Source: Peptococcaceae bacterium BRH_c8a
GTDB taxonomy: Bacteria; Bacillota; Desulfotomaculia; Desulfotomaculales; Desulfallaceae
Assembly (NCBI GenBank): GCA_000961575.1
Contig: LADP01000006.1
Span: 1 to 64,000, forward strand
Length of the DNA: 64,000 bases
Direction of reading: 5' to 3'
Made by a program: the position numbers and the translations under genes. How positions within the stretch are numbered: the first letter of the stretch is position 1; every line of letters starts with the position of its first letter. Of the stretch, positions 1 through 64,000 are shown piece by piece. The notes under the pieces were generated by a model. The model saw only the letters and a list, made by a program, of their open reading frames with translations. It ran no database searches and was not told the origin of the DNA.

Positions 1-477
1 CTGACTGACGTGACTGAAATGAAATATGGAACTGAACGTAAAGCCTATTTGAGCGCAATCCTTGATTTGGCAGATAAAAGTATTGTTTCTTATGTCCTTG
101 GACACTCCAACAACAATGAACTCGTTTTTAGAACCTTTGACCTGGCCCATCTAACTTATCCGGAAGCGAAACCCCTCTTTCATAGTGACCGTGGTTTCCA
201 ATATACAAGTAAGCTGTTTAAGAAGAAACTAGACGAGGCAGGTATGACCCAAAGCATGTCTAGGGTAGCCCGTTGCATTGATAATGGGCCGATGGAGTCA
301 TTCTGGGGAATGATAAAATCGGAAATGTATTATCTCCATAAATTCGCCACCTATGAAGAGCTGGAAGCAGCCGTCATAGAGTACATAAATTATTACAATT
401 GTCATCGCTATCAGAAGAGATTAAATGGTATGACCCCATTGGAATACAGACAATACCTTAACAGTTCAGCAGCATAA
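1..477 (+). CDS. IS3-family transposase OrfB (integrase catalytic core), 5' end outside window
   Basis: The reading frame is open from base 1, so the N-terminus is missing. What is seen is the rve/DDE catalytic core: the first Asp in LTDVTEMKYG at the window edge, the second in HSDRGFQYTS, and the Glu in DNGPMESFWGMIKSEMYY. The tail (YNCHRYQKRLNGMTPLEYR) is typical of IS150-group OrfB proteins. The enzyme cuts and joins the element ends during copy-out/paste-in transposition. All three acidic residues are present and no stop interrupts the visible part, so the element could be active. The GTG at 10 is only an internal codon. Confidence 0.9.
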   Translation: MTDVTEMKYGTERKAYLSAILDLADKSIVSYVLGHSNNNELVFRTFDLAHLTYPEAKPLFHSDRGFQYTSKLFKKKLDEAGMTQSMSRVARCIDNGPMESFWGMIKSEMYYLHKFATYEELEAAVIEYINYYNCHRYQKRLNGMTPLEYRQYLNSSAA

Positions 478-557
478 AAAAGACACCAACCATACGAAAA
501 TGATTGATGTCTAGGATTTTTATTATTTCCACTGTCTACTTGACAGGGGGCTGTTCA
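1..557 (+). mobile_element. Right end of an IS3-family (IS150-like) insertion sequence
   Basis: The 3' part of an IS3-type transposase gene is followed by about 55 bp of non-coding DNA. That stretch ends in a candidate terminal repeat, TCTACTTGACAGGGGGCTGT, finishing near 557 in TTCA. The left end and the first transposase frame lie outside the window. The exact right boundary is an estimate from the usual distance between transposase stop and inverted repeat. Confidence 0.7.
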
Positions 558-586
558 ACGAGCTCCGGGTTATTTTTATTTTTAAA

Positions 587-1708
587 TTATTTCATTTTAA
601 TTCGGCCTTTTTCCGCCGCTATGCGCATAAACTGCTCTTTCTTATTCGCCGGCGGCACGTGCAGCACCGAGCGGCGATCCATCTTCAGCGCCTCGCTGGG
701 GCAGGCTACAGCGCATACCCCACAGCCGATACATCTTTCCATGTCGATGACCGGGATTTCATCTCCGTTGGCGCTTGTTTGCATGGTAATGGCATTTATA
801 TGACAGGCTTCGGCGCAAGTGCCGCAACCCACGCAGTTTTCCACTTCCACGACAGGAGTGAAATTGCTGGGGTGCACCGCTTTGCCACCGGTGGCTTTAA
901 TAGAACGCAGCACCTGGCAGCAGCATCCGCAACAATGGCAGATGTAAGTGGGGTTTTGCATTACGTTGTCGCCCAGGTGCACCAGACCTAGTTTTTCGGT
1001 GCGGTCCAGCACTCGCAGCAGGTCGTCCACCGAAGCAGGCTTGGCCAAACCCCGGTGAACCAGCCATTTGGCGGCGTTACCCAGGGATGTGCATACGTCC
1101 TCCACCGGCGCGTCGCAGGCCTTGCCCAAGTGCTGGGCCTTGTGCCGGCAAGAGCACATGCCCAGTGAACCACCGCCGGATTGCCTGATAATTTCGGAAG
1201 CTTTTTCGTAATTTAAGACCTCTGTCTCCACCACCGCGGGAATCAGGCTTTCATACACCAGGGTCTGGAACATTTTAGTTTCGGCCCCGAAAAACTCTTT
1301 CCGCACTTCATCGTGGGAAAAATACCGGTCAAACAGTTCAGCCATTTCCCGCATGTTCAGGTCTTCCCGCACCCGCATAAAGGTATACTCAAAAAACCCC
1401 ACTACCATAGGCGCCAGCATGAACAAGGTGCCGTCCCGCCGGGGGATGTCAAGAACCAACCCCTTCTGGCACATGACCTCCAGGGTGTCTTGCAACTCGC
1501 TTTCCCCGATGCCGGTGACGTCGGAGATTTTACGCAGCGGCATCGGCAGCAGGGGAAACTTGCTGCCCACCTCGGCTTCGGCGACGGAATACAAGCGGTG
1601 GAGAATTTCCATCAACGACTCGTTTACCGGCGCTCCCACCGGGTTTTTATTCAGGCGCTCCGCCAGTGCGCGGTATACTTCTTCCTTGGCGTTAATGATG
1701 TGTCCCAT
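587..1708 (-). CDS. 4Fe-4S dicluster protein with N-terminal helix-turn-helix-like region
   Basis: This 373-residue protein ends in two classic 4Fe-4S ferredoxin motifs, CVGCGTCAEAC (about residue 292) and CIGCGVCAVAC (about 326). Two further cysteine clusters lie upstream, CSCRHKAQHLGKAC (about 185) and CHCCGCCC (about 257). The N-terminal 100 residues look like a winged-helix fold (KISDVTGIGESELQDTLEVM). The family is usually annotated only as a 4Fe-4S binding domain protein; electron transfer or redox sensing is an inference. It is cytoplasmic, with no signal peptide or membrane segment. The next gene on the same strand upstream is a MarR regulator, and the gene ends just beside the IS3 end. 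Confidence 0.8.
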   Translation of the reverse strand: MGHIINAKEEVYRALAERLNKNPVGAPVNESLMEILHRLYSVAEAEVGSKFPLLPMPLRKISDVTGIGESELQDTLEVMCQKGLVLDIPRRDGTLFMLAPMVVGFFEYTFMRVREDLNMREMAELFDRYFSHDEVRKEFFGAETKMFQTLVYESLIPAVVETEVLNYEKASEIIRQSGGGSLGMCSCRHKAQHLGKACDAPVEDVCTSLGNAAKWLVHRGLAKPASVDDLLRVLDRTEKLGLVHLGDNVMQNPTYICHCCGCCCQVLRSIKATGGKAVHPSNFTPVVEVENCVGCGTCAEACHINAITMQTSANGDEIPVIDMERCIGCGVCAVACPSEALKMDRRSVLHVPPANKKEQFMRIAAEKGRIKMK

Positions 1709-1802
1709 TAGTGCAGCCCCCTATTTGCGAGATTTTATTTTTATTTCACCATAATAATTGCCCTATTAATAATACGTACACCAATAAACCAGGCAAAAAA
1801 AT

Positions 1803-2243
1803 TTAATCCGTTGTTTCGCTCAACTGATCAAGCACTTTCATAAAAGTGGCAAACTCGGCGCCGGGAAACTGTTCCTTGATGTCACGATCCAGCTTTTCTG
1901 CCAACTTCATCATATCCGGGCCCATTTCCTTTGATTTTTCGGTCAGGTAGATCAGCAGCGAGCGGCGATCTTCCGGGTCGTCCCTGCGCTCCACGAACCC
2001 GCCCCTGGCCATGCGATCCAGGATGCCGGTCAGGGTAGAACCGTCAATACCCACGCTTTTAGCCAGGTCTTTGAATTTCATGCCGTCGCTCGACAACAGG
2101 GCGCTGAGCACGTAAAACTGTACCGGGGTGATTTCAAAATGAACCAGACTAGCCTCGTAATAGCGCTGCACTTTGCGCATCACCTTGCTCAATTTGTAGC
2201 ATATGTACTTGTTTGGCCCGTCCAGTGCAACTTCTTTGTTCAT
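1803..2243 (-). CDS. MarR-family transcriptional regulator
   Basis: The product is a 146-residue cytoplasmic DNA-binding protein with the MarR winged helix (FKDLAKSVGIDGSTLTGILDRMARGGFVERRDDPEDRRSL), including the wing motif DPEDRR. MarR proteins act as dimers on palindromes and are released by small ligands. I prefer the ATG at 2243 because AAAGG lies 9 nt upstream of it; the ATG three codons earlier has no spaced ribosome binding site. It is transcribed in the same direction as the iron-sulfur protein gene 95 bp downstream and may control it. The ligand cannot be read from sequence. Confidence 0.9.
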   Translation of the reverse strand: MNKEVALDGPNKYICYKLSKVMRKVQRYYEASLVHFEITPVQFYVLSALLSSDGMKFKDLAKSVGIDGSTLTGILDRMARGGFVERRDDPEDRRSLLIYLTEKSKEMGPDMMKLAEKLDRDIKEQFPGAEFATFMKVLDQLSETTD

Positions 2244-2356
2244 GACTTTCATCCTTTAATGGCATATTAATTATTTGTATACAAATATAATTCAAACCAA
2301 AGTCCTTGTCAAGTAAAATTTGCATCAATTAAATACTCCCCCCTGAAAAGTCGTGG

Positions 2357-2538
2357 TAAGGGGTTTGATGTTATCTCCAGGATGCAACTCGCTATTATAC
2401 TTGAACGAGCTCGTTCACCTTCAGGCGCCGGAGAACTCGCGCCCTGCGGGCACGAAAGTCTAGCACCGGCGCTTTTCCTCAGGCTCTCTCGCTCTTTGAA
2501 TTAAGCTCCTACGCATCCTTCCGATAACACCAAACCCC
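2357..2538. repeat. MITE-like inverted-repeat element of about 182 bp
   Basis: The arms GGGGTTTGATGTTATC (2357-2372) and GATAACACCAAACCCC (2523-2538) are inverted repeats with one mismatch. After a 3-nt break the complementarity resumes with AGGATGC against GCATCCT. The interior has nested short inverted repeats (GCGCCGG/CCGGCGC, GCCC/GGGC) and no supported ORF. It fills most of the 2244-2638 intergenic gap. It could be a non-autonomous mobile element or a structured RNA. Confidence 0.5.
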
Positions 2539-2638
2539 GCATTGACGGATCTTACGCAGGCAGGATTTGCCGTTTCCGGTGGAGAAAACATTCCGTGGTT
2601 CGACAAATGCAAACAACTACACGATCTGGGAGGACATC

Positions 2639-3892
2639 ATGAAACGGCTGCTGCTAACGGTAATAACTATGGCTACCATCCTGCTGGCAGGCATTTTAAA
2701 TCCAGCCCTGGCCCAGGAACAAAACAGTTCCATCCCCGTACTAATAGACGGGTTTCCTATAATTATGGACACCCCACCGGTAATCCAGGATGGGCGCACT
2801 ATGGTGCCCTTTCGGGCCCTGGCCGAAGCCCTGGGCGTAAATGTTACCTGGGACGGCACCGCCCAAACAGTGCGTGCCACCGACGGCAACAGATCAATTA
2901 AGCTGCAGATCGGCAGCCATACCGCTTACCGCAACGAGGCCCCGGTGACCCTGGACGCACCACCGCTGATTACCGGGGGCAGGACGCTGATCCCACTCCG
3001 ATTCTTTAGCGAGGCCTTTGACTGCCAAGTAGCCTGGGACGGCTCGGTAAAGATAACCTCACCGCCCCGGGAGATGTTTATCACCGGCTTTTACGCTCTG
3101 GGCGACCCGGGCACCAGCAGCTGGACCAACCTGTTCGGAGTACAGTACCCGGCCACCGGTCAAGGCAAAACAGGCCTGGTCAGCGAGCTGGCCCTGGGTT
3201 GGTATAGTTTGGACGAAGCGGGTAACCTGCTTACCAAAAGCAAACAGAACTGGCAGCGTCCCGAAGGCTGGGAAGACGTGCTAAAGGCCGCTGGACAGCA
3301 TCACTTAAAGACCGAAATGGTGGTGCAACTAGCCGACGGGGACGGCACCCTGACAGAACTGCTGACCAGTGACCCCGCCGTGCAAAACAGCATCAGCGCC
3401 ATTGTAGCCGAGGCAACGATATATGAAGGCGTTAATCTGGACTTCGAGGGGCTGGGTTATTCCCAAACCGGGGCCGAATTGGAAGCAGTGCGGGAAAGTT
3501 TCAACTCATACGTGAGCCGGTTGGCTAAACAACTACATGCTGCGGGTAAGAGTTTATCCCTATCTCTGCATCCACCCAATAGCTCCTTTAAGGGTTACGA
3601 TTACCAGGCTCTAGGCCAACACGCCGACCGGGTGATTATCATGGCCTACGACTACGGCACCAAACCCGAACCGATCAACCTGGTCACCCAAGCGGTGGAA
3701 ATGGCCGCCGCGGTTGTCCCGCCGGCCAAATTGAGTCTGGGCATCTCGATACCCAGCGAAACAGTCGAAAGTCTGTCAGCCAAGCTAGGCATTGCTAAAC
3801 GTTACAACCTTGGTGGCATATCCCTGTGGCGTTTAGGTTTGCTGTCTGAACAAATGTGGGATACGCTGGAGACGGCGGTGCAGACAAAATAA
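2639..3892 (+). CDS. Secreted GH18-type glycoside hydrolase with copper-amine-oxidase-N (stalk) domain
   Basis: The 417-residue protein begins with a signal peptide (MKRLLLTVITMATILLAG, cut after ALA). About 110 residues of copper amine oxidase N-terminal-type repeats follow (GRTMVPFRALAEALG...VTWDG and GRTLIPLRFFSEAF...VAWDG). The rest is a GH18 TIM-barrel, whose catalytic strand is seen as EGVNLDFEGLG with the acid Glu. The fold is shared with the spore cortex/germination hydrolases YaaH and YdhD, so peptidoglycan or another N-acetylglucosamine polymer is the likely substrate; this is inference. The ATG at 2639 follows GGGAGGACATC and directly precedes the signal peptide, so it is preferred over an upstream in-frame start. 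Confidence 0.85.
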   Translation: MKRLLLTVITMATILLAGILNPALAQEQNSSIPVLIDGFPIIMDTPPVIQDGRTMVPFRALAEALGVNVTWDGTAQTVRATDGNRSIKLQIGSHTAYRNEAPVTLDAPPLITGGRTLIPLRFFSEAFDCQVAWDGSVKITSPPREMFITGFYALGDPGTSSWTNLFGVQYPATGQGKTGLVSELALGWYSLDEAGNLLTKSKQNWQRPEGWEDVLKAAGQHHLKTEMVVQLADGDGTLTELLTSDPAVQNSISAIVAEATIYEGVNLDFEGLGYSQTGAELEAVRESFNSYVSRLAKQLHAAGKSLSLSLHPPNSSFKGYDYQALGQHADRVIIMAYDYGTKPEPINLVTQAVEMAAAVVPPAKLSLGISIPSETVESLSAKLGIAKRYNLGGISLWRLGLLSEQMWDTLETAVQTK

Positions 3893-4014
3893 AATTACTA
3901 AAACCCGAACATAAAGATTGCAAATAGGAAAGAATACCATTATACCTTGCCGCATGGTAAGGTATTTTCTTTACTAGTGTTAAAACAGTTTGACGAAAGG
4001 GGTTGGTACACAAT

Positions 4015-4416
4015 ATGGGATTCAGGTTTCCCTCCACTGCCACCAAGGCACGCATTAATACCTCTCCCAGAGTAAACCGGGAGATTGACCGTAAAACGAA
4101 ATCTAATATCAACTTTTACATAAACGCCGAAAAGGAGCAAATTGCCCGGCGGATAAACAGTCTAGAACGAGAGTGGGATACCGAAAGAGTCTTAGAAACC
4201 AACTTTGCCGCTATGATGATTCTTAGCACGATACTTGGATTTACCGTTAACAAAAAATGGTTCGCTTTGGGCGGAATAGCCGGACTTTTTATGCTGCAAC
4301 ACTCCCTTCAGGGCTGGTGCCCCCCGCTAACGGTAATAAGACGCCTGGGAGTTCGCACCATGGATGAAATCAATTATGAAAAAACCGTCTTAGGGGCCAG
4401 ACCCTCAAGTTATTAG
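4015..4416 (+). CDS. DUF2892-type small membrane protein
   Basis: The 133-residue protein has a charged N-terminal part and a hydrophobic hairpin (AAMMILSTILGFTVNKKWFALGGIAGLFMLQHSLQGWCPP). The WCPP and RxLGVRT pattern is typical of the DUF2892/YgaP-like inner membrane family, whose function is unknown. In other bacteria the domain is often fused to rhodanese; here it is free-standing with an extra N-terminal segment. The ATG at 4015 is about 12 nt after AAAGGGG; a TTG four codons earlier would sit directly on the ribosome binding site. It converges on the secreted-protein gene at 4430. Confidence 0.65.
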   Translation: MGFRFPSTATKARINTSPRVNREIDRKTKSNINFYINAEKEQIARRINSLEREWDTERVLETNFAAMMILSTILGFTVNKKWFALGGIAGLFMLQHSLQGWCPPLTVIRRLGVRTMDEINYEKTVLGARPSSY

Positions 4417-4429
4417 CATCCGGTAAGCA

Positions 4430-6271
4430 TTAATTAGCAGAGTACCAGAAAGGGTTGATCCCTTTTTCAGCAAGCACCGCCCATGCCGTGGCGGCCACAT
4501 GCGGCCACCGCATGAAGACCAGGTTTTTACCGTCGGGCTGAATGAAACCAGTGGTCAGGTAATTCCTGTCGGCAGCGTAAATTCCACCTGATTTGAGCTG
4601 GGCTACGCTCAACATATTCAACAATGCATTCCTCTTGGCTTCCCGCCCTGTAAATTTGTAAGCCGCTGCCATCTGTGCCGTACCCTCATACCATACGCCG
4701 TCACGGTCTTCGTTATAATCAAAGCCTTTACCCACCCGCAAGTTCTTTTCGGCATAATCAATAGCCTTGAAATATTTAGCATCCCGCAGCGATAAAACAG
4801 CCCAGGCCTGGATATCCAGCGGAATCACTTTTTTGTTAATTGCAACTCCGTAGCTATCCGTGCCAGTCCAAAACTTTCCTTCAGAATCATCCCACATAGC
4901 CTGAACAAAGTTCCTGGCATGTTTCGCCCGGTTGTGCCACTCTGCTTGGCTGGTTAGCAGATAAAGTTGTTCAAACGCGGCATAAAGGTCAATGTTATGC
5001 TCGGTGGATTTGTATGTTAACTTAGTCATTTTTTCGTCGTTACCGGTATAGCCTCCCGTGTAACCACCGGCACCACGCTCGTCCCGGCAATTGCTTTCTA
5101 TCCACTCCCCAAGCCTTTGCGCCGCCGCCAGGTACTGCTCCCCACCGGCTTCCTGGTAATAAGCCATCAATGCCAGCATCACCCAGGCCATGTTTCCAGT
5201 ATGCGTGCTTACCTGGAACTCATCTTCCTCCCATGTACCGCTTTGGATTTGGTAAAAGCCCGGCAGTCGCACCGTTCCAACTTCATTAAAGGGGGTCCAC
5301 CCCGGGGGCAGGATTAAATCTCCCCCCTGGTATGCGTTGCGCAACCGGCCGTCATTAAAGAAGCGGTCATGCTGCTGCGCGTAGACAAAAGCGTCCGCCA
5401 GCAATTTGGCCCTGGCATTGTCGCCGTTCGCCAAAAAGGCCATAAGCGCAACGGCATTATCGTAGGTAAAGGCCGCGTTCCTTGTGGTTAAATCAAAGTC
5501 GTAATCTAGGGGGCAAGTTTCAAAACTATTCAAAAACCTCAGTTCGTTCGGCCTTTTGCAGTCATATTTAATTTCATCCAGATAGAAGGTTATATCTTCA
5601 CCATCATTTTCATACGAGTTGGTTACCCAGCCAAACCCACCCAGCACGTAACGCAAGTCCAAGCCGGCAAGGTCAATTGAATACTGTTCCCACTGATCCG
5701 ACAAAATTGCATAACCTCCGACTTTATAAGAAGAATCCGGGAAAGGTTTTACCGGCTCCCCTGTTTCCGCGTCCCTGCCTATACCAAAACAGAAAAACTC
5801 AACGCTCTCGCCACCTTTTTCACCCCGAACCCAGAAAGTAAGCCTGCCTGCCCCGCGCAGGTCAACGCCGGCATTCTTATATTCCCCGTGGTTATCTTTC
5901 GGCGCTGTTTCTTTACCCTGCAGCACTCCGTTAGTAAAGTACCAACCGCCCCAGTTATCCCGTTTGGATTGGAATACGCATTTGATACAACTGTTGCCCA
6001 AATAAGGATTTTGGCAATACGCTTCGAGCATATCCGGCACGGCATCTTGATTACCACTGCTGCTGAGCTTCGCCCGCTGGAGAAAGTGGTTTCCCGCCGT
6101 GTTATAATCCTGGTATACATAAAATACGTCGTGATACTGGTCCATTATTGTTTTTAAGTAATCATAACCGTTTGCCTTTTCAACAACTACTGCTGTTTCA
6201 GCATGTGCCGGAGTAGCACTCATGACAAAAATGCTTATAACCAGTGCAGCTATTAATTTAAGTGCTTTCAT
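4430..6271 (-). CDS. Secreted protein with carbohydrate-binding-like N-terminal domain and alpha/alpha-toroid domain
   Basis: The 613-residue product starts with a signal peptide (MKALKLIAALVISIFVMSATPAHA). Residues about 30-260 form a beta-rich domain with a membrane-free, jelly-roll-like pattern (NWGGWYFTNG..., DITFYLDEIKYDC). The rest contains repeated helical hairpins of an (alpha/alpha)6 toroid (WVMLALMAYYQEAGG, WAVLSLRDAKYF, MRWPHVAATAWAVLA), as in glycosidases, epimerases and polysaccharide lyases. I do not recognise a specific family; a role in extracellular polysaccharide processing is inferred. The start eight codons into the longest frame is chosen because it begins the signal peptide. 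Confidence 0.6.
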   Translation of the reverse strand: MKALKLIAALVISIFVMSATPAHAETAVVVEKANGYDYLKTIMDQYHDVFYVYQDYNTAGNHFLQRAKLSSSGNQDAVPDMLEAYCQNPYLGNSCIKCVFQSKRDNWGGWYFTNGVLQGKETAPKDNHGEYKNAGVDLRGAGRLTFWVRGEKGGESVEFFCFGIGRDAETGEPVKPFPDSSYKVGGYAILSDQWEQYSIDLAGLDLRYVLGGFGWVTNSYENDGEDITFYLDEIKYDCKRPNELRFLNSFETCPLDYDFDLTTRNAAFTYDNAVALMAFLANGDNARAKLLADAFVYAQQHDRFFNDGRLRNAYQGGDLILPPGWTPFNEVGTVRLPGFYQIQSGTWEEDEFQVSTHTGNMAWVMLALMAYYQEAGGEQYLAAAQRLGEWIESNCRDERGAGGYTGGYTGNDEKMTKLTYKSTEHNIDLYAAFEQLYLLTSQAEWHNRAKHARNFVQAMWDDSEGKFWTGTDSYGVAINKKVIPLDIQAWAVLSLRDAKYFKAIDYAEKNLRVGKGFDYNEDRDGVWYEGTAQMAAAYKFTGREAKRNALLNMLSVAQLKSGGIYAADRNYLTTGFIQPDGKNLVFMRWPHVAATAWAVLAEKGINPFWYSAN

Positions 6272-6381
6272 CACTAAACCCCCTTTTTTAAACACTTCAC
6301 CAATAGCAATTTAGTTAAGAAAAATTTTTTTAGAATAAATACAATAAAATTTTTATCTAGGCAAAATCCAAAAAAAAAGAA

Positions 6382-6399
6382 CCGCAGGTATTCCTGCGG
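6382..6399 (-). terminator. Rho-independent terminator of the superoxide reductase gene
   Basis: A 7-bp stem CCGCAGG/CCTGCGG with loop TATT is followed, on the minus strand, by a run of at least eight T residues. It lies 30 bp after the dfx stop codon. Confidence 0.85.
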
Positions 6400-6429
6400 A
6401 CTCTCACATACTTGCTAATGATAAAGCGT

Positions 6430-6813
6430 TTACAGCTTTGCCTTCCAGGCACCGTGCAGGTTGCAGTATTCCCGGGCCTGAATTTCGTTGCCATCGGGGA
6501 CGCAGAACTCGGCCACCGGGAATTCGCCGGGGTTCAGGAACTTGCGGTAGGATTTGCCGTCCACAATGAGCTCAATCCACTCAATGTAATGCTTTTCCTC
6601 CATCGGGTGCGATACGCTGCCCACGGATACCTTGACGCTGTCGCCATTCTTTTCAATCACCGGCACATGTTTTTCCTTGGCGGCGTCCACGGTGTTTTCA
6701 ATCACCAGGTTCATAGGCTTGCCACAGCAAACCAATTCTCCTTGACCGGTGTGAATTACCTCGACGATATTGCCACAAATGCCGCACTTGTATACTTGCA
6801 TTAACTGGGTCAT
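6430..6813 (-). CDS. dfx: Desulfoferrodoxin (superoxide reductase, 2Fe type)
   Basis: The 127-residue protein reduces superoxide to hydrogen peroxide without releasing oxygen, using electrons from rubredoxin. The N-terminal desulforedoxin-like FeCys4 centre is complete (C10, C13, C29, C30). The catalytic Fe(His)4Cys centre is also complete: H49, H69, H75, C117 and H120, with the conserved Glu-Lys (EKH) before H49. Length and layout match class I superoxide reductases. It lies 110 bp downstream of the flavodiiron protein gene on the same strand, so the two form an oxygen-detoxification unit of an anaerobe, and it ends at a strong terminator. Confidence 0.95.
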
Positions 6814-6923
6814 TATTCCAACCTCCCGTTTCTTTTAGTTAATATTAACCACTTTTGATTAAAAAGTCAGCACTTCGCAACCATTCTTCATATATTTTTC
6901 CAACGACAGATGCTATTCAATCA

Positions 6924-8105
6924 TTAAGTGTTCAGGATAGCAGCACCCAGTTTTCGACCTGCTTCCCGAACGCCGTCCAGTTCCTGGTCGTCGGGCAGAT
7001 ACTGCATGTTAATGAAATCCACCGGCATCTCCCAATCCATACCTTTTAAAATGGCCGCCACTTCCTTGGCCCCCTGGCCGCCCCAGCCGTAAGAGCCAAA
7101 AGCCAGGCCGATGCGTTTCTTGGGCCGCAGACCCTTGATGTAGGTAAGAAAACCGCTGACACTGGGCAGCATACCGTTGTTCAGGGTGGGCGAACCTACC
7201 AGTACCGCCCGGGAGGTCAGCAGGTCGGTCATGATTTCGGACATGTGGTTGGTCTGCAGGAACCGCATGGTAACCGGCACACCGGCATCTTCCAGCCCGG
7301 CCTGTAGTGCCAAGGACATACGCGTGGTGGAATCCCACATGGTATCATACACAATCACTGCTTTGGGCTCGGTTTCGTTACCGGCCCACTTGCGGTATAC
7401 CGGCACTATTTTATCCAGGTAGGAACGCCAGATGACACCGTGGCTGGGCCCCACCATGTCGATGTCCAGCTGGGAAACGACGTCCAGGGCTTTGAGTACG
7501 TTGTCTCCGTAAGGCAACACGATGTTGGCATAGTACTTGGCGGCCTCTTCGTGGATGATGTCCCAGCCCACCTGGTCGTCGAAACGCGCCGCGCTGCCGA
7601 TATGCTGGCCGAAGGCGTCATTGGGCAGCAGCAGCTTATCCTCGGGAATATATGTAACCATTGAATCCGGCCAGTGAACCATGGGTACATGCACAAAGTT
7701 AAGTGTCCTGGCACCGATGTTTAGCTGCTCGCCGGAATTGACCACCATAAAGTCCCATTCCTTTTTAAAATAGCGCAGCAGACCCTTTTTACCCTGGGGC
7801 GAGGTGACAACCTTGGCTTTGGGCATTAGTTCCATGAGTTTGGGCACGCTGCCGGAGTGATCCATCTCCACATGATTGACAATCATGTAGTCGATTTGGG
7901 CCGGGTCAACCACTTCTTTAATTCGGCTGAGCATTTCGTCATATAGGTAATGCTTCACCGTATCCACCAGGGTTATTTTGTCATCGATGATTAAGTAAGC
8001 ATTATAAGTGGTACCGCGAGGTGTCAAGTAACCATGAAAATACCTCAGGTTCCAGTCAATGGCCCCTACCCAGTAAACACCGGGTTTAATCTCTACCGGT
8101 TTCAT
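6924..8105 (-). CDS. fprA: A-type flavodiiron protein (oxygen/NO reductase FprA)
   Basis: The 393-residue protein has an N-terminal metallo-beta-lactamase diiron domain with the ligand motif H78-x-E80-x-D82-H83. A C-terminal flavodoxin domain binds FMN (from about residue 255, VIVYDTMWDSTTRM). Such enzymes reduce O2 to water or NO to N2O with electrons from rubredoxin; two rubredoxins are encoded elsewhere in the window. No C-terminal rubredoxin or flavin reductase fusion is present, so it is class A. GAGGAGGGAATTAT precedes the ATG. It is probably co-transcribed with dfx. Confidence 0.95.
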   Translation of the reverse strand: MKPVEIKPGVYWVGAIDWNLRYFHGYLTPRGTTYNAYLIIDDKITLVDTVKHYLYDEMLSRIKEVVDPAQIDYMIVNHVEMDHSGSVPKLMELMPKAKVVTSPQGKKGLLRYFKKEWDFMVVNSGEQLNIGARTLNFVHVPMVHWPDSMVTYIPEDKLLLPNDAFGQHIGSAARFDDQVGWDIIHEEAAKYYANIVLPYGDNVLKALDVVSQLDIDMVGPSHGVIWRSYLDKIVPVYRKWAGNETEPKAVIVYDTMWDSTTRMSLALQAGLEDAGVPVTMRFLQTNHMSEIMTDLLTSRAVLVGSPTLNNGMLPSVSGFLTYIKGLRPKKRIGLAFGSYGWGGQGAKEVAAILKGMDWEMPVDFINMQYLPDDQELDGVREAGRKLGAAILNT

Positions 8106-8296
8106 ATAATTCCCTCCTCAAAACTGTTCATTGAATGGTGTGGTTGTGTAAATCATCGTTTATGTTCCTGCCTGTTATTATATGGTTTGGATTTTGACCA
8201 TAGTCGCATTATAAACAGAAGATCTTAAAATACCTTTGCCAAAAGTTTAAGGTTTTCTTAAGTCCATTTTTTATGATTAAGTATGAAAAATGAAAA

Positions 8297-8322
8297 ACCC
8301 GTGAGCGCAATTGCTCACGGGT
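8297..8322 (-). terminator. Terminator of the first cold-shock gene
   Basis: A 10-bp stem ACCCGTGAGC/GCTCACGGGT with a 6-nt loop is followed on the minus strand by TTTTTCATTTTTC. Confidence 0.85.
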
Positions 8323-8336
8323 ATTCTAATTCCCTG

Positions 8337-8534
8337 TTACATTAACTCGACGTTGGATGCCTGCTGACCTCTAGGGCCTTCGGTGATTTCGAACTGTACC
8401 CTTTGGCCTTCGTTAAGGGACTTGAAACCGGGGTTCTGAATGGCTGAGAAATGGACAAAGACATCGGAACCAGCTTCACTTTCGATAAACCCGTAGCCCT
8501 TATTGTTGTTGAACCACTTTACTGTACCTTGCAA
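8337..8534 (-). CDS. Cold-shock protein (CspA family), copy 1
   Basis: The 65-residue single OB-fold protein carries RNP1 (KGYGFIE) and RNP2 (DVFVHFSAI), so it binds single-stranded RNA/DNA as an RNA chaperone. No ATG fits: translation begins at TTG (8534), nine nt after AGGAGG. The roughly 185-nt intergenic stretch upstream leaves room for the long 5' leader typical of csp genes, but I could not assign a structure to it. A second copy lies at 16143-16340. Confidence 0.95.
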
Positions 8535-8720
8535 AATTATTTTCCTCCTGTACTAATATTTCTTATCAGCTGTTCAAAGAGTCAGCGCGTTACACAAATG
8601 CATTAAGTTGCCTTACCTTTTTGTCTAACGAGCTTTGTTTTGAACACCTAATTAGAGTATTACCTTTTTTGCGTGTTTAATTACATCAATTACTGCTGTT
8701 TACGGGAGGAAAGGGAAAAA

Positions 8721-9284
8721 TTATTTTTGCCAGCTAAAAATAATAGGTTCGTTGCGCGGCACGTATGGCCACTCGCCTCTAGGGTAACCCAAAAGCAGTG
8801 GAGCCACCAACCGGTATTTTTCAGGCACGCCTAATTTTTGCTTTAATTCCGGCGCATTGCCGGTTTGCATGGCGAAGCCCACCCAGCAACTGCCCAGCCC
8901 TTTCTCATAAGCAGCCAGCATAATATTTTGGGCCGCCAGGGTGCAGTCGTTCACGTGACTGGGGGAAACGGTGTTGCCATAAATCAGTACCAGGCAGGGA
9001 GCGCCGTAGAAAATATTGAATTCCTTGTTTTCCATCAAGGCCTGGTATTGCTTTAAATAAGGGATTTGCTCCATTTGCCCCAGCAGCTGTTCCTTGGCCC
9101 GGTCAGACCATTCCCGCATTAATTCCTTGTCCTCGATTACCACGAAGGACCAGGGCTGCATCCGTGATGCCGAGGGCGCGTGAATGCCCAGGTCAATTAG
9201 TTCCCTCACCACCTCTTCAGGTACAGGACGATCCTCGTAGGCGCGCACGCTGCGCCGGCCTCTTATAATTTCATCAAGTTTCAA
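8721..9284 (-). CDS. Nitroreductase-family FMN oxidoreductase
   Basis: The 187-residue protein has the nitroreductase hallmarks: the N-terminal RRSVRAYEDRPV motif, APSASRMQPWSFVVI and the central AAQNIMLAAYEKGLGSCWVG. These are FMN-dependent, NAD(P)H-using dimeric enzymes. No ATG precedes the conserved start; TTG at 9284 follows AAGGAGGT by seven nt. Substrate is unknown. It is followed upstream by an aldo-keto reductase on the same strand. Confidence 0.9.
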   Translation of the reverse strand: MKLDEIIRGRRSVRAYEDRPVPEEVVRELIDLGIHAPSASRMQPWSFVVIEDKELMREWSDRAKEQLLGQMEQIPYLKQYQALMENKEFNIFYGAPCLVLIYGNTVSPSHVNDCTLAAQNIMLAAYEKGLGSCWVGFAMQTGNAPELKQKLGVPEKYRLVAPLLLGYPRGEWPYVPRNEPIIFSWQK

Positions 9285-9340
9285 TTTCCAACCTCCTTGT
9301 CGGATATGTTGCTAAAGTTGATCATTAATAGCTGTTATGT

Positions 9341-10348
9341 TTAGCCTAACCGGGTTTTGGCCTCGGCCAGCATGGCTCTGATGGGCAGGTTGTAGGGGCA
9401 CTTTTCCTCACATTCGCCGCACTCCACGCACTCCTGCGCCGTTACTTTCATGCCCTGGTAACGCTCCCTGGCCCAGTCCTGCAGTTCGTACCTGGTGAAA
9501 TATCCGTCCAGCAGGAACACCGAGGCGATATCCACTCCCTGGGGGCAGGGCTGGCAATACTCGCAACGCCGGCAGAAAGTTGTGCCCAGCTTGGCAGCCA
9601 TTTCTTCCAGCGACTTTCTTTCAGTGTCGGTCAGGGGGCGCAAGTCCGCCCCAACGGCAGCGTTTTGATCCACCTGTCCCGGTGCGTCCATGCCGGGAAT
9701 AACTGTGCTTACAGGGTGCTCCAGGATGAACCGCAGGGCTGGCCCGGTATCCCTAATGGAACCACCGGCCAGCGGTTTCATGACAATCACCCCGGTTCCC
9801 GTAGCAGCAGCCAAGTCAAGCAGTTCATCAGCACCGGCGGCTTCTACGGCGTTAAAGGGAAACTGTACCGTCTCCATTACGCCGGTTTTAAGTGCCTCCA
9901 CCAAAAAACTCCTGATGTGTCCGGTGATACCGATATGCCTGACTAGCCCTGCCTTTTGGGCCTGTTTTAGCGCTTCCAGCGCGCCGCCGGGGCCAAAGGC
10001 CTGGATGAATTCATCCCTGTCCTTTAAGTTATGCAACTGGTACAGGTCGATGTAATCAAGGGCCATTGTTTCCAGGCTTTTTTTAATATCGGCAGCCATA
10101 CCTTCAGCCGTCCTAGACATGGTCTTGGTAGCGATAATCACCTGGTCTCTTCGCTTGCCCAGCACCGCTCCAAGCTTGGCCTCACTGTCAGTATACGCCC
10201 TGGCAGTGTCAAAGAAATTGATGCCCAGTTCCAGTGCCCGGTTAATTACTACAGCAGACTCAGATTCTGAAATACGCATGATAGGAATTCCGCCAAATCC
10301 CACCACTGAAACCCTAAGGCCGGTGCGGCCCAAAATCCGGTATTGCAT
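9341..10348 (-). CDS. Aldo/keto reductase with C-terminal 4Fe-4S ferredoxin domain
   Basis: The 335-residue protein has an N-terminal (beta/alpha)8 aldo-keto reductase domain with the catalytic tyrosine in FFDTARAYTDSEAKLG and the lysine region IIATKTM. A C-terminal iron-sulfur part carries CRRCEYCQPCPQGVD and CVECGECEEKCPYNLP. This layout is common in anaerobes and joins NADPH-linked carbonyl chemistry to a ferredoxin-type cofactor; the substrate is unknown. The ATG at 10348 follows GGAGGGTTTAAA, so an upstream 29-codon extension is discarded. Confidence 0.9.
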   Translation of the reverse strand: MQYRILGRTGLRVSVVGFGGIPIMRISESESAVVINRALELGINFFDTARAYTDSEAKLGAVLGKRRDQVIIATKTMSRTAEGMAADIKKSLETMALDYIDLYQLHNLKDRDEFIQAFGPGGALEALKQAQKAGLVRHIGITGHIRSFLVEALKTGVMETVQFPFNAVEAAGADELLDLAAATGTGVIVMKPLAGGSIRDTGPALRFILEHPVSTVIPGMDAPGQVDQNAAVGADLRPLTDTERKSLEEMAAKLGTTFCRRCEYCQPCPQGVDIASVFLLDGYFTRYELQDWARERYQGMKVTAQECVECGECEEKCPYNLPIRAMLAEAKTRLG

Positions 10349-10591
10349 TTTAAACCCTCCTGAATTAAGTATCGCCGACCTTCTGCCGGACAGCCTAACG
10401 GGCCTAACACAAAAAAATAACGTCTTGGTTAACATACGTTTAATAGGTATTAAACATTTATTTACCGTTTTCCTTTTAATATGCTATCTGGTTAAAAATA
10501 CGTAGAATAAGTTCAGAGCAAAACCGTTGACATATTTAGGTCTGTTCTTTAAAATTTGGTTAGTCAGCCAACTAACTGGGAGTGATTTAAG

Positions 10592-11206
10592 ATGGCCAAA
10601 ATAGCTAACATTGACCCCCTGGATATCATTAAAGCAGCCAGGTTGTGCATACAAAAAAACGGCATGGCCAACACCACGCTCAAAGACGTGGCTAGCGCCG
10701 CCGGGGTAACCCAGGGAACGGTGTACTACCACTTCAACTCCAAGGATGAGCTTTTTGCCGCGATTATCCGCACTTCCCTGGAGGAACACCTGGCCAAGGT
10801 AGAGACGGCCTGGGATAGCACCGGCGACCCGCTGTCCAAAATTAACACGGTGTTTGAAGCAACACTGCGCACATACGGCGAGGATAGGGAATTTCACCAT
10901 CTTTTTTTTAACGTAGTGGCCCTGGGGCTGCATAATGACAGAGCGGCGGGTGAATTCAACAAGGTGCACGATTTAATCCTGCACGTGATTAATAAAAGCT
11001 GCCGTCAGATTGCAGATGTTTACGGGCGCGAACCGGAAATTTCCCTGGAGCACTTAAGCCGTATTATCTTGGCTGTGCTGCACGGCTTGGCCTTGCAGTC
11101 CCTTTTCAAACCGGACACGGATATCGAAGGGATATATAAAACATTTACTAAAATGCTTCAGAACCTTGTGGTCACAAGCTTGGGAACCGGGAGGGACAGC
11201 GAGTGA
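10592..11206 (+). CDS. TetR-family regulator of the adjacent RND operon
   Basis: The 204-residue protein has the N-terminal TetR helix-turn-helix (TTLKDVASAAGVTQGTVYYHFNSKDELFAAII) and a variable helical ligand domain. Its stop codon overlaps the start of the membrane-fusion gene by 4 nt (GTGA), so regulator and pump are translationally coupled and the repressor probably controls its own operon. GGGAGTGATTTAAG precedes the ATG. Confidence 0.93.
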   Translation: MAKIANIDPLDIIKAARLCIQKNGMANTTLKDVASAAGVTQGTVYYHFNSKDELFAAIIRTSLEEHLAKVETAWDSTGDPLSKINTVFEATLRTYGEDREFHHLFFNVVALGLHNDRAAGEFNKVHDLILHVINKSCRQIADVYGREPEISLEHLSRIILAVLHGLALQSLFKPDTDIEGIYKTFTKMLQNLVVTSLGTGRDSE

Positions 11207-12369
11207 TACCAGCGTTACGCTGTGGAACTAAAAGGGCGATTAATAATACCCGCCGCGTGGACAAGAGCGACACGTACCGGTTACTAACCGGGCTAATCTT
11301 CTGTCTGGCCCTGCTGCTGTCGGGCTGCACTAAACCGCCTGCACCCCAGGCAACTCCTTTGCCAGTGGTAAATGTGGAGGAAGCCAAGCCTTCCGAAGCC
11401 CATCGCAACATCGTGACCACCGGCCTGGTAAAACCCTGGCAGGAAGCTAAATTATCATTCCAGGTGCCTGGGCAAATTTTGCAGGGCCCTACCGCCGAGG
11501 GCGTCGCTGTAGCCCAGGGTGCGGTACTAGCTGTACTGGATAATGCCGACTATCAGGCGCAGGCTGAATCAGCCAGTCACCAACTGGAACTGACCCGGGT
11601 AGAAGTAGAACGCACCCAGGCCGATCTGCAGCGAGTTGAACAGCTGTTTGCAGCAGGCGCCGTACCGGAAAAGAACCTGGAGGATGCGCGGTTTGCCAAC
11701 CGGGCCGCCCTGGCCCGGGCCGGTCAGGCCCAAAGCGCGCTGGACCAAGCGGAGCTGGCCGTGAACCACAGTTCCCTGCAAGCACCCTTTGCCGGTGAAG
11801 TATTGAAGCGGTTGGGCGAAAAAGGGGAAATGGTGGCTGCGGGCACCCCGGTAATATTGCTGGGGCAATTGGATCCGGTGAAAATATCGATAACTGCCGC
11901 CGCCGGAGATACAAGCAGTTGGCCTGTGGGCGCCGAGGTGCTGGTCGGCGCCGGCCCCGTTGCCGAAACCAACGGAGACAATAGTGGCCAAAAAGCTGTT
12001 GTGCACAGCATCAGTCCCGGGGCGGAAGGATATACCGGTTCCTTTGAAGTGGTGCTGAAGCTGGCCAACGCAGACCGGAATTTACGCCCTGGCCAGGTGG
12101 TCAATGTGGAGCGGCAGGTTGTAACCGCACCGGCCCTGTGGGTGCCGTTTAAGTCGGTAGTCAGCCGCGGCGAAGCATTAAAATACGTTTTTGTTTACCA
12201 ACCCGGGGACGGCACGGTCAAGCAACTCCCGGTTGCACTGGGCCCGGTATCGGGCGACCGAATCCAGGTAACCCAAGGGCTTGAAGCGGGTGACCTGGTG
12301 CTGGTGATGATGCCCGGTGACCTAAAAGACGGTGCCAGGGTCGAGGTGAAAGAAAATGGGCCCCATTGA
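11203..12369 (+). CDS. RND efflux membrane-fusion lipoprotein (HlyD/AcrA type)
   Basis: The 388-residue protein has a lipoprotein signal with lipobox LLSGC, then the membrane-fusion order: biotinyl-lipoyl-like half motif (SFQVPGQIL), a coiled-coil hairpin (about residues 110-185), lipoyl half (LQAPFAGEVLKRLGEKGEMV) and beta-barrel. It would bridge the RND pump on the outside of the membrane. The GTG start at 11203 overlaps the tetR stop; a GTG at 11257 nearer the signal peptide is an alternative. It overlaps the pump gene by 14 nt. Confidence 0.9.
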   Translation: MIPALRCGTKRAINNTRRVDKSDTYRLLTGLIFCLALLLSGCTKPPAPQATPLPVVNVEEAKPSEAHRNIVTTGLVKPWQEAKLSFQVPGQILQGPTAEGVAVAQGAVLAVLDNADYQAQAESASHQLELTRVEVERTQADLQRVEQLFAAGAVPEKNLEDARFANRAALARAGQAQSALDQAELAVNHSSLQAPFAGEVLKRLGEKGEMVAAGTPVILLGQLDPVKISITAAAGDTSSWPVGAEVLVGAGPVAETNGDNSGQKAVVHSISPGAEGYTGSFEVVLKLANADRNLRPGQVVNVERQVVTAPALWVPFKSVVSRGEALKYVFVYQPGDGTVKQLPVALGPVSGDRIQVTQGLEAGDLVLVMMPGDLKDGARVEVKENGPH

Positions 12370-15300
12370 AGCGGGTTTAAAATACCGTAAAATCACCCTG
12401 GTTATTTTTATCATTCTAATTGCTGCCGGCGTGGCCGGTTTCTTTGCCATGCCCCGCTATGAGGATCCCCAGTTTAAAATTTATACCGCCCAGGTAATTA
12501 CCACCTACCCTGGTGCCACACCGGAACAGGTGGAAGCGCTGGTTACAGCGCCCCTGGAAGAAAAGATTGATGAAATGAAAGAAGTGCAGGATATCATATC
12601 CACTTCATCCAACGGGGTATCCATTATTTACGTGGAACTGGCCGGTAACGCCGAGCGGGAAAAGGGCTGGGACGCACTGCGACGGAAGGTAGACGAGACC
12701 CGGCCATTGCTGCCGGCCGGGGCCGGGGAACCAAAAGTAGATGACGAATTAAACCGTACCTGCACCATGCTGCTACACCTGTTGGTGCCGCCGGATAAAC
12801 CGGCAACGGCACTGAGAGAAACCGCCGAACAGTGGCAAGACGCCATTAAGCAGGTACCGGGGATTGAGAGAGTTGAGTTGGTGGGTTTGCCCGAGGAGCA
12901 AATACAAGTGACCTTTAATTCCGCCGCTCTGGCCGCCCGGCATTTAAGCTGGCTTCATCTGGCCGACGCGCTCCAGAAGAGAAACGTCAGTATTCCGGGC
13001 GGGATCGTTCGGGAAGGGCAAATGGGCCTGCTGGTGGAATCATCCGGCGAGTACCGTTCCCTGAGCGAAATAGAGGATACCGTCATTTACCGCCCGCCCG
13101 GCGGCGCAGCGGTGCGGGTCGGCGACGTGGCCGGGGTTACCCGATCCCAAGCCCGCACCGAGGCCCTGGTGGAAACCAACGGCCGGCCGGGCGTTGCCCT
13201 AGCCATTTATGTAAAGGAAGGCCAATCGATATTTAATGTAGAGAAGGCCGTTAACCTGCGCATCCGGGAATTGCAGGATGACCTGCCCCCGGAGGTGGAA
13301 CTGGTGGTGGCATTTAACCAGTCGGAAAGCGTCAGCGATAAGTTTAGCGAATTGGGCAGGGAATTTGTTATCGGCATGGCGGTGGTACTGCTGGTTTGCC
13401 TTTTAGGGCTGCACTGGCGCACAGCGGTCATGGTGGCTCTGGCCATACCTACTTCTATGGCCGTGGGCTTTGCGTTCCTGGCCGGGGCCGGCATGGATAT
13501 ACACCAGATTACCATTGCTGCCCTGATAATAGCTCTGGGCATTCTGGTGGACGATGCTATCGTAGTGAACGATAATATCGAGCGCCACTTGGCCCTGGGT
13601 GCCGACCGGTATTCGGCAGCCCTTGAGGGCACCAGTGAAGTGGCTGTTCCCATCCTTACCGCCACCGTGGCCACGGTTTCATCATTTATCCCCCTGGCCC
13701 TGCTCCGGGGCGACATCGGTGAGTTCGTTCGTGCCCTGCCCCTGGTGGTATCGGTAACCATGCTGGCTTCGATGGTGGTCTCCCTGTGGCTGGTGCCCAT
13801 ACTGCGCTACTGGTCGGTGAAGCCCCAGGCTATAGCTGAGACCCGGCCCAGCGACGGCCTGCTTGGCCCCGCACTGGACAGATTGGGCCGCTGGTACGGG
13901 GAAAAACTGGCAGTTACCCTGAAGCGTCCGGTGCTGACCGTAGCAACAGCCCTTCTTCTGAGTGCCGCAGCCCTGGCTTTGCTTCCTTTCATGGGGGTGC
14001 AATTTTTCCCAATGGCCGAGCGGTCGGAGTTTCTAATTGATATTGAGACCCCCCGGGGCTGCAGCCTCGACGAGACGGCAATGGTGGCCCGTGATACTGC
14101 TGATCTAGTAGCCCAAAAACAAGGTGTCTATAACGTTGTTACATACATCGGCCGACAGATTCCCAAGTTCTATTACAATGAAATTCCGGGCGGGCGCGGG
14201 GAAACCATTGCCCAAGTGTTAGTCGTTACCGGAGCAAAGGGCCGCGACACCACCAGACAACTGGTAGGCGAGCTTAGAAACGAGCTGCCCGGCCAGTTCC
14301 CCGGCACCAGGGTCACGGTACGCGAACTTGAACAAGGGCCGCCCGTGGGTGCCCCGGTGGCTGTCCGGATACATGGTGCTGACATTGGGCAACTACGCCA
14401 CCTGGGGGGACAGGTAGCGGATATCTTAAACCGCACCCCCGGTGCTATGAACGTGCATGACGATATGGGGTTGGATTATTATTCTATGCGGGTTAACTCG
14501 TCACCCGAGCTTACCACCCGCTGGGGCGTATCGGAGGAGGACATCGCCCGCTCGGTGCGCATGGCGGTGGATGGGCTGGAGATTAGCTCCTACCGCGAGG
14601 GCAATGACCTGTTCCCCATAGTGCTACGGGCCGGCAGCGAGTCAACCCTGGCGGGCATCTCTTCCCTATGGGTGCCGTCCAGAAACACCGGCGCCGTACT
14701 TCCCCTGACCCAGGTAGCTGCTGTGGAGGCGGGATGGACATCCGGGGATATCAACAGGCACAACTTAGAACGGATTATCACCGTGCGGGCTTACACCGAC
14801 AAAGCCCTGGCCAGCGATATCATTAATTCATCGGCAGCGGAAATCAGCGCCCTGCCATTGCCGTCTGGTTACCGGGTGGAATACGGCGGGGAAACCGAAG
14901 ATCGAGACGAAGCCTTTACCAGTATCGGTAAGCTTTCCATCCTGGTGCTCTTTTTAATTTTCCTGATTATAGCCATCCAGTTTTATTCACTGACCAAGCC
15001 CGCTATCATCCTGCTGTCGGTCTACCTGGCCTTTTGCGGTGCCATACTGGCGCTGTTTTTCACCGGCACCCCGGTTGGTTTTATGGCCATTCTGGGTATC
15101 GCCAGCCTGTCTGGTATAGTGGTGCGTAACGGCATCGTACTGATAGACTTTATTGAAGGGGGCCTTAAGCGCGGCCGGCCGCTGCCTGAGGCCATCCGTG
15201 AGGCCGGGCAGGTACGCCTGCGCCCCATTCTACTTACATCCACCACTGCCGTTGGTGGCCTGGCACCTATGGCCATTATGGGCGGCAGTCTGTGGCGTCC

Positions 15301-15412
15301 GATGGCCATGTGCATCATCGGCGGCCTGGTGTTCTCCACCGTACTGACGCTGGTAGTGGTACCCAACATGTACCTGCTGCTGGCCCGTCTCAAGCAATCC
15401 AGGTTAAAATGA
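12356..15412 (+). CDS. RND-family efflux permease (AcrB/MexB-like)
   Basis: The 1018-residue permease has the two-fold RND pattern: one N-terminal membrane segment, a large periplasm-type domain, six segments, then the same again. The proton relay motif of TM4 is intact (GILVDDAIVVNDNIERH, two Asp). TM11 reads SLSGIVVRNGIVLIDFIEGG. It exports hydrophobic compounds using the proton gradient. No outer-membrane TolC-type gene is beside it, as expected for a Gram-positive-type cell. The start ATG overlaps the membrane-fusion gene, giving a tetR-MFP-RND operon. Confidence 0.93.
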   Translation: MGPIEAGLKYRKITLVIFIILIAAGVAGFFAMPRYEDPQFKIYTAQVITTYPGATPEQVEALVTAPLEEKIDEMKEVQDIISTSSNGVSIIYVELAGNAEREKGWDALRRKVDETRPLLPAGAGEPKVDDELNRTCTMLLHLLVPPDKPATALRETAEQWQDAIKQVPGIERVELVGLPEEQIQVTFNSAALAARHLSWLHLADALQKRNVSIPGGIVREGQMGLLVESSGEYRSLSEIEDTVIYRPPGGAAVRVGDVAGVTRSQARTEALVETNGRPGVALAIYVKEGQSIFNVEKAVNLRIRELQDDLPPEVELVVAFNQSESVSDKFSELGREFVIGMAVVLLVCLLGLHWRTAVMVALAIPTSMAVGFAFLAGAGMDIHQITIAALIIALGILVDDAIVVNDNIERHLALGADRYSAALEGTSEVAVPILTATVATVSSFIPLALLRGDIGEFVRALPLVVSVTMLASMVVSLWLVPILRYWSVKPQAIAETRPSDGLLGPALDRLGRWYGEKLAVTLKRPVLTVATALLLSAAALALLPFMGVQFFPMAERSEFLIDIETPRGCSLDETAMVARDTADLVAQKQGVYNVVTYIGRQIPKFYYNEIPGGRGETIAQVLVVTGAKGRDTTRQLVGELRNELPGQFPGTRVTVRELEQGPPVGAPVAVRIHGADIGQLRHLGGQVADILNRTPGAMNVHDDMGLDYYSMRVNSSPELTTRWGVSEEDIARSVRMAVDGLEISSYREGNDLFPIVLRAGSESTLAGISSLWVPSRNTGAVLPLTQVAAVEAGWTSGDINRHNLERIITVRAYTDKALASDIINSSAAEISALPLPSGYRVEYGGETEDRDEAFTSIGKLSILVLFLIFLIIAIQFYSLTKPAIILLSVYLAFCGAILALFFTGTPVGFMAILGIASLSGIVVRNGIVLIDFIEGGLKRGRPLPEAIREAGQVRLRPILLTSTTAVGGLAPMAIMGGSLWRPMAMCIIGGLVFSTVLTLVVVPNMYLLLARLKQSRLK

Positions 15413-15487
15413 CAATTTCTTTAACCCACTTGCAGAATCAATTTAAGGGTTTATTAATAAATCTATAACATCCGCTAACATAACAAA

Positions 15488-15505
15488 CCCGGCTTTATAG
15501 CCGGG
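15488..15505. terminator. Hairpin between convergent RND and Asp23 genes
   Basis: CCCGGCT/AGCCGGG with loop TTAT lies between convergent genes. The T-run is weak on either strand (GTTTGTT on the minus strand), so terminator function is moderate inference. Confidence 0.55.
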
Positions 15506-15544
15506 CCTTATACATCGTGTTTAAATTTTAATCTACTGCAATGG

Positions 15545-15949
15545 TTACTTCACCCTGTCCACATTGGCACTGGGCTCTTCTTCAAAGGCAACTCCTTGAA
15601 TATTAACATTGGTTTCCACCACATTAAGGCCAGTCATTTCTTCAACTGCTCCCTTGACGGCCTTTTGAATACTAGCCGCTAATTCCGGAATACGCGCGCC
15701 GAATTCAACTATAACATAAATGTCCACCGCAGCTTCTTTCTCGCCTACTTCCACCTTTACGCCTTTGGAAAGGTTCCGACGTCCTAATCTTTCGACGATA
15801 CCACCAGCAATGCCACCGCTCATATCGGCCACTCCCTGAACGTTAGTGGCAGCCAAACCGGCTATAATACGCACCACCTCTTCAGCAATGGTTACTGTAC
15901 CAAGGCTTGTTTGCTCCTTATGCATCACTAGCGCTTCCCGTTCTTCCAT
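15545..15949 (-). CDS. Asp23/Gls24-family envelope stress protein
   Basis: The 134-residue protein matches the Asp23/Gls24 family (GTVTIAEEVVRIIAGLAATNVQGVADMSGG, VKVEVGEKEAAVDIYVIVEFG). These proteins sit at the cytoplasmic face of the membrane and are linked to envelope stress and fatty acid metabolism in Firmicutes. The ATG at 15949 is preceded by AGGAGGTGATTATCA, an almost perfect ribosome binding site. It stands alone, with a cold-shock gene upstream. Confidence 0.93.
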   Translation of the reverse strand: MEEREALVMHKEQTSLGTVTIAEEVVRIIAGLAATNVQGVADMSGGIAGGIVERLGRRNLSKGVKVEVGEKEAAVDIYVIVEFGARIPELAASIQKAVKGAVEEMTGLNVVETNVNIQGVAFEEEPSANVDRVK

Positions 15950-16095
15950 TGATAATCACCTCCTGCTCACTTGCAACAACTTTATTATTATTATTAGGTT
16001 GTCTGGTTAATTAATCCTATAATAACATATTTGACACAATTTCGCAAGTAGACTATACAAGCATACAAGCTATATTGAACCCAGACGACGCAAAA

Positions 16096-16120
16096 AGGAT
16101 GCCGTTATTAACGGCATCCT
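16096..16120 (-). terminator. Terminator of the second cold-shock gene
   Basis: An 11-bp perfect stem AGGATGCCGTT/AACGGCATCCT with a 3-nt loop is followed on the minus strand by TTTTTGCG, 23 bp past the stop codon. Confidence 0.85.
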
Positions 16121-16142
16121 CGGTTGGTTGTCTGTTTTAGTT

Positions 16143-16340
16143 TTACAGTTTTACAACGTTTGCAGCCTGGGGACCGCGGTTTCCTTCGACTACGTCGAAC
16201 TCAACTCTTTGTCCTTCTTCCAGGGTCTTAAAACCTTCAGTTTGGATGGCGGAAAAATGTACGAATACATCGCCACCGGTTTCCTGCTCAATAAAACCAA
16301 AACCTTTGTCCGCGTTAAACCATTTTACAGTACCAGTCAT
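16143..16340 (-). CDS. Cold-shock protein (CspA family), copy 2
   Basis: This is a 65-residue paralog of the protein at 8337-8534, with RNP1 (KGFGFIE) and RNP2 (DVFVHFSAI). It starts with an ordinary ATG after GGGGAGGCCACATATTTAA. The two copies differ most in the second half, so they may respond to different conditions; this is inference. Confidence 0.95.
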
Positions 16341-16425
16341 TTAAATATGTGGCCTCCCCGAGTTTTTTTTCATTAAAAAGCGGAGCACCTTCAAACACCT
16401 TCCGAAACCAATCTTGCGTTAATTA

Positions 16426-16471
16426 GGGACATTCTCCATTTGGGGCCAATCCTCCGTAGGAGGTATGTCCC
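16426..16471. repeat. REP-like palindrome with GGGACAT ... ATGTCCC arms
   Basis: Outer arms GGGACAT (16426-16432) and ATGTCCC (16465-16471) enclose an inner hairpin CCTCC-GTA-GGAGG. A further GTGTCCCC lies at about 16488. A related GGGGACGGTTCTTGACTT stretch occurs near 20818. Such REP-like intergenic units are common in clostridia-related genomes. They fill the 16341-16669 gap, which holds no supported gene. Confidence 0.6.
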
Positions 16472-16669
16472 CTTTCACTAAAAAGAAGTGTGTCCCCTTT
16501 CCTTTGAAAGGTCGAAGATAAATCTGGGTTTTTCCAACTCTTTAACGTACGGCTAGATAATATCATAGATTTGTCTTTATTGCAAATTTTTTAAGGTAAA
16601 AAATTTTATAAGCTATATTAGCATCACGTTACTAATGATTAACTCGTGCTTCTTAAAATCCAGGCCTGG

Positions 16670-17098
16670 CTAAGCACGCTTGACGGAATTGATTTTATCG
16701 CCAATCTCCAACTTGTCAACCACGTCCATGCCTGAGGTAACCATACCAAATACTGCGTACTGCCCGTCCAGCCAGGACGCGTCGGTGGTCAGAATATAAA
16801 ACTGTGAACCTGCCGAGTCGGGGTTGGCAGACCGGGCCATAGCCAATGCACCGCGCACGTTCTTCAGTTCCGGGTGTGTCTCCAGCTTGATATTCCAGCC
16901 AGGGCCTCCGGTACCGTTGCCCTTGGGGTCACCGCCCTGTACCACCCAGTCTTCTACCCGGTGAAAGGTCAGACCGTCGTAAAAGCCGGAGTCAGTGAGC
17001 TTTAAAAAGTTTTCCACTGTAATGGGCATTTTCTCCGGATGCAGCTCCAGTTCAATGTCGCCCTTGGCTGTGTTAACTACTACTTTTTGTGTTGCCAT
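16670..17098 (-). CDS. Peptidyl-prolyl cis-trans isomerase, cyclophilin type
   Basis: The 142-residue protein is a short cytoplasmic cyclophilin with the catalytic patch FHRVEDWVVQGGDPKGNGTGGPG and the MARSANPDSAGSQFYI motif, in which Ser-Ala replace the more usual Met-Ala around the active site. It speeds proline isomerisation in folding. ATG at 17098 follows GGGAG by nine nt; the upstream ATG lacks a ribosome binding site. It has no signal peptide. Confidence 0.93.
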   Translation of the reverse strand: MATQKVVVNTAKGDIELELHPEKMPITVENFLKLTDSGFYDGLTFHRVEDWVVQGGDPKGNGTGGPGWNIKLETHPELKNVRGALAMARSANPDSAGSQFYILTTDASWLDGQYAVFGMVTSGMDVVDKLEIGDKINSVKRA

Positions 17099-17142
17099 GC
17101 TTAACAACTCCCTATTCATAAATATATATTTTTACTAAGTGC

Positions 17143-17277
17143 TCATCCTGAGCGCTAGCGAAGGAGCTTAAGATTCTTCACTTCGTTCAGAATGACATAA
17201 CCCTTGGAAATAGACTATCGCGTTGTCATCCTGAGCGCTAGCGAAGGGTCTAGATTTTTCACTTCGTTCAAAATGAC
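17143..17277. repeat. Two tandem copies of a dispersed CATCCTGAGCG...GAATGACA repeat
   Basis: TCATCCTGAGCGCTAGCGAAG begins at 17143 and again at about 17226. Each copy is followed about 35 bp later by CACTTCGTTCAGAATGACA or a near copy. A third unit lies inverted at 39421-39457. The pattern is a small mobile or REP-like intergenic repeat, with the ends forming an imperfect inverted repeat. Confidence 0.75.
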
Positions 17278-17307
17278 ATGAAACTGTCCCAGCAAAATAG
17301 CTGCTTT

Positions 17308-17493
17308 TTACTTCCTTTTAACACCCTTATCCCGGTTTAATGCTTCCAAGCTGAAGCGGTCTTTTTCAGCGTAGCATTCCGGGCACACCCAATCGTCAGG
17401 TAAATCTTCAAACGGTGTCCCCGGGGGCACTTCTTCCGCACCCACAGCCGGATCGTAAACGTACCCGCAAACTTCGCAAAGCCATTTTTCCAC
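17308..17493 (-). CDS. Rubredoxin
   Basis: The 61-residue protein holds the two CxxCG-type knuckles of rubredoxin ([10 protein letters not shown] and [11 protein letters not shown]), binding one Fe by four Cys. It is the likely electron donor for the flavodiiron protein and superoxide reductase encoded at 6.4-8.1 kb. GTG at 17493 is chosen: AAGGGGG sits seven nt upstream. The second knuckle has CPECYA where CPxCGA is usual, so the Gly is replaced by Tyr. Confidence 0.92.
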
Positions 17494-17558
17494 CGATAAT
17501 CCCCCTTTATACATTTTTAGTGGGATTTTCTTCTGGCTGTTTAAAAGCCAGCGCTAAT

Positions 17559-17756
17559 CTAGTTTAACAACAACGGGATAACGTGCACAATAGTGCCGCA
17601 CTGGTCACACTTTACCTTACAGCTCTTGGGCAGTTTATCAAAAACAATTTCATGTTCACACAGAGTGCATTTTACCGCCGACTGGCCGGCCTTGTTTCTA
17701 TACTCCTGTGCTTTGTCACTGCCGCTGCAGGATGAGCATTCTCCGCAACCGGACAT
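17559..17756 (-). CDS. Small double zinc-ribbon-like protein
   Basis: The 65-residue protein has an N-terminal CGECSSCSG segment and a zinc ribbon made of CTLCEHEI and CDQCGTIVHV. I do not recognise a named family. It lies between a rubredoxin gene and a flavoprotein gene on the same strand, but this does not fix a function. Confidence 0.7.
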   Translation of the reverse strand: MSGCGECSSCSGSDKAQEYRNKAGQSAVKCTLCEHEIVFDKLPKSCKVKCDQCGTIVHVIPLLLN

Positions 17757-17848
17757 ATTTTTCCCTCCCCTTATTTGGCACAGCCCCTAAAAAAACTTAT
17801 CTACTTTTTTCTATGTTTAGTTTAATTAACCTTGTTAATAATTTATTT

Positions 17849-19105
17849 TTATATGTTCAGCGCTGCGCTTTCTCCGGCCACAAAACCGGAAGACCAGGCC
17901 CATTGCAAATTATAACCTCCGCAGTCACCATCAATATCCAGTAATTCACCGGCTATGTAAAGACCGGGAACCAGTTTGGAGGCCATAGTTTTTTGGTCCA
18001 CCTCCGCCACATCCACCCCGCCGGCGGTCACCTGGGCTGATGGCCAAGCCCTGGTTCCGGTAACCTCAAAGCGCCAGTCCTGTAAAATATTGACGATAGC
18101 CTCTTTTTCCGCGTTGGTAACGTGTCCCACGGCTTTGCGCGGGTCTGTAATACCGGCCTCTTTAAGCAGCACCGGTATCAGGCGCTTGTTGATTAAACCC
18201 ACAAAGCTGAATTCCAGGGTCTTAGTGGGCTGGGTCTCCAGACGCCGGGTCAGAAGTTGCTGCAGTTCATCCCGGGACATGGCGCTGATTAGGTTTACTT
18301 TTAAAATCACGCTGCCGCCGCGCAGGTGCGCATTGGCAGTGCGGCTAAGCGCCAGTATCGGCGGGCCGGATATACCATAATCGGTAAATAGTATTTCTCC
18401 GGCGGCCTGTTCAATGGGACGACCATCTACCCATACTTCGGCGTTACCGACAAACTTGACCCCGGATATGCTTTTTAAGAAGCCGGCGGCCAGCTTTAGC
18501 TGCACCAAGGCGGGGTATGGTTCCACTATACTGTGGCCCAGTTGCCGGGCTAGATCGTAGCCGCTACCGTCAGAACCCAGGTTTGGGGCTGCCCGCCCTC
18601 CGGTGGCGATGATCACCCGGTGAGCCTTAACTTGCTTGCCGCCGGCAAGTTGCAGGATGAATTCCCCGTCCCGGCCGGTAATTTTGCTCACGCCGGCTTC
18701 ACACAGCACCTCGATATCCCGGGCTTCCACCTCGTAACGCAAAACATCCAACACGCTGGAGGCCTGGTCGGACATGGGAAAAACCTTGCCGCCTTCTTCC
18801 ACTTTCCAAGCTATGCCCAGTGCTTCAAAAAAAGACATGGTGCGGTAAAAGTCGAACCGGCTCAGCGCGCTGTAAGCAAAACGGGGATTGGAACCATGAT
18901 AATGCTCGATATCCAGGTCTGTATTACTTAAATTGCAACGGCCGTTGCCGGTGGCCAATATTTTCTTGCCCACTCGGTCCAGCCGCTCCAGCACCGTTAC
19001 CCTGGCGCCCACGGAAGCAGCGGCGATGGCTGCGGTAAGCCCGGCGGCTCCGCCACCCACCACTGCCACATCAACGGGTTTATGGTTTTGGTTTTGGTTG
19101 TTCAT
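17849..19105 (-). CDS. NAD(P)/FAD-dependent oxidoreductase, HI0933/BaiN family
   Basis: The 418-residue flavoprotein opens with the FAD dinucleotide motif VAVVGGGAAGLTAAIAAASVGARVTVLE. It carries the family signatures GNGRCNLSN and, at the end, GLYIAGELLDIDGDCGGYNLQWAWSSGFVAG. The family includes BaiN-type flavin dehydrogenases; the true substrate here is unknown. The ATG at 19105 has AGGAT nine nt upstream. Confidence 0.92.
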   Translation of the reverse strand: MNNQNQNHKPVDVAVVGGGAAGLTAAIAAASVGARVTVLERLDRVGKKILATGNGRCNLSNTDLDIEHYHGSNPRFAYSALSRFDFYRTMSFFEALGIAWKVEEGGKVFPMSDQASSVLDVLRYEVEARDIEVLCEAGVSKITGRDGEFILQLAGGKQVKAHRVIIATGGRAAPNLGSDGSGYDLARQLGHSIVEPYPALVQLKLAAGFLKSISGVKFVGNAEVWVDGRPIEQAAGEILFTDYGISGPPILALSRTANAHLRGGSVILKVNLISAMSRDELQQLLTRRLETQPTKTLEFSFVGLINKRLIPVLLKEAGITDPRKAVGHVTNAEKEAIVNILQDWRFEVTGTRAWPSAQVTAGGVDVAEVDQKTMASKLVPGLYIAGELLDIDGDCGGYNLQWAWSSGFVAGESAALNI

Positions 19106-19191
19106 AGCGCACACATCCTGTTTAGAAACCTCATTTATAATTTATCCCATAATCCATTAATCCATATATTTAAAAGATATAGTTAGTATAG

Positions 19192-20787
19192 TTAGTTTAG
19201 GCCTGACCCCCTGATTATTTGTTCGGCTGCGCGGAGGCCGTCGGCTGCCGAGGACATGATGCCGCCGGCATAGCCGGCCCCTTCGCCGGCGGGGAACAGA
19301 CCGGTTACATCTGACTGGCAGTCCTCGCCCCGCAGTATGCGTACCGGGGAAGAACTACGGGTTTCCACGCCGGTAAGTACCGCTTCGGGCATGGCGAATC
19401 CTTTGAGTTTATGATTAAATTGCACAAAGGCTTCCCGCAGGGTATTGATAACGTAGTCGGGCAGGCAGCTATCCAAGGTGGTATAGACCACCTGACCGGT
19501 GTAGGTGGGGATCACCGAGCCCGGCCCGGTGGACGGCCTGCCGGCCAGGAAATCCCCCACTAGTTGGACGGGAGCCGCGTAATTGCCGCCACCCAGAGCG
19601 AAGGCTTCTTGCTCCCAGCGGCGCTGGAATTCTACTCCCGCCAGGGGATGATCACTGCCGTAATCGCCCGGTTTTACGCCTACCAAGAGAGCGCTGTTGG
19701 CGTTAACCCCGTCCCGGGCCTGGTAACTCATACCGTTGACCACAACGCCGCCTTCCTCGGAGGTCGCCGCCACCACCGTGCCTCCCGGGCACATGCAAAA
19801 AGTATAGGCTGACCGGCCACCTGGTGAGTGGTAAGCAAGCTTGTACTCTGCCGGCCCCAGCCTGGGGTGCCCGGCAAAATGTTTGTACTGGGCCCTGTTG
19901 ATCAGTTCCTGGGGGTGTTCAACCCGCAAGCCCACCGAAAAAGGCTTTTGGTTCATGGGCACTCCCCGGTGGTGCAGCATGGCAAAGGTATCCCGGGCGC
20001 TGTGCCCGATGGCCAGCACCAAAACGTCGGTCTCCAACTTTATATGATCGTTAACCACGATACCGTTTAAGCGCCCGTCAGTCACATTTATATCCGTCAG
20101 CCGGTGGTTAAACCACACCTCTGCACCCAGATCCTCAATTTTACGCCGGATATTTTTAACCACTGTTCTAAGTACATCGGTGCCTACGTGGGGTTTATGA
20201 GAGTAGGTTATTTCCTCGGGCGCACCGGCCTGGAACATTTCCTCAATTACCAGGCGGCATCGCGGGTCGCGGATTAAAGTGGTCAGTTTACCATCGGAAA
20301 AAGTACCCGCCCCGCCCTCACCGAACTGCACGTTGCGTTCCGGATCCAGACGGCCGGTCTGCCAGAAAAGCTGCACCTTTTCGGTTCGGGCGTCCACATC
20401 GGCGCCCCGCTCCAACAGTAGCGGCCGGTAACCGTATTGGGCCAGCAGCAACCCGGCGAAGAGCCCCGCCGGCCCCGTGCCCACCACCACCGGGCGGTGG
20501 CGCAACATCTTGGTGCCAGGGCGCAGGTTTAAATCCTCGGCAGGCGGGGCAATGGTTACCTCCGGGCCGCCGACCCTGGTCAGCACCCGGTCCTCACCAT
20601 CCCTTAGCTCTACGTCCACAGTGTAAACAAAGTAAATCATCTGTTTTTTGCGGGCGTCAACAGACCGGCGGACAATGCGGTGGCTGAGGATTTCGCTTTC
20701 CCCAACCCCCAGTTTTTTAGCCAGCCTGCCCTTTAGCAACGCTATATCTTCATCTAAAGAAAGCTTGATGCCGGTTACCCTGAGCAT
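19192..20787 (-). CDS. FAD-dependent dehydrogenase (COG2509-like)
   Basis: The 531-residue protein has a charged N-terminal domain (RIVRRSVDARKKQMIYFVYTVDVEL), then an FAD Rossmann motif VVVGTGPAGLFAGLLLAQYGYRPLLLERG. It also has GEGGAGTFSDGKL and the C-terminal GEGAGYAGGIMSSAADGLRAAE. This is the widely conserved FAD-dependent dehydrogenase family of unknown physiological substrate. It follows the MarR gene at 20839-21348 by 51 bp on the same strand, so control by that regulator is possible. Confidence 0.9.
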   Translation of the reverse strand: MLRVTGIKLSLDEDIALLKGRLAKKLGVGESEILSHRIVRRSVDARKKQMIYFVYTVDVELRDGEDRVLTRVGGPEVTIAPPAEDLNLRPGTKMLRHRPVVVGTGPAGLFAGLLLAQYGYRPLLLERGADVDARTEKVQLFWQTGRLDPERNVQFGEGGAGTFSDGKLTTLIRDPRCRLVIEEMFQAGAPEEITYSHKPHVGTDVLRTVVKNIRRKIEDLGAEVWFNHRLTDINVTDGRLNGIVVNDHIKLETDVLVLAIGHSARDTFAMLHHRGVPMNQKPFSVGLRVEHPQELINRAQYKHFAGHPRLGPAEYKLAYHSPGGRSAYTFCMCPGGTVVAATSEEGGVVVNGMSYQARDGVNANSALLVGVKPGDYGSDHPLAGVEFQRRWEQEAFALGGGNYAAPVQLVGDFLAGRPSTGPGSVIPTYTGQVVYTTLDSCLPDYVINTLREAFVQFNHKLKGFAMPEAVLTGVETRSSSPVRILRGEDCQSDVTGLFPAGEGAGYAGGIMSSAADGLRAAEQIIRGSGLN

Positions 20788-20838
20788 ATATAACTCCTTT
20801 TTAAATCATTCAAGTTGGGGACGGTTCTTGACTTGAAT

Positions 20839-21348
20839 TTATACTGAGCGTTTGCCGGGTACGCTTTGATCCCTGGTGGGGAGTTCCCTAATGTTGGTGG
20901 TCATGGTCAGGGCTTGCTGCGGGCAACCCAGGTTTTGATAAATTCTGTTTAGAAGCGCTTTTAACTGAACAATTTGATCTGTCCCGATGCCGCGGGTTGC
21001 CTGATCCAGAACGCCCTGGGCAATAGGGATTAGGACTCCTTTTAACTCTTTACCCCGCTCCGTTAAAAACACCTGCGAGGATCTTTTATCTGCCGGATCG
21101 GGCTGGCGCGCTACCAGTTTTTTTCGAACCAATTTTTCCAGGATCCTGGCTATGTTGGGCAGATCTTTGAATGTCTTCTCGGCTAACTCCTTGGGGGTGA
21201 TGCCGTCCTTTTCCCAAAGGCGATTAAGCACCGCCCATTGTTCGGGGGTAACGTCATACTGCTTAAATTGATGCAGCAACTCATTTTTCAGCTTGGTATT
21301 GGTTCTGTTAACAATGAAACCCAAGGAATCATCAAGGGTAAAGTTCAT
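20839..21348 (-). CDS. MarR-family transcriptional regulator
   Basis: The 169-residue protein has the MarR winged helix (TPKELAEKTFKDLPNIARILEKLVRKKLVARQPDPADKRSSQVFLT) with the DPADKR wing. The ATG at 21348 follows GGAAGGGG; an upstream extension of 19 codons is not supported. Its C-terminal tail carries a short extra sequence after the dimer helices. Target and ligand are unknown. Confidence 0.9.
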   Translation of the reverse strand: MNFTLDDSLGFIVNRTNTKLKNELLHQFKQYDVTPEQWAVLNRLWEKDGITPKELAEKTFKDLPNIARILEKLVRKKLVARQPDPADKRSSQVFLTERGKELKGVLIPIAQGVLDQATRGIGTDQIVQLKALLNRIYQNLGCPQQALTMTTNIRELPTRDQSVPGKRSV

Positions 21349-21480
21349 GGGTACCCCTTCCAGATAAACAAACGTTTTGGCAATTATAACACTAATAAAA
21401 ATCAAAATAAACTTGCAATAAAGCGCGTTGCCATAAGCGCTATTAACTACAAGTTTTTTAACGTAAATTAAATATGTTCA

Positions 21481-22134
21481 CTAAGGTAAATCGCCTGCTT
21501 CACAGCGCAGCGAGCGCAGGTAGTGCCTGCCTTCGCGGGTAACCCGGTAGTAAGTGTGGTTCATATGCTTAGTCCAGCTTTTGGCCCGGTGGTATTTATC
21601 CAGCATATTGCCTTCCACCCGTTCCAGGAAACCCTTGGCCAGAAGCACATCCAGGCGCCGGCGCGCTTCTGCCACATCAAGTCCCACGTTAATGCCCAGC
21701 CGCCAGGCGTACTCAGGTCCGGCGTAATCAATAAATTTAAGTATCTCCAGGTCGGTTTGATCTTCGACTTCCTTTTCCAGGCAGCCCCTCTCCAGCAGCA
21801 GCTTGACCATTCCGGCAGCCTTTTGCGCACCCCGTTGGGCGTATTCTTCATGCAGAGCTTCCAATTCTGCCAAGTCGTCATCGCTGTGTTCCTCTTCAGC
21901 CAGCATGTCCTCGAGTATTCGCAACTCATTTAGACAGCCCCTAAGCTCCTCTGCAGCCAGGCTAAACTGTTCCAAATCGTTAAGCTGCCGGGCCAGCTCG
22001 GGCATAATTGCGGGGTTGGTGCTGATGTCGGGGCGTGCCAATTCCAACTGGACCAGGTGCCGCTCTTTTTCAAACCGTTCCACCTGAGCCCAGATTTCCT
22101 CGTCGGTGTAGTATCTGGAATCGAAAACAGACAT
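21481..22134 (-). CDS. Winged-helix protein with coiled-coil N-terminal half (DUF2250-like)
   Basis: In the 217-residue protein the first 110 residues are acidic and helical (LEDMLAEEEHSDDDLAELEALHEEY). The rest reads as a winged helix (TDLEILKFIDYAGPEYAWRLG...RRRLDVLLAKGFLERVEG...HTYYRVTREGRHYL). The latter resembles DUF2250-type helix-turn-helix domains, but that is a weak recall. A DNA-binding regulator is the likely class. Confidence 0.6.
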   Translation of the reverse strand: MSVFDSRYYTDEEIWAQVERFEKERHLVQLELARPDISTNPAIMPELARQLNDLEQFSLAAEELRGCLNELRILEDMLAEEEHSDDDLAELEALHEEYAQRGAQKAAGMVKLLLERGCLEKEVEDQTDLEILKFIDYAGPEYAWRLGINVGLDVAEARRRLDVLLAKGFLERVEGNMLDKYHRAKSWTKHMNHTYYRVTREGRHYLRSLRCEAGDLP

Positions 22135-22197
22135 GAAACCACCTCAGAATTATTACGCGTACCCGCACCACGATAAACGAATATAACTTGCTGGCTG

Positions 22198-22455
22198 TAT
22201 TCATAACAATGACTATTTTAGCGTCCCGGGAAAAAGGCCAATTGTAGGGAACGCCCCCTGTGGCGTTCCGTCCACAGGTCAGCGATGTCGTTGGAACGGA
22301 ACGGCACAGGGGCCGTTCCCTACGACCCTGCCACGGCGGAGATAATACAAGCCTTGAAGACAAACGGATAAAACATCGGTTACCGGTTATATTCATAGCA
22401 ATGACAGATTCGTTGTATTCATAGCAAGGGCACCCGCAAGGGGTGCCCCTACGAT
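22198..22455. repeat. Cluster of dispersed palindromic repeats in the 22135-22571 gap
   Basis: A long near-perfect palindrome at 22244-22323 has arms beginning GTAGGGAACG and ending CGTTCCCTAC, about 28 bp each. A second hairpin GGGCACCC-GCAA-GGGGTGCCC lies at 22427-22448. The phrase ATTCATA(A/G)CAATGAC appears at about 22198 and 22390, and in shortened form at 22414. It occurs again inverted near 39398. No gene is supported here. Confidence 0.7.
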
Positions 22456-22571
22456 AAATAACGCTGGTTCGTATCATTTAATCTTTGGTCATAAATATAA
22501 TACAGAGCTGCTCAAAGCACAAGCAGGATAGCTACTGGTTTGGTGCTATCGAAATATTTCGTTCAACCTGC

Positions 22572-25500
22572 TTAAACCGTAACCTTGGCGGTTTCCTCCG
22601 GCGCATTACCGCACTTTTTACGTTTCTGCCGCCAGTTATGGAAATCCTCAAACAGTGAATACAGCACCGGCACCAAAATCAATGTGATTAGCGTGTGGAA
22701 AATTAACCCGAATATCACCACTGTGGCAATGGGGGCCTCTATCTCCGCCCCTTCTCCGTAAGCCAGAGCCAACGGTGTCAGGCCCAGTATGGCGGTAAGC
22801 TTAGTCATCAAAATGGGCCGCACCCGGTTGCGCACTCCTTCGATAATGGCTTCCCGAAGATCAGAGCCCCGGAACCGCAGCAGGTTGATGCGGTCAATAA
22901 GCAAAATGGCGTTGGATACCACAATACCGGTGAGCATGATAAAACCTACCATGCCGACGGGGTTGACCACCCGCTGAGTCAGCACCAGGCCTACCACCAC
23001 CCCGACAACAGCCATTGGTAGGCTAAGCATGATGATAAAGGGATGGGTCAGACGCCCGAATTGGGCCACCATGATGATATAGATCAGCGCTATCGCGCCA
23101 AGGAAAACGTATAGTACCCCAGTCATGTTTTCGGCCTGCTGTTTTAGCGCGCCGGCCGGGCGCACACTGTATCCTTCCGGTACATCAAAGGTTTTTAACT
23201 GCTCATCCACGGCCCGGCCCACCGCGCCCAGGTCACTGCCGGCCAGCTCGGCATTCACACCGACTACCCTTTCGCCCTCTTTATGGACGATGGCTACCGG
23301 TGTTTTGGCATATTTCCAGTCCACCAGATCCCCCAGTGCCACCAGTGAGCCAGACCGCGAAGCCACCATTACCTGGCGCAGTTGTTCGGGATGCTGCATC
23401 CACTTTTCTGGGAAGCGGGCTTTTACATCCACCTCCTGACCGTCCAGGGTCATGGTGGTGATGTTGTGCTCTCCGATGTAACCGCTTATTTGACGGATTA
23501 GCGAACCCTCGTCCACGCCCAGACGTTCCATGGCGTCATACCTGGGCACCAGGGTCAGTTTATCCACCCCTGCTTCAAAATCACTGCGTGGATTATGCAC
23601 CCCGGGAATCCCGACTAGCATTTGCTCCACCCGACCGGCCAGGCTGCGGATTTCTTCCATGTCCTTACCCACTACTTCCAACTGCACCGGGGTATTGTCT
23701 GCTCCCCCACCGAAGCCAACCTCAACCCGGTCTACGTAAGGCAGGGTGTTCAGTCTCTGGTTGATATCCAAAATTACCTCGTCTTTGGATCGCTCCTGCT
23801 CGCTTTTGGGTTTCATCATGATATGCAGGTTAATCTGTTCTTTGTAAGCCTCAACGTATACGTCTTTCAATTCGGGCAGTTCTTTCAGTTCTTTTGCAGC
23901 CTGGCGGGCCACCTCGGTATTATCTGCCACCGTGAATCCGCGGGGCATTACCAGACTGGCGTAAACATATGACTCGTCCACGCTGAGCATGGTCGTGGTT
24001 TTCACCAGGGGAGTCAGCATGACGGCGCCCACCAACAGCACGATGGCCAGCAGCACAGTTTTGACCCGGTGCCCCATCGCCAGGGTCAATACCCTGATAA
24101 AAAACCTGGTGATGCGTTTATCCAACCGTCCTTCACTAACTTGCTGCGGTTTGTCCCGGCGCAAAAAGCTGTTGGCAAACACCGGCACGAATAACACCGC
24201 CGCCAGCGTAGCGGAGACAATGGCCGCCGTTACCGTGAAGGCGATAGTCGCCATGATCGGCTTATACTCCGCGCCACCCAGGTTGCCGATGACCAGCGGC
24301 AGAAATACCACGATAATGGTCAGTTGGGAAGTGAGTACCGGTGTAATTACTTCCCGGGTGCCCAAGGCTATGGATCGGGCCAACGATTCCCCCTGTTCCC
24401 GGAAATGGTAAATGCTTTCCAGCACTACGATGGCGGCATCCACCATCAGGCCCACCGATAAGCTTAAGGATAGCAGCGTCACCAGGTCGATGTTGTAACC
24501 ACCTGCCTTCAAGGCAATAAAGGTCATCATTACCGACAGGGGAATGGTGGTGGATATCACCATTGTCACCCGCCAGTTGCGCAGAAAGACGAGCAGGATA
24601 ATCACCGCCAGCAAGCCGCCGATCATCACGTGCCGGCTTAGGTTGCCCACCGCGTTGCTGATAAAGGAAGCTCCGTCAATCACAACGGTAATTTGATAAT
24701 TACCACCAGATTCCTGGTTAATCTGGTCGATAACCTGTTCCACCGCGGCGGCGGTTTTAATCACGTCGCTGTCAGCGGCCCGATTAACCATCATCATTAT
24801 GTACTGCTGGCCATTTTTCATAAACACGGCATCACTGCTGCCGCCACGCAAATCTTCCAGTACCGCCAACTTGCGCAGCGCCACGTTCCCAACCGGCGTT
24901 TTAACCGGTACGTCACCAATCTGTTCCACCGTCTTAAAGGAGCGATCCACCTCGATGACTGTTTCAAAGCCGGGATTTTTTAGTGAGCCAATCGATTGAC
25001 GCACGTTGGCGGCCCGTAGTTGGTCAACCACCTCCCCGGGCGTCATCCGGTACAAAGCAAGCTTTTGGGGATCCATGTTGATTAGGATTTTAGTGTCGAC
25101 GTTGCCGGTCATAATTTCTACTTCTTTAACGTTTTCCACCGCTTCAATCCGGTCGCTAATCACGTTGTTGGCCAGGTTTAATAGTACCGGCAGCTCGTCT
25201 CCCGACAGAGCCAGCATCAGTATAGTATCGCCCCCTAAATCGGCCTGGATTACATCTACGTTTTCTACTTGCGACGGAAAGCCGTTGCGCAACCGGTTGA
25301 CAATGGTCTGCACCGACTGCTTAACTTCGGTCCCCTGGCCTTCCCGGGCCTGGATGGAAATATTGACGTGACCGGTACGGGTGGTGGAACTAAACTCCAT
25401 CACGTCTGCCAAAGACTTAATTTCTTTCTCTAAGGGCTTGGTAACCTGTTCTTCCATCTCTTCCGGCGGCAACGATCCGCCGGAAACGCTCAAATTAATC

Positions 25501-25634
25501 CAAGGCATATTGCTTTCCGGCACTAGTTCCCGGTTAAAAGAAAAAAGTGAACCCAAACCACCGATGATGATCAACACCGTTAACAAGTAGATAATTATCT
25601 TTTTGCCCAGGACATAATTAATCAGTTTCTCCAA
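22572..25634 (-). CDS. RND-family efflux permease, second system
   Basis: The 1020-residue RND permease has both membrane bundles and both large extracytoplasmic loops. TM4 reads SVGLMVDAAIVVLESIYHF, so only the first of the two usual relay acids is kept (D-A instead of D-D or D-N). TM11 keeps GIVVSNAILLIDRINLLR. TTG at 25634 follows AAGGAG by seven nt; it begins two nt after the stop of the membrane-fusion gene, so the pair is an operon. Substrate is unknown. Confidence 0.93.
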   Translation of the reverse strand: MEKLINYVLGKKIIIYLLTVLIIIGGLGSLFSFNRELVPESNMPWINLSVSGGSLPPEEMEEQVTKPLEKEIKSLADVMEFSSTTRTGHVNISIQAREGQGTEVKQSVQTIVNRLRNGFPSQVENVDVIQADLGGDTILMLALSGDELPVLLNLANNVISDRIEAVENVKEVEIMTGNVDTKILINMDPQKLALYRMTPGEVVDQLRAANVRQSIGSLKNPGFETVIEVDRSFKTVEQIGDVPVKTPVGNVALRKLAVLEDLRGGSSDAVFMKNGQQYIMMMVNRAADSDVIKTAAAVEQVIDQINQESGGNYQITVVIDGASFISNAVGNLSRHVMIGGLLAVIILLVFLRNWRVTMVISTTIPLSVMMTFIALKAGGYNIDLVTLLSLSLSVGLMVDAAIVVLESIYHFREQGESLARSIALGTREVITPVLTSQLTIIVVFLPLVIGNLGGAEYKPIMATIAFTVTAAIVSATLAAVLFVPVFANSFLRRDKPQQVSEGRLDKRITRFFIRVLTLAMGHRVKTVLLAIVLLVGAVMLTPLVKTTTMLSVDESYVYASLVMPRGFTVADNTEVARQAAKELKELPELKDVYVEAYKEQINLHIMMKPKSEQERSKDEVILDINQRLNTLPYVDRVEVGFGGGADNTPVQLEVVGKDMEEIRSLAGRVEQMLVGIPGVHNPRSDFEAGVDKLTLVPRYDAMERLGVDEGSLIRQISGYIGEHNITTMTLDGQEVDVKARFPEKWMQHPEQLRQVMVASRSGSLVALGDLVDWKYAKTPVAIVHKEGERVVGVNAELAGSDLGAVGRAVDEQLKTFDVPEGYSVRPAGALKQQAENMTGVLYVFLGAIALIYIIMVAQFGRLTHPFIIMLSLPMAVVGVVVGLVLTQRVVNPVGMVGFIMLTGIVVSNAILLIDRINLLRFRGSDLREAIIEGVRNRVRPILMTKLTAILGLTPLALAYGEGAEIEAPIATVVIFGLIFHTLITLILVPVLYSLFEDFHNWRQKRKKCGNAPEETAKVTV

Positions 25635-25636
25635 GG

Positions 25637-26692
25637 TTATTCTCCTTTGGCCACAATTTTCTCGCCCGCAACGATATACGCGATTCCACCGGTGATGACC
25701 CGCTGGCCCTCCGTTAACCCGGACAATATTTCAATGTCATCGGTCATGACCTGCCCGACCTTAACGTAACACTTTTTAGCCAGGCCATTCTCTACCACCA
25801 GCACGAACCGCTTCTCTTCGTCCAAGCCCAGGGCACTTAAAGGGACCACAATTCCCGTGGCCAGGGTGCGGGGCACTTCTACCTGGGCGGTCATGCCACC
25901 GCGCCAGCCCCCGTCCGCGTTGCCCAAGTTAATTTCCACCGGGTATTTGCCGGTTGCGGTATCGGTCAACAGAGCTACGGATGTCACCGTCCCTTCGGCC
26001 TGCACCCCGTCCTCCCTGGCTATTTTGACTTTCTGCCCGGAATTGAAATTGTTAACCAGAACACCGTCCACATCCAAGGTCAATTTGATTTGCGATAAAT
26101 CGACTATTTTAATCACCGGTGCACCCGGCCCCGCAGTTTCACCTTCACGGCGGCTAACCTTCACCACCGTGCCGGCAAAGGGCGCCGTTAGCGCGGTGTC
26201 CTCGTAGCCTATCTGCGCTCGGTCCAACCGGCTGGCGGCATTTTCCAAAGCCAGCTGTTTATTCTCCAGTTCCACAGCGGGTACAGCGCCAGCATCATGC
26301 AAGGCCTGATAACGCTGAAAATCCTCTTGGGCCCGGGCTAGAGTCCGGCGCGCGTCTTCAATATCCAACTGCCGGGCGGTGCGGGAGCCCGCTGTTTGTG
26401 CGTCCAAAACCGCTAAAAGCTGCCCTTTGTCCACCCGTTTTCCCACCACCGCGTTCATCCGGCTGATAGTACCGGAGGCGTTAAACGACAATTCGGCCTC
26501 CCGCCCGGGCCGGGCCACCGCCATCGCCGACAATAACAGCGGCTCGGACTGTATTTTCACTGTCATCACCGGAGCCACCTTACCTTTGGACTCCGGTGCC
26601 GCTTCGGCCGGCTGCTCCTCAGCCGCTTTCCCCCCGCAGCCGGTGATAAATACCAGTAACAGTAACAAAACGGCACACACTTTTTTACTCAT
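25637..26692 (-). CDS. RND efflux membrane-fusion lipoprotein, second system
   Basis: The 351-residue protein begins MSKKVCAVLLLLLVFITGCGG, a lipoprotein signal with lipobox FITGC. The lipoyl half motifs (SFNASGTISRMNAVVGKRVDKGQLLAVLD and LTAPFAGTVVKVSRREGETAG) flank a coiled-coil. The ATG at 26692 is chosen because it opens the signal peptide; the frame is open 49 codons further upstream without need. The closely coupled permease gene follows. Confidence 0.9.
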   Translation of the reverse strand: MSKKVCAVLLLLLVFITGCGGKAAEEQPAEAAPESKGKVAPVMTVKIQSEPLLLSAMAVARPGREAELSFNASGTISRMNAVVGKRVDKGQLLAVLDAQTAGSRTARQLDIEDARRTLARAQEDFQRYQALHDAGAVPAVELENKQLALENAASRLDRAQIGYEDTALTAPFAGTVVKVSRREGETAGPGAPVIKIVDLSQIKLTLDVDGVLVNNFNSGQKVKIAREDGVQAEGTVTSVALLTDTATGKYPVEINLGNADGGWRGGMTAQVEVPRTLATGIVVPLSALGLDEEKRFVLVVENGLAKKCYVKVGQVMTDDIEILSGLTEGQRVITGGIAYIVAGEKIVAKGE

Positions 26693-26805
26693 TTCCCCTA
26701 ACCCCGCTTTCTTTTCGTCTTCGACAGGTGTGCTATTAGGACTGTATATTTTATCCAAGCTAACACCTTTCCATTTTAACCAGGCATTACATAGTAAAAT
26801 AGTAC

Positions 26806-26834
26806 CGAAAGTCATAAAGTGAATATGACTTTCG
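26806..26834. promoter_or_regulatory. Perfect 11-bp inverted repeat upstream of the second RND operon
   Basis: CGAAAGTCATA and TATGACTTTCG are perfect inverted repeats separated by 7 nt, about 115 bp upstream of the membrane-fusion start. A half-site-like GTCATATTG recurs at about 26845. Its length, symmetry and AT-rich centre fit a MarR or TetR operator. Confidence 0.5.
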
Positions 26835-26853
26835 GACATGATTAGTCATATTG

Positions 26854-26882
26854 AAAGGCGCGCCTTCTGCTGGCGCGCCTTT
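26854..26882. terminator. GC-rich hairpin with AAAGGCGCGCC arms
   Basis: A perfect 11-bp stem AAAGGCGCGCC/GGCGCGCCTTT with a 7-nt loop lies between a small gene and the RND operon. It probably terminates the small minus-strand gene at 26901-27047. The same arms recur at 31699-31739 with a different loop. Confidence 0.65.
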
Positions 26883-26900
26883 CGTTTCTAGAAAACAATG

Positions 26901-27047
26901 CTATTTTTTGCCCCTGGTCAGCTCAGCCTGGTAAGCTTTCCAGCCCGGGCAGAACTTGGTATGCCAGTACCACAACCGCCCCATCAGGGAACGGGGGTTA
27001 TTCTCCGCTTTACGGCGCCACCCGCAGTTTTCGCACTTAGCATTCAT
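26901..27047 (-). CDS. Small cysteine-containing protein, 48 residues
   Basis: The short gene begins MNAKCENCGWRRKAENNPRS and continues through an aromatic stretch (LWYWHTKFCPGWKAYQAEL). CENCGW and the later FCPGW could form one zinc site. GGGAGG sits seven nt before the ATG at 27047, and a hairpin follows the stop codon. I do not recognise the family. It is a probable real gene because of the ribosome binding site, the Cys pattern and the downstream terminator. Confidence 0.7.
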   Translation of the reverse strand: MNAKCENCGWRRKAENNPRSLMGRLWYWHTKFCPGWKAYQAELTRGKK

Positions 27048-27256
27048 AAACATCCCTCCCCCAAATTATTATAGAACTCCGTGTATCCATGTTCAAGAGT
27101 GCTGAGTAATTTTTTGGCATTTTTATTGGAGGCTCCTTAAATTTACCAACAACGTAATGAAAGTGTCAGCATACTATGAAGCAAACACCCCCAGTTTAAC
27201 CACGGTTGTCCGAAAATGACGGCGAACTTGGAAATAATGAAGGGAGGAAATGACTT

Positions 27257-28357
27257 TTGTCCAAAGGCAAATTGAAAAAGGTGTTTCCCGGCGGTAATAC
27301 AAGCCGGGGCTTTCATTCGTTTTATGACTATGTAATTGACCAGCGGGAAGCAGCCAAAATATTTGTAATCAAGGGCGGGCCGGGTGTAGGAAAATCCACT
27401 TTTATGCGCAGAATCGGGGAAGCCATGCTGGAGCGGGGCTTTGATGTGGAATATCACTGTTGTTCCTCAGACAACGGCTCGCTTGACGGCCTGGTGATTC
27501 CGGTTCTCCAAGTGGCCTTTATGGACGGGACAGCACCGCACATTGTTGACCCCAAAAATCCAGGCGCCGTGGATGCCATTATTCATTTAGGCGACCACTG
27601 GAACGAGAAGGAATTGCGCGTACACAAGCTGGAGATTATGTCCTGCAACCGTGAAATTGGTAGGCTGTTCGGCCGCGCGTACGCCTACCTGGCGGCCGCC
27701 AAAATATTCCTGGGCGAGGTAAAAACCTATTATTCCGTAACCGGCACTTTCAATAACGGCAAGTTCGACCGTAAAGTACTGGATTTGGTGCACGAGATAT
27801 TTAAAGGGCAGGAGAGACAGTCGGATAACCCCAAAGCCAGGCACTTGTTTGCCACCGCCATTACGCCTGACGGCCCGGTAAGTCACCTTAACACTATTGT
27901 AGACAACATTGGCCGCCGGTATATTATTGAAGGAGACGACGGAACCGGAAAGAATACCCTGGTACAGCGCCTGATGGATGCTGCCATGATGCGTGGTTTT
28001 GACGTAGAAGCATATCACTGCTCACTGGAACCGGAATTAATAGACCACTTGGTCATACCGGGCCTGGATACTGCAGTGGTTAACTCCGTGGAACCGCACG
28101 GGTTCAATCCACGCGCAGGAGACGTAGTTATAGATACCATGGAATGTGTAGATTCGATGATTAACGGAAAGTACCTGGAAGAAAAAACTACCGCCCGGCT
28201 GATGTACCGGCAGTGTATGGATCAGGCAGTATCATTTATCCGCCGGGCCAAGCGGGAACACGATAACATTGAACAATATTACGTGCCGCACATGGATTTT
28301 GATGCCATTAACGCCAGGCGTGAGCAGGTGCTGGAACGGATATTGAAGATGGGGTAA
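27257..28357 (+). CDS. Twin P-loop ATPase/nucleotide kinase-like protein (PRK06851 type)
   Basis: The 366-residue protein is an internal duplication of two P-loop domains. The first Walker A is canonical (GGPGVGKST, residues 40-48). The second is altered (GDDGTGKNT, about 226), with Asp-Asp and a final Asn. The text after each P-loop is parallel: FDVEYHCCSSD...DGLVIPVL...PHIVDP against FDVEAYHCSLEP...DHLVIPGL...PHGFNP. Such proteins occur mostly in spore-forming Firmicutes and have no assigned function. No ATG fits: TTG at 27257 follows GGGAGGAAATGACTT. A strong terminator follows. Confidence 0.8.
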   Translation: MSKGKLKKVFPGGNTSRGFHSFYDYVIDQREAAKIFVIKGGPGVGKSTFMRRIGEAMLERGFDVEYHCCSSDNGSLDGLVIPVLQVAFMDGTAPHIVDPKNPGAVDAIIHLGDHWNEKELRVHKLEIMSCNREIGRLFGRAYAYLAAAKIFLGEVKTYYSVTGTFNNGKFDRKVLDLVHEIFKGQERQSDNPKARHLFATAITPDGPVSHLNTIVDNIGRRYIIEGDDGTGKNTLVQRLMDAAMMRGFDVEAYHCSLEPELIDHLVIPGLDTAVVNSVEPHGFNPRAGDVVIDTMECVDSMINGKYLEEKTTARLMYRQCMDQAVSFIRRAKREHDNIEQYYVPHMDFDAINARREQVLERILKMG

Positions 28358-28370
28358 TTAAACCTGCTGG

Positions 28371-28395
28371 GCTAGCCATAGGCTAGCTTTTTTTT
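28371..28395 (+). terminator. Terminator of the twin P-loop ATPase gene
   Basis: A 7-bp stem GCTAGCC/GGCTAGC with loop ATA is followed by eight T residues on the plus strand. Confidence 0.9.
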
Positions 28396-28546
28396 GTAAC
28401 TTTCTTTTTTATTTTTATAACTTGGCATTAAAAAAGCCCGTCCCCAAAGGGCAGGCAGTCTTAAAAGCACAATGAGTTTAACAGGGCTCTGCGTAGTTAC
28501 ATACTATGATAATAATTTTAAACATTAATTAATCTAAGAGGATATT

Positions 28547-28813
28547 ATGAATGATATTTTTAAGGATTTTCAGGTATTAATGGCTAGCGAGGCCTTTCAA
28601 ATTTTATGCAATTCCGAGATTATCAAGTTGAACCAGCTATTAGCTATTCAGGCACTGCTCATCAAAGCGAGCATTCCTTATGATCTCTTTTTCTCGCCGG
28701 GGACAGAAGAACGGCAACCGCAGCAGCAACTTAATATTTACATTAACCCTACCACCAAAATAGAAATAGTAATTCCTCTTGAACCCGGAGGAAGCATCTT
28801 TGGCGGAACGTAA
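28547..28813 (+). CDS. Hypothetical protein, 88 residues
   Basis: The product starts MNDIFKDFQVLMASEAFQIL, with an amphipathic helical first half, a central hydrophobic strand (IPYDLFFSPG) and a Gln-rich turn (RQPQQQL). It ends in beta-strand-like text with a glycine tail. AGAGGATATT precedes the ATG. No family is recognised; the ribosome binding site and even codon use favour a real gene. Confidence 0.55.
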   Translation: MNDIFKDFQVLMASEAFQILCNSEIIKLNQLLAIQALLIKASIPYDLFFSPGTEERQPQQQLNIYINPTTKIEIVIPLEPGGSIFGGT

Positions 28814-28843
28814 ATGCACGTATAATTATTTTTGCCGGGCCTT

Positions 28844-29347
28844 TTAAATGAAGTCCTTAAGCCCTCTGTATATGCTCACCACGTCATCCATTTTCATGCG
28901 CACCAAACCGCTGGATGAGGGGGCTACAAAATCAATAACGCCGGGCACTACCTGCGGTTCTTGCCTGCCCCAGGCAATGTTTCGCCACCCGCTGTATTTT
29001 TCATATACCCCTTTGCCCACAAAACAGACCACTCGCGGCTGATAAAAACTAATTTTGCGATACAAATCCTGTTTGCCTTTTTGGTATTCCGCCCCGGTTA
29101 TGTCCGCGGCTGCCTGGGTGGGGCGCGGCACTATATTGGTCAGGCCGTAACCCAGTTGCAAAAGCGCACAATCTTCTTCAGGTTTATATTTGTGTGGTGT
29201 CAGCCCGGCCCGGTAAAGGATATTCCAGAACCGGTTGTTGGGGTTGGCGAAATGGTGCCCGGTTTCACCGGAGCGGATGCTGGGGTTATAACCCACAAAT
29301 ATAATTTTCAGTTTTTGCGCCAGACAATCGGGTATTGGTTTCAGCAT
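28844..29347 (-). CDS. mug: G/T(U) mismatch-specific DNA glycosylase (Mug/TDG family)
   Basis: The 167-residue protein is a compact uracil-DNA glycosylase superfamily member. The N-terminal active loop is VGYNPSIRSGETGHHFANPNNRFWNIL, with the GxNP motif of MUG/TDG (Asn in place of the UDG Asp). The late loop is APSSSGLVRM. It excises uracil or thymine mispaired with G. It converges on an unrelated small plus-strand gene. Confidence 0.9.
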   Translation of the reverse strand: MLKPIPDCLAQKLKIIFVGYNPSIRSGETGHHFANPNNRFWNILYRAGLTPHKYKPEEDCALLQLGYGLTNIVPRPTQAAADITGAEYQKGKQDLYRKISFYQPRVVCFVGKGVYEKYSGWRNIAWGRQEPQVVPGVIDFVAPSSSGLVRMKMDDVVSIYRGLKDFI

Positions 29348-29394
29348 GCCTGCTCCCTCGGCAAATTCATATCGTATATCGTTAATAAAAACTT

Positions 29395-30042
29395 TTACTC
29401 CAGGTAGGCGTCAACCTGTACCTCCAGAGACTGCATTTCTGCTTCGGTCAATTCCCTGGCCAGGAAGGTCTGCAGCGCTTTAATGGAAGCCCCCAGTGCG
29501 ATGCGGCGCACATCGGTTTCATCTTGTTTGGGTTCACTGTCGGTGTGCCGGGCTTCATATTTAGCCGATGGCAGACCGGCAGGTTGTGCACCTGAGCGTT
29601 CTAAATCAGTGTGCATAATGTCAAAAGGTATATCAGTTAAATCGTCATTTACGGCTTGTGCGAGCCACAGATCATCGGAATGAGTTGCCGCTTCTTTTTC
29701 TGCAGCAATTCCCGGGTCGCCTGTCATTTGGCTTTGTTCATTAAGATCAGCCATAGATTGTTTTTCCATTCGTTTTTCCCTGGCTTTTTCTTTTTTGGCC
29801 ATGTAATTGGAGAAGGCGCCCGCTATTTCCTCCTCTAACTGCAGCATCTCTAGTTTATGCTGTTCAACAAACACCAGGTTACGAGATAATTTACCCTCGG
29901 CCATTTCAATTAATTCCATTTGGTTAGCCATCAGCGCTTGGAGTGAAGAGGATACCTTAATGGGCACTTTGGCCAGGTCCTTATCTACTTCGTGTCCGGA
30001 CGGGGTGATTATAATCTCCGGTTTGCTTTTTTTCTTTGTCAA
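29395..30042 (-). CDS. Hypothetical coiled-coil protein, 215 residues
   Basis: The basic N-terminus (TKKKSKPEIIITPSGHEVDKDLAKVPIKV) is followed by a coiled-coil (about residues 40-100, MELIEMAEGKLSRNLVFVEQHKLEMLQLEEEI...KKEKAREKRMEK). Then come a low-complexity acidic stretch and a C-terminal helical segment. TTG at 30042 is used, eight nt after AGGAG; a GTG three codons earlier overlaps the ribosome binding site. The family is not recognised. Confidence 0.55.
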   Translation of the reverse strand: MTKKKSKPEIIITPSGHEVDKDLAKVPIKVSSSLQALMANQMELIEMAEGKLSRNLVFVEQHKLEMLQLEEEIAGAFSNYMAKKEKAREKRMEKQSMADLNEQSQMTGDPGIAAEKEAATHSDDLWLAQAVNDDLTDIPFDIMHTDLERSGAQPAGLPSAKYEARHTDSEPKQDETDVRRIALGASIKALQTFLARELTEAEMQSLEVQVDAYLE

Positions 30043-30164
30043 CCGACCCACTCCTGTTCTATTTTTTAATGTTTAAAAGCAATTAGATGCCGGTGAAAAT
30101 ATTCAATTATAACCAGTATAAATAACTTAGTTTTAGGTACAGCTAATGGCGGAGGTGAAAAATA

Positions 30165-30302
30165 ATGAAAGATAACAAACACGGTTTAAACAGCATAGAT
30201 GTTCCCTTGTACCGGGATGTTGAACCGGGATTTATCCCCTTTTATGAAGTGTCTGCCGACTTGGTGGAAATGAAAAATATCAAGCCTGAGCAAAACCGCT
30301 GA
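30165..30302 (+). CDS. Small hypothetical protein, 45 residues
   Basis: The product begins MKDNKHGLNSIDVPLYRDVE and ends VEMKNIKPEQNR. GGAGGTG lies seven nt before the ATG, which is the best evidence for a real gene. It is hydrophilic, has no Cys, and resembles the tiny proteins common in spore formers, but no family is recognised. A minus-strand frame overlaps it (see rejected items). Confidence 0.55.
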   Translation: MKDNKHGLNSIDVPLYRDVEPGFIPFYEVSADLVEMKNIKPEQNR

Positions 30303-30444
30303 CAAAGTTTTCGGCTACCTTTTCGGCAACTATTGTCGTTTTCCATCAGGATATGTGCCCAACCCGGCATAATTTTGTCAACTGCAGTATACTTTAGCAC
30401 TGGTGGCAAAAAATCCTTCTTCATTTTTTCTTAAACCCCTCATT

Positions 30445-30479
30445 AAAAAAACCTCTTCCGTTAAAGGAGAGGTTTTTTT
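30445..30479. terminator. Bidirectional terminator-like hairpin
   Basis: AAAAAAACCTCT pairs with AGAGGTTTTTTT around a loop with an extra CC/GG pair. T-runs occur on both strands. It lies 143 bp after the 45-residue ORF. Confidence 0.75.
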
Positions 30480-30524
30480 AATCCTGAAATCCTTTTAAAG
30501 ATTACCTAGAGAGTTAATCGTATC

Positions 30525-30714
30525 TGGCGCTCCGGTGATATCGCTCCGCTCTCTCTTGCAATTCTTGTTGTTGTGGTCAGCAATGTTTTTGGCAAACGCG
30601 CTCAGTAACTGCCTAACCGTTCTGTACGCCCTTAGCAGCCATGAATTCGGGGCTATGACGGGCTAAACAACGCACTCAGGTGCACCGTTCGCTCCGGATA
30701 TCACCGGATCGCCA
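30525..30714. repeat. Second MITE-like element with inverted terminal repeats (about 190 bp)
   Basis: TGGCGCTCCGGTGATATC (30525-30542) and GATATCACCGGATCGCCA (30697-30714) are inverted repeats with one mismatch across 18 bp. The interior (about 154 bp) has no supported ORF and is more GC-rich than its surroundings. Size and layout are like the element at 2357-2538. It occupies most of the gene-free stretch 30303-30801. Confidence 0.5.
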
Positions 30715-30752
30715 CGGAAGCTTATTTTTTCATCCGAAGGCATATATAGATC

Positions 30753-30788
30753 ATTAAAGAAGCCGAATAATAAACCGGCTTCTTTAAT
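30753..30788 (-). terminator. Terminator of the small acidic protein gene
   Basis: A 13-bp perfect stem ATTAAAGAAGCCG/CGGCTTCTTTAAT with a 10-nt loop lies 14 bp downstream of the stop codon of the minus-strand gene at 30802-30942. Confidence 0.8.
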
Positions 30789-30801
30789 GCAATGGGCAAT
30801 T

Positions 30802-30942
30802 TTACTTGGGGAACTGGTCTTCTATACGACCACAGGGAATTTTCGGGCTTTTATTGGCGGCTTTTAAAATTTCCTCATCCTCATCTTTTTCCTGCTTAAC
30901 TTTTTCCACTTGCGACTCGGGCTTTTTTTCATGGGCAGACAT
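30802..30942 (-). CDS. Small charged protein, 46 residues
   Basis: The product starts MSAHEKKPESQVEKVKQEKD and contains DEDEEILKAANKSPKIP, so it is very charged and probably helical then unfolded. TGGAGGTG lies five nt before the ATG at 30942, and a 13-bp terminator hairpin follows the stop. The family is unknown; the expression signals make it a likely real gene missed by length cut-offs. Confidence 0.65.
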   Translation of the reverse strand: MSAHEKKPESQVEKVKQEKDEDEEILKAANKSPKIPCGRIEDQFPK

Positions 30943-31024
30943 AAACACACCTCCATTTTTTTATTGGCCTGCGAATGTAACCTTGCACCTTGTTATAAAC
31001 CAATGCAACACCAAGTTCATTAAC

Positions 31025-31201
31025 TTAAAGCGATTTAAACGATTCTTTACCGGCACCACACTTGCTGCACATAAAACTGCTTTTCAAATCGCCGTCCTCA
31101 TCAACATAACCGCATTTTGCAGCACCCACGGTCTCCCCGGGAGGGGCGCTTGTTTCGGGGTTGTAAACATAACCGCATATAGAGCATTTCCACTTTTTCA
31201 T
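31025..31201 (-). CDS. Rubredoxin-like protein with an insertion, 58 residues
   Basis: It begins MKKWKCSICGYVYNPETSAP, the standard first rubredoxin knuckle. The second knuckle is FMCSKCGAGKESF. Between them lies a shorter, differently spaced loop with an extra Cys (GAAKCGYVDEDGDLKSS). Four canonical Cys are kept, so one Fe or Zn site is expected. It could act in electron transfer with the flavodiiron protein or serve as a zinc ribbon. Confidence 0.8.
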   Translation of the reverse strand: MKKWKCSICGYVYNPETSAPPGETVGAAKCGYVDEDGDLKSSFMCSKCGAGKESFKSL

Positions 31202-31415
31202 TTTACCCGACTCCTTCAGGCTTAATTTTTGTCGGTTGATAATCTTGTTATAAATATAAAGAAAAATAATTACATGGGTTTTTCAATAAGCTTACATTTT
31301 TATTAAATCCAGTCCAGTTAAAATTGCCTGCGCTAATGCAGTTGAAAAATAGCACACGTTTAGGTCACATAAACCTTCGGCACCCGTGAAATAATAGCAA
31401 TGAGGTGAATTAACC

Positions 31416-31652
31416 ATGACACACAAAAAAGACAACGATGCACTTCGAACCCAAAATCAAATGGATAAATTAAAATGGGAAACAGCCAAGGAGTTTGGTT
31501 TAGATGACGACCTGACAAGTGGTGGCGATGAATTAACCGTTCGCGAGGCCGGAAAGATCGGCGGTAATATGACCAAAAAACTAGTGCAGGCCGGGGAAAA
31601 GGCGTTAGCGGAGGAAGGGGATCGCAAGACCCGTTTAAACTTGCAAAAGTAA
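31416..31652 (+). CDS. Alpha/beta-type small acid-soluble spore protein
   Basis: The 78-residue protein has the GPR protease cleavage region KWETAKEFGL and the DNA-binding motif VREAGKIGGNMTKKLVQAGEKAL. Such proteins coat spore DNA and protect it from UV and heat. It is diagnostic of an endospore former. GAGGTGAATTAACC precedes the ATG. The C-terminus is longer and more charged than in Bacillus SspA/B. Confidence 0.93.
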   Translation: MTHKKDNDALRTQNQMDKLKWETAKEFGLDDDLTSGGDELTVREAGKIGGNMTKKLVQAGEKALAEEGDRKTRLNLQK

Positions 31653-31698
31653 ATTATCAATTTAGCCATTGCGGGCGGGCAAAACCTGCGCTCACAAA

Positions 31699-31739
31699 GA
31701 AAGGCGCGCCAAATTTAGTTCATTTTGGGCGCGCCTTTC
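31699..31739. terminator. Hairpin with GAAAGGCGCGCC arms between SASP and leuB
   Basis: A perfect 12-bp stem GAAAGGCGCGCC/GGCGCGCCTTTC with a 17-nt loop lies between convergent genes. It probably terminates both. The arms are shared with the hairpin at 26854-26882. Confidence 0.75.
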
Positions 31740-31762
31740 ATTTTATTTTTATAAGGCTCTTA

Positions 31763-32851
31763 CTAACTGTTTTTAATTTGTTCGGCCACTGCCGAACCCA
31801 TTTCCGAAGTGGATAACTGGGTGCAACCTTCACCCTCCATAATGTCTTTGGTACGCAGCCCCTGGGACAGGACACCACTTACCGCCTGTTCAATGGCCAC
31901 CGCCTCGGCTTCCAGGCCCAGTGAATAACGCAGCAGCATGGCTGCAGTCAGGATGGTAGCAATCGGGTTGGCCACACCCAGACCGGCGTACTTGGGCGCT
32001 GACCCGTGGCTGGGTTCATAAAGCCCGGTTTTACCACCAATGCTGGCTGAAGGCAGCATCCCCAATGATCCTGTTAACATAGAAGCCTGATCGCTTAAAA
32101 TGTCGCCAAAGGTATTCTCTGTAACCAGAACATCGAACTGGCGCGGGTTTTTCACCAACTGCATGGCGCAGTTGTCCACGTACATATGATCCAGTTCCAC
32201 TTCGGGATAATCGGGTGCAACGCTGATTACTACTTCTCGCCAGTGGCGGGATGATTCCAGCACATTGTGCTTGTCCACCGAGGTCAGTTTTTTGCGCCTT
32301 TTCATGGCCATATCAAAGGCCAGCCGTACTATTCTTTCTATTTCCGGGGTGGTATACTCCAGCGTGTCGTACACCCGCTGCACGCCGTCCCCCATTGACT
32401 CCCGGCCTTTCTTGCCGAAATAAAGACCGCCGGTTAGTTCTCTGACCACCATCATGTCCAGCCCGGATACCACTTCCGGTTTGAGGGTGGATGCGTTGAC
32501 CAGGGCTTCAAAAACCTTGGCCGGCCTAAGGTTGGCGTATAGACCAAGTTCTTTGCGCAGGGGCAGCAAGGCGCCGGCTTCGGGGCGCAGGTGCACCGGC
32601 AGATTATCATACTGTGGCGCCCCTACAGCGCCCAGCAGGATGGCATTAGTACTGTGGCACAGGTCGAGTGTCTCTTGGGGCAGTGGATGCCCGACTGCGT
32701 CGTATGCCGCTCCCCCCACCAGACCTTCTTGCATCTCAAACTGGTGACCAAATTTACGGCCCACTTCTTTCAATGCCTTGACCGCTTCGTTTGTAATTTC
32801 AGGTCCAATTCCATCTCCGGCCAGCACCGCTATTTTATAATTTCCCACCAT
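31763..32851 (-). CDS. leuB: 3-isopropylmalate dehydrogenase
   Basis: The 362-residue NAD-dependent enzyme oxidises 3-isopropylmalate and decarboxylates it in leucine synthesis. Motifs: AGDGIGPEI at the N-terminus, the substrate Arg region [24 protein letters not shown] with the catalytic Tyr, DKHNVLESS, and [11 protein letters not shown]. The metal-binding Asp residues ([10 protein letters not shown]) are present. It stands alone here without leuA, leuC or leuD, which is unusual for the pathway. A GGATGAAGC ribosome binding site precedes the ATG. Confidence 0.96.
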
Positions 32852-33045
32852 GCTTCATCCTTTCTGTTGCCATAATCCTTAAAAACCTGTCTTTAATTAT
32901 CTTACAAATCCAAGGTCAAATGCAAAGAGGGTTATCCTCAAATGCAAATTATACTATTTTTCTGCAGATATTACTAAAATCCTGCTTGACACCCAAGTTT
33001 GACTGCCGATAGCCAAATAGTTAGATAATTTGGTTCAGGCGCTAT

Positions 33046-34017
33046 TTATTTGAATAAGTTAACGTACTGCCCATAGCCCTCTTCCTCTAATTTGGCAACG
33101 GGAATAAAACGCAGGGAGGCGGAGTTGATGCAGTAGCGTTTTCCCGTGGGAGCTGGGCCATCGTCAAAAACGTGCCCCAGGTGGGAATCCGCCGCGCCGC
33201 TGCGCACCTCGGTGCGGGTCATGCGATGGCTTACATCTTGTTTCTCCTTAATATTCTCTTCGTGGAGGGGGTTTGTAAAGCTAGGCCAACCACAACCGGA
33301 GTCAAACTTGTCCAGCGAACTAAAGAGCGGTTCGCCGGAGATCACATCCACATAAATCCCTTGCTGCCGGTTATCCCAGTACTCGTTGTTAAAGGGCGGC
33401 TCGGTGGCATTATTCCGGGTAACCTCGTATTGCAGATCGGTTAATTTTGTTTTTAGTTCCCGGTTATCTTGACCCTCGCCCCAGTGGTGCCTGATAAAGT
33501 CTTCGCGCCCGGAGCCCTTGCGGTACGTGCCGTAATGAGCAGGGTTCTTGACATGATAATTTTGGTGGTAATCTTCCGCCGGGTAGAACTCGGTCGCCGG
33601 CAGTATTTGTGTCGCTATGGGCCGGTCAAAACGGCCGCTTTGCGCAAGCGCTTCTTTTGATGCTTCGGCTTCATTTTTTTGGACATCATTATGATAAAAG
33701 ATAGCCGTTTTGTACGAGTGTCCCCGGTCATTAAACTGCCCCCCGGAGTCGGTGGGGTCAATTTGGTGCCAGAATGTATCCAGAAGCTTTTGGTACTGGC
33801 ATACAGCAGGATTATAGGTTATTTGCACCGCTTCATAATGTCCCGTGTGCCCGGCACACACCTCTTCATAAGTCGGGTTTTCGCTGCTCCCCCCCGTATA
33901 GCCGGCGACCACCTTTAAAACGCCTTCCAGTTTTTCAAATGGCGCAACCATGCACCAAAAACAGCCGCCCGCAAATGTGGCCAGTTTGTGGTCTTCATGC
34001 CCCGTAATATTTTTCAT
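33046..34017 (-). CDS. msrAB: Fused peptide methionine sulfoxide reductase MsrA-MsrB
   Basis: The 323-residue fusion repairs both S- and R-methionine sulfoxide. The MsrA half (residues about 12-170) has the catalytic GGCFWC motif. The MsrB half (about 195-320) has SGCGWPSF and the catalytic Cys in [12 protein letters not shown]. MsrB lacks the zinc CxxC pair, reading [11 protein letters not shown] where zinc forms have two Cys, so it is the metal-free type. No signal peptide is present, so it is cytoplasmic. Confidence 0.95.
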
Positions 34018-34095
34018 GTCTCATCCCCCCAGTATCCTTTAACTTTTTAAAGCCAACACGGCCTTTTCAATAACCCAGTTTATTTATTATAGTTA

Positions 34096-34368
34096 TTATT
34101 CCGCCGTTGTGGGGTCAATGGTCGTCTTTATTTCTGAGATACGATTAGCCGGAAATCCGCCCTGTTTAGCATGTTCCTTGATTTTATCCTCATTGGGGGC
34201 TATATAAACGCAGTAAATCTTTTCATCGGTTACATAGCTTTCAACCCACTGGATACCGGTTCCCAACTTATCCAATACCCCGCAGGACTTTTGCGAAATT
34301 CCGGCCAGTTCCTGCGGGGTCAATTTACCTGCGCCGGGAATCTCCCTTTCGATTAGGTATTTGGGCAT
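34096..34368 (-). CDS. DUF4242-family small protein
   Basis: The 90-residue protein begins MPKYLIEREIPGAGKLTPQEL and contains VTDEKIYCVYIAPNEDKIKEHAKQGGFP, the pattern of the DUF4242 (nickel-responsive-protein-like, SCO4226 type) ferredoxin-like fold. A metal-binding or signalling role is suggested by homologs only. The ATG at 34368 is six nt after GGAGGT; the in-frame TTG two codons earlier sits on the ribosome binding site. Confidence 0.85.
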   Translation of the reverse strand: MPKYLIEREIPGAGKLTPQELAGISQKSCGVLDKLGTGIQWVESYVTDEKIYCVYIAPNEDKIKEHAKQGGFPANRISEIKTTIDPTTAE

Positions 34369-34588
34369 GGTCAAACCTCCTTATCATATATTAAAGTTAT
34401 TATTTGCAGACTCGGCGCATTTAAAACGACTACTTCCAGTACCGACCCAGTTTAAAAAATTTTTATTTTTTAAACATAGGTTTTGGGGTTTTAAGCAAAT
34501 CATTTTTCGGCTGGTTTTTTTAGTTCAAGTTATTATTTGGTTAAATAAAAAACATTGAATTACACACAATAATGATGGAGGTGATTTA

Positions 34589-34864
34589 TTGTCCAAAGAA
34601 TTTTTAAACGCGTTAAAGTATTCAGTAATTCAGGATTTACCGGAATTTGCGGGTATCACTAATGAGCAACAATACCGGAGCAAACTGGAAAACTTTAAAT
34701 ATGAAGTGGCCCAGGAAACAGGGATACCCCTGCAGGATGGCTACAACGGGAATTTAAAATCTCGGGAAGCAGGGGTAATTGGGGGGCATATCGGCGGTAA
34801 GATCGGTGGTCATATGGTTAGGGAAATGATTCGCGCCTACGAAGCTTCATTAGTTAAAGCATAA
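34589..34864 (+). CDS. Alpha/beta-type small acid-soluble spore protein, divergent
   Basis: The 91-residue protein has the spore-protein cleavage text FKYEVAQETGIPL and the glycine-rich DNA motif SREAGVIGGHIGGKIGGHMVREMI. The N-terminal 45 residues are unlike standard SASPs. TTG at 34589 follows GGAGGTGATTTA. It is transcribed toward the structured RNA region that begins 40 bp later. Confidence 0.88.
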   Translation: MSKEFLNALKYSVIQDLPEFAGITNEQQYRSKLENFKYEVAQETGIPLQDGYNGNLKSREAGVIGGHIGGKIGGHMVREMIRAYEASLVKA

Positions 34865-34867
34865 TAA

Positions 34868-34895
34868 TTAAAAACTAAACATTGCCAATTATAAT
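34868..34895 (+). promoter_or_regulatory. Putative sigma-A promoter of the structured RNA
   Basis: TTAAAA (34868-34873) and TATAAT (34890-34895) are separated by 16 bp. A start near 34902 would begin just before the first hairpin at 34908. Confidence 0.45.
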
Positions 34896-34901
34896 TCTCG
34901 A

Positions 34902-35381
34902 CAAAGTGGCCATAATAGTATCACAAGGTTCGTGATGGCCGAGCCAAGACCGCTACAGGGTCGTAAGGCTCTGTAGTGGTCGGCCAAAGGTTAATACAGG
35001 GTCTCACAAGGCTCTGTATTAGCCGGCGGGCAGATCGGTAAGTGTTCTGGTAGGCTGTACTGCAGTCCGAACGATTGCAGTATGGTCACAAGGGATGCTT
35101 ATCGGTCGAGCTAAGATTATTATGGGTATCGATAAAATTTAACAAACTTAACATGGTTCCGGTATGTTTATTGTTAAGTCATTGGGTTTGCAGCAGTCGA
35201 GAGATTGTTGCAGGCTCATAAGATATCCATAATAGTCGAGCAAAGATCATTATGGGTGTCGTAATGGTCTATAGCAGCCGAAAGGTTGTTGTAGGCTACG
35301 TAGATACGCATAGTGGTTGTAGCGTAGGTCATTACGGGCTTTATCTACACCGAAACCCTCTTCCATGCGGAAGAGGGTTTC
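34902..35381 (+). ncRNA. Candidate large structured RNA, about 480 nt
   Basis: Hairpin follows hairpin without any supported ORF. Stems: 34948-34958/34971-34981 and 34989-34999/35014-35024 (11 bp each, sibling loops GGT...AAGGCT), 35058-35064/35076-35082, 35189-35198/35203-35212 with GAGA tetraloop, and 35270-35279/35284-35293 with GAAA tetraloop. A long-range 16-bp helix 35115-35130/35222-35237 encloses an 91-nt domain. Many arms are kept by G-U pairs, as expected for RNA. Units GAGCNAAGA and GGGTNTCG repeat, suggesting internal duplication. It ends at a 13-bp hairpin. I cannot assign it to a known class. Confidence 0.65.
35352..35381 (+). terminator. 3' hairpin of the structured RNA
   Basis: GAAACCCTCTTCC pairs with GGAAGAGGGTTTC over loop ATGC, a perfect 13-bp stem. 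The following ATAATTATTG is AT-rich rather than a T-run. Confidence 0.7.
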
Positions 35382-35482
35382 ATAATTATTGCTAATGGAA
35401 ACACCTTTATAAAAATTTCCATATTCACCTGGTATGTTATAATCTAAATAGCTAATTTACTAACAACCGGGGATGAGTAACT

Positions 35483-36322
35483 ATGGAATTAGCGTCATCC
35501 AAGAAAATATTGCTTCAACTATATCAACAAACCCAGAAAAACGAAGTGTCTGCTACGGGGGCACAACTGAGCTACTACTTTATAATTTCTATATTTCCTT
35601 TTTTCATTTTCCTTTTGACCCTGCTGGACTACACACCATTGACCGACCAGAATACATTACAGCAATTAGCGGAACTTTTACCGGAAACGGTCTTTGCAGT
35701 AGTGGAACAAATTGTTTTAGAAATTACCAGGGCTAATAATGCTTCCCTGCTGTCCTTTGGTATTCTGGGCACTATTTGGACTGCTTCAAGAGGTACCTAC
35801 GCCTTAATCCGCAGTATCAACAAGGCTTATGAAACGATTGAAAGCCGATCCTTCTTAAAGTTAAACATGATTGGCATAACAGCCACTTTCGCCTTGGCCT
35901 TGGCCATAATGTTTTCCCTGGGGTTGATGGTATTTGGGAAAATAATCGGCACTGCGGTTTTTCAGAGCCTGGGGATGGAAACATTATTCTTTTATCTGTG
36001 GTCTTATCTACGCTACCTTATTCCCTTTATGTTAATATTTTTAATTTTTTCCCTGCTTTATCTTTTCGCTCCCAGCCTTCCGCTTCGTTTTAGAGACGTC
36101 TACCCCGGTGCGGTATTTGCCACCCTGGGCTGGATTGTTTCGTCCCAGCTTTTCGCCTATTACGTTAACAACTTTGGCAATTTTTTCAGTACTTATGGCA
36201 GTCTGGGCGGTATTATTGTTTTTTTGGTGTGGCTTTACATTAGCAGCGTGGTCATATTACTGGGCGGCGAAATTAATGCTGCTTTGTTTAATAGTACTAA
36301 AAATAGAAACCATTTTTTTTAA
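35483..36322 (+). CDS. YihY/BrkB-family membrane protein
   Basis: The 279-residue protein has about six membrane segments and the family signatures ATGAQLSYYFIISIFPFFIFLL and GTIWTASRGTYALIRSINKAYE, with the late segment GGIIVFLVWLYISSVVILLGGEINA. The family was once called ribonuclease BN in error; its transport role is unknown. GGGGATGAGTAACT precedes the ATG at 35483. It follows the structured RNA by about 100 bp. Confidence 0.9.
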   Translation: MELASSKKILLQLYQQTQKNEVSATGAQLSYYFIISIFPFFIFLLTLLDYTPLTDQNTLQQLAELLPETVFAVVEQIVLEITRANNASLLSFGILGTIWTASRGTYALIRSINKAYETIESRSFLKLNMIGITATFALALAIMFSLGLMVFGKIIGTAVFQSLGMETLFFYLWSYLRYLIPFMLIFLIFSLLYLFAPSLPLRFRDVYPGAVFATLGWIVSSQLFAYYVNNFGNFFSTYGSLGGIIVFLVWLYISSVVILLGGEINAALFNSTKNRNHFF

Positions 36323-36377
36323 ACGAAAGTTCTATGTTATAATAAATTTATCACAAATTGATGGAAGGTATTTAAAA

Positions 36378-36896
36378 ATGCATGATAACAACGAAAATAC
36401 ACCAATTAAAGAATTTGAAGCTGACATTAACGCAACGAAAAATAAAAAATCTCCATGGAAGATGGTGGCAATTTGTGCTTCCATGATAGCAGTTGTTTCA
36501 TTATCTGGTATTTGGTATGTCAATAATGAAAGAGCTTTTCTGCACATTGAGAACATTAAACTAGAAGTTGAAGCAGAGAACCTTAGAGAAGAGATCCATA
36601 TTTTACAAACTGCCATCGTTGAAAATAACAACTCGGTTAAAGATAACAATAGCGAGCCAAATGACACACAAAATGAAAATACCCAAACCGAAACTACCCA
36701 AACTGAAAGTTCTCAAACCGAAGGCGACTATGTAAACTACGAGGTCAAGCCTGGTGATACCCTGACTGGGATATCTGTTTCGTTATATGGTACCGAGAAT
36801 TATGTATCTCAAATAGCTGAACTTAACGGTTTAAATGCTGAATCTATATTACAGCTAGGCCAAAAGATCAAAACTCCTAAAGATCCAAATGAATAA
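36378..36896 (+). CDS. Membrane-anchored LysM-domain protein
   Basis: The 172-residue protein has a cytoplasmic N-terminus, one membrane anchor (MVAICASMIAVVSLSGIWYV), a short coiled-coil, and a linker of TQTE-type repeats (NTQTETTQTESSQTE). A C-terminal LysM domain follows (YEVKPGDTLTGISVSLYG...LNGLNAESILQLGQKIKTP), which binds N-acetylglucosamine in peptidoglycan. GGAAGG nine nt before the ATG at 36378 sets the start; a frame open from 36108 overlaps the previous gene and is not used. Confidence 0.88.
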   Translation: MHDNNENTPIKEFEADINATKNKKSPWKMVAICASMIAVVSLSGIWYVNNERAFLHIENIKLEVEAENLREEIHILQTAIVENNNSVKDNNSEPNDTQNENTQTETTQTESSQTEGDYVNYEVKPGDTLTGISVSLYGTENYVSQIAELNGLNAESILQLGQKIKTPKDPNE

Positions 36897-36921
36897 ATAG
36901 GTGCATAATTTTGCGCACTGT

Positions 36922-37494
36922 TTAATGAGTTTTTAAATCTTTGCCTATCGAAAACGCCCTGCCAATGTACTCACCTACCCCGTAATATGCACTATTGTCG
37001 GGGGCGTACAGCATGGGCTTAATTTTTTCTATGCTCGGTTGATCATCTGCCTGTAGGGATTCATCTATTTTTACGTCGATAATTTGGCCTATAAATTGCG
37101 TATGCGAGCCAATTTCGATGACCTGGATAACTTTGCATTCCAGGTTTAAAGGAAACTCTTTGATGTATGGAGCATCAACAAGCTCACTTTTCACCGCTGT
37201 TAGCCCGGTTCTAGCAAATTTGTCTTCCTTGCTGCCGGAAACTAGACCAAAATAATCTGCTTCCCGGGCAAATTTAATAGACGGTATATTGATAGTGAAG
37301 GCCATTTTATTTAAAAGGTTCTCGTAAGAATGTCTTACCTTTTGCAGCGCAATGGCAACACAAGGCGGCGATGAGCAGCATATCCCACCCCAGGCTGCCG
37401 TCATGGCGTTTGGCTTACCTTCCTGATTATAAGTCCCCACAATAAACACCGGTGTTGGGTAAACCAATGTTTTCGCGCCCAAGCTTTTCTTCAC
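36922..37494 (-). CDS. Flavoredoxin-type flavin reductase-family protein
   Basis: The 190-residue protein matches the flavin-reductase-like (DIM6/NTAB) fold, with [39 protein letters not shown] and the FMN-binding region FTINIPS. In sulfate reducers such flavoredoxins pass electrons, for example to sulfite or thiosulfate reduction. GTG at 37494 follows GAGGAGA by eight nt. It is transcribed away from the hairpin at 37635. Confidence 0.88.
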
Positions 37495-37634
37495 TACACA
37501 TTCTCCTCAAAATATTTTTTTAAATTATATTCAGTGTTTAGTATTTGCAGTAGATAATCTTATATTACGGTACATCCAACGTATAAACCTTTTAACAGCA
37601 TTTATTCTGCGCCCAATAAAATGCATACTATTAA

Positions 37635-37670
37635 ATGTGCCACCCAGCGGCAAACCGCCAGGTGGCACAT
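37635..37670. other. Nested hairpin upstream of the Sm-like triplet
   Basis: ATGTGCCACC/GGTGGCACAT (10 bp) encloses GCGG-CAAA-CCGC. It lies between the flavoredoxin gene and the Sm-like triplet, in a gap of 292 bp without another feature. It could be a leader structure or terminator. Confidence 0.5.
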
Positions 37671-37786
37671 TGGCATTTAAAATCTATATTTTAAATACTT
37701 TTATTTGGCCAAGTGTCAAAATTTATTAGTTGGAATATATTGCTAGCGTAGCTAGTATTTACCTTGGAGAAAAGGAGGAAAGCAAT

Positions 37787-37984
37787 TTGGGTATTCCAGA
37801 CAAATTAAATTTTGCGACTGGTGTAACAGTAAATATCCTCATGGAAGATGGCACTGTATTTACAGGTGAGCTAATCGATGCGGTAAGAGACTTCTTACTG
37901 GTGAGACTCACGGCAGCATCAGGGCCGTATGTAGCAGCACAAGTAATTAGGCTAGACATGGATAACATTTTGGCTATTGGCTAA
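37787..37984 (+). CDS. Sm-like small protein, copy 1 of 3
   Basis: The 65-residue protein starts GIPDKLNFATGVTVNILMED after a TTG codon eight nt from AAAGGAGG, matching the start of copy 3 exactly. The body is beta-rich (VFTGELIDAVRDFLLVRLTA...VAAQVIRLDMDNILAIG), in the pattern of Sm/Hfq or SH3-like five-strand barrels: an NILMxDGxVFTGE strand pair and a C-terminal strand. No family name is recognised. It shares about half of its residues with copy 3 and the same length. Confidence 0.75.
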   Translation: MGIPDKLNFATGVTVNILMEDGTVFTGELIDAVRDFLLVRLTAASGPYVAAQVIRLDMDNILAIG

Positions 37985-38019
37985 CTAATATTTTTACTTT
38001 ATAAGAAGAGGAGGATGCC

Positions 38020-38271
38020 ATGTTAATACCTCCCGAACTATTTTTCCCACCAGGTGTAAGAGTAGTTATTACGATGAACAACGGTCAGGTTTTTAGCGGA
38101 GAAATGATTGGAATGGAAACCAGCTTTATACTACCGGATGGCAGTGTTATTTCAGGTATCGCGGAACCGGTTAAAAAGCTCCTGATGGTGAGACTTTTGG
38201 AACCATCGGCACCATATGTAGCCTCACAAATTGTTAGACTGGATATCGATAGCATTTTGGCCATCGGTTAA
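38020..38271 (+). CDS. Sm-like small protein, copy 2 of 3 (with insertion)
   Basis: The 83-residue copy begins MLIPPELFFPPGVRVVITMN and ends PYVASQIVRLDIDSILAIG. It has about 18 extra residues in the middle (LPDGSVISGIAEPVKKLLMV), between strands conserved in the other copies. GAGGAGGATGCC precedes the ATG. Copies 1, 2 and 3 are separated by 35-40 bp and run in one direction, so they form an operon. Confidence 0.75.
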   Translation: MLIPPELFFPPGVRVVITMNNGQVFSGEMIGMETSFILPDGSVISGIAEPVKKLLMVRLLEPSAPYVASQIVRLDIDSILAIG

Positions 38272-38309
38272 TTAGCTGAAAACTAATTTGAAAGGAGCGA
38301 TGTTAGGTC

Positions 38310-38507
38310 ATGTCAATTCCCCCCGAGCTAAATTTTGCAACTGGTGTAACTGTAAACATCCTTATGATTAACGGCGACGTGTTTACAGGCGAAATTGTTG
38401 ATGTGGAAGATAATTTTCTGCAGCTTAGACTTACTGCTGCTACCGGTCCCTTCGTTGCGGGAGAAGTAGTCCGGCTAAACCTTAAACAACTTATCGCGAT
38501 AGGTTAA
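38310..38507 (+). CDS. Sm-like small protein, copy 3 of 3
   Basis: The 65-residue copy begins MSIPPELNFATGVTVNILMI and ends VVRLNLKQLIAIG. It aligns end to end with copy 1. GAAAGGAGCGATGTTAGGTC precedes the ATG. A 13-bp terminator hairpin follows seven bp after the stop. No Cys or membrane segment is present in any copy. Confidence 0.78.
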   Translation: MSIPPELNFATGVTVNILMINGDVFTGEIVDVEDNFLQLRLTAATGPFVAGEVVRLNLKQLIAIG

Positions 38508-38513
38508 TTGCAT

Positions 38514-38546
38514 CCAGTAGGCGCCCTATCCCAGGGCGCCTGCTGG
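38514..38546 (+). terminator. Terminator of the Sm-like triplet operon
   Basis: CCAGTAGGCGCCC pairs with GGGCGCCTGCTGG (13 bp, one G-T) over loop TATCCCA, directly after the last gene. Confidence 0.75.
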
Positions 38547-38712
38547 CATATACGCCAAAACACCATCCTTCCATTTTAATCATTGCTTAGGAGTAGACCC
38601 CATATCCCACATTCTGACGGAATATTTTTTTCTTCCTTCGCGTAACGCGTTGCTACCGGAAGGAATAAAATGGTTGCAAATAAGCCAGCCTAATTCCAAT
38701 GGAGGGATAAAC

Positions 38713-39381
38713 ATGAACCAGCAAAACCTGTATCAACCGCCGCTAGTACCGCACGGCGGCCACCAACTGCCGCCCCTACCATATCCTTATCATGCCCTGG
38801 AACCGGTAATCAGCTCGGACGCGCTGCGCATACACCATGACATGCACCACAAGAGCTACGTTAATGGCTTAAACAGGGCGGAGCTGGAACTATTTGAAGC
38901 CCGGCACGCAAGAAATTTTGAGATGGTCAAACACTGGTCAAGGGAGTTGGCCTTTAACGGATCCGGGCACATACTGCACAGCATCTTCTGGACGGTCATG
39001 GCCCCTGGTGGTGCCAACCAGCCGGGACCTTTAACTATGAACCAGATTGGCCATTATTTTGGCGGCTTAACCGCCCTTATGGAACAGTTTAGCCAGGCCG
39101 CCATTAAAGTGGAAGCGTCGGGGTGGGCCGTTTTGGCATGGCATCCTGCCTGGGGTCGTCTTGAAATCCTAACCGTAGAAAAACACCAGAACCTTACCCA
39201 GTGGGGAGGCATTCCGATCCTGGTGCTGGATGTATGGGAGCACGCATATTACCTGGATTATCAAAACCGGCGCGAGGATTTCGTGCGGGCGTGGTGGCAA
39301 TTGGTTAACTGGGACGAGGTGGAAAACCGGCTCCGGTTGGCGAGCGGGGCGCGATTACCATTGACTATGGAAGGTAAATAA
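38713..39381 (+). CDS. sodA: Iron/manganese superoxide dismutase
   Basis: The 222-residue protein has the Fe/Mn SOD ligands: His41 (ALRIHHDMHHKSYV), a His in GHILHSIFW, and Asp and His in VLDVWEHAYYLDY. It dismutates superoxide to peroxide and oxygen. The first 30 residues are a Pro-, Tyr- and His-rich extension (YQPPLVPHGGHQLPPLPYPY) longer than in most SODs. GGAGGGATAAAC precedes the ATG at 38713. Together with dfx at 6.4 kb the cell has two superoxide routes; a spore-associated role is speculation. Confidence 0.94.
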   Translation: MNQQNLYQPPLVPHGGHQLPPLPYPYHALEPVISSDALRIHHDMHHKSYVNGLNRAELELFEARHARNFEMVKHWSRELAFNGSGHILHSIFWTVMAPGGANQPGPLTMNQIGHYFGGLTALMEQFSQAAIKVEASGWAVLAWHPAWGRLEILTVEKHQNLTQWGGIPILVLDVWEHAYYLDYQNRREDFVRAWWQLVNWDEVENRLRLASGARLPLTMEGK

Positions 39382-39397
39382 TAACACGAGTTTATGA

Positions 39398-39457
39398 CAT
39401 TGCTATGAATAAAACAGAATCTTAAAGATTAGATCCTTCGCTACGCTCAGGATGACA
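39398..39457. repeat. Dispersed repeat copy (inverted) in the SOD/RadC-like gap
   Basis: GACATTGCTATGAATAAAAC and then ATCCTTCGCTACGCTCAGGATGACA are reverse complements of repeat phrases at 22.4 kb and 17.1-17.3 kb. The composite is an intergenic dispersed repeat. Confidence 0.65.
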
Positions 39458-39480
39458 AGCTTTTTTCCGGGCACCCTTGA

Positions 39481-40263
39481 TTAGACAGCATCTTCTCTGA
39501 ATCTGTATTCTTTGGTTCTGATTCTCCTTTGTAATTCAGAACCAAAGGGCAAAATTTTATCCGGCTTTACTGTTACTGACCTGTAATCCTCGAGTTGAAC
39601 CAGGGCATCGATTAAACCCTTCATCAGAGGATCCGAGGTTTTAATCAGCGCCAACTTAAAATCGCCAGCGGGCGGTTTTTTGTTTTTTAGCCGCTCCATA
39701 AAACTTTGCTGGTAAAAAACGTCCCACAAGGCGAGTTTTCTTTCCAACACGGCCACTACTTGTTCCAGGGCGGACTGGTGTTCCAGAGAGGCAGATAGCT
39801 GAACCAAAAAGCAATACAAGAACCGTTTTATTTCCAGGCCTTTAATCTTCAGCGCCTTGTTGTCGTAGAGGCCCATCTCCAACATCGAGCGTTTTTTGTC
39901 CCCGGTGAGTACAACGTGATCCAGCAGTTTAATTCCCAGGAGCGCCAGCTGCCACTTCAGTAATTCGGTGGATGCCATATCATCATCGGAAGGAATTACC
40001 TGTCCGTGCCAGGGCAACCGAGGGTGGTTATGAAAGACGATGGCCTCCTGTAACTGAAATGGCATGTTGACCAACAGACTGGTGATCATGTGCATTGAAG
40101 GAGCCATGGTTTGGGTTTCACCGAACTTTCGACCACATAAAACAGTTAACTCCTTGCCCCCACCAAAAACAAAAATAGCCTGCTCCACGGTTTTATGCGC
40201 TAATTTTTGCACCTCGGTTACCGAATACACATCTTCTGGGTTGCAGGTGGATAACAACATCAT
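39481..40263 (-). CDS. RadC-like JAMM/MPN-domain protein
   Basis: In the 260-residue protein residues 1-130 form a RadC-type JAB fold with the metal motif VFHNHP...PSDDD preceded by a Glu in LQEAIVFH. The second half is helical (residues 150-260) with no known domain, and the usual RadC helix-hairpin-helix is missing. RadC-like domains occur near DNA repair or mobile genes; activity is unproven. The ATG at 40263 is eight nt after GGAG. It is monocistronic, reading away from the transporter gene. Confidence 0.7.
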   Translation of the reverse strand: MMLLSTCNPEDVYSVTEVQKLAHKTVEQAIFVFGGGKELTVLCGRKFGETQTMAPSMHMITSLLVNMPFQLQEAIVFHNHPRLPWHGQVIPSDDDMASTELLKWQLALLGIKLLDHVVLTGDKKRSMLEMGLYDNKALKIKGLEIKRFLYCFLVQLSASLEHQSALEQVVAVLERKLALWDVFYQQSFMERLKNKKPPAGDFKLALIKTSDPLMKGLIDALVQLEDYRSVTVKPDKILPFGSELQRRIRTKEYRFREDAV

Positions 40264-40536
40264 CTTGCTCACTCCGTATTAACCAAATTTAAATAATAAA
40301 CTAGTTAATCAATTGGAAAATGCAAATGATCCGGCCGCCCTTATGAACATATGTCAAATATATAATAACATACTCGCCAATATAATGAAACAATTCCATA
40401 CATAGGCAACAAAAAATAATCAGGAGCAAAATCCTGATCAAAAAATGACAAACTGAGTTACTATTATTGAATTAAGAGAAAAAAGAGGAAAAATTTACTT
40501 TTTAGCTAAATTAAATAACATTCAGGGGAGGTCAAC

Positions 40537-41865
40537 ATGCAACTACATAAAAAACTGGGGTACGCAACTGGAGATCTGGGCATATCAATTTCCTACTTCG
40601 CGGTAGGTTTTTTCTTTATGTACTACCTTACCGACATTGTAGGCATGAACCCCATGCTGGCGGGGGTAGCGTTTTTTATCGGTAAGCTGTGGGACGGTAT
40701 CAACGACCCGCTGATGGGGATTATCAGCGACCGGACTAAATCCCGCTGGGGCCGGAAAAGAGTTTATATCCTATTGGGGTCGGTTCCTTTTGGGCTCAGC
40801 TTTATGTTACTGTGGATGATTCCGGCGTCTGTTAATGAAACCGCCCAGTTTATCATGGCGGTACTCAGTTTAATATTGTTTTCAACGGCTTACACTATGG
40901 TAGTGGTTCCTTACATGGCTATGGTTCCGGTAATGACCAAGAATTACGATGAGCGAACCCAAATTACCGGTTTAAGGGCTTTTTTTTCCACCCTGGGCAC
41001 CATCCTCGGAGGTGGTGCCGCAATGCTGGTTTCATCGTTCACCGACGAGGTTTTGGGGCTTCGTACCATCACTGCCGGCTTTGCCTGCTTCGCCGTTATC
41101 TGCCTGCTTGTCGCCAGTTACAGTATTAAAGGCGTTGAAGAAGAGACCGCCAGCGCGGCACCAACGGAGTACGGTTATGGCCATTACCTGGCGCTAATCC
41201 GGGAAAAGAATGTTTTGATTTTACTTGCTTTAAAATTCCTGGGGGCTATAGCAACGGGTTGTTTAATTGCCTCCCTGCCTTATTTCACCGAACATATCCT
41301 GGGCGATAAAGGTATCAGTACCATCGGCATGGCGCTGTACATCACTGCATCCGCTGCCGCCATTCCCGTCTGGAACAAGTTGTCCCAAAAATATGATAAA
41401 AGACGTTTGCTGTTGTTCTCCAACATCATGGTGGCCTTGGTGCTGTGTTCCATCGGTCTTTTAGTTGGTGCAAACACCGTTACGCCCTTCTTGATTGGCT
41501 GTGTTTTTCTTGGCCTGGCCATGTCGGCATATCTATTTATCCCTTATTCGCTGGTACCGGACTTAGTTGATTTTTACCATTACAAAACCGGGGAAAGGCA
41601 CGAGTCGGTTTTCTTTGGGCTCTGGATTACCGTGCATCAATTGGGAGTTGCCGTGGCCGGGCTAATCCTGGGGGCGGTGCTTAACTTATCAGGTTATGCT
41701 GGAACAGCAGCCGTGCAAAACGGTTCGGCCTTACTGGCCATTAAGCTGGCCTTTTTCGCCATTCCAAGCTTGTTTCTCATTGCCGCGGTGCTGGTGCTGC
41801 AAAAATATGAAATTACCCGTAAGGTTTACCTGGAAGCAAGGGCTGCATTGGAGCAAAAAAAATGA
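40537..41865 (+). CDS. GPH-type MFS cation:sugar-like symporter
   Basis: The 442-residue membrane protein has about 12 segments and the GPH-family start KLGYATGDLGISISYFAVGFFFMYYLTDIVG, with GINDPLMGIISDRTKSRWGRKR between TM2 and TM3. Such carriers move sugars or glycosides with cations. It overlaps the next gene by 4 nt (ATGA), so it belongs to a three-gene operon with an adenylating enzyme and an acetyltransferase. Substrate is not clear. Confidence 0.9.
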   Translation: MQLHKKLGYATGDLGISISYFAVGFFFMYYLTDIVGMNPMLAGVAFFIGKLWDGINDPLMGIISDRTKSRWGRKRVYILLGSVPFGLSFMLLWMIPASVNETAQFIMAVLSLILFSTAYTMVVVPYMAMVPVMTKNYDERTQITGLRAFFSTLGTILGGGAAMLVSSFTDEVLGLRTITAGFACFAVICLLVASYSIKGVEEETASAAPTEYGYGHYLALIREKNVLILLALKFLGAIATGCLIASLPYFTEHILGDKGISTIGMALYITASAAAIPVWNKLSQKYDKRRLLLFSNIMVALVLCSIGLLVGANTVTPFLIGCVFLGLAMSAYLFIPYSLVPDLVDFYHYKTGERHESVFFGLWITVHQLGVAVAGLILGAVLNLSGYAGTAAVQNGSALLAIKLAFFAIPSLFLIAAVLVLQKYEITRKVYLEARAALEQKK

Positions 41866-43175
41866 ATATGCTGACCAAACTCTGGCTGGTACGCCGGCTT
41901 AATAAACAATTTTACGGGTGGGATAAAGACACTCTCCAAAAGCACCAGGAGCAAAGGGTCAGCTGGATACTAAAACATGCCGCCGAACAATCACCGTACT
42001 ATAACCGCCTGTTGGCCGGGCCGCAACAGTTCTCGCTGACAGCTGTCCCATTGATGGATAAAGCAACCATGATGGAGCATTTTAATCAGCTAAATACGGC
42101 CGGCTTAAGCAAAGATGAGCTTATGGAGTTCTTAAACAATCAGGATCCTAGAGGTACCCCGGGTTTGTATGGCGGGCAGTTCTCAGTCGGACTGTCCTCC
42201 GGTACCTCGGGCAATAAAGGTTTGACGCTCCTTGCGCAGGACGAAAGGCAGTTGTACGGCTGCTTGCTATGGGCCCGTAACGGGATTCCCCGACAGGTGA
42301 AAAAACCGTACCGGGTTCTGTTTGCCATTCGCACCAATAACCCGGCCTATATGGAAGTTGGGTCGTTCGGGGTCAAACTGGTCTATGTGGACTATACCCG
42401 TTCGCCGGAAGCACTAGTCGAGCTGATTAACGAAAAGAAGCTGAATATCCTGGCCGGCCCCCCTTCGCTTCTGGCCATGCTGGCGGCACGCCGGGATTTG
42501 ATCCGGCCCCCCATAGAGACAATAATTGCTTACGCGGAAGTGTTGGAAAGTAAAACCAAAACCAGCCTGGAGGAGACCTTCGGGGCTCCGGTGGTTCAGA
42601 TTTACCAGGGGGCCGAGGGGTTCATCGGCTCCACCTGTCGGGCCGGAAACATGCATATTAATGAGGACATCGTGCTGGTGGAGGAGCAGGAAGCGGGAGA
42701 CAGTCTGGGCCACGCTAAAAAAGTTGTGCTAACCGACCTATATAGGACAACTCAGCCAATTATTCGTTATGCCCTTAATGATTTATTGGAGATTGACCAT
42801 CGGGGGTGTACCTGCGGGTCATGTTTTAGGGTGATTAAAAAAATACATGGCCGGGCCGATGATATATTCCACCTGGCCGGGCCGGATGGTAAAGTCCGTT
42901 TCCTGTTCCCGGACTATGTACAGCGCTCGATTATCCGAGCCTCGGATGATATCCTGGAATACCAGGCCATCCAACATGCCCTTGGGTCAATTGAAATAAG
43001 ACTGGTGGTTAAAGAAGGAGCCGGCCTGGCTGATATTCAAAATGCTGTTTGCGATAACCTGCAGCAATGGGCCCAAAAAATAGGGGGCCAGCTTGGCCGG
43101 GTTAGTTTTAATACTAAATTACCGGAACGGAATCCACAATCAAACAAGCTGATTCGCGTCGTCAGGAGATTTTAA
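41862..43175 (+). CDS. PaaK/LuxE-like adenylate-forming enzyme
   Basis: The 437-residue protein has the AMP-binding P-loop LSSGTSGNKGLTLLAQ, the core VQIYQGAEGFIGSTCRAGNMHIN and the acceptor text LTDLYRTTQPIIRYALNDLLEID, as in phenylacetate-CoA ligase and coenzyme F390 synthetase relatives. A zinc-type CTCGSCF follows. It should activate a carboxylate as an acyl-adenylate. Its substrate is unknown; the neighbouring GNAT suggests transfer or modification of an acyl or amino group. Confidence 0.85.
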   Translation: MNMLTKLWLVRRLNKQFYGWDKDTLQKHQEQRVSWILKHAAEQSPYYNRLLAGPQQFSLTAVPLMDKATMMEHFNQLNTAGLSKDELMEFLNNQDPRGTPGLYGGQFSVGLSSGTSGNKGLTLLAQDERQLYGCLLWARNGIPRQVKKPYRVLFAIRTNNPAYMEVGSFGVKLVYVDYTRSPEALVELINEKKLNILAGPPSLLAMLAARRDLIRPPIETIIAYAEVLESKTKTSLEETFGAPVVQIYQGAEGFIGSTCRAGNMHINEDIVLVEEQEAGDSLGHAKKVVLTDLYRTTQPIIRYALNDLLEIDHRGCTCGSCFRVIKKIHGRADDIFHLAGPDGKVRFLFPDYVQRSIIRASDDILEYQAIQHALGSIEIRLVVKEGAGLADIQNAVCDNLQQWAQKIGGQLGRVSFNTKLPERNPQSNKLIRVVRRF

Positions 43176-43177
43176 AG

Positions 43178-44215
43178 ATGACCATTATTGATATCCAGGG
43201 CCCCGATGACCGGTGTAACCTGGACAAGTTCTTTGCGGTTGCCGCCGAGGTTTATAAAAATGATCCGGTGTGGGTGCCTGAGTCAAAAGCAGCTTTCCAA
43301 CAAAGGTATGCAATGTCAAAGCTTAAGGGGAATATCAGCATCTATCCCGTTATAGCTATGGAAGACCAACTTCCCGCAGCCCGGGCAGTTGCTATCTTGC
43401 CAAACGGGACGGTAGATAAATTAGGGCGTCCCCAGGGGTGGATCGGTTTTTTTGAGGCCTTGCCGAACAACCCCCATGCGGCCCTGGGTGTAATTAAAAG
43501 ATGCGAAGAAATACTTGCCGGGGCCGGCGCCAGGTCAGTTCTGGCACCCAAGGTGGATAACCAGCTGGCCGGGCTGTTGGTGAGTGGTTTCCATCTGCCG
43601 CAAACTGTTTTAACCAACCACAATCCCCCCTACTACCTGGGGTTATTGGAAAGCCAGGGCTACCGGAAGCAATATAAAACATGCACCTTTTATTTTACGC
43701 GTGACACGGTAGTCCAACGGCAGGTTAAACCTGACGGTTTCAGCACCAGGGAGTTTAACCGTAACAATTGGCCGGGGGAATTACTAATCTTTAATCAAAT
43801 GCAAAATATGATTTTTGCCGGCCAGAACGGCTATATTCCCCGGACCCTGGCAGATGATCATGAAATGCTCCGTGATTATCTCCCCTACCTTGATCACGAG
43901 CTAATCATTATCGCCCAAACCCCTGCCGGGGATCCGGTGGGACTGCTGATATGTCTGCCCGACCTGAACCAGGCACTTAAAGGGCGGGAAATAAACCGGG
44001 CCCGGATAATCTCCATTGGCGTCATCCCCGGTCTGCAGGGCCAGGGCATCGGGGCGGCGATGGGGGCTCATCTGGCCGATAATCTGCTCAGGAAGGGATA
44101 TCAAACTGCTGAAGCTGCTTGGATTATGGAACATAACATGCCGCCGCAGAAATTGGCCGGGTGGTTTAACGCCCAACCGGGCCGGGAATTTGTCTTGCTG
44201 GATAAAAATTTGTAA
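43178..44215 (+). CDS. GNAT-family N-acetyltransferase-like protein
   Basis: The 345-residue protein shows the acetyl-CoA binding block near the end (ISIGVIPGLQGQGIGAAMGAHLADNLLRKGYQTAEAAWIMEHN), preceded by an unusual N-terminal domain that looks like a degenerate first GNAT repeat. The start lies two nt after the previous stop, so it is co-translated with the adenylating enzyme. The acceptor is unknown. It is probably the last gene of the operon before several mini-ORFs. Confidence 0.8.
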   Translation: MTIIDIQGPDDRCNLDKFFAVAAEVYKNDPVWVPESKAAFQQRYAMSKLKGNISIYPVIAMEDQLPAARAVAILPNGTVDKLGRPQGWIGFFEALPNNPHAALGVIKRCEEILAGAGARSVLAPKVDNQLAGLLVSGFHLPQTVLTNHNPPYYLGLLESQGYRKQYKTCTFYFTRDTVVQRQVKPDGFSTREFNRNNWPGELLIFNQMQNMIFAGQNGYIPRTLADDHEMLRDYLPYLDHELIIIAQTPAGDPVGLLICLPDLNQALKGREINRARIISIGVIPGLQGQGIGAAMGAHLADNLLRKGYQTAEAAWIMEHNMPPQKLAGWFNAQPGREFVLLDKNL

Positions 44216-44302
44216 TCAAAAAATGGTTTGTGAAAAGTTCGACTACGATAATTAGCATTTCGGAGCAAAAAGCTTTCTAACAGCAACTAAGGGAGATAAT
44301 AT

Positions 44303-44338
44303 ATGACTAAGGAATCACTTTTAGACAGAATTAAATGA
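44303..44338 (+). CDS. Mini-ORF with ribosome binding site (11 residues)
   Basis: MTKESLLDRIK is encoded after GGGAGATAATAT. Length is too short to recognise anything; the ribosome binding site alone argues for translation. Confidence 0.3.
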   Translation: MTKESLLDRIK

Positions 44339-44351
44339 AAGGGTGTTAAAA

Positions 44352-44522
44352 ATGAAAGCTCTGCAAAATTTTACCCGGTGGATGGAAAAAAACTTGGAAC
44401 AGCCTTTTTACCAGGCCGAGGTTGTCCGCGCCGAATTATCGCGTGGTGATATAAACCGACGCAATAATGAAAGCAACAAGCAAATGAGACATAATAAGCT
44501 AGCCCTGCATGTTACAAAGTAG
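44352..44522 (+). CDS. Small hypothetical protein, 56 residues
   Basis: The product begins MKALQNFTRWMEKNLEQPFY and is basic and helical (AELSRGDINRRNNESNKQMRHN). AAGGGTG precedes the ATG by a few nt. It begins 13 nt after the mini-ORF and lies behind the GNAT gene on the same strand. No family is recognised. Confidence 0.45.
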   Translation: MKALQNFTRWMEKNLEQPFYQAEVVRAELSRGDINRRNNESNKQMRHNKLALHVTK

Positions 44523-44543
44523 AGTTTGGGTAAGGAGGAAAAA

Positions 44544-44573
44544 ATGCATTTACCTACAGCTGTAAAAACTTAA
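44544..44573 (+). CDS. Nine-codon mini-ORF directly before a terminator
   Basis: MHLPTAVKT is encoded nine nt after a perfect AAGGAGG. Its TAA stop abuts the first base of the terminator stem. It may be a leader peptide whose translation affects the hairpin. Confidence 0.35.
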   Translation: MHLPTAVKT

Positions 44574-44620
44574 GCCCCTGCCGTTCCTTAAAGAAACGGC
44601 GGGGGCTTATTTTAATTTTA
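44573..44620 (+). terminator. Rho-independent terminator after the mini-ORFs
   Basis: GCCCCTGCCGTT pairs with AACGGCGGGGGC (12 bp, one T-G) and is followed by TTATTTTAATTTT. Confidence 0.85.
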
Positions 44621-44679
44621 TCGGGCAGAAATGATAATTTCGCTTTGAATTGGTATCCTAAAGCTAGGAGGGGATTTTC

Positions 44680-44961
44680 ATGAACAAACATGGGTCACAA
44701 AAACCTCATATCCGCTTTCGGACGCCAGACCAACTGCAAGGCTATCTGGAAAGAGCAGGCAGCGCAGAGTTTAATTTTCGTGCCTATCCCATTTCCGGAT
44801 CTCCGGAAACATTTCATTACAGCGGTGGGGAGAAGGTTGTTACCCGGGAAACTGACCAGGGCTCCTTTGAAAGCTTGGGAGATTTTACATGCTACGCCTT
44901 TCAATGTGACCCTGAGGGTTATAGCCACACGGAGTATGTTGATTTTGAAGTGTTAAACTAA
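44680..44961 (+). CDS. Hypothetical protein, 93 residues
   Basis: The product begins MNKHGSQKPHIRFRTPDQLQ; it is soluble, beta-rich and rich in aromatic residues (FNFRAYPISG, FHYSGGEKVV, FTCYAFQCDPEGYSHTEYVDFEVLN). AGGAGGGGATTTTC precedes the ATG. A terminator lies upstream, so it is probably monocistronic. No family is recognised. Confidence 0.6.
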   Translation: MNKHGSQKPHIRFRTPDQLQGYLERAGSAEFNFRAYPISGSPETFHYSGGEKVVTRETDQGSFESLGDFTCYAFQCDPEGYSHTEYVDFEVLN

Positions 44962-45090
44962 CCACTTTCTTTAGGTGCAGTTAGTAAATACCCGGCTAAT
45001 TATTCCGGAACACAAAGTACATCAAAAGGAAAAATGAAATTTGGATTGGAATATGCTGGTTTGCGGTGATAAGCTGGGGTAAATACCCAT

Positions 45091-45126
45091 TAAGCTATTA
45101 ACCGCCTAAAGGCGGTTAATAGCTTA
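45091..45126. terminator. 16-bp perfect hairpin between convergent genes
   Basis: TAAGCTATTAACCGCC pairs perfectly with GGCGGTTAATAGCTTA over a 4-nt loop. It lies 18 bp past the CNNM/CorC-type gene stop on the minus strand. Confidence 0.8.
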
Positions 45127-45144
45127 TAAGGTTCCCATACCGTC

Positions 45145-46485
45145 TTATACCGCTTCGTTAATTACTTCCGTATCGTCCAGCAACACTCGCAACCTGATGC
45201 GACGAATGCTTAGGCGTTTCATTTCCGCTACTTCGAGTTTAAAACTACCCAATTCCACTGTGTCACCAACTCGAGGCTTCTTACCTAGGCGGCCAAACAT
45301 GTACCCGGCAAGGGTATCATATTCTTCCTCATCCCCTACCGGCAGGTTAAATGTTTGTGCGGCCTCATCCAATAGTAGCCGGCCGTCTACCAGGTAGGTT
45401 TTTTCGTCCTCAACAAGAATTTGCGGCTGTTCATGGTCAAATTCGTCCTGGATCTCCCCCACCAGTTCCTCCAGTATGTTTTCCATAGTTATGATACCGG
45501 CAGTACCTCCATATTCGTCTACGACCAGAGCCATGTGTTGATGCTGCTGCTGGAAGTTATGCAGCAGTTGGTCAAGCGGCATACCTTCAGGCACCAGCAT
45601 AATATTGCGGCGCACGTCATTTAACCCAACATCTGCTTCTAAACTAAACAGGTCTTTAATATGAATTAACCCTAACACGTTATCTCGGTCGCCTTCGCAG
45701 AGGGGAAAACGGGTATGGCCGGATTTCTTGGCAATATCAATATTTTCCTCCAGGGCCTTGGTCAAATTAAGAAACACTACCTCCGGCCTGGGCACCATTA
45801 CATCCCGAACCACTTTATCTTCAAAATCAAATACATTTTGTAGTAGGCGCCACTCCTCTTTATCCATGTGCCCACCCTGATAGCTTTCCTGAACCAGCAT
45901 TTGCAGTTCTTCCTCACTATGACTTTCTTCATGATCGCTGGCGGGCTCTACGCCAAAAAGTTTTAGAATACGGTTGGCGGTGCCGTTGAATATTATAACC
46001 CCCGGGTAAAAAATAAAATAAAAAAAACGCATCGGCTTCGCCAACCATAGGATGACTGTTTCAGACCGCTGTATGGCCAGGGATTTAGGCACGAGTTCGC
46101 CAAAAACCACATGCATAAAAGTTACCAGGGAGAAGGCGATAACAAAAGAAATGGAATGAATGGCCGCTGGAGAGGTAATACCCAATAAAAACATCAGCGG
46201 CTCAAGCAGCTTGGCAACCACCGGTTCACCCAGCCAGCCCAGACCAAGGCTGGAAACGGTAATGCCAAGCTGGCACACCGATAGGTAGGCGTCGATGTCT
46301 TTAACACAGCACTGGGCGGTTTTGGCCATTTTGTTGCCTTCATCCACCAGTTGGGCCAGACGCGTGGGCCTGACCTTAACAAAAGAAAACTCAGCTGCTA
46401 CAAACATGCCGTTTAAAAACACCAGAAATAGAGCCAACACAATCTGAAACGCAGTTAACATACTGAATGACAAGCCGTCATCCAT
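45145..46485 (-). CDS. Hemolysin-related/CNNM-type transporter with CBS and CorC domains
   Basis: The 446-residue protein has an N-terminal DUF21 membrane domain of four segments (about 1-200), two CBS repeats (VMVPRPEVVFLNLTK... and RRNIMLVPEGMPLDQLL...), and a C-terminal CorC/HlyC domain (EDEKTYLVDGRLLLDEAAQTF). Such CNNM-family proteins are linked to magnesium or cobalt transport. The ATG at 46485 is preceded by GGAT eight nt upstream. Confidence 0.92.
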   Translation of the reverse strand: MDDGLSFSMLTAFQIVLALFLVFLNGMFVAAEFSFVKVRPTRLAQLVDEGNKMAKTAQCCVKDIDAYLSVCQLGITVSSLGLGWLGEPVVAKLLEPLMFLLGITSPAAIHSISFVIAFSLVTFMHVVFGELVPKSLAIQRSETVILWLAKPMRFFYFIFYPGVIIFNGTANRILKLFGVEPASDHEESHSEEELQMLVQESYQGGHMDKEEWRLLQNVFDFEDKVVRDVMVPRPEVVFLNLTKALEENIDIAKKSGHTRFPLCEGDRDNVLGLIHIKDLFSLEADVGLNDVRRNIMLVPEGMPLDQLLHNFQQQHQHMALVVDEYGGTAGIITMENILEELVGEIQDEFDHEQPQILVEDEKTYLVDGRLLLDEAAQTFNLPVGDEEEYDTLAGYMFGRLGKKPRVGDTVELGSFKLEVAEMKRLSIRRIRLRVLLDDTEVINEAV

Positions 46486-46594
46486 AGTAACTTATCCAAT
46501 CCCCCTTTATAAAAAAACAGCTTACCTGCATGCAATATAATCTATCTATTATATTAACAGGTTAATAGGAGTAAATAAAACGTCTATCCAGTTA

Positions 46595-47830
46595 TTACTG
46601 AGATTTGACAGACCACATGGTTCCTTTACAGCAGTCAGGCCCTTGTTTTGTTTTATTATCTCGCCCGCACTCACCGGGACGCGTCCTATCCATTAAACTC
46701 AAATAACAGTAAACCATACGCAAAGCACAATTATAAGACGATATTAATTCGGCGCTCTCTTTTGCATTTGCACCCATTTTATGGCGCAATGTATAATTGT
46801 CAATTAAGTCCATAATTCTATTAGCAAAGCATTGTGGGGTTAAATCAGTTAAAAAGCCATCATGACCGTTTTCAATCATTTCTGAAGCTCCGTTTTTATT
46901 AATAGCTACTACAGGTAATCCGGCCGCTTTAGCTTCGCTTATTACTAAACCTTGGGTTTCAGTTACTGATGCAAATACAAAAATATCTGCTCCGTAATAA
47001 CAGCTAATAATTTCATGTTTTGAGAGATTACCAGTAAATATAACTTTGTGAGCAATATTAAGTTGTTCGGCAACCCTTTTTAGAGCGCTTTCTTCCGGTC
47101 CGCCACCAGCAACAACTAAGGTAGCATCAGTTTTTTTAACTATATATTTGTTAAAAACGTCAAGAATAAAACCCACATTCTTTTCCTTTCCCAATCTTCC
47201 AACAAACAGGAGTATTATACTCTCCTGAGAAATATTATATTTTTTACGCAGCCATAATTGGTCATTTTGCTCAAAATTTTCAACAGGGATACCTGTAGGT
47301 ATAACCTTAATGGGAACTCTAACACCAATTCCCTGCAGATATTTTTGAGCCGCTATAGAGGGTGCTATAACAGTGTTACAGTTATTACCAAATTCAGAAC
47401 AAAACTTTTTTACAATGTTTCTGGTCATTTTTTCACCAAAGGGTACATAATGCACATATTGTTCATAAAAAGTGTGAAATGTAAACACTAGTGGTATATT
47501 ATGCATTTTTGCGTAGTAGGCCCCCAAACGGCCAAGTAAAAAAGGTGAATGAACGTGTATAATATCTAGTTGTAGTTTTTTTATAGTATCATTTATAGTT
47601 AATGAATATGGTATGGCTAAGCTAAATTCAGGATTGGTGGGTGCGGGTATCGATATAAATCTAAAAACACCGGATTCTTCTTTTTGGCTATTGCCATAAT
47701 AACAGGGGGCGAAAATATAAACTTCATGGCCCATTTTTGTTAGCTCTTGCTTTAAAGTATCAACCGAACGAACAACTCCGCTGGTATATGGTTTGTAACT
47801 ATCTGTAAACACGCCAACCTTAAGGCCCAT
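46595..47830 (-). CDS. GT4-family glycosyltransferase
   Basis: The 411-residue protein has a GT-B fold. N-terminal: VGVFTDSYKPYTSGVVRSVDTL. C-terminal donor motif: FVFASVTETQGLVISEAKAAGLPVVAINKNGASEMI. It resembles diacylglycerol glucosyltransferases and related lipid or teichoic-type enzymes of Gram-positives. It has no signal peptide and acts at the cytoplasmic membrane face. The last 30 residues (after MDRTRPGEC) are Cys- and Lys-rich and unlike the family. Confidence 0.85.
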   Translation of the reverse strand: MGLKVGVFTDSYKPYTSGVVRSVDTLKQELTKMGHEVYIFAPCYYGNSQKEESGVFRFISIPAPTNPEFSLAIPYSLTINDTIKKLQLDIIHVHSPFLLGRLGAYYAKMHNIPLVFTFHTFYEQYVHYVPFGEKMTRNIVKKFCSEFGNNCNTVIAPSIAAQKYLQGIGVRVPIKVIPTGIPVENFEQNDQLWLRKKYNISQESIILLFVGRLGKEKNVGFILDVFNKYIVKKTDATLVVAGGGPEESALKRVAEQLNIAHKVIFTGNLSKHEIISCYYGADIFVFASVTETQGLVISEAKAAGLPVVAINKNGASEMIENGHDGFLTDLTPQCFANRIMDLIDNYTLRHKMGANAKESAELISSYNCALRMVYCYLSLMDRTRPGECGRDNKTKQGPDCCKGTMWSVKSQ

Positions 47831-48296
47831 TTATATTTCACTCTCCCGAGTAATGTAGTTCTATTAAACAAAAGTTTTTTGATTATAAGCATTTATGGCA
47901 AACCAAATCAGTATAACGTACAACTGTACAGTTATAATATCATTAGTTGGAGAGTGTTGCCAGTGAGTAATTGAGGTACTTGGTGCATTTATTTTTCATG
48001 AAGGTACAGTTCTTACCGCGTTACAGGCAGCCGGCGCAGTACGTCTTTCTAAATCCCTGCTTATTCAAGTCGTTTTTCATCGCCAACTAGCTGACGCATA
48101 CTCCACAGTTCATCCCACATGGGGCAACGATTTTTTTTCCGGAAGCTTTTAACTCCCGGGCTACATTTTTATTTCTATATTTACTACCTTCATTATTACA
48201 ACTGTAACATTTTAGTTATGGGTTTGGGATTATTGTCAGTAACACTTTCCACCTGTCAACATAAAATATCAAAAAATAGTAAGGGAGGTAATACCT

Positions 48297-48548
48297 ATTT
48301 CTGAAACTCAATATATTCCCGATACAGTATGCGGCATTTTAAAGAAATTAGAGGGCGAAAGAGTCATTATAATACTTAAATCAGGAGACAAAGAGCCGGT
48401 GAAAATCGTGGCTGTTCATGGCAATATTCTAGTAACTACGACAGATAGGAAATTTGTTTTCGTCGATTGTGACTGTATATGTGCTGTCGTTGCCGATTGT
48501 TTGGATGTCATATCTGACAAATTTAGATTGCAATATGATAATAGCTAA
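48297..48548 (+). CDS. Small cysteine-rich protein starting at ATT
   Basis: The 83-residue product begins (M)SETQYIPDTVCGILKKLEG and has five Cys, four of them in a VDCDCICAVVADC cluster. No ATG, GTG or TTG lies between the in-frame upstream stop and this point, while GGGAGGTAATACCT precedes ATT at 48297 with eight nt spacing. The pattern GERVIIILKSG...VKIVAVHGNILVT is beta-barrel-like, weakly like the Sm-like triplet at 37.8-38.5 kb. A terminator follows. Confidence 0.6.
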   Translation: MSETQYIPDTVCGILKKLEGERVIIILKSGDKEPVKIVAVHGNILVTTTDRKFVFVDCDCICAVVADCLDVISDKFRLQYDNS

Positions 48549-48665
48549 TTAGAAATTCGCTCACAAGCAAAAACTATAGTATACACTTGTACCCTTATTA
48601 TTTACAATGACTGAAATATGATTGAAATATGATTGAAATTCCAACATTTAATGAAAATGAATTAA

Positions 48666-48692
48666 CCCGGGAATGCCGGGCTTTTCTTTTTT
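48666..48692 (+). terminator. Terminator after the ATT-start gene
   Basis: CCCGG/CCGGG hairpin with a 5-nt loop is followed by CTTTTCTTTTTTT. Confidence 0.75.
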
Positions 48693-48811
48693 TATGAGGG
48701 CCTTTAGTCGTCATATGGCTTCCCCAGCTAGTGTACATGAAGGAAATAGTGACCCCAATCCTTAAATATTATAACATTGGAATAGGTTTGGCTTTTGGGG
48801 GATGAATATTA

Positions 48812-49753
48812 ATGAGCAAAGAAATTCATGTTGTTACGGGAGCCTTCGGCTATTCTGGTAAGTATATAGCCAAGCGGCTGATTGATTCCGGCTATAGTGT
48901 TAGAACCCTGACCAATTCAGTTAATAGATTTAATCCATTCGGTAACAAAGTGGAAGTATACCCATTTAACTTTGATAGTCACGAGAAACTTACAGAATCA
49001 CTTAAGGGTGCAGATGTGTTATACAATACTTACTGGGTAAGATTCAATCATAGCAACTTCAAGCATGCAAGTGCCGTCGAAAATACGCTAAGACTTTTCG
49101 ATGCGGCTAAAAACGCTGGTATTAGGCGAATTGTGCATATAAGTATTACAAACCCATCTGAATCATCAAATTTAGAGTACTTTAAGGGTAAGGCTAGATT
49201 AGAAAAAGCTCTTATTGAATCCGGAATTTCAAATGCCATATTGCGCCCAACAGTGCTTTTTGGGAAAGAGGATATTTTAATCAACAACATCGCTTGGATT
49301 ATTAGAAATTTCCCGTCGGTTGCAATATTTGGTAAGGGTGATTATCGTTTACAGCCAATTTATGTTGATGATTTAGCAGCATTAGCAGTTGAACAGGGGA
49401 TGAAAAACGAGAATATCATCATCGATGCAATTGGACCGGAGACTTTTACTTACAGGGCGTTGATTGAAGAAATCGGTGAAATCATCGGGGTTCAAAGGCC
49501 AATTATTTCAGTGCCCGATAGCATTGGCTATATTGCCGGATGGATAATCGGTAAGTTTATGGGGGATGTATTGATTACCTGGGAAGAAATTAAAGGGCTT
49601 AAAGCAGATTTACTTTATTCCAACGCTCCCCCCGCAGGCAAAACTAAACTGACAGACTGGGCTAGGTCAAATGCATCTACGTTAGGATTAAAATATGCAA
49701 GCGAACTAGCAAGAAGAATGAATAGAGATTTGTCATACGAAGAACTAAAATAA
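48812..49753 (+). CDS. NmrA-like NAD(P)-binding SDR protein
   Basis: The 313-residue protein opens with VVTGAFGYSGKYIAKRLIDSGYSVRTLTN, an extended SDR Rossmann motif close to NmrA/complex-I-assembly relatives. It then has VHISITNPSESSNLEYFKGKARLEKAL and ILRPTVLFGKEDILINNIAW. It could be a sugar-nucleotide or quinone-linked redox sensor or enzyme; substrate is unknown. It converges on selD. AT-content is higher than in neighbours. Confidence 0.85.
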   Translation: MSKEIHVVTGAFGYSGKYIAKRLIDSGYSVRTLTNSVNRFNPFGNKVEVYPFNFDSHEKLTESLKGADVLYNTYWVRFNHSNFKHASAVENTLRLFDAAKNAGIRRIVHISITNPSESSNLEYFKGKARLEKALIESGISNAILRPTVLFGKEDILINNIAWIIRNFPSVAIFGKGDYRLQPIYVDDLAALAVEQGMKNENIIIDAIGPETFTYRALIEEIGEIIGVQRPIISVPDSIGYIAGWIIGKFMGDVLITWEEIKGLKADLLYSNAPPAGKTKLTDWARSNASTLGLKYASELARRMNRDLSYEELK

Positions 49754-49765
49754 ACCTCTGCCTTA

Positions 49766-50815
49766 TTAGGCGCTGACAATGATCAACCCGGGGTCGCTTA
49801 CTATTTCACCTATTTCCTCCGCCAGCACTACATCTTGGTCTTTGCGTAAAGCGGCCAGCAGGCGGTCCACATTTTCCCGAGGCACGACCATCAATAACCC
49901 GCCGGAGGTTTGCGGGTCACACAGAATCAGCCTCATCTCACTTGACAGCGCTGGGTCCCACTGCACCGTGTCACGGAGATAGCGGTAGTTGTTGTGGGTG
50001 CCCCCGGGCACCGCGCCGGCCCGGACCAACTTTTCCGTTTCCGGAAGCACGGGCACTGCGGATACATTTACCCGGGCCCCTACCCCGCTGGCAACGGCTA
50101 TTTCTCGCAGGTGCCCCAGCAGCCCAAACCCTGTCACGTCGGTACAGGCGCTGACTCCAACCTCCAACATAATTTCTGAAGCCCGCCGGTTTAGTGTCAG
50201 CATGATATCAGTAACTCTTGCCACCTGGTCTTCATGCACCAGTTTATGGTCGATACCGGTGGTGATTACCCCAACACCTAGCGGTTTAGTGAGAATCAAC
50301 CGGTCTCCCGGTTGGGCACCGTTTTTTCCCACCATCCGGCCCGGGTCTACAAAACCGGTAACCGCCAGGCCGTATTTGGGCGCGCTGTCGGTAATGGAAT
50401 GCCCGCCGACTATGGTAACACCGGCTTCGGCTGCTTTATCCGCGCCTCCCCTAATGATATCCTCCATGATGGATAAAGGTAGACTCTGGTTGGGAAACCC
50501 GATGATATTAAGGGCGGTTACCGGTCTGCCTCCCATAGCGTATATGTCGCTTAGCGCGTTGGCCGCGGCAATCATCCCGAACTGGTAGGGGTCGTCAACC
50601 ACCGGGGTGATATAGTCAATAGTTTGGATCATGGCCAATTCATCATTAAGTTTGTAAACCGCAGCGTTATCATCCCGGCCGGCCAGGACGTTGGGGTCTC
50701 TCACCGGTGGCAGGCAGCGCAAAACTTGCGCCAGGTCCGCAGGACCTATCTTGCATGCTCACCCCGAACCCGGAGAATAAGATGTAAGCTTCACGTTTAA
50801 CGGTTGGTTCTTCAT
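49766..50815 (-). CDS. selD: Selenide, water dikinase, selenocysteine form
   Basis: The enzyme makes selenophosphate from selenide and ATP, feeding selenocysteine and other selenium cofactors. The annotated ATG-to-stop frame fails only at a TGA (50759-50761). Upstream of it the frame reads KLTSYSPGSG, then Sec, then ACKIGPADLAQVLRCLPP, exactly the SelD active-site region where other SelD have Cys. With Sec as residue 19 the protein is 349 residues. The core is complete: DNAAVYKLND, GGRPVTALNIIGFP and FGLLGHLREI. ATG at 50815 has GGGGTG about six nt upstream. It neighbours a likely second selenoprotein gene. Confidence 0.92.
50734..50761 (-). promoter_or_regulatory. Candidate bacterial SECIS of selD
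   Basis: Twelve nt after the UGA a stem GGTCC/GGACC (plus one A-T pair) with apical TGC forms at 50733-50747. Position and size fit a bacterial SECIS read by SelB. Confidence 0.65.
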
Positions 50816-50959
50816 TATTCACACCCCATACCTTTAGAGCCTGTTTATAGATTGGCCAAATTAACCCTAATATAAATGTAACATAAAGATAAGTGATTAG
50901 CATTAAAAAGCCGCAGTAAAAAGTTTGTTTCCTCTCGTATTAGCGCATTGGGAAGTTAA

Positions 50960-52114
50960 TTAGGCTAATTTAACCTTTTCCATGATTAATTTATTTTTCT
51001 TTTCGGCCTGATTAAATTTTAAAGTAATAAAGACAAATAATATTGTAGCAAGTATTATACTTACATAATTCAAAGCTAATAGTATTACGCTAGGATAGTA
51101 AATTCCCCAAACATAAACCCCCAAAACTTGGGAGCCAACCAGAGCTCAGACCATACTCCATTGGGTTGGTGAAAAATCACTTTTATGAAAATAGTTTTTT
51201 AAGTAATCGCTGATCAAATTTAAACTAAAAATAATCCAACCAATAGTGATGACGTAAGAAAAATTAATAAAGAAGAATGATAAGACTTCTACATTAAATT
51301 CAAAATACGTCTGTAAATAAAGTGTAATTCTGTAGAAACTAAACCCAAACAGACAGGTAATGGGAACCATAATAAAATAACTTGGCTGAACTGGTTTTGG
51401 ATATAAATCGTTTGCTTTTATTTGTAGGTAAATTAAATAGGCCAGTTTAGTAATTAACAAGAAAACCCCAATAGTTAAAGCTAAAAATGAAGCAAAGGCT
51501 GCTGTTGATGAGATTACCCGGTCGCTTGACATGGCGGCAATTCCTGTACCCGTTAAATTAACCAAACCGAATGCAAAAACGTCCAGCAACCATACAAAAT
51601 TTAGTTTAGTTACATCAAGTGGCCGGCTAAACCAGACTTTGATAAGCTTAAGTTCGAGCGCAAGCAGCATAAACAGTAGGAACCCGTAAAAAATTAAACC
51701 TGGCAACATTAGCGACTGCATATTAGCTGCTAGTTGAGGAATAAAGAAAGTCGCGGGACCGAAAATCACACAAGCACTCATAGACAAAGAGGCAATGGGT
51801 ACAAAAGAACCGATACTCTGTGTTGGTGGGCCGCTCATAAATTCTGTATACTCTTCTTTATTGAAAAGCCACGTCATAAGTTGTTTGATAAAAACACTAA
51901 TAGTAAGCAGGTTGATGATAGTTAATAGCAACATAATGGTGATTAAAGGGTAATACATGGCAGTTTGACCCAAAGTCAATTTACCCCATGCAATATTTGA
52001 TATTGTAAATACTCCTTCTCCATGAGGCAATGCAAGCAGTAATAAATTGTAAGCCATTAGTGCAACACCACCTGCAGCTAAGGGCAACTGAAATTTAAAA
52101 GGTGAAAATTTCAT
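50960..52114 (-). CDS. TDT/TehA-like membrane selenoprotein (TsoY-like), UGA recoded
   Basis: About 10 hydrophobic segments precede a TGA at 51146-51148. The frame then continues without a stop for 61 codons as ALVGSQVLGVYVWG..., another membrane helix, ending at TAA (50960-50962). Read through, the protein is 384 residues with Sec at 323. GSQVLGVYVWG resembles the segment after a conserved Cys in TehA/SLAC1-type transporters. I recall a TsoY (seleno)protein family like this, but the name is from memory. ATG at 52114 follows AAGGAGTATGCAT. Adjacent selD supports recoding. Transport substrate is unknown; selenium or sulfur species are possible. Confidence 0.8.
51119..51148 (-). promoter_or_regulatory. 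Candidate SECIS of the membrane selenoprotein
   Basis: Twelve nt after the UGA the stem TCCCAA/TTGGGG with loop GTT forms (51119-51133). The spacing equals that of the selD element. Confidence 0.55.
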
Positions 52115-52507
52115 ATGCATACTCCTTTTGATATACTTAGTTGTAGAGTTTTACGGGGATTCAAGAAATTTAATAATGGTAACTTTGGACTAGCTTCACC
52201 TCCGATAAGCTAAATTTTTGAAGGTATTTTTTAATTTGGTTAATTTAAAATAGCACATTTAGCAAGCATAACACAAATGATTATTTTGCATAGCTAGTAT
52301 GCTTCCAGGTAATATGTTCCGCGTCCAAGGTATAAACGCAGCGAAAACACCATTTTCATAGAGTAGCGGAGTGATACCACCAGAACGATCCATTACAACT
52401 AAATACTTAAAGTAAACGAACATCTAGATTTTAACTTACTCAGCAAATTGCCGCATTCTTCATTAGAAAGAGCTTACGTTTAACAGTTACAACTAGCCTT
52501 GTTGCTG

Positions 52508-52537
52508 TTTACAGGTTAGCACAGGATATACTATAAT
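52508..52537 (+). promoter_or_regulatory. Putative promoter of the LysR gene
   Basis: TTTACA (52508-52513) and TATAAT (52532-52537) are 18 bp apart, about 65 bp before the start codon. The rest of 52115-52602 holds no supported gene. Confidence 0.5.
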
Positions 52538-52602
52538 TAAAATGCAAGATATACATAAGTAGTATGCATTTAAATTATAGATAACCGGGGGCCGGGTAGA
52601 CA

Positions 52603-53499
52603 ATGAGCGAATTAAATTTATATCACCTAAAAACCTTTTACACCGTGGCCAGGCACCTTAACTACTCCCGGGCCGGGAAAGAACTGGCCATTAGCCAGCC
52701 CGCCGTATCACGACAGGTGGCGGCATTGGAAAAAAGCCTGGGCATGAATTTGTTTGTGCAACGGGGCCGTCAAGTGGAACTCACAGACGCCGGCAGGAGC
52801 CTGTTCGATTACGCCGACCGTATATTTCATTTGGTAGTCCGGGCTGAAAGGACAATAGCAGAATATAAAGACCTGGAACGCGGCCAGGTCTTTTTGGGTG
52901 CGGGTATTACCATAGGATGCCGGTTAATTCCACAGGTGCTGAAAAGCTTTCAGCAAATGCACCCCCACATTGAGGTATCGTTATTATTAGCCAACAGTTC
53001 CACTATCGAGCGCATGGTCACCTGCGGAGACCTGGACCTGGGATTTACAGCCGGAAACATAGTAAACCCGACGCTGCATATGGAATCCATCTTTCGGGAA
53101 GAGTTGCTACTGGTTATTTCTACGCAGCACCCCCTGGCCCGACCGAATGTTACGGCAAACGATTTAAAGAGTGAGATGCTGCTCTGGAGAGAAAAGGGAT
53201 CTGCGGCCAGGGATATAGTGGAGCAATACCTGGTTGAAGAAGGATTGAGGTTTAAGAATCAAGCGGAGGTAAGCGATTCCGGAGCTATTAAGCAGCTGGT
53301 GTTAGAGCAGATGGGCGTTGCCTTTCTGCCGCATCATGCGGTGGAGCAAGAATTAAAATCGGGAACCTTGTGCAGGGTTGAAGCTGGCCAATCTACAATT
53401 GCGGTATACTGCCATATTGTTTCGGTTAAAGATATGCATTCATATCCAGCCGTGCTTGCTTTTTTGAATTATGTGCGTAAGTGGGTAAGTGAACATTAG
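52603..53499 (+). CDS. LysR-family transcriptional regulator
   Basis: The 298-residue protein has the LysR helix-turn-helix (FYTVARHLNYSRAGKELAISQPAVSRQVAALEKSLGMNLFVQRG) and a periplasmic-binding-like effector domain (about residues 90-295). It lies divergent from the selenoprotein gene and convergent with the molybdopterin-binding protein gene, in the middle of the selenium/molybdenum island. It may sense a selenium, molybdenum or heterocycle signal; this is inference. The close CysB/CysL-like look of the N-terminus hints at sulfur or selenium metabolism. Confidence 0.93.
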   Translation: MSELNLYHLKTFYTVARHLNYSRAGKELAISQPAVSRQVAALEKSLGMNLFVQRGRQVELTDAGRSLFDYADRIFHLVVRAERTIAEYKDLERGQVFLGAGITIGCRLIPQVLKSFQQMHPHIEVSLLLANSSTIERMVTCGDLDLGFTAGNIVNPTLHMESIFREELLLVISTQHPLARPNVTANDLKSEMLLWREKGSAARDIVEQYLVEEGLRFKNQAEVSDSGAIKQLVLEQMGVAFLPHHAVEQELKSGTLCRVEAGQSTIAVYCHIVSVKDMHSYPAVLAFLNYVRKWVSEH

Positions 53500-53567
53500 C
53501 TTATAAAATGAGTAAGCAACGCATAGCCCGTCATGTTTGTATGGAAAGAAATAGTTCAATATGTTAT

Positions 53568-54590
53568 TTAACCCCGACCAAAACCACAATGAGGGTAACT
53601 GCAAGAATCACAACTCTCACATAAACCGCCTACGCCAAGTTGGACTATGTCTTGCCTGGTAACCGTTTGCCCGGCTAAGATGCGCGGCAGTAAAATGTCA
53701 AATATTGTTGCCTTGCAGTAAATAACGCAAGCCGGAAGCCCCAAAATAATTGTTTCACCAAGCATGGCCAGCATAAACATTGCTCCCGGCTGCACAGGCG
53801 AACCATAGGTTATAATGTTGGCTCCAGTGTTTTTGATCGCCCCCGGGGTGGTATCATCAGGGTCAACGGACATGCCCCCCGCAACCATGATTAGCCGGCG
53901 TCCGTTATGGTGCATCTTTAATACGGCTTCAGTTATTTTTTCAATTTCATCAGGGGTGTACACTTGCTCGGTTATGTTACAACCATACTTCTCCATTTTA
54001 TCTTTTAATGTTGGTCCAAAGGCATCCTTTATACGACCGTAGTATACCTCGTTGCCGGTAATTACAACGCCCACTGACAGAGGTTGATACGGTACAACCT
54101 TAATCAACCATTCGTGTTTTGTCCTAAGCTTTTCTACTTCCAGCACGGCTTCTTCCGCAATGGTCAGGGGTATAACCCGTGTGGCTGCAACAGTCTTACC
54201 ATTTTTTACGGGCGTATGATCATGCAAAGTACTAAGGCACATATTCAAAACCGAATTAATCTGGTCAATTCCATTCCGGTTAATTCTCAACAAGCCGTCT
54301 CGCCTGGTTTTAAAGCTCACTTTACCTTCATGTGGTTCACCGTAATCCACACCGTCTCCGGCAACCACCCCGGCAATTCTAAGGGCGGCCTCATTTTCGT
54401 GAATATGCCCTTCGGGCGGATCCCACACAAAGATATGATCTTTACCCATACTGAGCAGCACCGGTATATCCCGGGGTTCAATTACATGCCCCTTTTTAAA
54501 AGCCGATCCCTTAAAATGTCCCGGCACTATTCGCGTCAGGTCATGGACCAAAACCATGCCCACGCTATCCGCAACAGGAATTTTTTTCAT
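53568..54590 (-). CDS. MoeA-like molybdopterin-binding protein
   Basis: The 340-residue protein has the MoCF_biosynth fold: SVGVVITGNEVYYGRIKDAFGPTLKDKM and LIMVAGGMSVDPDDTTPGAIKNTGANIITYGSPVQPGAM. It lacks the N-terminal MoeA domains and ends in a Cys-rich tail (CESCDSCSYPHCGFG) that could bind metal. In selenium-dependent molybdenum hydroxylase clusters such proteins help mature the cofactor. It is the downstream end of a seven-gene minus-strand run starting at yqeC. Confidence 0.85.
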   Translation of the reverse strand: MKKIPVADSVGMVLVHDLTRIVPGHFKGSAFKKGHVIEPRDIPVLLSMGKDHIFVWDPPEGHIHENEAALRIAGVVAGDGVDYGEPHEGKVSFKTRRDGLLRINRNGIDQINSVLNMCLSTLHDHTPVKNGKTVAATRVIPLTIAEEAVLEVEKLRTKHEWLIKVVPYQPLSVGVVITGNEVYYGRIKDAFGPTLKDKMEKYGCNITEQVYTPDEIEKITEAVLKMHHNGRRLIMVAGGMSVDPDDTTPGAIKNTGANIITYGSPVQPGAMFMLAMLGETIILGLPACVIYCKATIFDILLPRILAGQTVTRQDIVQLGVGGLCESCDSCSYPHCGFGRG

Positions 54591-54617
54591 TTGGAATGCT
54601 CCTTTTCAAGTTTTTGC

Positions 54618-54920
54618 TTAGCTGCTAATGCATTCGATAAAAATTACCCCGGAGCCACCGCAAACCATGCCCTCATCAGCTAAATCCCGCTCCCATAAAA
54701 CAGATTCCCCTGTATTCATAACCTTGCGCGCCTCTTGTACAGCTTGGTATTCCAGTTGTCCGCCGCCGATTGTCCCGAGGGCTGCACCATTTGAATATAC
54801 CAGCATTTTGGCTCCTGCCTTGCGAGGTGTGGAACCACGGGTCTCGCAAAGGGTAACCAAAACCGCGGGTTTTCCTTCTTGAAGGGCATCTACAATGGCT
54901 TTAACTATTCCAGCGTTCAT
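54618..54920 (-). CDS. XdhC/CoxI-domain protein (small)
   Basis: The 100-residue protein is the XdhC_CoxI N-terminal domain alone: KPAVLVTLCETRGSTPRKAGAKMLVY and LGTIGGGQLEYQAVQEAR. XdhC proteins bind the molybdenum cofactor and insert its sulfido ligand. It overlaps the larger XdhC gene upstream by 4 nt (ATGA), so the two are coupled and probably work together as the two halves of a full XdhC. Confidence 0.9.
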   Translation of the reverse strand: MNAGIVKAIVDALQEGKPAVLVTLCETRGSTPRKAGAKMLVYSNGAALGTIGGGQLEYQAVQEARKVMNTGESVLWERDLADEGMVCGGSGVIFIECISS

Positions 54921-55753
54921 TCCAACACCACCGTTTTAACTGTTTTTAAAGGCTTGCCGCTTCCGTTATTATCCATGGACACTATCTCCGCAAGAATGCT
55001 TAAAGCTATTTCGGCAGGCTGTTGCCCTCCTAGATCAAGGCCAATGGGTGCCGCCACTTTTTCCAACTGCTGTTTAGATGCACCTTGGTGCAGTAGTTCC
55101 TTAAATGTCTGTCGTACTTTACTTGAACTGCCGATCATGCCAATATAACTTGCTGCCGATTTTATGGCTTCTTTAAGACATGCCTGATCATGTTTGTGCC
55201 CCCGGGTGATAATGACAATGCTTGTATTTCTGTCTATTTCTTCCCCGGACAAGCTGTAATCCCGGTTACAGATTAAAGCATCAGCGCCTGGAAATCGTTC
55301 GGAATTGCAAAATTCCGAACGGTCGTCAACCACTACAGTTTTAAAACCAAGGATAGCGGCCATTTCAACCAACGGCAAAGCAACATGGCCGGCTCCGAAG
55401 ACAACCAACTTCTTATTTGAAAAATAACAGTCCTCCAAAACTGATACCGCATATGCAGTTCTGTTGTGGTTCGCAGCTTGGAGTGGAATTATCTTAGTGC
55501 CGGGGCGGCCTTTTAAAATCAGTTCCCCTGCCCGGTCTGCCGCCTGTTTGTCCAACTGCGGCAGGCCCAGCGTGCCTAGGGTTGAACCATCCGCCAGGAT
55601 TAATAAACGGGAACCTTCCTTTAACCCGGTAAGACCCGGTTGGTTGACTAAAGTGTACATTATGGCCGGCAAGCCAGATTCAATTGTTTGCCATAGTCTG
55701 GTATATAAATCTTTAGTTGCCGTCACAATTAATTTGCACCCCGCTTCCAACAT
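54917..55753 (-). CDS. XdhC-family maturation factor with Rossmann domain
   Basis: The 278-residue protein has an N-terminal degenerate XdhC_CoxI-like half and a C-terminal Rossmann domain (KKLVVFGAGHVALPLVEMAAILGFKTVVVDD; IVIITRGHKHDQACLKEAI; YIGMIGSSSKVRQTFKEL; GLDLGGQQPAEIALSILAEI). It is expected to insert sulfur (or selenium) into the molybdenum cofactor for hydroxylases. Its context beside yqeB and yqeC places it in the selenium-dependent hydroxylase branch. Confidence 0.9.
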   Translation of the reverse strand: MLEAGCKLIVTATKDLYTRLWQTIESGLPAIMYTLVNQPGLTGLKEGSRLLILADGSTLGTLGLPQLDKQAADRAGELILKGRPGTKIIPLQAANHNRTAYAVSVLEDCYFSNKKLVVFGAGHVALPLVEMAAILGFKTVVVDDRSEFCNSERFPGADALICNRDYSLSGEEIDRNTSIVIITRGHKHDQACLKEAIKSAASYIGMIGSSSKVRQTFKELLHQGASKQQLEKVAAPIGLDLGGQQPAEIALSILAEIVSMDNNGSGKPLKTVKTVVLE

Positions 55754-55762
55754 TTAATTTAA

Positions 55763-56593
55763 TCAGCTACCTGAAAAAGAACCTTTAATAGTCAATGATG
55801 TCAGGCGCCTTAAAAAATGTATGGCTTTTAAGACACCCTGTCCGATGAGCAATGCTTTGTCGGTAACCAAATAGCAGACCCGTTTATCTTTTTCGGGATG
55901 CACATCGCCAACCTTCATACCCCGGTGAACCCATAACCCGTCCTTCAGCAGCCCCCGGATAACCCCGTCGATCAAGGACCGGACGGGGATATCATTTACA
56001 TAGGCCACGGTATCACCTACATTAACCAGGTCGCCAATATTTAAACAGACACTAAAAGTACCTTCCAATGGTGCCCGAAGTACCCGCTGGCTTGTATAGC
56101 CAAGCACCTCCCCGGGAATACCGGTGTTGGGGGCCGCCGTTCCCCTGTATAGTGGTTTACCTAATTGGGGTCCTCTTTGGGTTTCAATTACCGAACGGGC
56201 ATCCACCCCGGCCTCAAAACCCGGTCCAAGGGCGATAACAATGGGTGCACAATCCAGCTTCAATCCACAATTCCTTTTTAACATGGTGGCATCTATAAAT
56301 ATTTCGGGACATAGAGAATTTAGAGCCTCGCCTCGGGGATCGATTAAAACCGCAATTTGCCCCCGGGCCATTGTGCGCCTGGCTTCAGCTGTGTTTTCCA
56401 CCAGCCGGCCGGTAATGCCCCGGATGCTTACTTCACCTGCATACACAGCCTCAGCAAAAGAAACCTTTCTGCGTACACAGGTCGGTTGCTCAGTTTCGGT
56501 CAGCACCACCCGGAAGCCGGCGCCTTTTAAAACACAGGCCACCCCGCTAGCCAGATCCCCGGCTCCTTTAATCAATGCTAAATTACTGTTCAT
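55763..56593 (-). CDS. yqeB: YqeB, selenium-dependent molybdenum hydroxylase system protein
   Basis: The 276-residue protein begins NLALIKGAGDLASGVACVLKGAGFRVVLTE, a Rossmann-like start typical of the EF2563/YqeB family. It continues with EAVYAGEVSIRGITGRLV and PEIFIDATMLKRN. The family is found with SelD and YqeC in genomes that carry labile-selenium molybdenum hydroxylases and is thought to be involved in the selenium cofactor. It is followed by xdhC genes. Confidence 0.88.
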   Translation of the reverse strand: MNSNLALIKGAGDLASGVACVLKGAGFRVVLTETEQPTCVRRKVSFAEAVYAGEVSIRGITGRLVENTAEARRTMARGQIAVLIDPRGEALNSLCPEIFIDATMLKRNCGLKLDCAPIVIALGPGFEAGVDARSVIETQRGPQLGKPLYRGTAAPNTGIPGEVLGYTSQRVLRAPLEGTFSVCLNIGDLVNVGDTVAYVNDIPVRSLIDGVIRGLLKDGLWVHRGMKVGDVHPEKDKRVCYLVTDKALLIGQGVLKAIHFLRRLTSLTIKGSFSGS

Positions 56594-56657
56594 CTGCTGT
56601 CACCCCTGAGCCATTGTTCGTTATACTTATACTAGTATAACGCAGGTTAAAAAAAAG

Positions 56658-56990
56658 CTAGTTTTTATCGAAATGCTTTTTAAACAAATCTTTTAGTTCC
56701 CGGTCGGCTTCCTGTAGAAAGTCATCATATTGACGGATTAGTTTATGGGCATCAGCGGTCAAACTTGAACCGCCACCGTAACTACCGCCTACTTCCCGCT
56801 CCAACAGTTTAAAACCCAATCTTGCTTCCAGATTGTTTATCAGACCCCAAGCCTGACTGTAGGACATATTTATTTCACGGGCGGCTTTGCTCAGTGAATT
56901 AAGCCGGTCAACACGTTTTAGTATATCGCTGGGTCCAACCCCAAAAGCCTTGCCGTCCTGATCCAGCCAGATTTTATAACGCAGTTCCAT
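56658..56990 (-). CDS. ModE-type (LysR-like winged helix) regulator, no molbindin domain
   Basis: The 110-residue protein is the DNA-binding part of ModE: WLDQDGKAFGVGPSDILKRVDRLNSLSKAAREINMSYSQAWGLINNLEARLGFKLLEREVGGSYGGGSSLTADA. The molybdate-binding C-terminal domains are missing, which is a known short form. It probably regulates this operon in response to molybdenum. Confidence 0.9.
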   Translation of the reverse strand: MELRYKIWLDQDGKAFGVGPSDILKRVDRLNSLSKAAREINMSYSQAWGLINNLEARLGFKLLEREVGGSYGGGSSLTADAHKLIRQYDDFLQEADRELKDLFKKHFDKN

Positions 56991-57015
56991 TTTATATCTC
57001 CGTTAATATTGACAT

Positions 57016-57627
57016 TTAATCACCCGACAGGGCGTGGTTACAGTAAACCCGGTAATCCTCCCAGGTATCAATATCGCTGTAAATACCGGGGTCATTCACA
57101 AAAACCCGGTTAACACGTTGGGCATGCTTTTGCAAAACGCCTTTGGCCCCGGTATCGCCTGTGATTAACAGCAAATCCTGAAATAAGGATTTATCAAACA
57201 TTACCGGGTGTCCCCTTCTTTCTTGATGCACAGGAACCACAATAGAACTGGCGGTGGTATTATAAACTTGCAGCAATTGGTTAATGGTTTCCGTTTTAAT
57301 TAACGGTATATCGCCAGGCATAATCATAACAGCGTCCATGTTTTGTTTATTTGCTAACAGATATATAATACCTGCCTTGACCGAGGTGCTCATGCCTAAA
57401 TGATATTTATCGTTGTCTATAAGATTTAACTTATCATTAGCCAACTCATACCGCAGTTTTTCTTTCTGGTGTCCCAGCACCACGGTAACACCGCTTACCT
57501 TACTGGCCATAACTGCCTTAAGCGTATGGTGAATGAGTTTTTGACCATTTAGATCAAGCAGTAGTTTATTACCCGGCATTCGGCTGGAAAAACCGGCTGC
57601 CAGTACCAATGCCTCGATTTTGAGCAA
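57016..57627 (-). CDS. MocA-like molybdopterin nucleotidyltransferase
   Basis: The 203-residue protein has the nucleotidyltransferase start VLAAGFSSRMPGNKLLLDLNGQKLIHHTL and the site MIMPGDIPLIKTE. It should join CMP (or GMP) to molybdopterin for the dinucleotide cofactor used by hydroxylases. TTG at 57627 overlaps the preceding stop region; GAGG lies nine nt upstream. It is translationally next to yqeC. Confidence 0.9.
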   Translation of the reverse strand: MLKIEALVLAAGFSSRMPGNKLLLDLNGQKLIHHTLKAVMASKVSGVTVVLGHQKEKLRYELANDKLNLIDNDKYHLGMSTSVKAGIIYLLANKQNMDAVMIMPGDIPLIKTETINQLLQVYNTTASSIVVPVHQERRGHPVMFDKSLFQDLLLITGDTGAKGVLQKHAQRVNRVFVNDPGIYSDIDTWEDYRVYCNHALSGD

Positions 57628-57628
57628 T

Positions 57629-58408
57629 TTAAAATACCTCTTTTAAGTCGTCCGGGCAAACAAATCGGACGGGATCTTTGTGACCGGCCGCGCCAATCAA
57701 AACCTGCTCCGTGCCACCGTCTATTAACATCCGGGCCAGGTTTAAGGCCTTGATCTCATCGGCTCTGCTTTCAACCTTATTTATAAATGGAACCCACCTG
57801 GCTTTCGGGGGCAGGCCTTTCCTGTACCCCCCGGAATGCATTAATACCCTGGCAATATCACTTTCCGTCACTGATGCACCCAAACATATTCCGGTTAACG
57901 CGCTAACCTGCCCGGGGACGTGAAAAAACTCTTCTGATAAGGGTTTGCCGATACAGTCGATACCTATAACCGGAACAACAATTGTCGCAATACCAGGAAT
58001 AACCGGCTCGTGCATACGCGGTGCTTTAAACGCCCTGCCCCTAGCGCCGTCACCTTCAATTAAAAAAATATCCGCACAGTTTAGCTCCCACATCTGCTGA
58101 ACTTCAAGTGTTGAAAGGCCTGTCAATTTTCCTTCGGGGCTGACGCCTTTGCCAACGTATACATACTTGCTTAGATTAGACACTCTAATTAAATCACGCT
58201 GCCAATCTGTTGCCTTGTCTATAATAACCAACCCGGCATGATTGTTTAACGGTGGGTACATCATGGCAGTAGTGGTTATGACTATCTTAAAGCCTAAACT
58301 AAGCAGTTCCTGATTTAGTCTGCTAATAATCGTTGTCTTTCCCCCGCCACCAACCAAAACGACAATATCTTTTGGGCCAATGTTTAGTGCTCGGCTAACT
58401 TGTTCCAT
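57629..58408 (-). CDS. yqeC: YqeC, selenium cofactor biosynthesis protein
   Basis: The 259-residue protein has a P-loop GGGGKTT (residues 20-26) and the family texts VITTTAMMYPP, DIFLIEGDGARGRAFKAPRMHEPVIP and GGYRKGLPPKARWVPFINKVE. YqeC is a marker of selenium-dependent molybdenum hydroxylases. It likely uses ATP or GTP in selenium insertion; exact chemistry is not established. Confidence 0.9.
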   Translation of the reverse strand: MEQVSRALNIGPKDIVVLVGGGGKTTIISRLNQELLSLGFKIVITTTAMMYPPLNNHAGLVIIDKATDWQRDLIRVSNLSKYVYVGKGVSPEGKLTGLSTLEVQQMWELNCADIFLIEGDGARGRAFKAPRMHEPVIPGIATIVVPVIGIDCIGKPLSEEFFHVPGQVSALTGICLGASVTESDIARVLMHSGGYRKGLPPKARWVPFINKVESRADEIKALNLARMLIDGGTEQVLIGAAGHKDPVRFVCPDDLKEVF

Positions 58409-58487
58409 TTCATGACCCCTAAATAGTTTATTTACCGGGCCTAATGAATCATATCATTTGAGCGCTCCAACGTATCCCTCTACCGCC

Positions 58488-59795
58488 TCACTTCAACATC
58501 ATTTTGGGAAGGAAGAGCGCGATTTCAGGAAAAATAGTAATAAGTAACACCGTCAGTAAAATCGGTATTAGAAAAGGTAAAGCCCCTAAGAAAATGTCTT
58601 CCATCTTAGCATCTTTCGCACAACCGGCAATGGTATAAAGATTAAGACCCATAGGCGGCGTTATTAGTCCTGCGTTCATCATGAGAACACAGACTACTCC
58701 AAAAAAGATAGGGTCAAATCCTAACTCTAATATCACCGGAAAAATCACAGGCATAGTAAGCACCATCATTGAAATTGCATCTATAAAACAGCCTAAAAAC
58801 AGGAATATAATTAATATAATACCGAAAACAAGATATCTGGATACTTCTAGTCCGACGACCCACGTGGCTAACTCTCGGGGAATACCGGATAGGCCCAGAA
58901 AGTAAGTAAAAACTGACGCACCAACTACAAGAAATAACACCATTGTAGATATACGGGTGGCCTCTATTAAAGCTTTAAAAAAATTACTGAAACTTAGTTT
59001 CTTTTTAATAATAGCAATAAAGAAGAGCATGGAAGCACCTACCGCCGCAGCTTCAGTTGGAGAAAACCAACCTAAATATATTCCTCCCATTACCGTTAAG
59101 AAGACCAATAATGTCAGAAGCACGTTTTTTAATGCAATAAATCTCTCTTTCCAACTAATAGGTTCATTATTAGCAGGCGCCAGAGCAGGATTCCGTTTGA
59201 CCATAATTACTACAGTAATTATACAGATTAATGCCAAAGCAATTCCAGGAATGATACCGCTAATAAGCAATTTTCCGATGGACTGTTCAGTAAGCATACC
59301 GAAAACTACAAACCCGATGCTCGGTGGAATAAGAAACCCTAATGTTCCACCTGCGGCTATAGTACCTGTTGCCAATCGGGTAGAATAATTAAACTTCTTC
59401 ATTTCAGGATACGCAATTCCAGTCATAGCAGCCGCTGTTGCCACCGAAGATCCCGATACGGCAGAAAAGGCGGCAGAGGCAGCAATTGTTGCAGCTCCTA
59501 AACCTCCGGGCATTTTTCTTAACCACTTTTCGAAAGCGCTATAAAGTTCACCTATTAAACCTCCCAAACTGGCAAAGCTACCCATAAGAATAAACAATGG
59601 AATAACCATATAAGCATAATTATTTACAATCGCAAATAGTGTTCTTGAAGCTACGGGAAGTGCAGCACTCACTGAAGCCAATTCCCAAATTCCAAGCATC
59701 CCTACAACCATTAAAGCTAAGGCTATCGGCATCCCTGAGAAAATAAGGATAAATAATGCTATCGTTCCGATTATTCCCACCACAATTGGATCCAA
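58488..59795 (-). CDS. dctM: TRAP transporter large permease (DctM)
   Basis: The 435-residue membrane protein has about 12 segments and the DctM core texts IPLFILMGSFASLGG, ATIAASAAFSAVSGSSVATAAAMTGIAYPEM and TLGFLIPPSIGFVVFG. The start TTG at 59795 is used: GGGGGAG lies six nt upstream and the product then begins MDPIVVGIIGTIALF like other DctM; a GTG five codons earlier overlaps the ribosome binding site. It acts with DctQ and the binding protein to import an acid or heterocycle using a cation gradient. Confidence 0.94.
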   Translation of the reverse strand: MDPIVVGIIGTIALFILIFSGMPIALALMVVGMLGIWELASVSAALPVASRTLFAIVNNYAYMVIPLFILMGSFASLGGLIGELYSAFEKWLRKMPGGLGAATIAASAAFSAVSGSSVATAAAMTGIAYPEMKKFNYSTRLATGTIAAGGTLGFLIPPSIGFVVFGMLTEQSIGKLLISGIIPGIALALICIITVVIMVKRNPALAPANNEPISWKERFIALKNVLLTLLVFLTVMGGIYLGWFSPTEAAAVGASMLFFIAIIKKKLSFSNFFKALIEATRISTMVLFLVVGASVFTYFLGLSGIPRELATWVVGLEVSRYLVFGIILIIFLFLGCFIDAISMMVLTMPVIFPVILELGFDPIFFGVVCVLMMNAGLITPPMGLNLYTIAGCAKDAKMEDIFLGALPFLIPILLTVLLITIFPEIALFLPKMMLK

Positions 59796-59822
59796 ATTGC
59801 TCTCCCCCACTTGATCATTTTT

Positions 59823-60329
59823 TTAAGAGTTCGGCTGACCTTTAAAAAGGCAATTTACCGATGATAAAAAGTCAATTAAAAGCTCAAGAAAAAGTAGAAT
59901 CCCGGCAACAGTTATCATAAATAAAAATGGAAACTGGGGTATTCTCAAAACATCTGATGTAATAGCACCCTGGGCTCCCGATGCCATAACCCAACCTCGC
60001 CAACTAAGAACAAGAGCCACAAACATTGAAAAGACAGTAGTTATAATTGTTAAAAATGCTTGTACCCGATGTGGCAATTTAACAGTAATAAAAGTAACAG
60101 TTGCATGTTCTTTTTTTTGGTGAGTATAAGCTATACCTGTAAGAATAATAATTGACAGCATATAATTAGATAATTCCACTGCCCCTGAAATTGGCCAGCT
60201 GAACAAACCCCGCGTGATTACATCAATTGTGGTGAGAAACATTAAGGGGACTAAAAAAAACATCCCAACCACAAACACATAGTAAGTTGAACGTTGAATT
60301 CCCTCTTTGATTGCACTTAACAACGACAT
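59823..60329 (-). CDS. dctQ: TRAP transporter small permease (DctQ)
   Basis: The 168-residue protein has four membrane helices with the DctQ core texts TIDVITRGLFSWPISGAVELSNYMLSI and YTHQKKEHATVTF. It forms the membrane part with DctM. AAAGGAGAAGAATA precedes the ATG. It lies 13 nt before the dctM stretch and 51 nt after an intercistronic hairpin. Confidence 0.94.
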   Translation of the reverse strand: MSLLSAIKEGIQRSTYYVFVVGMFFLVPLMFLTTIDVITRGLFSWPISGAVELSNYMLSIIILTGIAYTHQKKEHATVTFITVKLPHRVQAFLTIITTVFSMFVALVLSWRGWVMASGAQGAITSDVLRIPQFPFLFMITVAGILLFLELLIDFLSSVNCLFKGQPNS

Positions 60330-60379
60330 TATTCTTCTCCTTTCCCGGAGATGATCGTCTCTTTAAATTTTATTATCCG

Positions 60380-60411
60380 GTGCCCGGGAAGTTAACAAAC
60401 TCCCCGGGCAC
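60380..60411 (-). terminator. Hairpin between dctP and dctQ
   Basis: GTGCCCGGG pairs with CCCGGGCAC over a 14-nt loop between the binding-protein gene and the permease genes. It may attenuate transcription so that the binding protein is made in excess. Confidence 0.55.
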
Positions 60412-60445
60412 TTGATATAAGTTATACAGATAAAACCTATTTTTA

Positions 60446-61561
60446 CTATTTAACTTCTTTTTCCCACTCAGAGGGGAAAGCAGGGAATTCAATATTATAC
60501 TTGTTTAGAACCGCTTTATAATTTAGTAGAGCTTCCTTTCCAGGCAGGCCTTTAGCTTCCATGTCATCGACCCATTTTTTCACCACATCATTTTCAAACT
60601 TGGAATATAATTGATTCATTTGCTCTTCTGGTAGCTGGTGGAATATTACGCCTTCTTTTTCAAGATTAGAATTAACGTTATTGATAACATCTTCAGTCAA
60701 GCCACCAGTAAGTTTGTATGGATTATTTGCAGCTTCTTCCACAATAGGTTTAAGATCCTCAGGAATAGTTTCCCAGCTGTGTTTATGCATAACCACTCCT
60801 TCAGTAACACAACCGAAAGAACCTACAAGAGCATGTTTCCCTAATTCATAAAGCTTATAAGCTTCGTAAAGCTGCGGGCAGGTAACTATTCCATCAATAT
60901 CCCCTGTCTCCATTGCCATATATACATCCCCAAGCGGCATAAATACAGGTTCAGCTCCAACAGCAATAATCATTGAAGTTTGTAATCCCCCCGGACTCCT
61001 TATCCTTAAGCCTTTCAAATCATCGATACTTTCTATCGGTTCTGTGGTCCAAAAATATGCTGAGATACAACCATTTAATGAAGTTACCTTTACGTCATCA
61101 GGAAAATCCTGATGCAGTATCCTATTGTACATTTCGTTCCCAATATCAACTGCAATATCTTTACCTAAAATTTCGACTGGCATTGAAAGAACGTCACTAA
61201 TGGGGAAACGGTCCGGGGTCCAAGTGGCCGTATAATAACCCATATCGGATAATCCATCTTGAACAATGTCAAAATGTCCCTTTGGGTCACCCAATGCTGC
61301 ACCGTCAAAAAGTTTATATGTTATTCTGTTATTGCTATTTTTTTTCATCTCTTCAAGCATGGGCGTCCATACATTTTTAGTCTCTTCGCTTTCAGGTGGA
61401 TGCCACGTACTGAACCGAATTTCTACCGCTTGTTCATTATTGCCTTCAGATGTACTAGCGCCATTCTTATTTTCTTCTGAACCGCATCCGCTTAATGTAA
61501 AAGCTAACAATAAAATTAAAGCCATGCCTAAAACTACTTTTGATAACCCTTTCCTTTTCAA
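60446..61561 (-). CDS. dctP: TRAP transporter solute-binding lipoprotein (DctP)
   Basis: The 371-residue protein has a lipoprotein signal (lipobox TLSGC) and the DctP fold (FSTWHPPESEETKNVWTPMLEEM; GAALGDPKGHFDIVQDGLSDMGYYTATW; LKGLRIRSPGG). The substrate Arg lies in IRSPGG. It captures the solute outside the membrane. TTG at 61561 follows GGGGGG. The clustering with a 6-hydroxynicotinate-reductase-like gene suggests an aromatic N-heterocycle acid as substrate; this is inference. Confidence 0.94.
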   Translation of the reverse strand: MKRKGLSKVVLGMALILLLAFTLSGCGSEENKNGASTSEGNNEQAVEIRFSTWHPPESEETKNVWTPMLEEMKKNSNNRITYKLFDGAALGDPKGHFDIVQDGLSDMGYYTATWTPDRFPISDVLSMPVEILGKDIAVDIGNEMYNRILHQDFPDDVKVTSLNGCISAYFWTTEPIESIDDLKGLRIRSPGGLQTSMIIAVGAEPVFMPLGDVYMAMETGDIDGIVTCPQLYEAYKLYELGKHALVGSFGCVTEGVVMHKHSWETIPEDLKPIVEEAANNPYKLTGGLTEDVINNVNSNLEKEGVIFHQLPEEQMNQLYSKFENDVVKKWVDDMEAKGLPGKEALLNYKAVLNKYNIEFPAFPSEWEKEVK

Positions 61562-61663
61562 AACAAACCCCCCTTATAATTTTTATTTTAAATAACTAAC
61601 CTTTCAGACGGTTACCTTAACAATAAAGACTTTTTGACATGGTCGCCCATAATTATTCTTAAG

Positions 61664-62254
61664 TTATTTCAATCCATCTTCACCTTTTACTTCTTCCACT
61701 TTTAGTCCGCCTATTCTTGGGAAAGGTCTTCCCCCATCAGTAATAGCAACAATTAAAACAAGTTCATCTGATTTAGGTGCATCCGGAACACGTACTTCCA
61801 TAGCGTCAAAATGAGAACGCACATAAGCGGCGTTTTTATAATGAAGTGGAACATCAATAGCTGTTCCGGGACATCCCAGTTTTTTGGCAGAAGGAATTAA
61901 GGCTTTAGCCGGACCGACATTACCCCTTAGTGGTATACCCAATTTGGGGTGAAGTATCGCTGCGCAGTGTTCTAACTCCCCACGCTCACCAACAATAGCT
62001 GCTTTTCCGTAACTCTCTACTTTATCAGCTTCAATAGCTAATGCTGAAATAGCCTTTTTTATAGCAGTCTCCCCTAATTCCTCACTCCATTGATAAAGCA
62101 AAGAAAGGTCTTCCTGGTAGGTATCGACAAACGGATTTTTAAAAACAATAGCTACGGCTGATTTACGCACAGGCCGATCCAGTCTTTTTACCCCATCTGC
62201 ATGAGTTTCTTCGACTAAGCTATATATTTTACGAATTTTAGGCTCGCTGACCAT
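61664..62254 (-). CDS. AA_synth (DUF1185)-family protein
   Basis: The 196-residue protein fits the amino-acid-synthesis (PF06684) family: SAVAIVFKNPFVDTYQEDLSLLYQWSEELGE, KAAIVGERGELEHCAAILHPKLGIPLR and ITDGGRPFPRIGG. Its function is not firmly known. It overlaps the next gene by 17 nt, so it is translationally coupled to the UPF0280 gene. The same three-gene set often occurs in N-heterocycle or amino-acid breakdown islands. Confidence 0.85.
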   Translation of the reverse strand: MVSEPKIRKIYSLVEETHADGVKRLDRPVRKSAVAIVFKNPFVDTYQEDLSLLYQWSEELGETAIKKAISALAIEADKVESYGKAAIVGERGELEHCAAILHPKLGIPLRGNVGPAKALIPSAKKLGCPGTAIDVPLHYKNAAYVRSHFDAMEVRVPDAPKSDELVLIVAITDGGRPFPRIGGLKVEEVKGEDGLK

Positions 62255-63131
62255 AATTTACTTCAGCTCCTTTAAGCAGGTTAATTCTTGGCGCCATTCG
62301 ATTTATTAAGGACTTGGGCAAGACAGACATATATGGGCCTGCAAATATTATTACACCAGCAATAACTTCACGATCTAATAGCATTTTTGCCTTATCTAAC
62401 CCGTTGGATATCGCTTCCTTAAATATTTCTTGCTCTAGCTCGGGCCTTATTTCTACGGTAACTAACTGCCCTTTAATGTCGGTATCAGGATCGACTTTTT
62501 CTGCTGGCATTCTTACAATTCCCGGGCTGTCCCGAAATGTATAATTGGCAATTAAAGTGGCACAAGCATCTACTACCCGGCAATTTTGCCCGAATACCGT
62601 TACCGCCGATGCAATTCCCTTTGTTAGGCTCCTACCTCCCAAACCGCTGGTAGCAATACCTCCTATACCGTCTTTGGCCTTTAGGTTATAAACATAACTG
62701 TAAGTACTGTTATTTATACCAGAAATAATACCAATTCTGGTTTTTTCACCGCTCTCCAATCGTAGAGCCATATCACCCCCATTATTTACAATAACTTTAG
62801 AAGCACCTTTGGATACTAAAAAGTCGGCGACACTGTCGGCAAAAGTTCCTGCTACAGCTGCCATGGGTGTCAGAGAATTATCACCCGTTGAACTTACTGC
62901 TTCTATCATTTGCTCCAGCACTTTAGGAAACTTTTTATTACCGTTCAATGTATTAATTAAACTTTTAGCTTCCGTTAAATTAGCAGAAAGTATTTTTAAA
63001 AGTTCTTTAGCATAATCTGCTGCATCTATTATTGCTTGTTCCAAAGGCTCTTCCTTTTTAAAAGCAGATATAACCATTTGAACAGGCCCATAGTTTAGGA
63101 AAAACTTACCAGTGCCTAATTTAGTAATCAA
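62238..63131 (-). CDS. UPF0280/ApbE-like protein
   Basis: The 297-residue protein has a UPF0280 pattern: MTPMAAVAGTFADSVADFLV-like text, VIVNNGGDMALRL and GGIATSGLGGRSLTKGIASAVTVFG. These share the fold of ApbE, an FMN transferase, but the family has no assigned reaction. TTG at 63131 follows AAAGGTGATTAATT, two nt after the previous stop. It may modify or mature the adjacent reductase. Confidence 0.85.
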   Translation of the reverse strand: MITKLGTGKFFLNYGPVQMVISAFKKEEPLEQAIIDAADYAKELLKILSANLTEAKSLINTLNGNKKFPKVLEQMIEAVSSTGDNSLTPMAAVAGTFADSVADFLVSKGASKVIVNNGGDMALRLESGEKTRIGIISGINNSTYSYVYNLKAKDGIGGIATSGLGGRSLTKGIASAVTVFGQNCRVVDACATLIANYTFRDSPGIVRMPAEKVDPDTDIKGQLVTVEIRPELEQEIFKEAISNGLDKAKMLLDREVIAGVIIFAGPYMSVLPKSLINRMAPRINLLKGAEVNYGQRA

Positions 63132-63133
63132 AA

Positions 63134-64000
63134 TTAATCACCTTTTATTTCTGAAACATCCTTAATATATTCCATGTGCCCACCAATTTCCCGGTATTTC
63201 TCTTTTGTAACTGTGTATTCAACAGGAGCAACTGTTGCCGGTGTAGGTACCCAAGTAAATGCTTTGGGCACAATTTTCTCAACATCTACCATAAAGTTGA
63301 TGCCTCCCCCGGGCAACACGTAAGCAGAAGCCCCACCGATAGTCAAGTTAGCTTCTCCCCGATGCACAGCACGAGTTAACTCCACCGGTGATTTGGTAAC
63401 ACCTGCACGGGCACTTCCACCCGTTCCGGCACAATAAATAGCAGAAACCCTGGCTTCTTCACAGTTGGAAGATATTAATTTAACAACTTGTTTTACTTTA
63501 GAAGTTAATGGAATTTCTTTTACCGCTCCATTCTCTTTTAAGGTAAAGAGAGCGGCTTTTTGGGCTGTTGTTTCGGTAACAAGAATTTTTATACCCGGCT
63601 TGGCCACTTTCATATCTATGTCTAATATTGCATCCCGGGGATTAATTATATTTGTACCCCCCCAGCCGTCTCCATGCTCACCAAAATAGCGCCCCCTGGT
63701 GCTCTTCCTGGCATTAGGAATTACTCCACTCCAGTGGAGTCCAACTTGCTCCCCGGCCAAATGCTCTGATAAAAGCCCTACCACATGGCTGTCCAAAATG
63801 ATAGCCTCATCTACAACTTCCGCGAGTTGCTGAGCGAACATGCCTATAGTTGCACTTCCACATCCTACACGCATTTTAAAGTCTTCCTGACCATTTATTA
63901 CCGGGCGTTTACCAACTTGAATTTCCAGTTCAGCTCCTTTTTCTACTTTAAGCTTCACTCTTTGCCCATTACAGACCTCTACTACTGTTTTTGCCGCTAT
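63134..64000 (-). CDS. 6-hydroxynicotinate reductase-like protein, 5' end outside window
   Basis: The frame stays open to the right edge (...TVVEVCNGQRVKLKVEKG), so the GTG at 63958 is internal. Visible texts are MRVGCGSATIGMFAQQLAEVVDEAIILDSHVVGLLSEHLAG, NARKSTRGRYF and DGWGGTNIINPRDAILDID. These fit the C-terminal part of the reductase family that includes Eubacterium 6-hydroxynicotinate reductase, whose N-terminus holds ferredoxin-type clusters. It probably reduces a hydroxylated heterocycle made by a selenium-dependent hydroxylase. Confidence in family is moderate, in substrate low. Confidence 0.65.
   Translation of the reverse strand: MAAKTVVEVCNGQRVKLKVEKGAELEIQVGKRPVINGQEDFKMRVGCGSATIGMFAQQLAEVVDEAIILDSHVVGLLSEHLAGEQVGLHWSGVIPNARKSTRGRYFGEHGDGWGGTNIINPRDAILDIDMKVAKPGIKILVTETTAQKAALFTLKENGAVKEIPLTSKVKQVVKLISSNCEEARVSAIYCAGTGGSARAGVTKSPVELTRAVHRGEANLTIGGASAYVLPGGGINFMVDVEKIVPKAFTWVPTPATVAPVEYTVTKEKYREIGGHMEYIKDVSEIKGD

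Follow-up and report, generated by a model that had tools for sequence, protein, structure and literature searches.

What occupies the gap between a spore-protein gene and a YihY-family gene in Peptococcaceae bacterium BRH_c8a, and what might it do? We looked at this gap within a stretch of 64,000 nucleotides of contig LADP01000006.1, which was analysed as a whole and is called the window below. From the letters alone, an initial annotation had placed a structured RNA there, starting at 34888, preceded by a TATAAT box and followed by a hairpin. The gap and its borders contain the following features.

34589-34864: alpha/beta-type SASP gene (Pfam PF00269), flanking the RNA gap
34889-34895, plus strand: -35-like element of the forespore type with an ATA core at 34891-34893, overlapping the TATAAT
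34911-34917, plus strand: -10-like element CATAATA
34926-35341, plus strand: core of a structured, six-armed RNA, delimited by fold, covariation and homologues
35352-35381, plus strand: terminator-like hairpin of 13 bp with a loop of 4
35483-36322: YihY-family gene, flanking the gap on the other side

The stretch 34890-35385 was predicted to fold at -246.8 kcal/mol (z -19.9), and none of 100 dinucleotide shuffles folded as low (mean -136.6, sd 5.5). No ORF of at least 50 aa with an ATG, GTG or TTG start overlapped 34890-35380 on either strand, and a protein-coding or small-ORF reading of the gap was therefore dropped. The fold, the homologues and the covariation confirm that the gap holds a structured RNA; its start had been set too early, since the RNA proper begins near 34918-34926, and with its terminator it extends to 35381. 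The hairpin noticed after the RNA is indeed terminator-like and separates it from the YihY gene. Inspected by eye, similarly placed terminator-like hairpins are also found downstream of other copies. Elsewhere in the window, a second alpha/beta-type SASP gene (PF00269) is located at 31416-31652 on the plus strand, about 3 kb upstream of the RNA, and positions 37730-38507 of the same strand encode three tandem look-alike small proteins of 84, 83 and 65 aa with no Pfam match at E 0.01.

Copies of the RNA were compared in two samples, one of 113 Desulfotomaculales genomes (hereafter, the order) and one of 398 Bacillota genomes (the phylum). In the deduced structure, a six-way junction is closed by P1 and carries the arms P2, P3, P4/P5, P6/P7 and P8/P9, given here with the share of their pairs that show changes on both sides.

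34926-34940, plus strand: 5' strand of P1, pairing with 35327-35341; 99.6% of cells paired, both-sided changes in 9 of 15 pairs
34948-34981, plus strand: P2 hairpin arm; 12 of 15 pairs
34989-35024, plus strand: P3 hairpin arm, a sibling of P2; 11 of 15 pairs
35033-35107, plus strand: long arm P4 plus P5 with an internal loop between them; 15 of 16 and 12 of 17 pairs
35110-35241, plus strand: long arm P6 (with a 3-bp linker extension) plus P7; 14 of 19 and 11 of 16 pairs
35245-35318, plus strand: long arm P8 plus P9; 11 of 15 and 10 of 15 pairs
35327-35341, plus strand: 3' strand of P1

Several elements of the initial annotation can be recognized in this structure. Its sibling hairpins are P2 and P3, and its two stems with GNRA caps are P7 (35183-35218), closed by GAGA in the window and in 51 of 65 copies, and P9 (35265-35298), closed by GAAA, which was found in 60 of 65. 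The loops of P2 and P3 vary among copies, unlike those of P7 and P9, and this difference may be a sign of tertiary contacts made through P7 and P9. The long-range helix described as 16 bp corresponds to P1 and has that length in the single fold, whereas the family consensus retains 15 bp; the second long helix besides P1 is P6. A variable insert (35131-35182) is present within the P6/P7 arm.

All six arms, P1 included, proved to be versions of one module when read outward from the junction. Their identity within a molecule is 54%, against 27% (sd 0.3%) when the order of the pairs is shuffled, and models of the 5' domain and the 3' domain cross-match weakly. Recurring units had been reported, and were found again, with GAGCNAAGA at 34941, 35108 and 35238 and GGGTNTCG at 35124 and 35254. 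Among the six linkers, GAGCNAA predominates in three, and the remaining ones are looser variants. The identity of the arms and the cross-match support the growth by duplication already proposed in the initial annotation. The arms also have their wobble pairs in common: at bp 3, 12 and 14, a wobble is present in 0.80, 0.85 and 0.86 of the arm-copies of the order, and in at most 0.34 elsewhere in the arm. In other families, the corresponding values are 0.76, 0.86 and 0.69, with at most 0.30 elsewhere. Since bp 3 and bp 14 are 11 bp apart, that is, one turn of an A-form helix, their wobbles should face the same way. The distal stems P5, P7 and P9 carry two conserved wobbles, one pair apart, at the end next to the internal loop.

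Covariation in related genomes argues for the same structure. In an alignment of 65 full-length order copies, standard pairs make up 97.6% of 9515 cells. Both-sided changes occur in 105 of 148 pairs, as compared to 65.2 (sd 3.7) in shuffles and 37-58 with a slid partner. This alignment leaves out duplicates, the partial copies L005, L053, L054, L063, L073 and L074, and L017, which contains the same copies as L067. When the structure was transferred unchanged, via the window copy alone, to 41 of the 48 copies from other families, 94.8% of 6136 cells were paired (window copy included) and 124 of 148 pairs showed both-sided changes (shuffles 86.4, sd 3.7; slid partner 67-87). Left out here were L115, L117, L120, L121, L136, L150 and L153, with L150 and L153 among the most divergent copies from other families. 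With all 48 copies, a different alignment and the window structure, the value was again 94.8%, of 7084 cells, the lowest copy being L150 at 84.8%. The same six arms were recovered by RNAalifold on 113 sequences, and a copy from another family (L147) folds into six arms on its own, with z -15.2. At the linkers, an additional GCC:GGC helix suggested by the folding (34983-34985 with 35029-35031) was dropped from the structure, being paired in 81.6% of cases in the order and 61.1% in other families; a 2-bp GC:GC linker, paired in 97.7% and 88.0%, varies on one side only. The compensatory changes, together with the same wobble pairs kept across families, are in line with the earlier preference for RNA function over DNA palindromes. 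The locus thus has the long intergenic RNA and the extensive covariation that define the broad kind called large ornate structured RNAs.

How far does this RNA extend beyond the window? By blastn, a second full copy was found in the same genome, with 95% identity over 463 nt, and matches were obtained in 45 of 60 genomes, the genome of the window included, with at most 4 full-length copies per genome. A third match in the window's own genome (L005, contig C36) retains only a 42-nt match to the model. Among copies less than 93% identical (55 in all), 54 were used to build the 3'-domain model R1 and 52 to build R2; the broader model R3 was built from 56 matches. R1 detected the RNA in 85 of 113 order genomes and 166 of 398 phylum genomes, the latter spread over 69 families, and R3 in 87 and 175, respectively. 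All 38 loci examined from 27 other families contain the 3' domain; a clear 5' domain precedes it on that strand in 37 of them and a weak one in L145. From end to end, 48 copies from other families span 363-432 nt. When a contig collection was scanned with a pattern, 20 contigs matched, including Carboxydocella thermautotrophica, three species of Desulfofundulus, Pelotomaculum terephthalicicum and Desulforadius tongensis. We take Pelotomaculum thermopropionicum, Desulforudis audaxviator, Desulfallas gibsoniae, Desulfofarcimen acetoxidans, Natranaerobius thermophilus and Acetohalobium arabaticum to be among the positives as well. The conserved motif is also present in contig L183, whose label, as given, is that of an Armatimonadetes MAG.

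Where the architecture changes, it does so by whole units. In L054 (3543-3838), the P6/P7 arm is missing and the other five are kept in a five-arm fold with z -9.3; P2 and P3 are merged in L052, and P5 is missing from L070 and L071. In all four, arms or distal stems were lost as units and the junction was retained. In the window's genus, the two paralogues of a genome (L001/L004 and L006/L035) share 97.6% and 98.5% identity, against 94.7% and 95.2% for orthologues. These paralogues are closer than the orthologues although the flanks just outside differ, indicating concerted evolution of the RNA body. In the rest of the family, most paralogues cluster with copies from other genomes. In one locus (L067, on contig C8 of G014), two full tandem copies are separated by about 500 nt, and both have a terminator-like hairpin of their own.

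To what class would such an RNA belong? Covariance models of Rfam 15 gave no match at gathering score in the whole window, and only four weak ones, the best with E 0.14, in a relaxed search of 34800-35480; at E up to 0.5, none of the 20 loci searched, out of the 38 from other families, gave a match. A known family was rejected on this basis, within Rfam 15, and the earlier failure to match the RNA to a class such as OLE, raiA or ROOL thus holds for the window and these 20 loci. No description of a six-armed RNA, nor any RNA of such kind for Carboxydocella, Pelotomaculum or relatives of Desulfotomaculum, was found in the literature searched; it may have been listed elsewhere. Term searches in PMC11109978, PMC8632094 and PMC2864571 found none of the queried host genera named there. 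Judged from sequence and its conservation, the locus is almost certainly an RNA gene of a class that is not in Rfam 15, and with its length of about 400 nt, it seems to represent a large and widespread class that has yet to be named.

We then asked what kind of promoter could drive its transcription. Upstream of copies inside and outside the order, we observed a shared pattern consisting of ATA, 17 nt and CATAATA, without a TTGACA-like box; G usually occupies the second and third positions ahead of CATAATA. A CATNNTA with at least 4 of its 5 letters was found in 63 of 65 order copies (shuffles: mean 26.6, maximum 39) and in 29 of 37 copies from other families (mean 11.6, maximum 21); as the -10 site was picked as the best CATNNTA match, its letters are partly given by construction and the shuffles serve as control. 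The -35 ATA was not part of the site selection, and it occurs exactly at -20 to -18 in 39 of these 63 copies of the order (4.3% in shuffles) and in 13 of the 29 from other families (4.8% in shuffles). The consensus form for sigma-G is GHATR/CATNNTA.

A matrix made from the order copies was also applied to upstream regions of SASP genes, chosen by a crude protein pattern in 28 of the 30 loci fetched; 27 were scored, one of the loci (L216) being probably in the wrong frame. The 95th percentile of shuffled SASP upstreams was exceeded by 23 of 37 RNA copies from other families and by 9 of 27 SASP upstreams, where about 1.4 were expected; the other 18 were below it. A scan of the window's own genome with the promoter pattern was weak, with 18 matches against 12 in the reversed control, and included two genes clearly of the forespore type, YtfJ and an S11 peptidase like DacF. 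The TATAAT box of the initial annotation is present at 34890 as part of a sigma-70-like TTAAAA-TATAAT (34868-34895, 10 of 12 matches) that overlaps the forespore-type motif; what the family has in common is instead CATAATA at 34911-34917. These comparisons support a forespore-type promoter as the putative one that fits the family better than TATAAT does. Excerpts of PMC7438776 describe promiscuity between the forespore sigmas, with SASP genes and spoVT in the overlap.

Is the RNA linked to sporulation? SpoIVA is encoded in 336 of the 398 phylum genomes, and R1 matched 161 of these, as compared to 5 of the 62 genomes without SpoIVA (Fisher p 3.9e-10, kinship ignored); put the other way, 161 of 166 R1-positive genomes have SpoIVA (kinship uncorrected). 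The five exceptions are G188, G230, G341, G387 and G434, three of which are 61-80% complete. In the order, 104 of 113 genomes have SpoIVA and seven of the nine others have no RNA either; the remaining two, G064 and G103, carry it and are 84 and 64% complete. Only two order genomes without SpoIVA are at least 90% complete (G065 and G068); both are without the RNA, which was found in 7 of 7 (f5) and 5 of 6 (f3) other members of their families. On the other hand, 175 of 336 SpoIVA-positive phylum genomes (R1) and 19 of 104 in the order (R3) gave no RNA match, meaning that sporulation does not need the RNA.

The neighbouring genes were also looked at. In at least 15 genomes from five order families, the RNA is 0.81-0.98 kb from a SpoIVA domain, which suggests that this was the ancestral site. 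In some clades it lies beside genes for SpoVT, a Germane-domain protein, SpoVB, SpoVR (one locus), SpoIVA or SASPs, and it also adjoins genes without a spore role, such as upp. Because synteny is shared, independent cases are few; outside the order, moreover, the neighbours are by eye mostly not recognizable spore genes, and the neighbourhood was rejected as a general proof. Altogether, the promoter motif, the co-occurrence and the synteny make it likely that the RNA belongs to the forespore programme.

An alternative is a general RNA of vegetative cells, serving as a scaffold or in stability and transcribed by sigma-A from TTAAAA-TATAAT, whose bias towards sporulators would come from shared ancestry only. 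The score of the sigma-70-like site, the many sporulating genomes without the RNA and the variable neighbours are in its favour, but the promoter shared by the family is of another form, the same matrix also picks up some of the SASP upstreams in related genomes, and the RNA is missing from the two SpoIVA-negative order genomes that are nearly complete. We consider this reading unlikely. A role in sequestration seems quite improbable to us: as in the functionally parallel 6S and CsrB/C RNAs, nine similar stems would titrate a double-strand RNA-binding regulator or nuclease, with no particle being scaffolded. Near-identical modules with fixed wobble pairs would suit such a role, whereas a mere sponge needs neither a closed junction nor an arm order that stays fixed over many families, and the loss of arms or stems is limited to few fully aligned copies (L052, L070, L071) and the partial L054.

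A cis-acting, riboswitch-like leader or a mobile or palindromic DNA element is very hard to reconcile with the data, and these readings are refuted in the main. In other families, no more than 10 of 46 downstream genes share the strand of the RNA, indicating that the RNA is a free-standing gene, and this orientation together with the RNA's own terminator led us to reject a riboswitch. Several dispersed copies in some genomes could point to a mobile element. However, the window copy had no blastn match among 72,556 records of plasmids and 50,697 of phages, viral contigs gave no match to one RNA pattern, and the gap is free of ORFs of at least 50 aa, so that a mobile element was rejected as well; compensatory pairs with conserved G-U argue against palindromic DNA.

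What remains to be explained is the use of the six arms. We give an even chance to a scaffold RNA that is expressed in the forespore and docks a protein or further RNA on its repeated arms. The RNA would be transcribed in the forespore from its sigma-F/G-type promoter, ended by its own terminator, and would fold into a rigid pinwheel of six module arms. The equivalent, wobble-marked faces and the GNRA tips could then serve for docking, with several molecules of a single protein or further molecules of the RNA itself as partners, and the resulting particle might be used while the spore is built or dormant. The scaffold, docking and particle roles are inferred from anatomy, which a scaffold fits best. 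OLE, ROOL and GOLLD form RNA-only homo-oligomers according to excerpts of PMC12286853, and since other large ornate RNAs do so, self-assembly would be a reasonable reading here too. More tentatively, and as less likely than not, we propose an endospore RNA common to the phylum, a pseudo-sixfold forespore pinwheel whose wobble-marked faces, spaced by one turn, would let it join with further copies or with a repeated protein to build a particle of the dormant spore. Few large structured RNAs of unknown function would be as widespread as this one, which occurs in 69 families of the phylum sample yet has no entry in Rfam 15. Its six near-repeats, with wobbles in a fixed register, suggest how a large RNA may grow by duplication and still keep one fold, and expression in the forespore, if real, would make it an RNA component of endospore formation that can be tested directly.

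How does it compare with known RNAs? OLE, ROOL, GOLLD and raiA are Rfam families, and the raiA motif (ModT RNA) and CsfG are each about 200 nt long. Like OLE, ROOL and GOLLD, as they are portrayed in excerpts of PMC12286853, the RNA of the window is long and highly structured, with conserved pairing and no coding role. Unlike them, it has no covariance-model match and, at about 400 nt, consists of one closed six-way junction with near-repeat arms and a wobble code; it is absent from the phage and plasmid collections searched and has a putative promoter of the forespore type. With the raiA motif, it shares being a structured RNA conserved across many Bacillota (PMC11706538, in part), and it differs from it by the lack of an Rfam match and by another length and architecture. 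Finally, CsfG is described in part of PMC12456014 as a sporulation-specific small RNA of Bacillus, and sporulation-specific expression, if confirmed for the RNA of the window, would be a trait that the two have in common.
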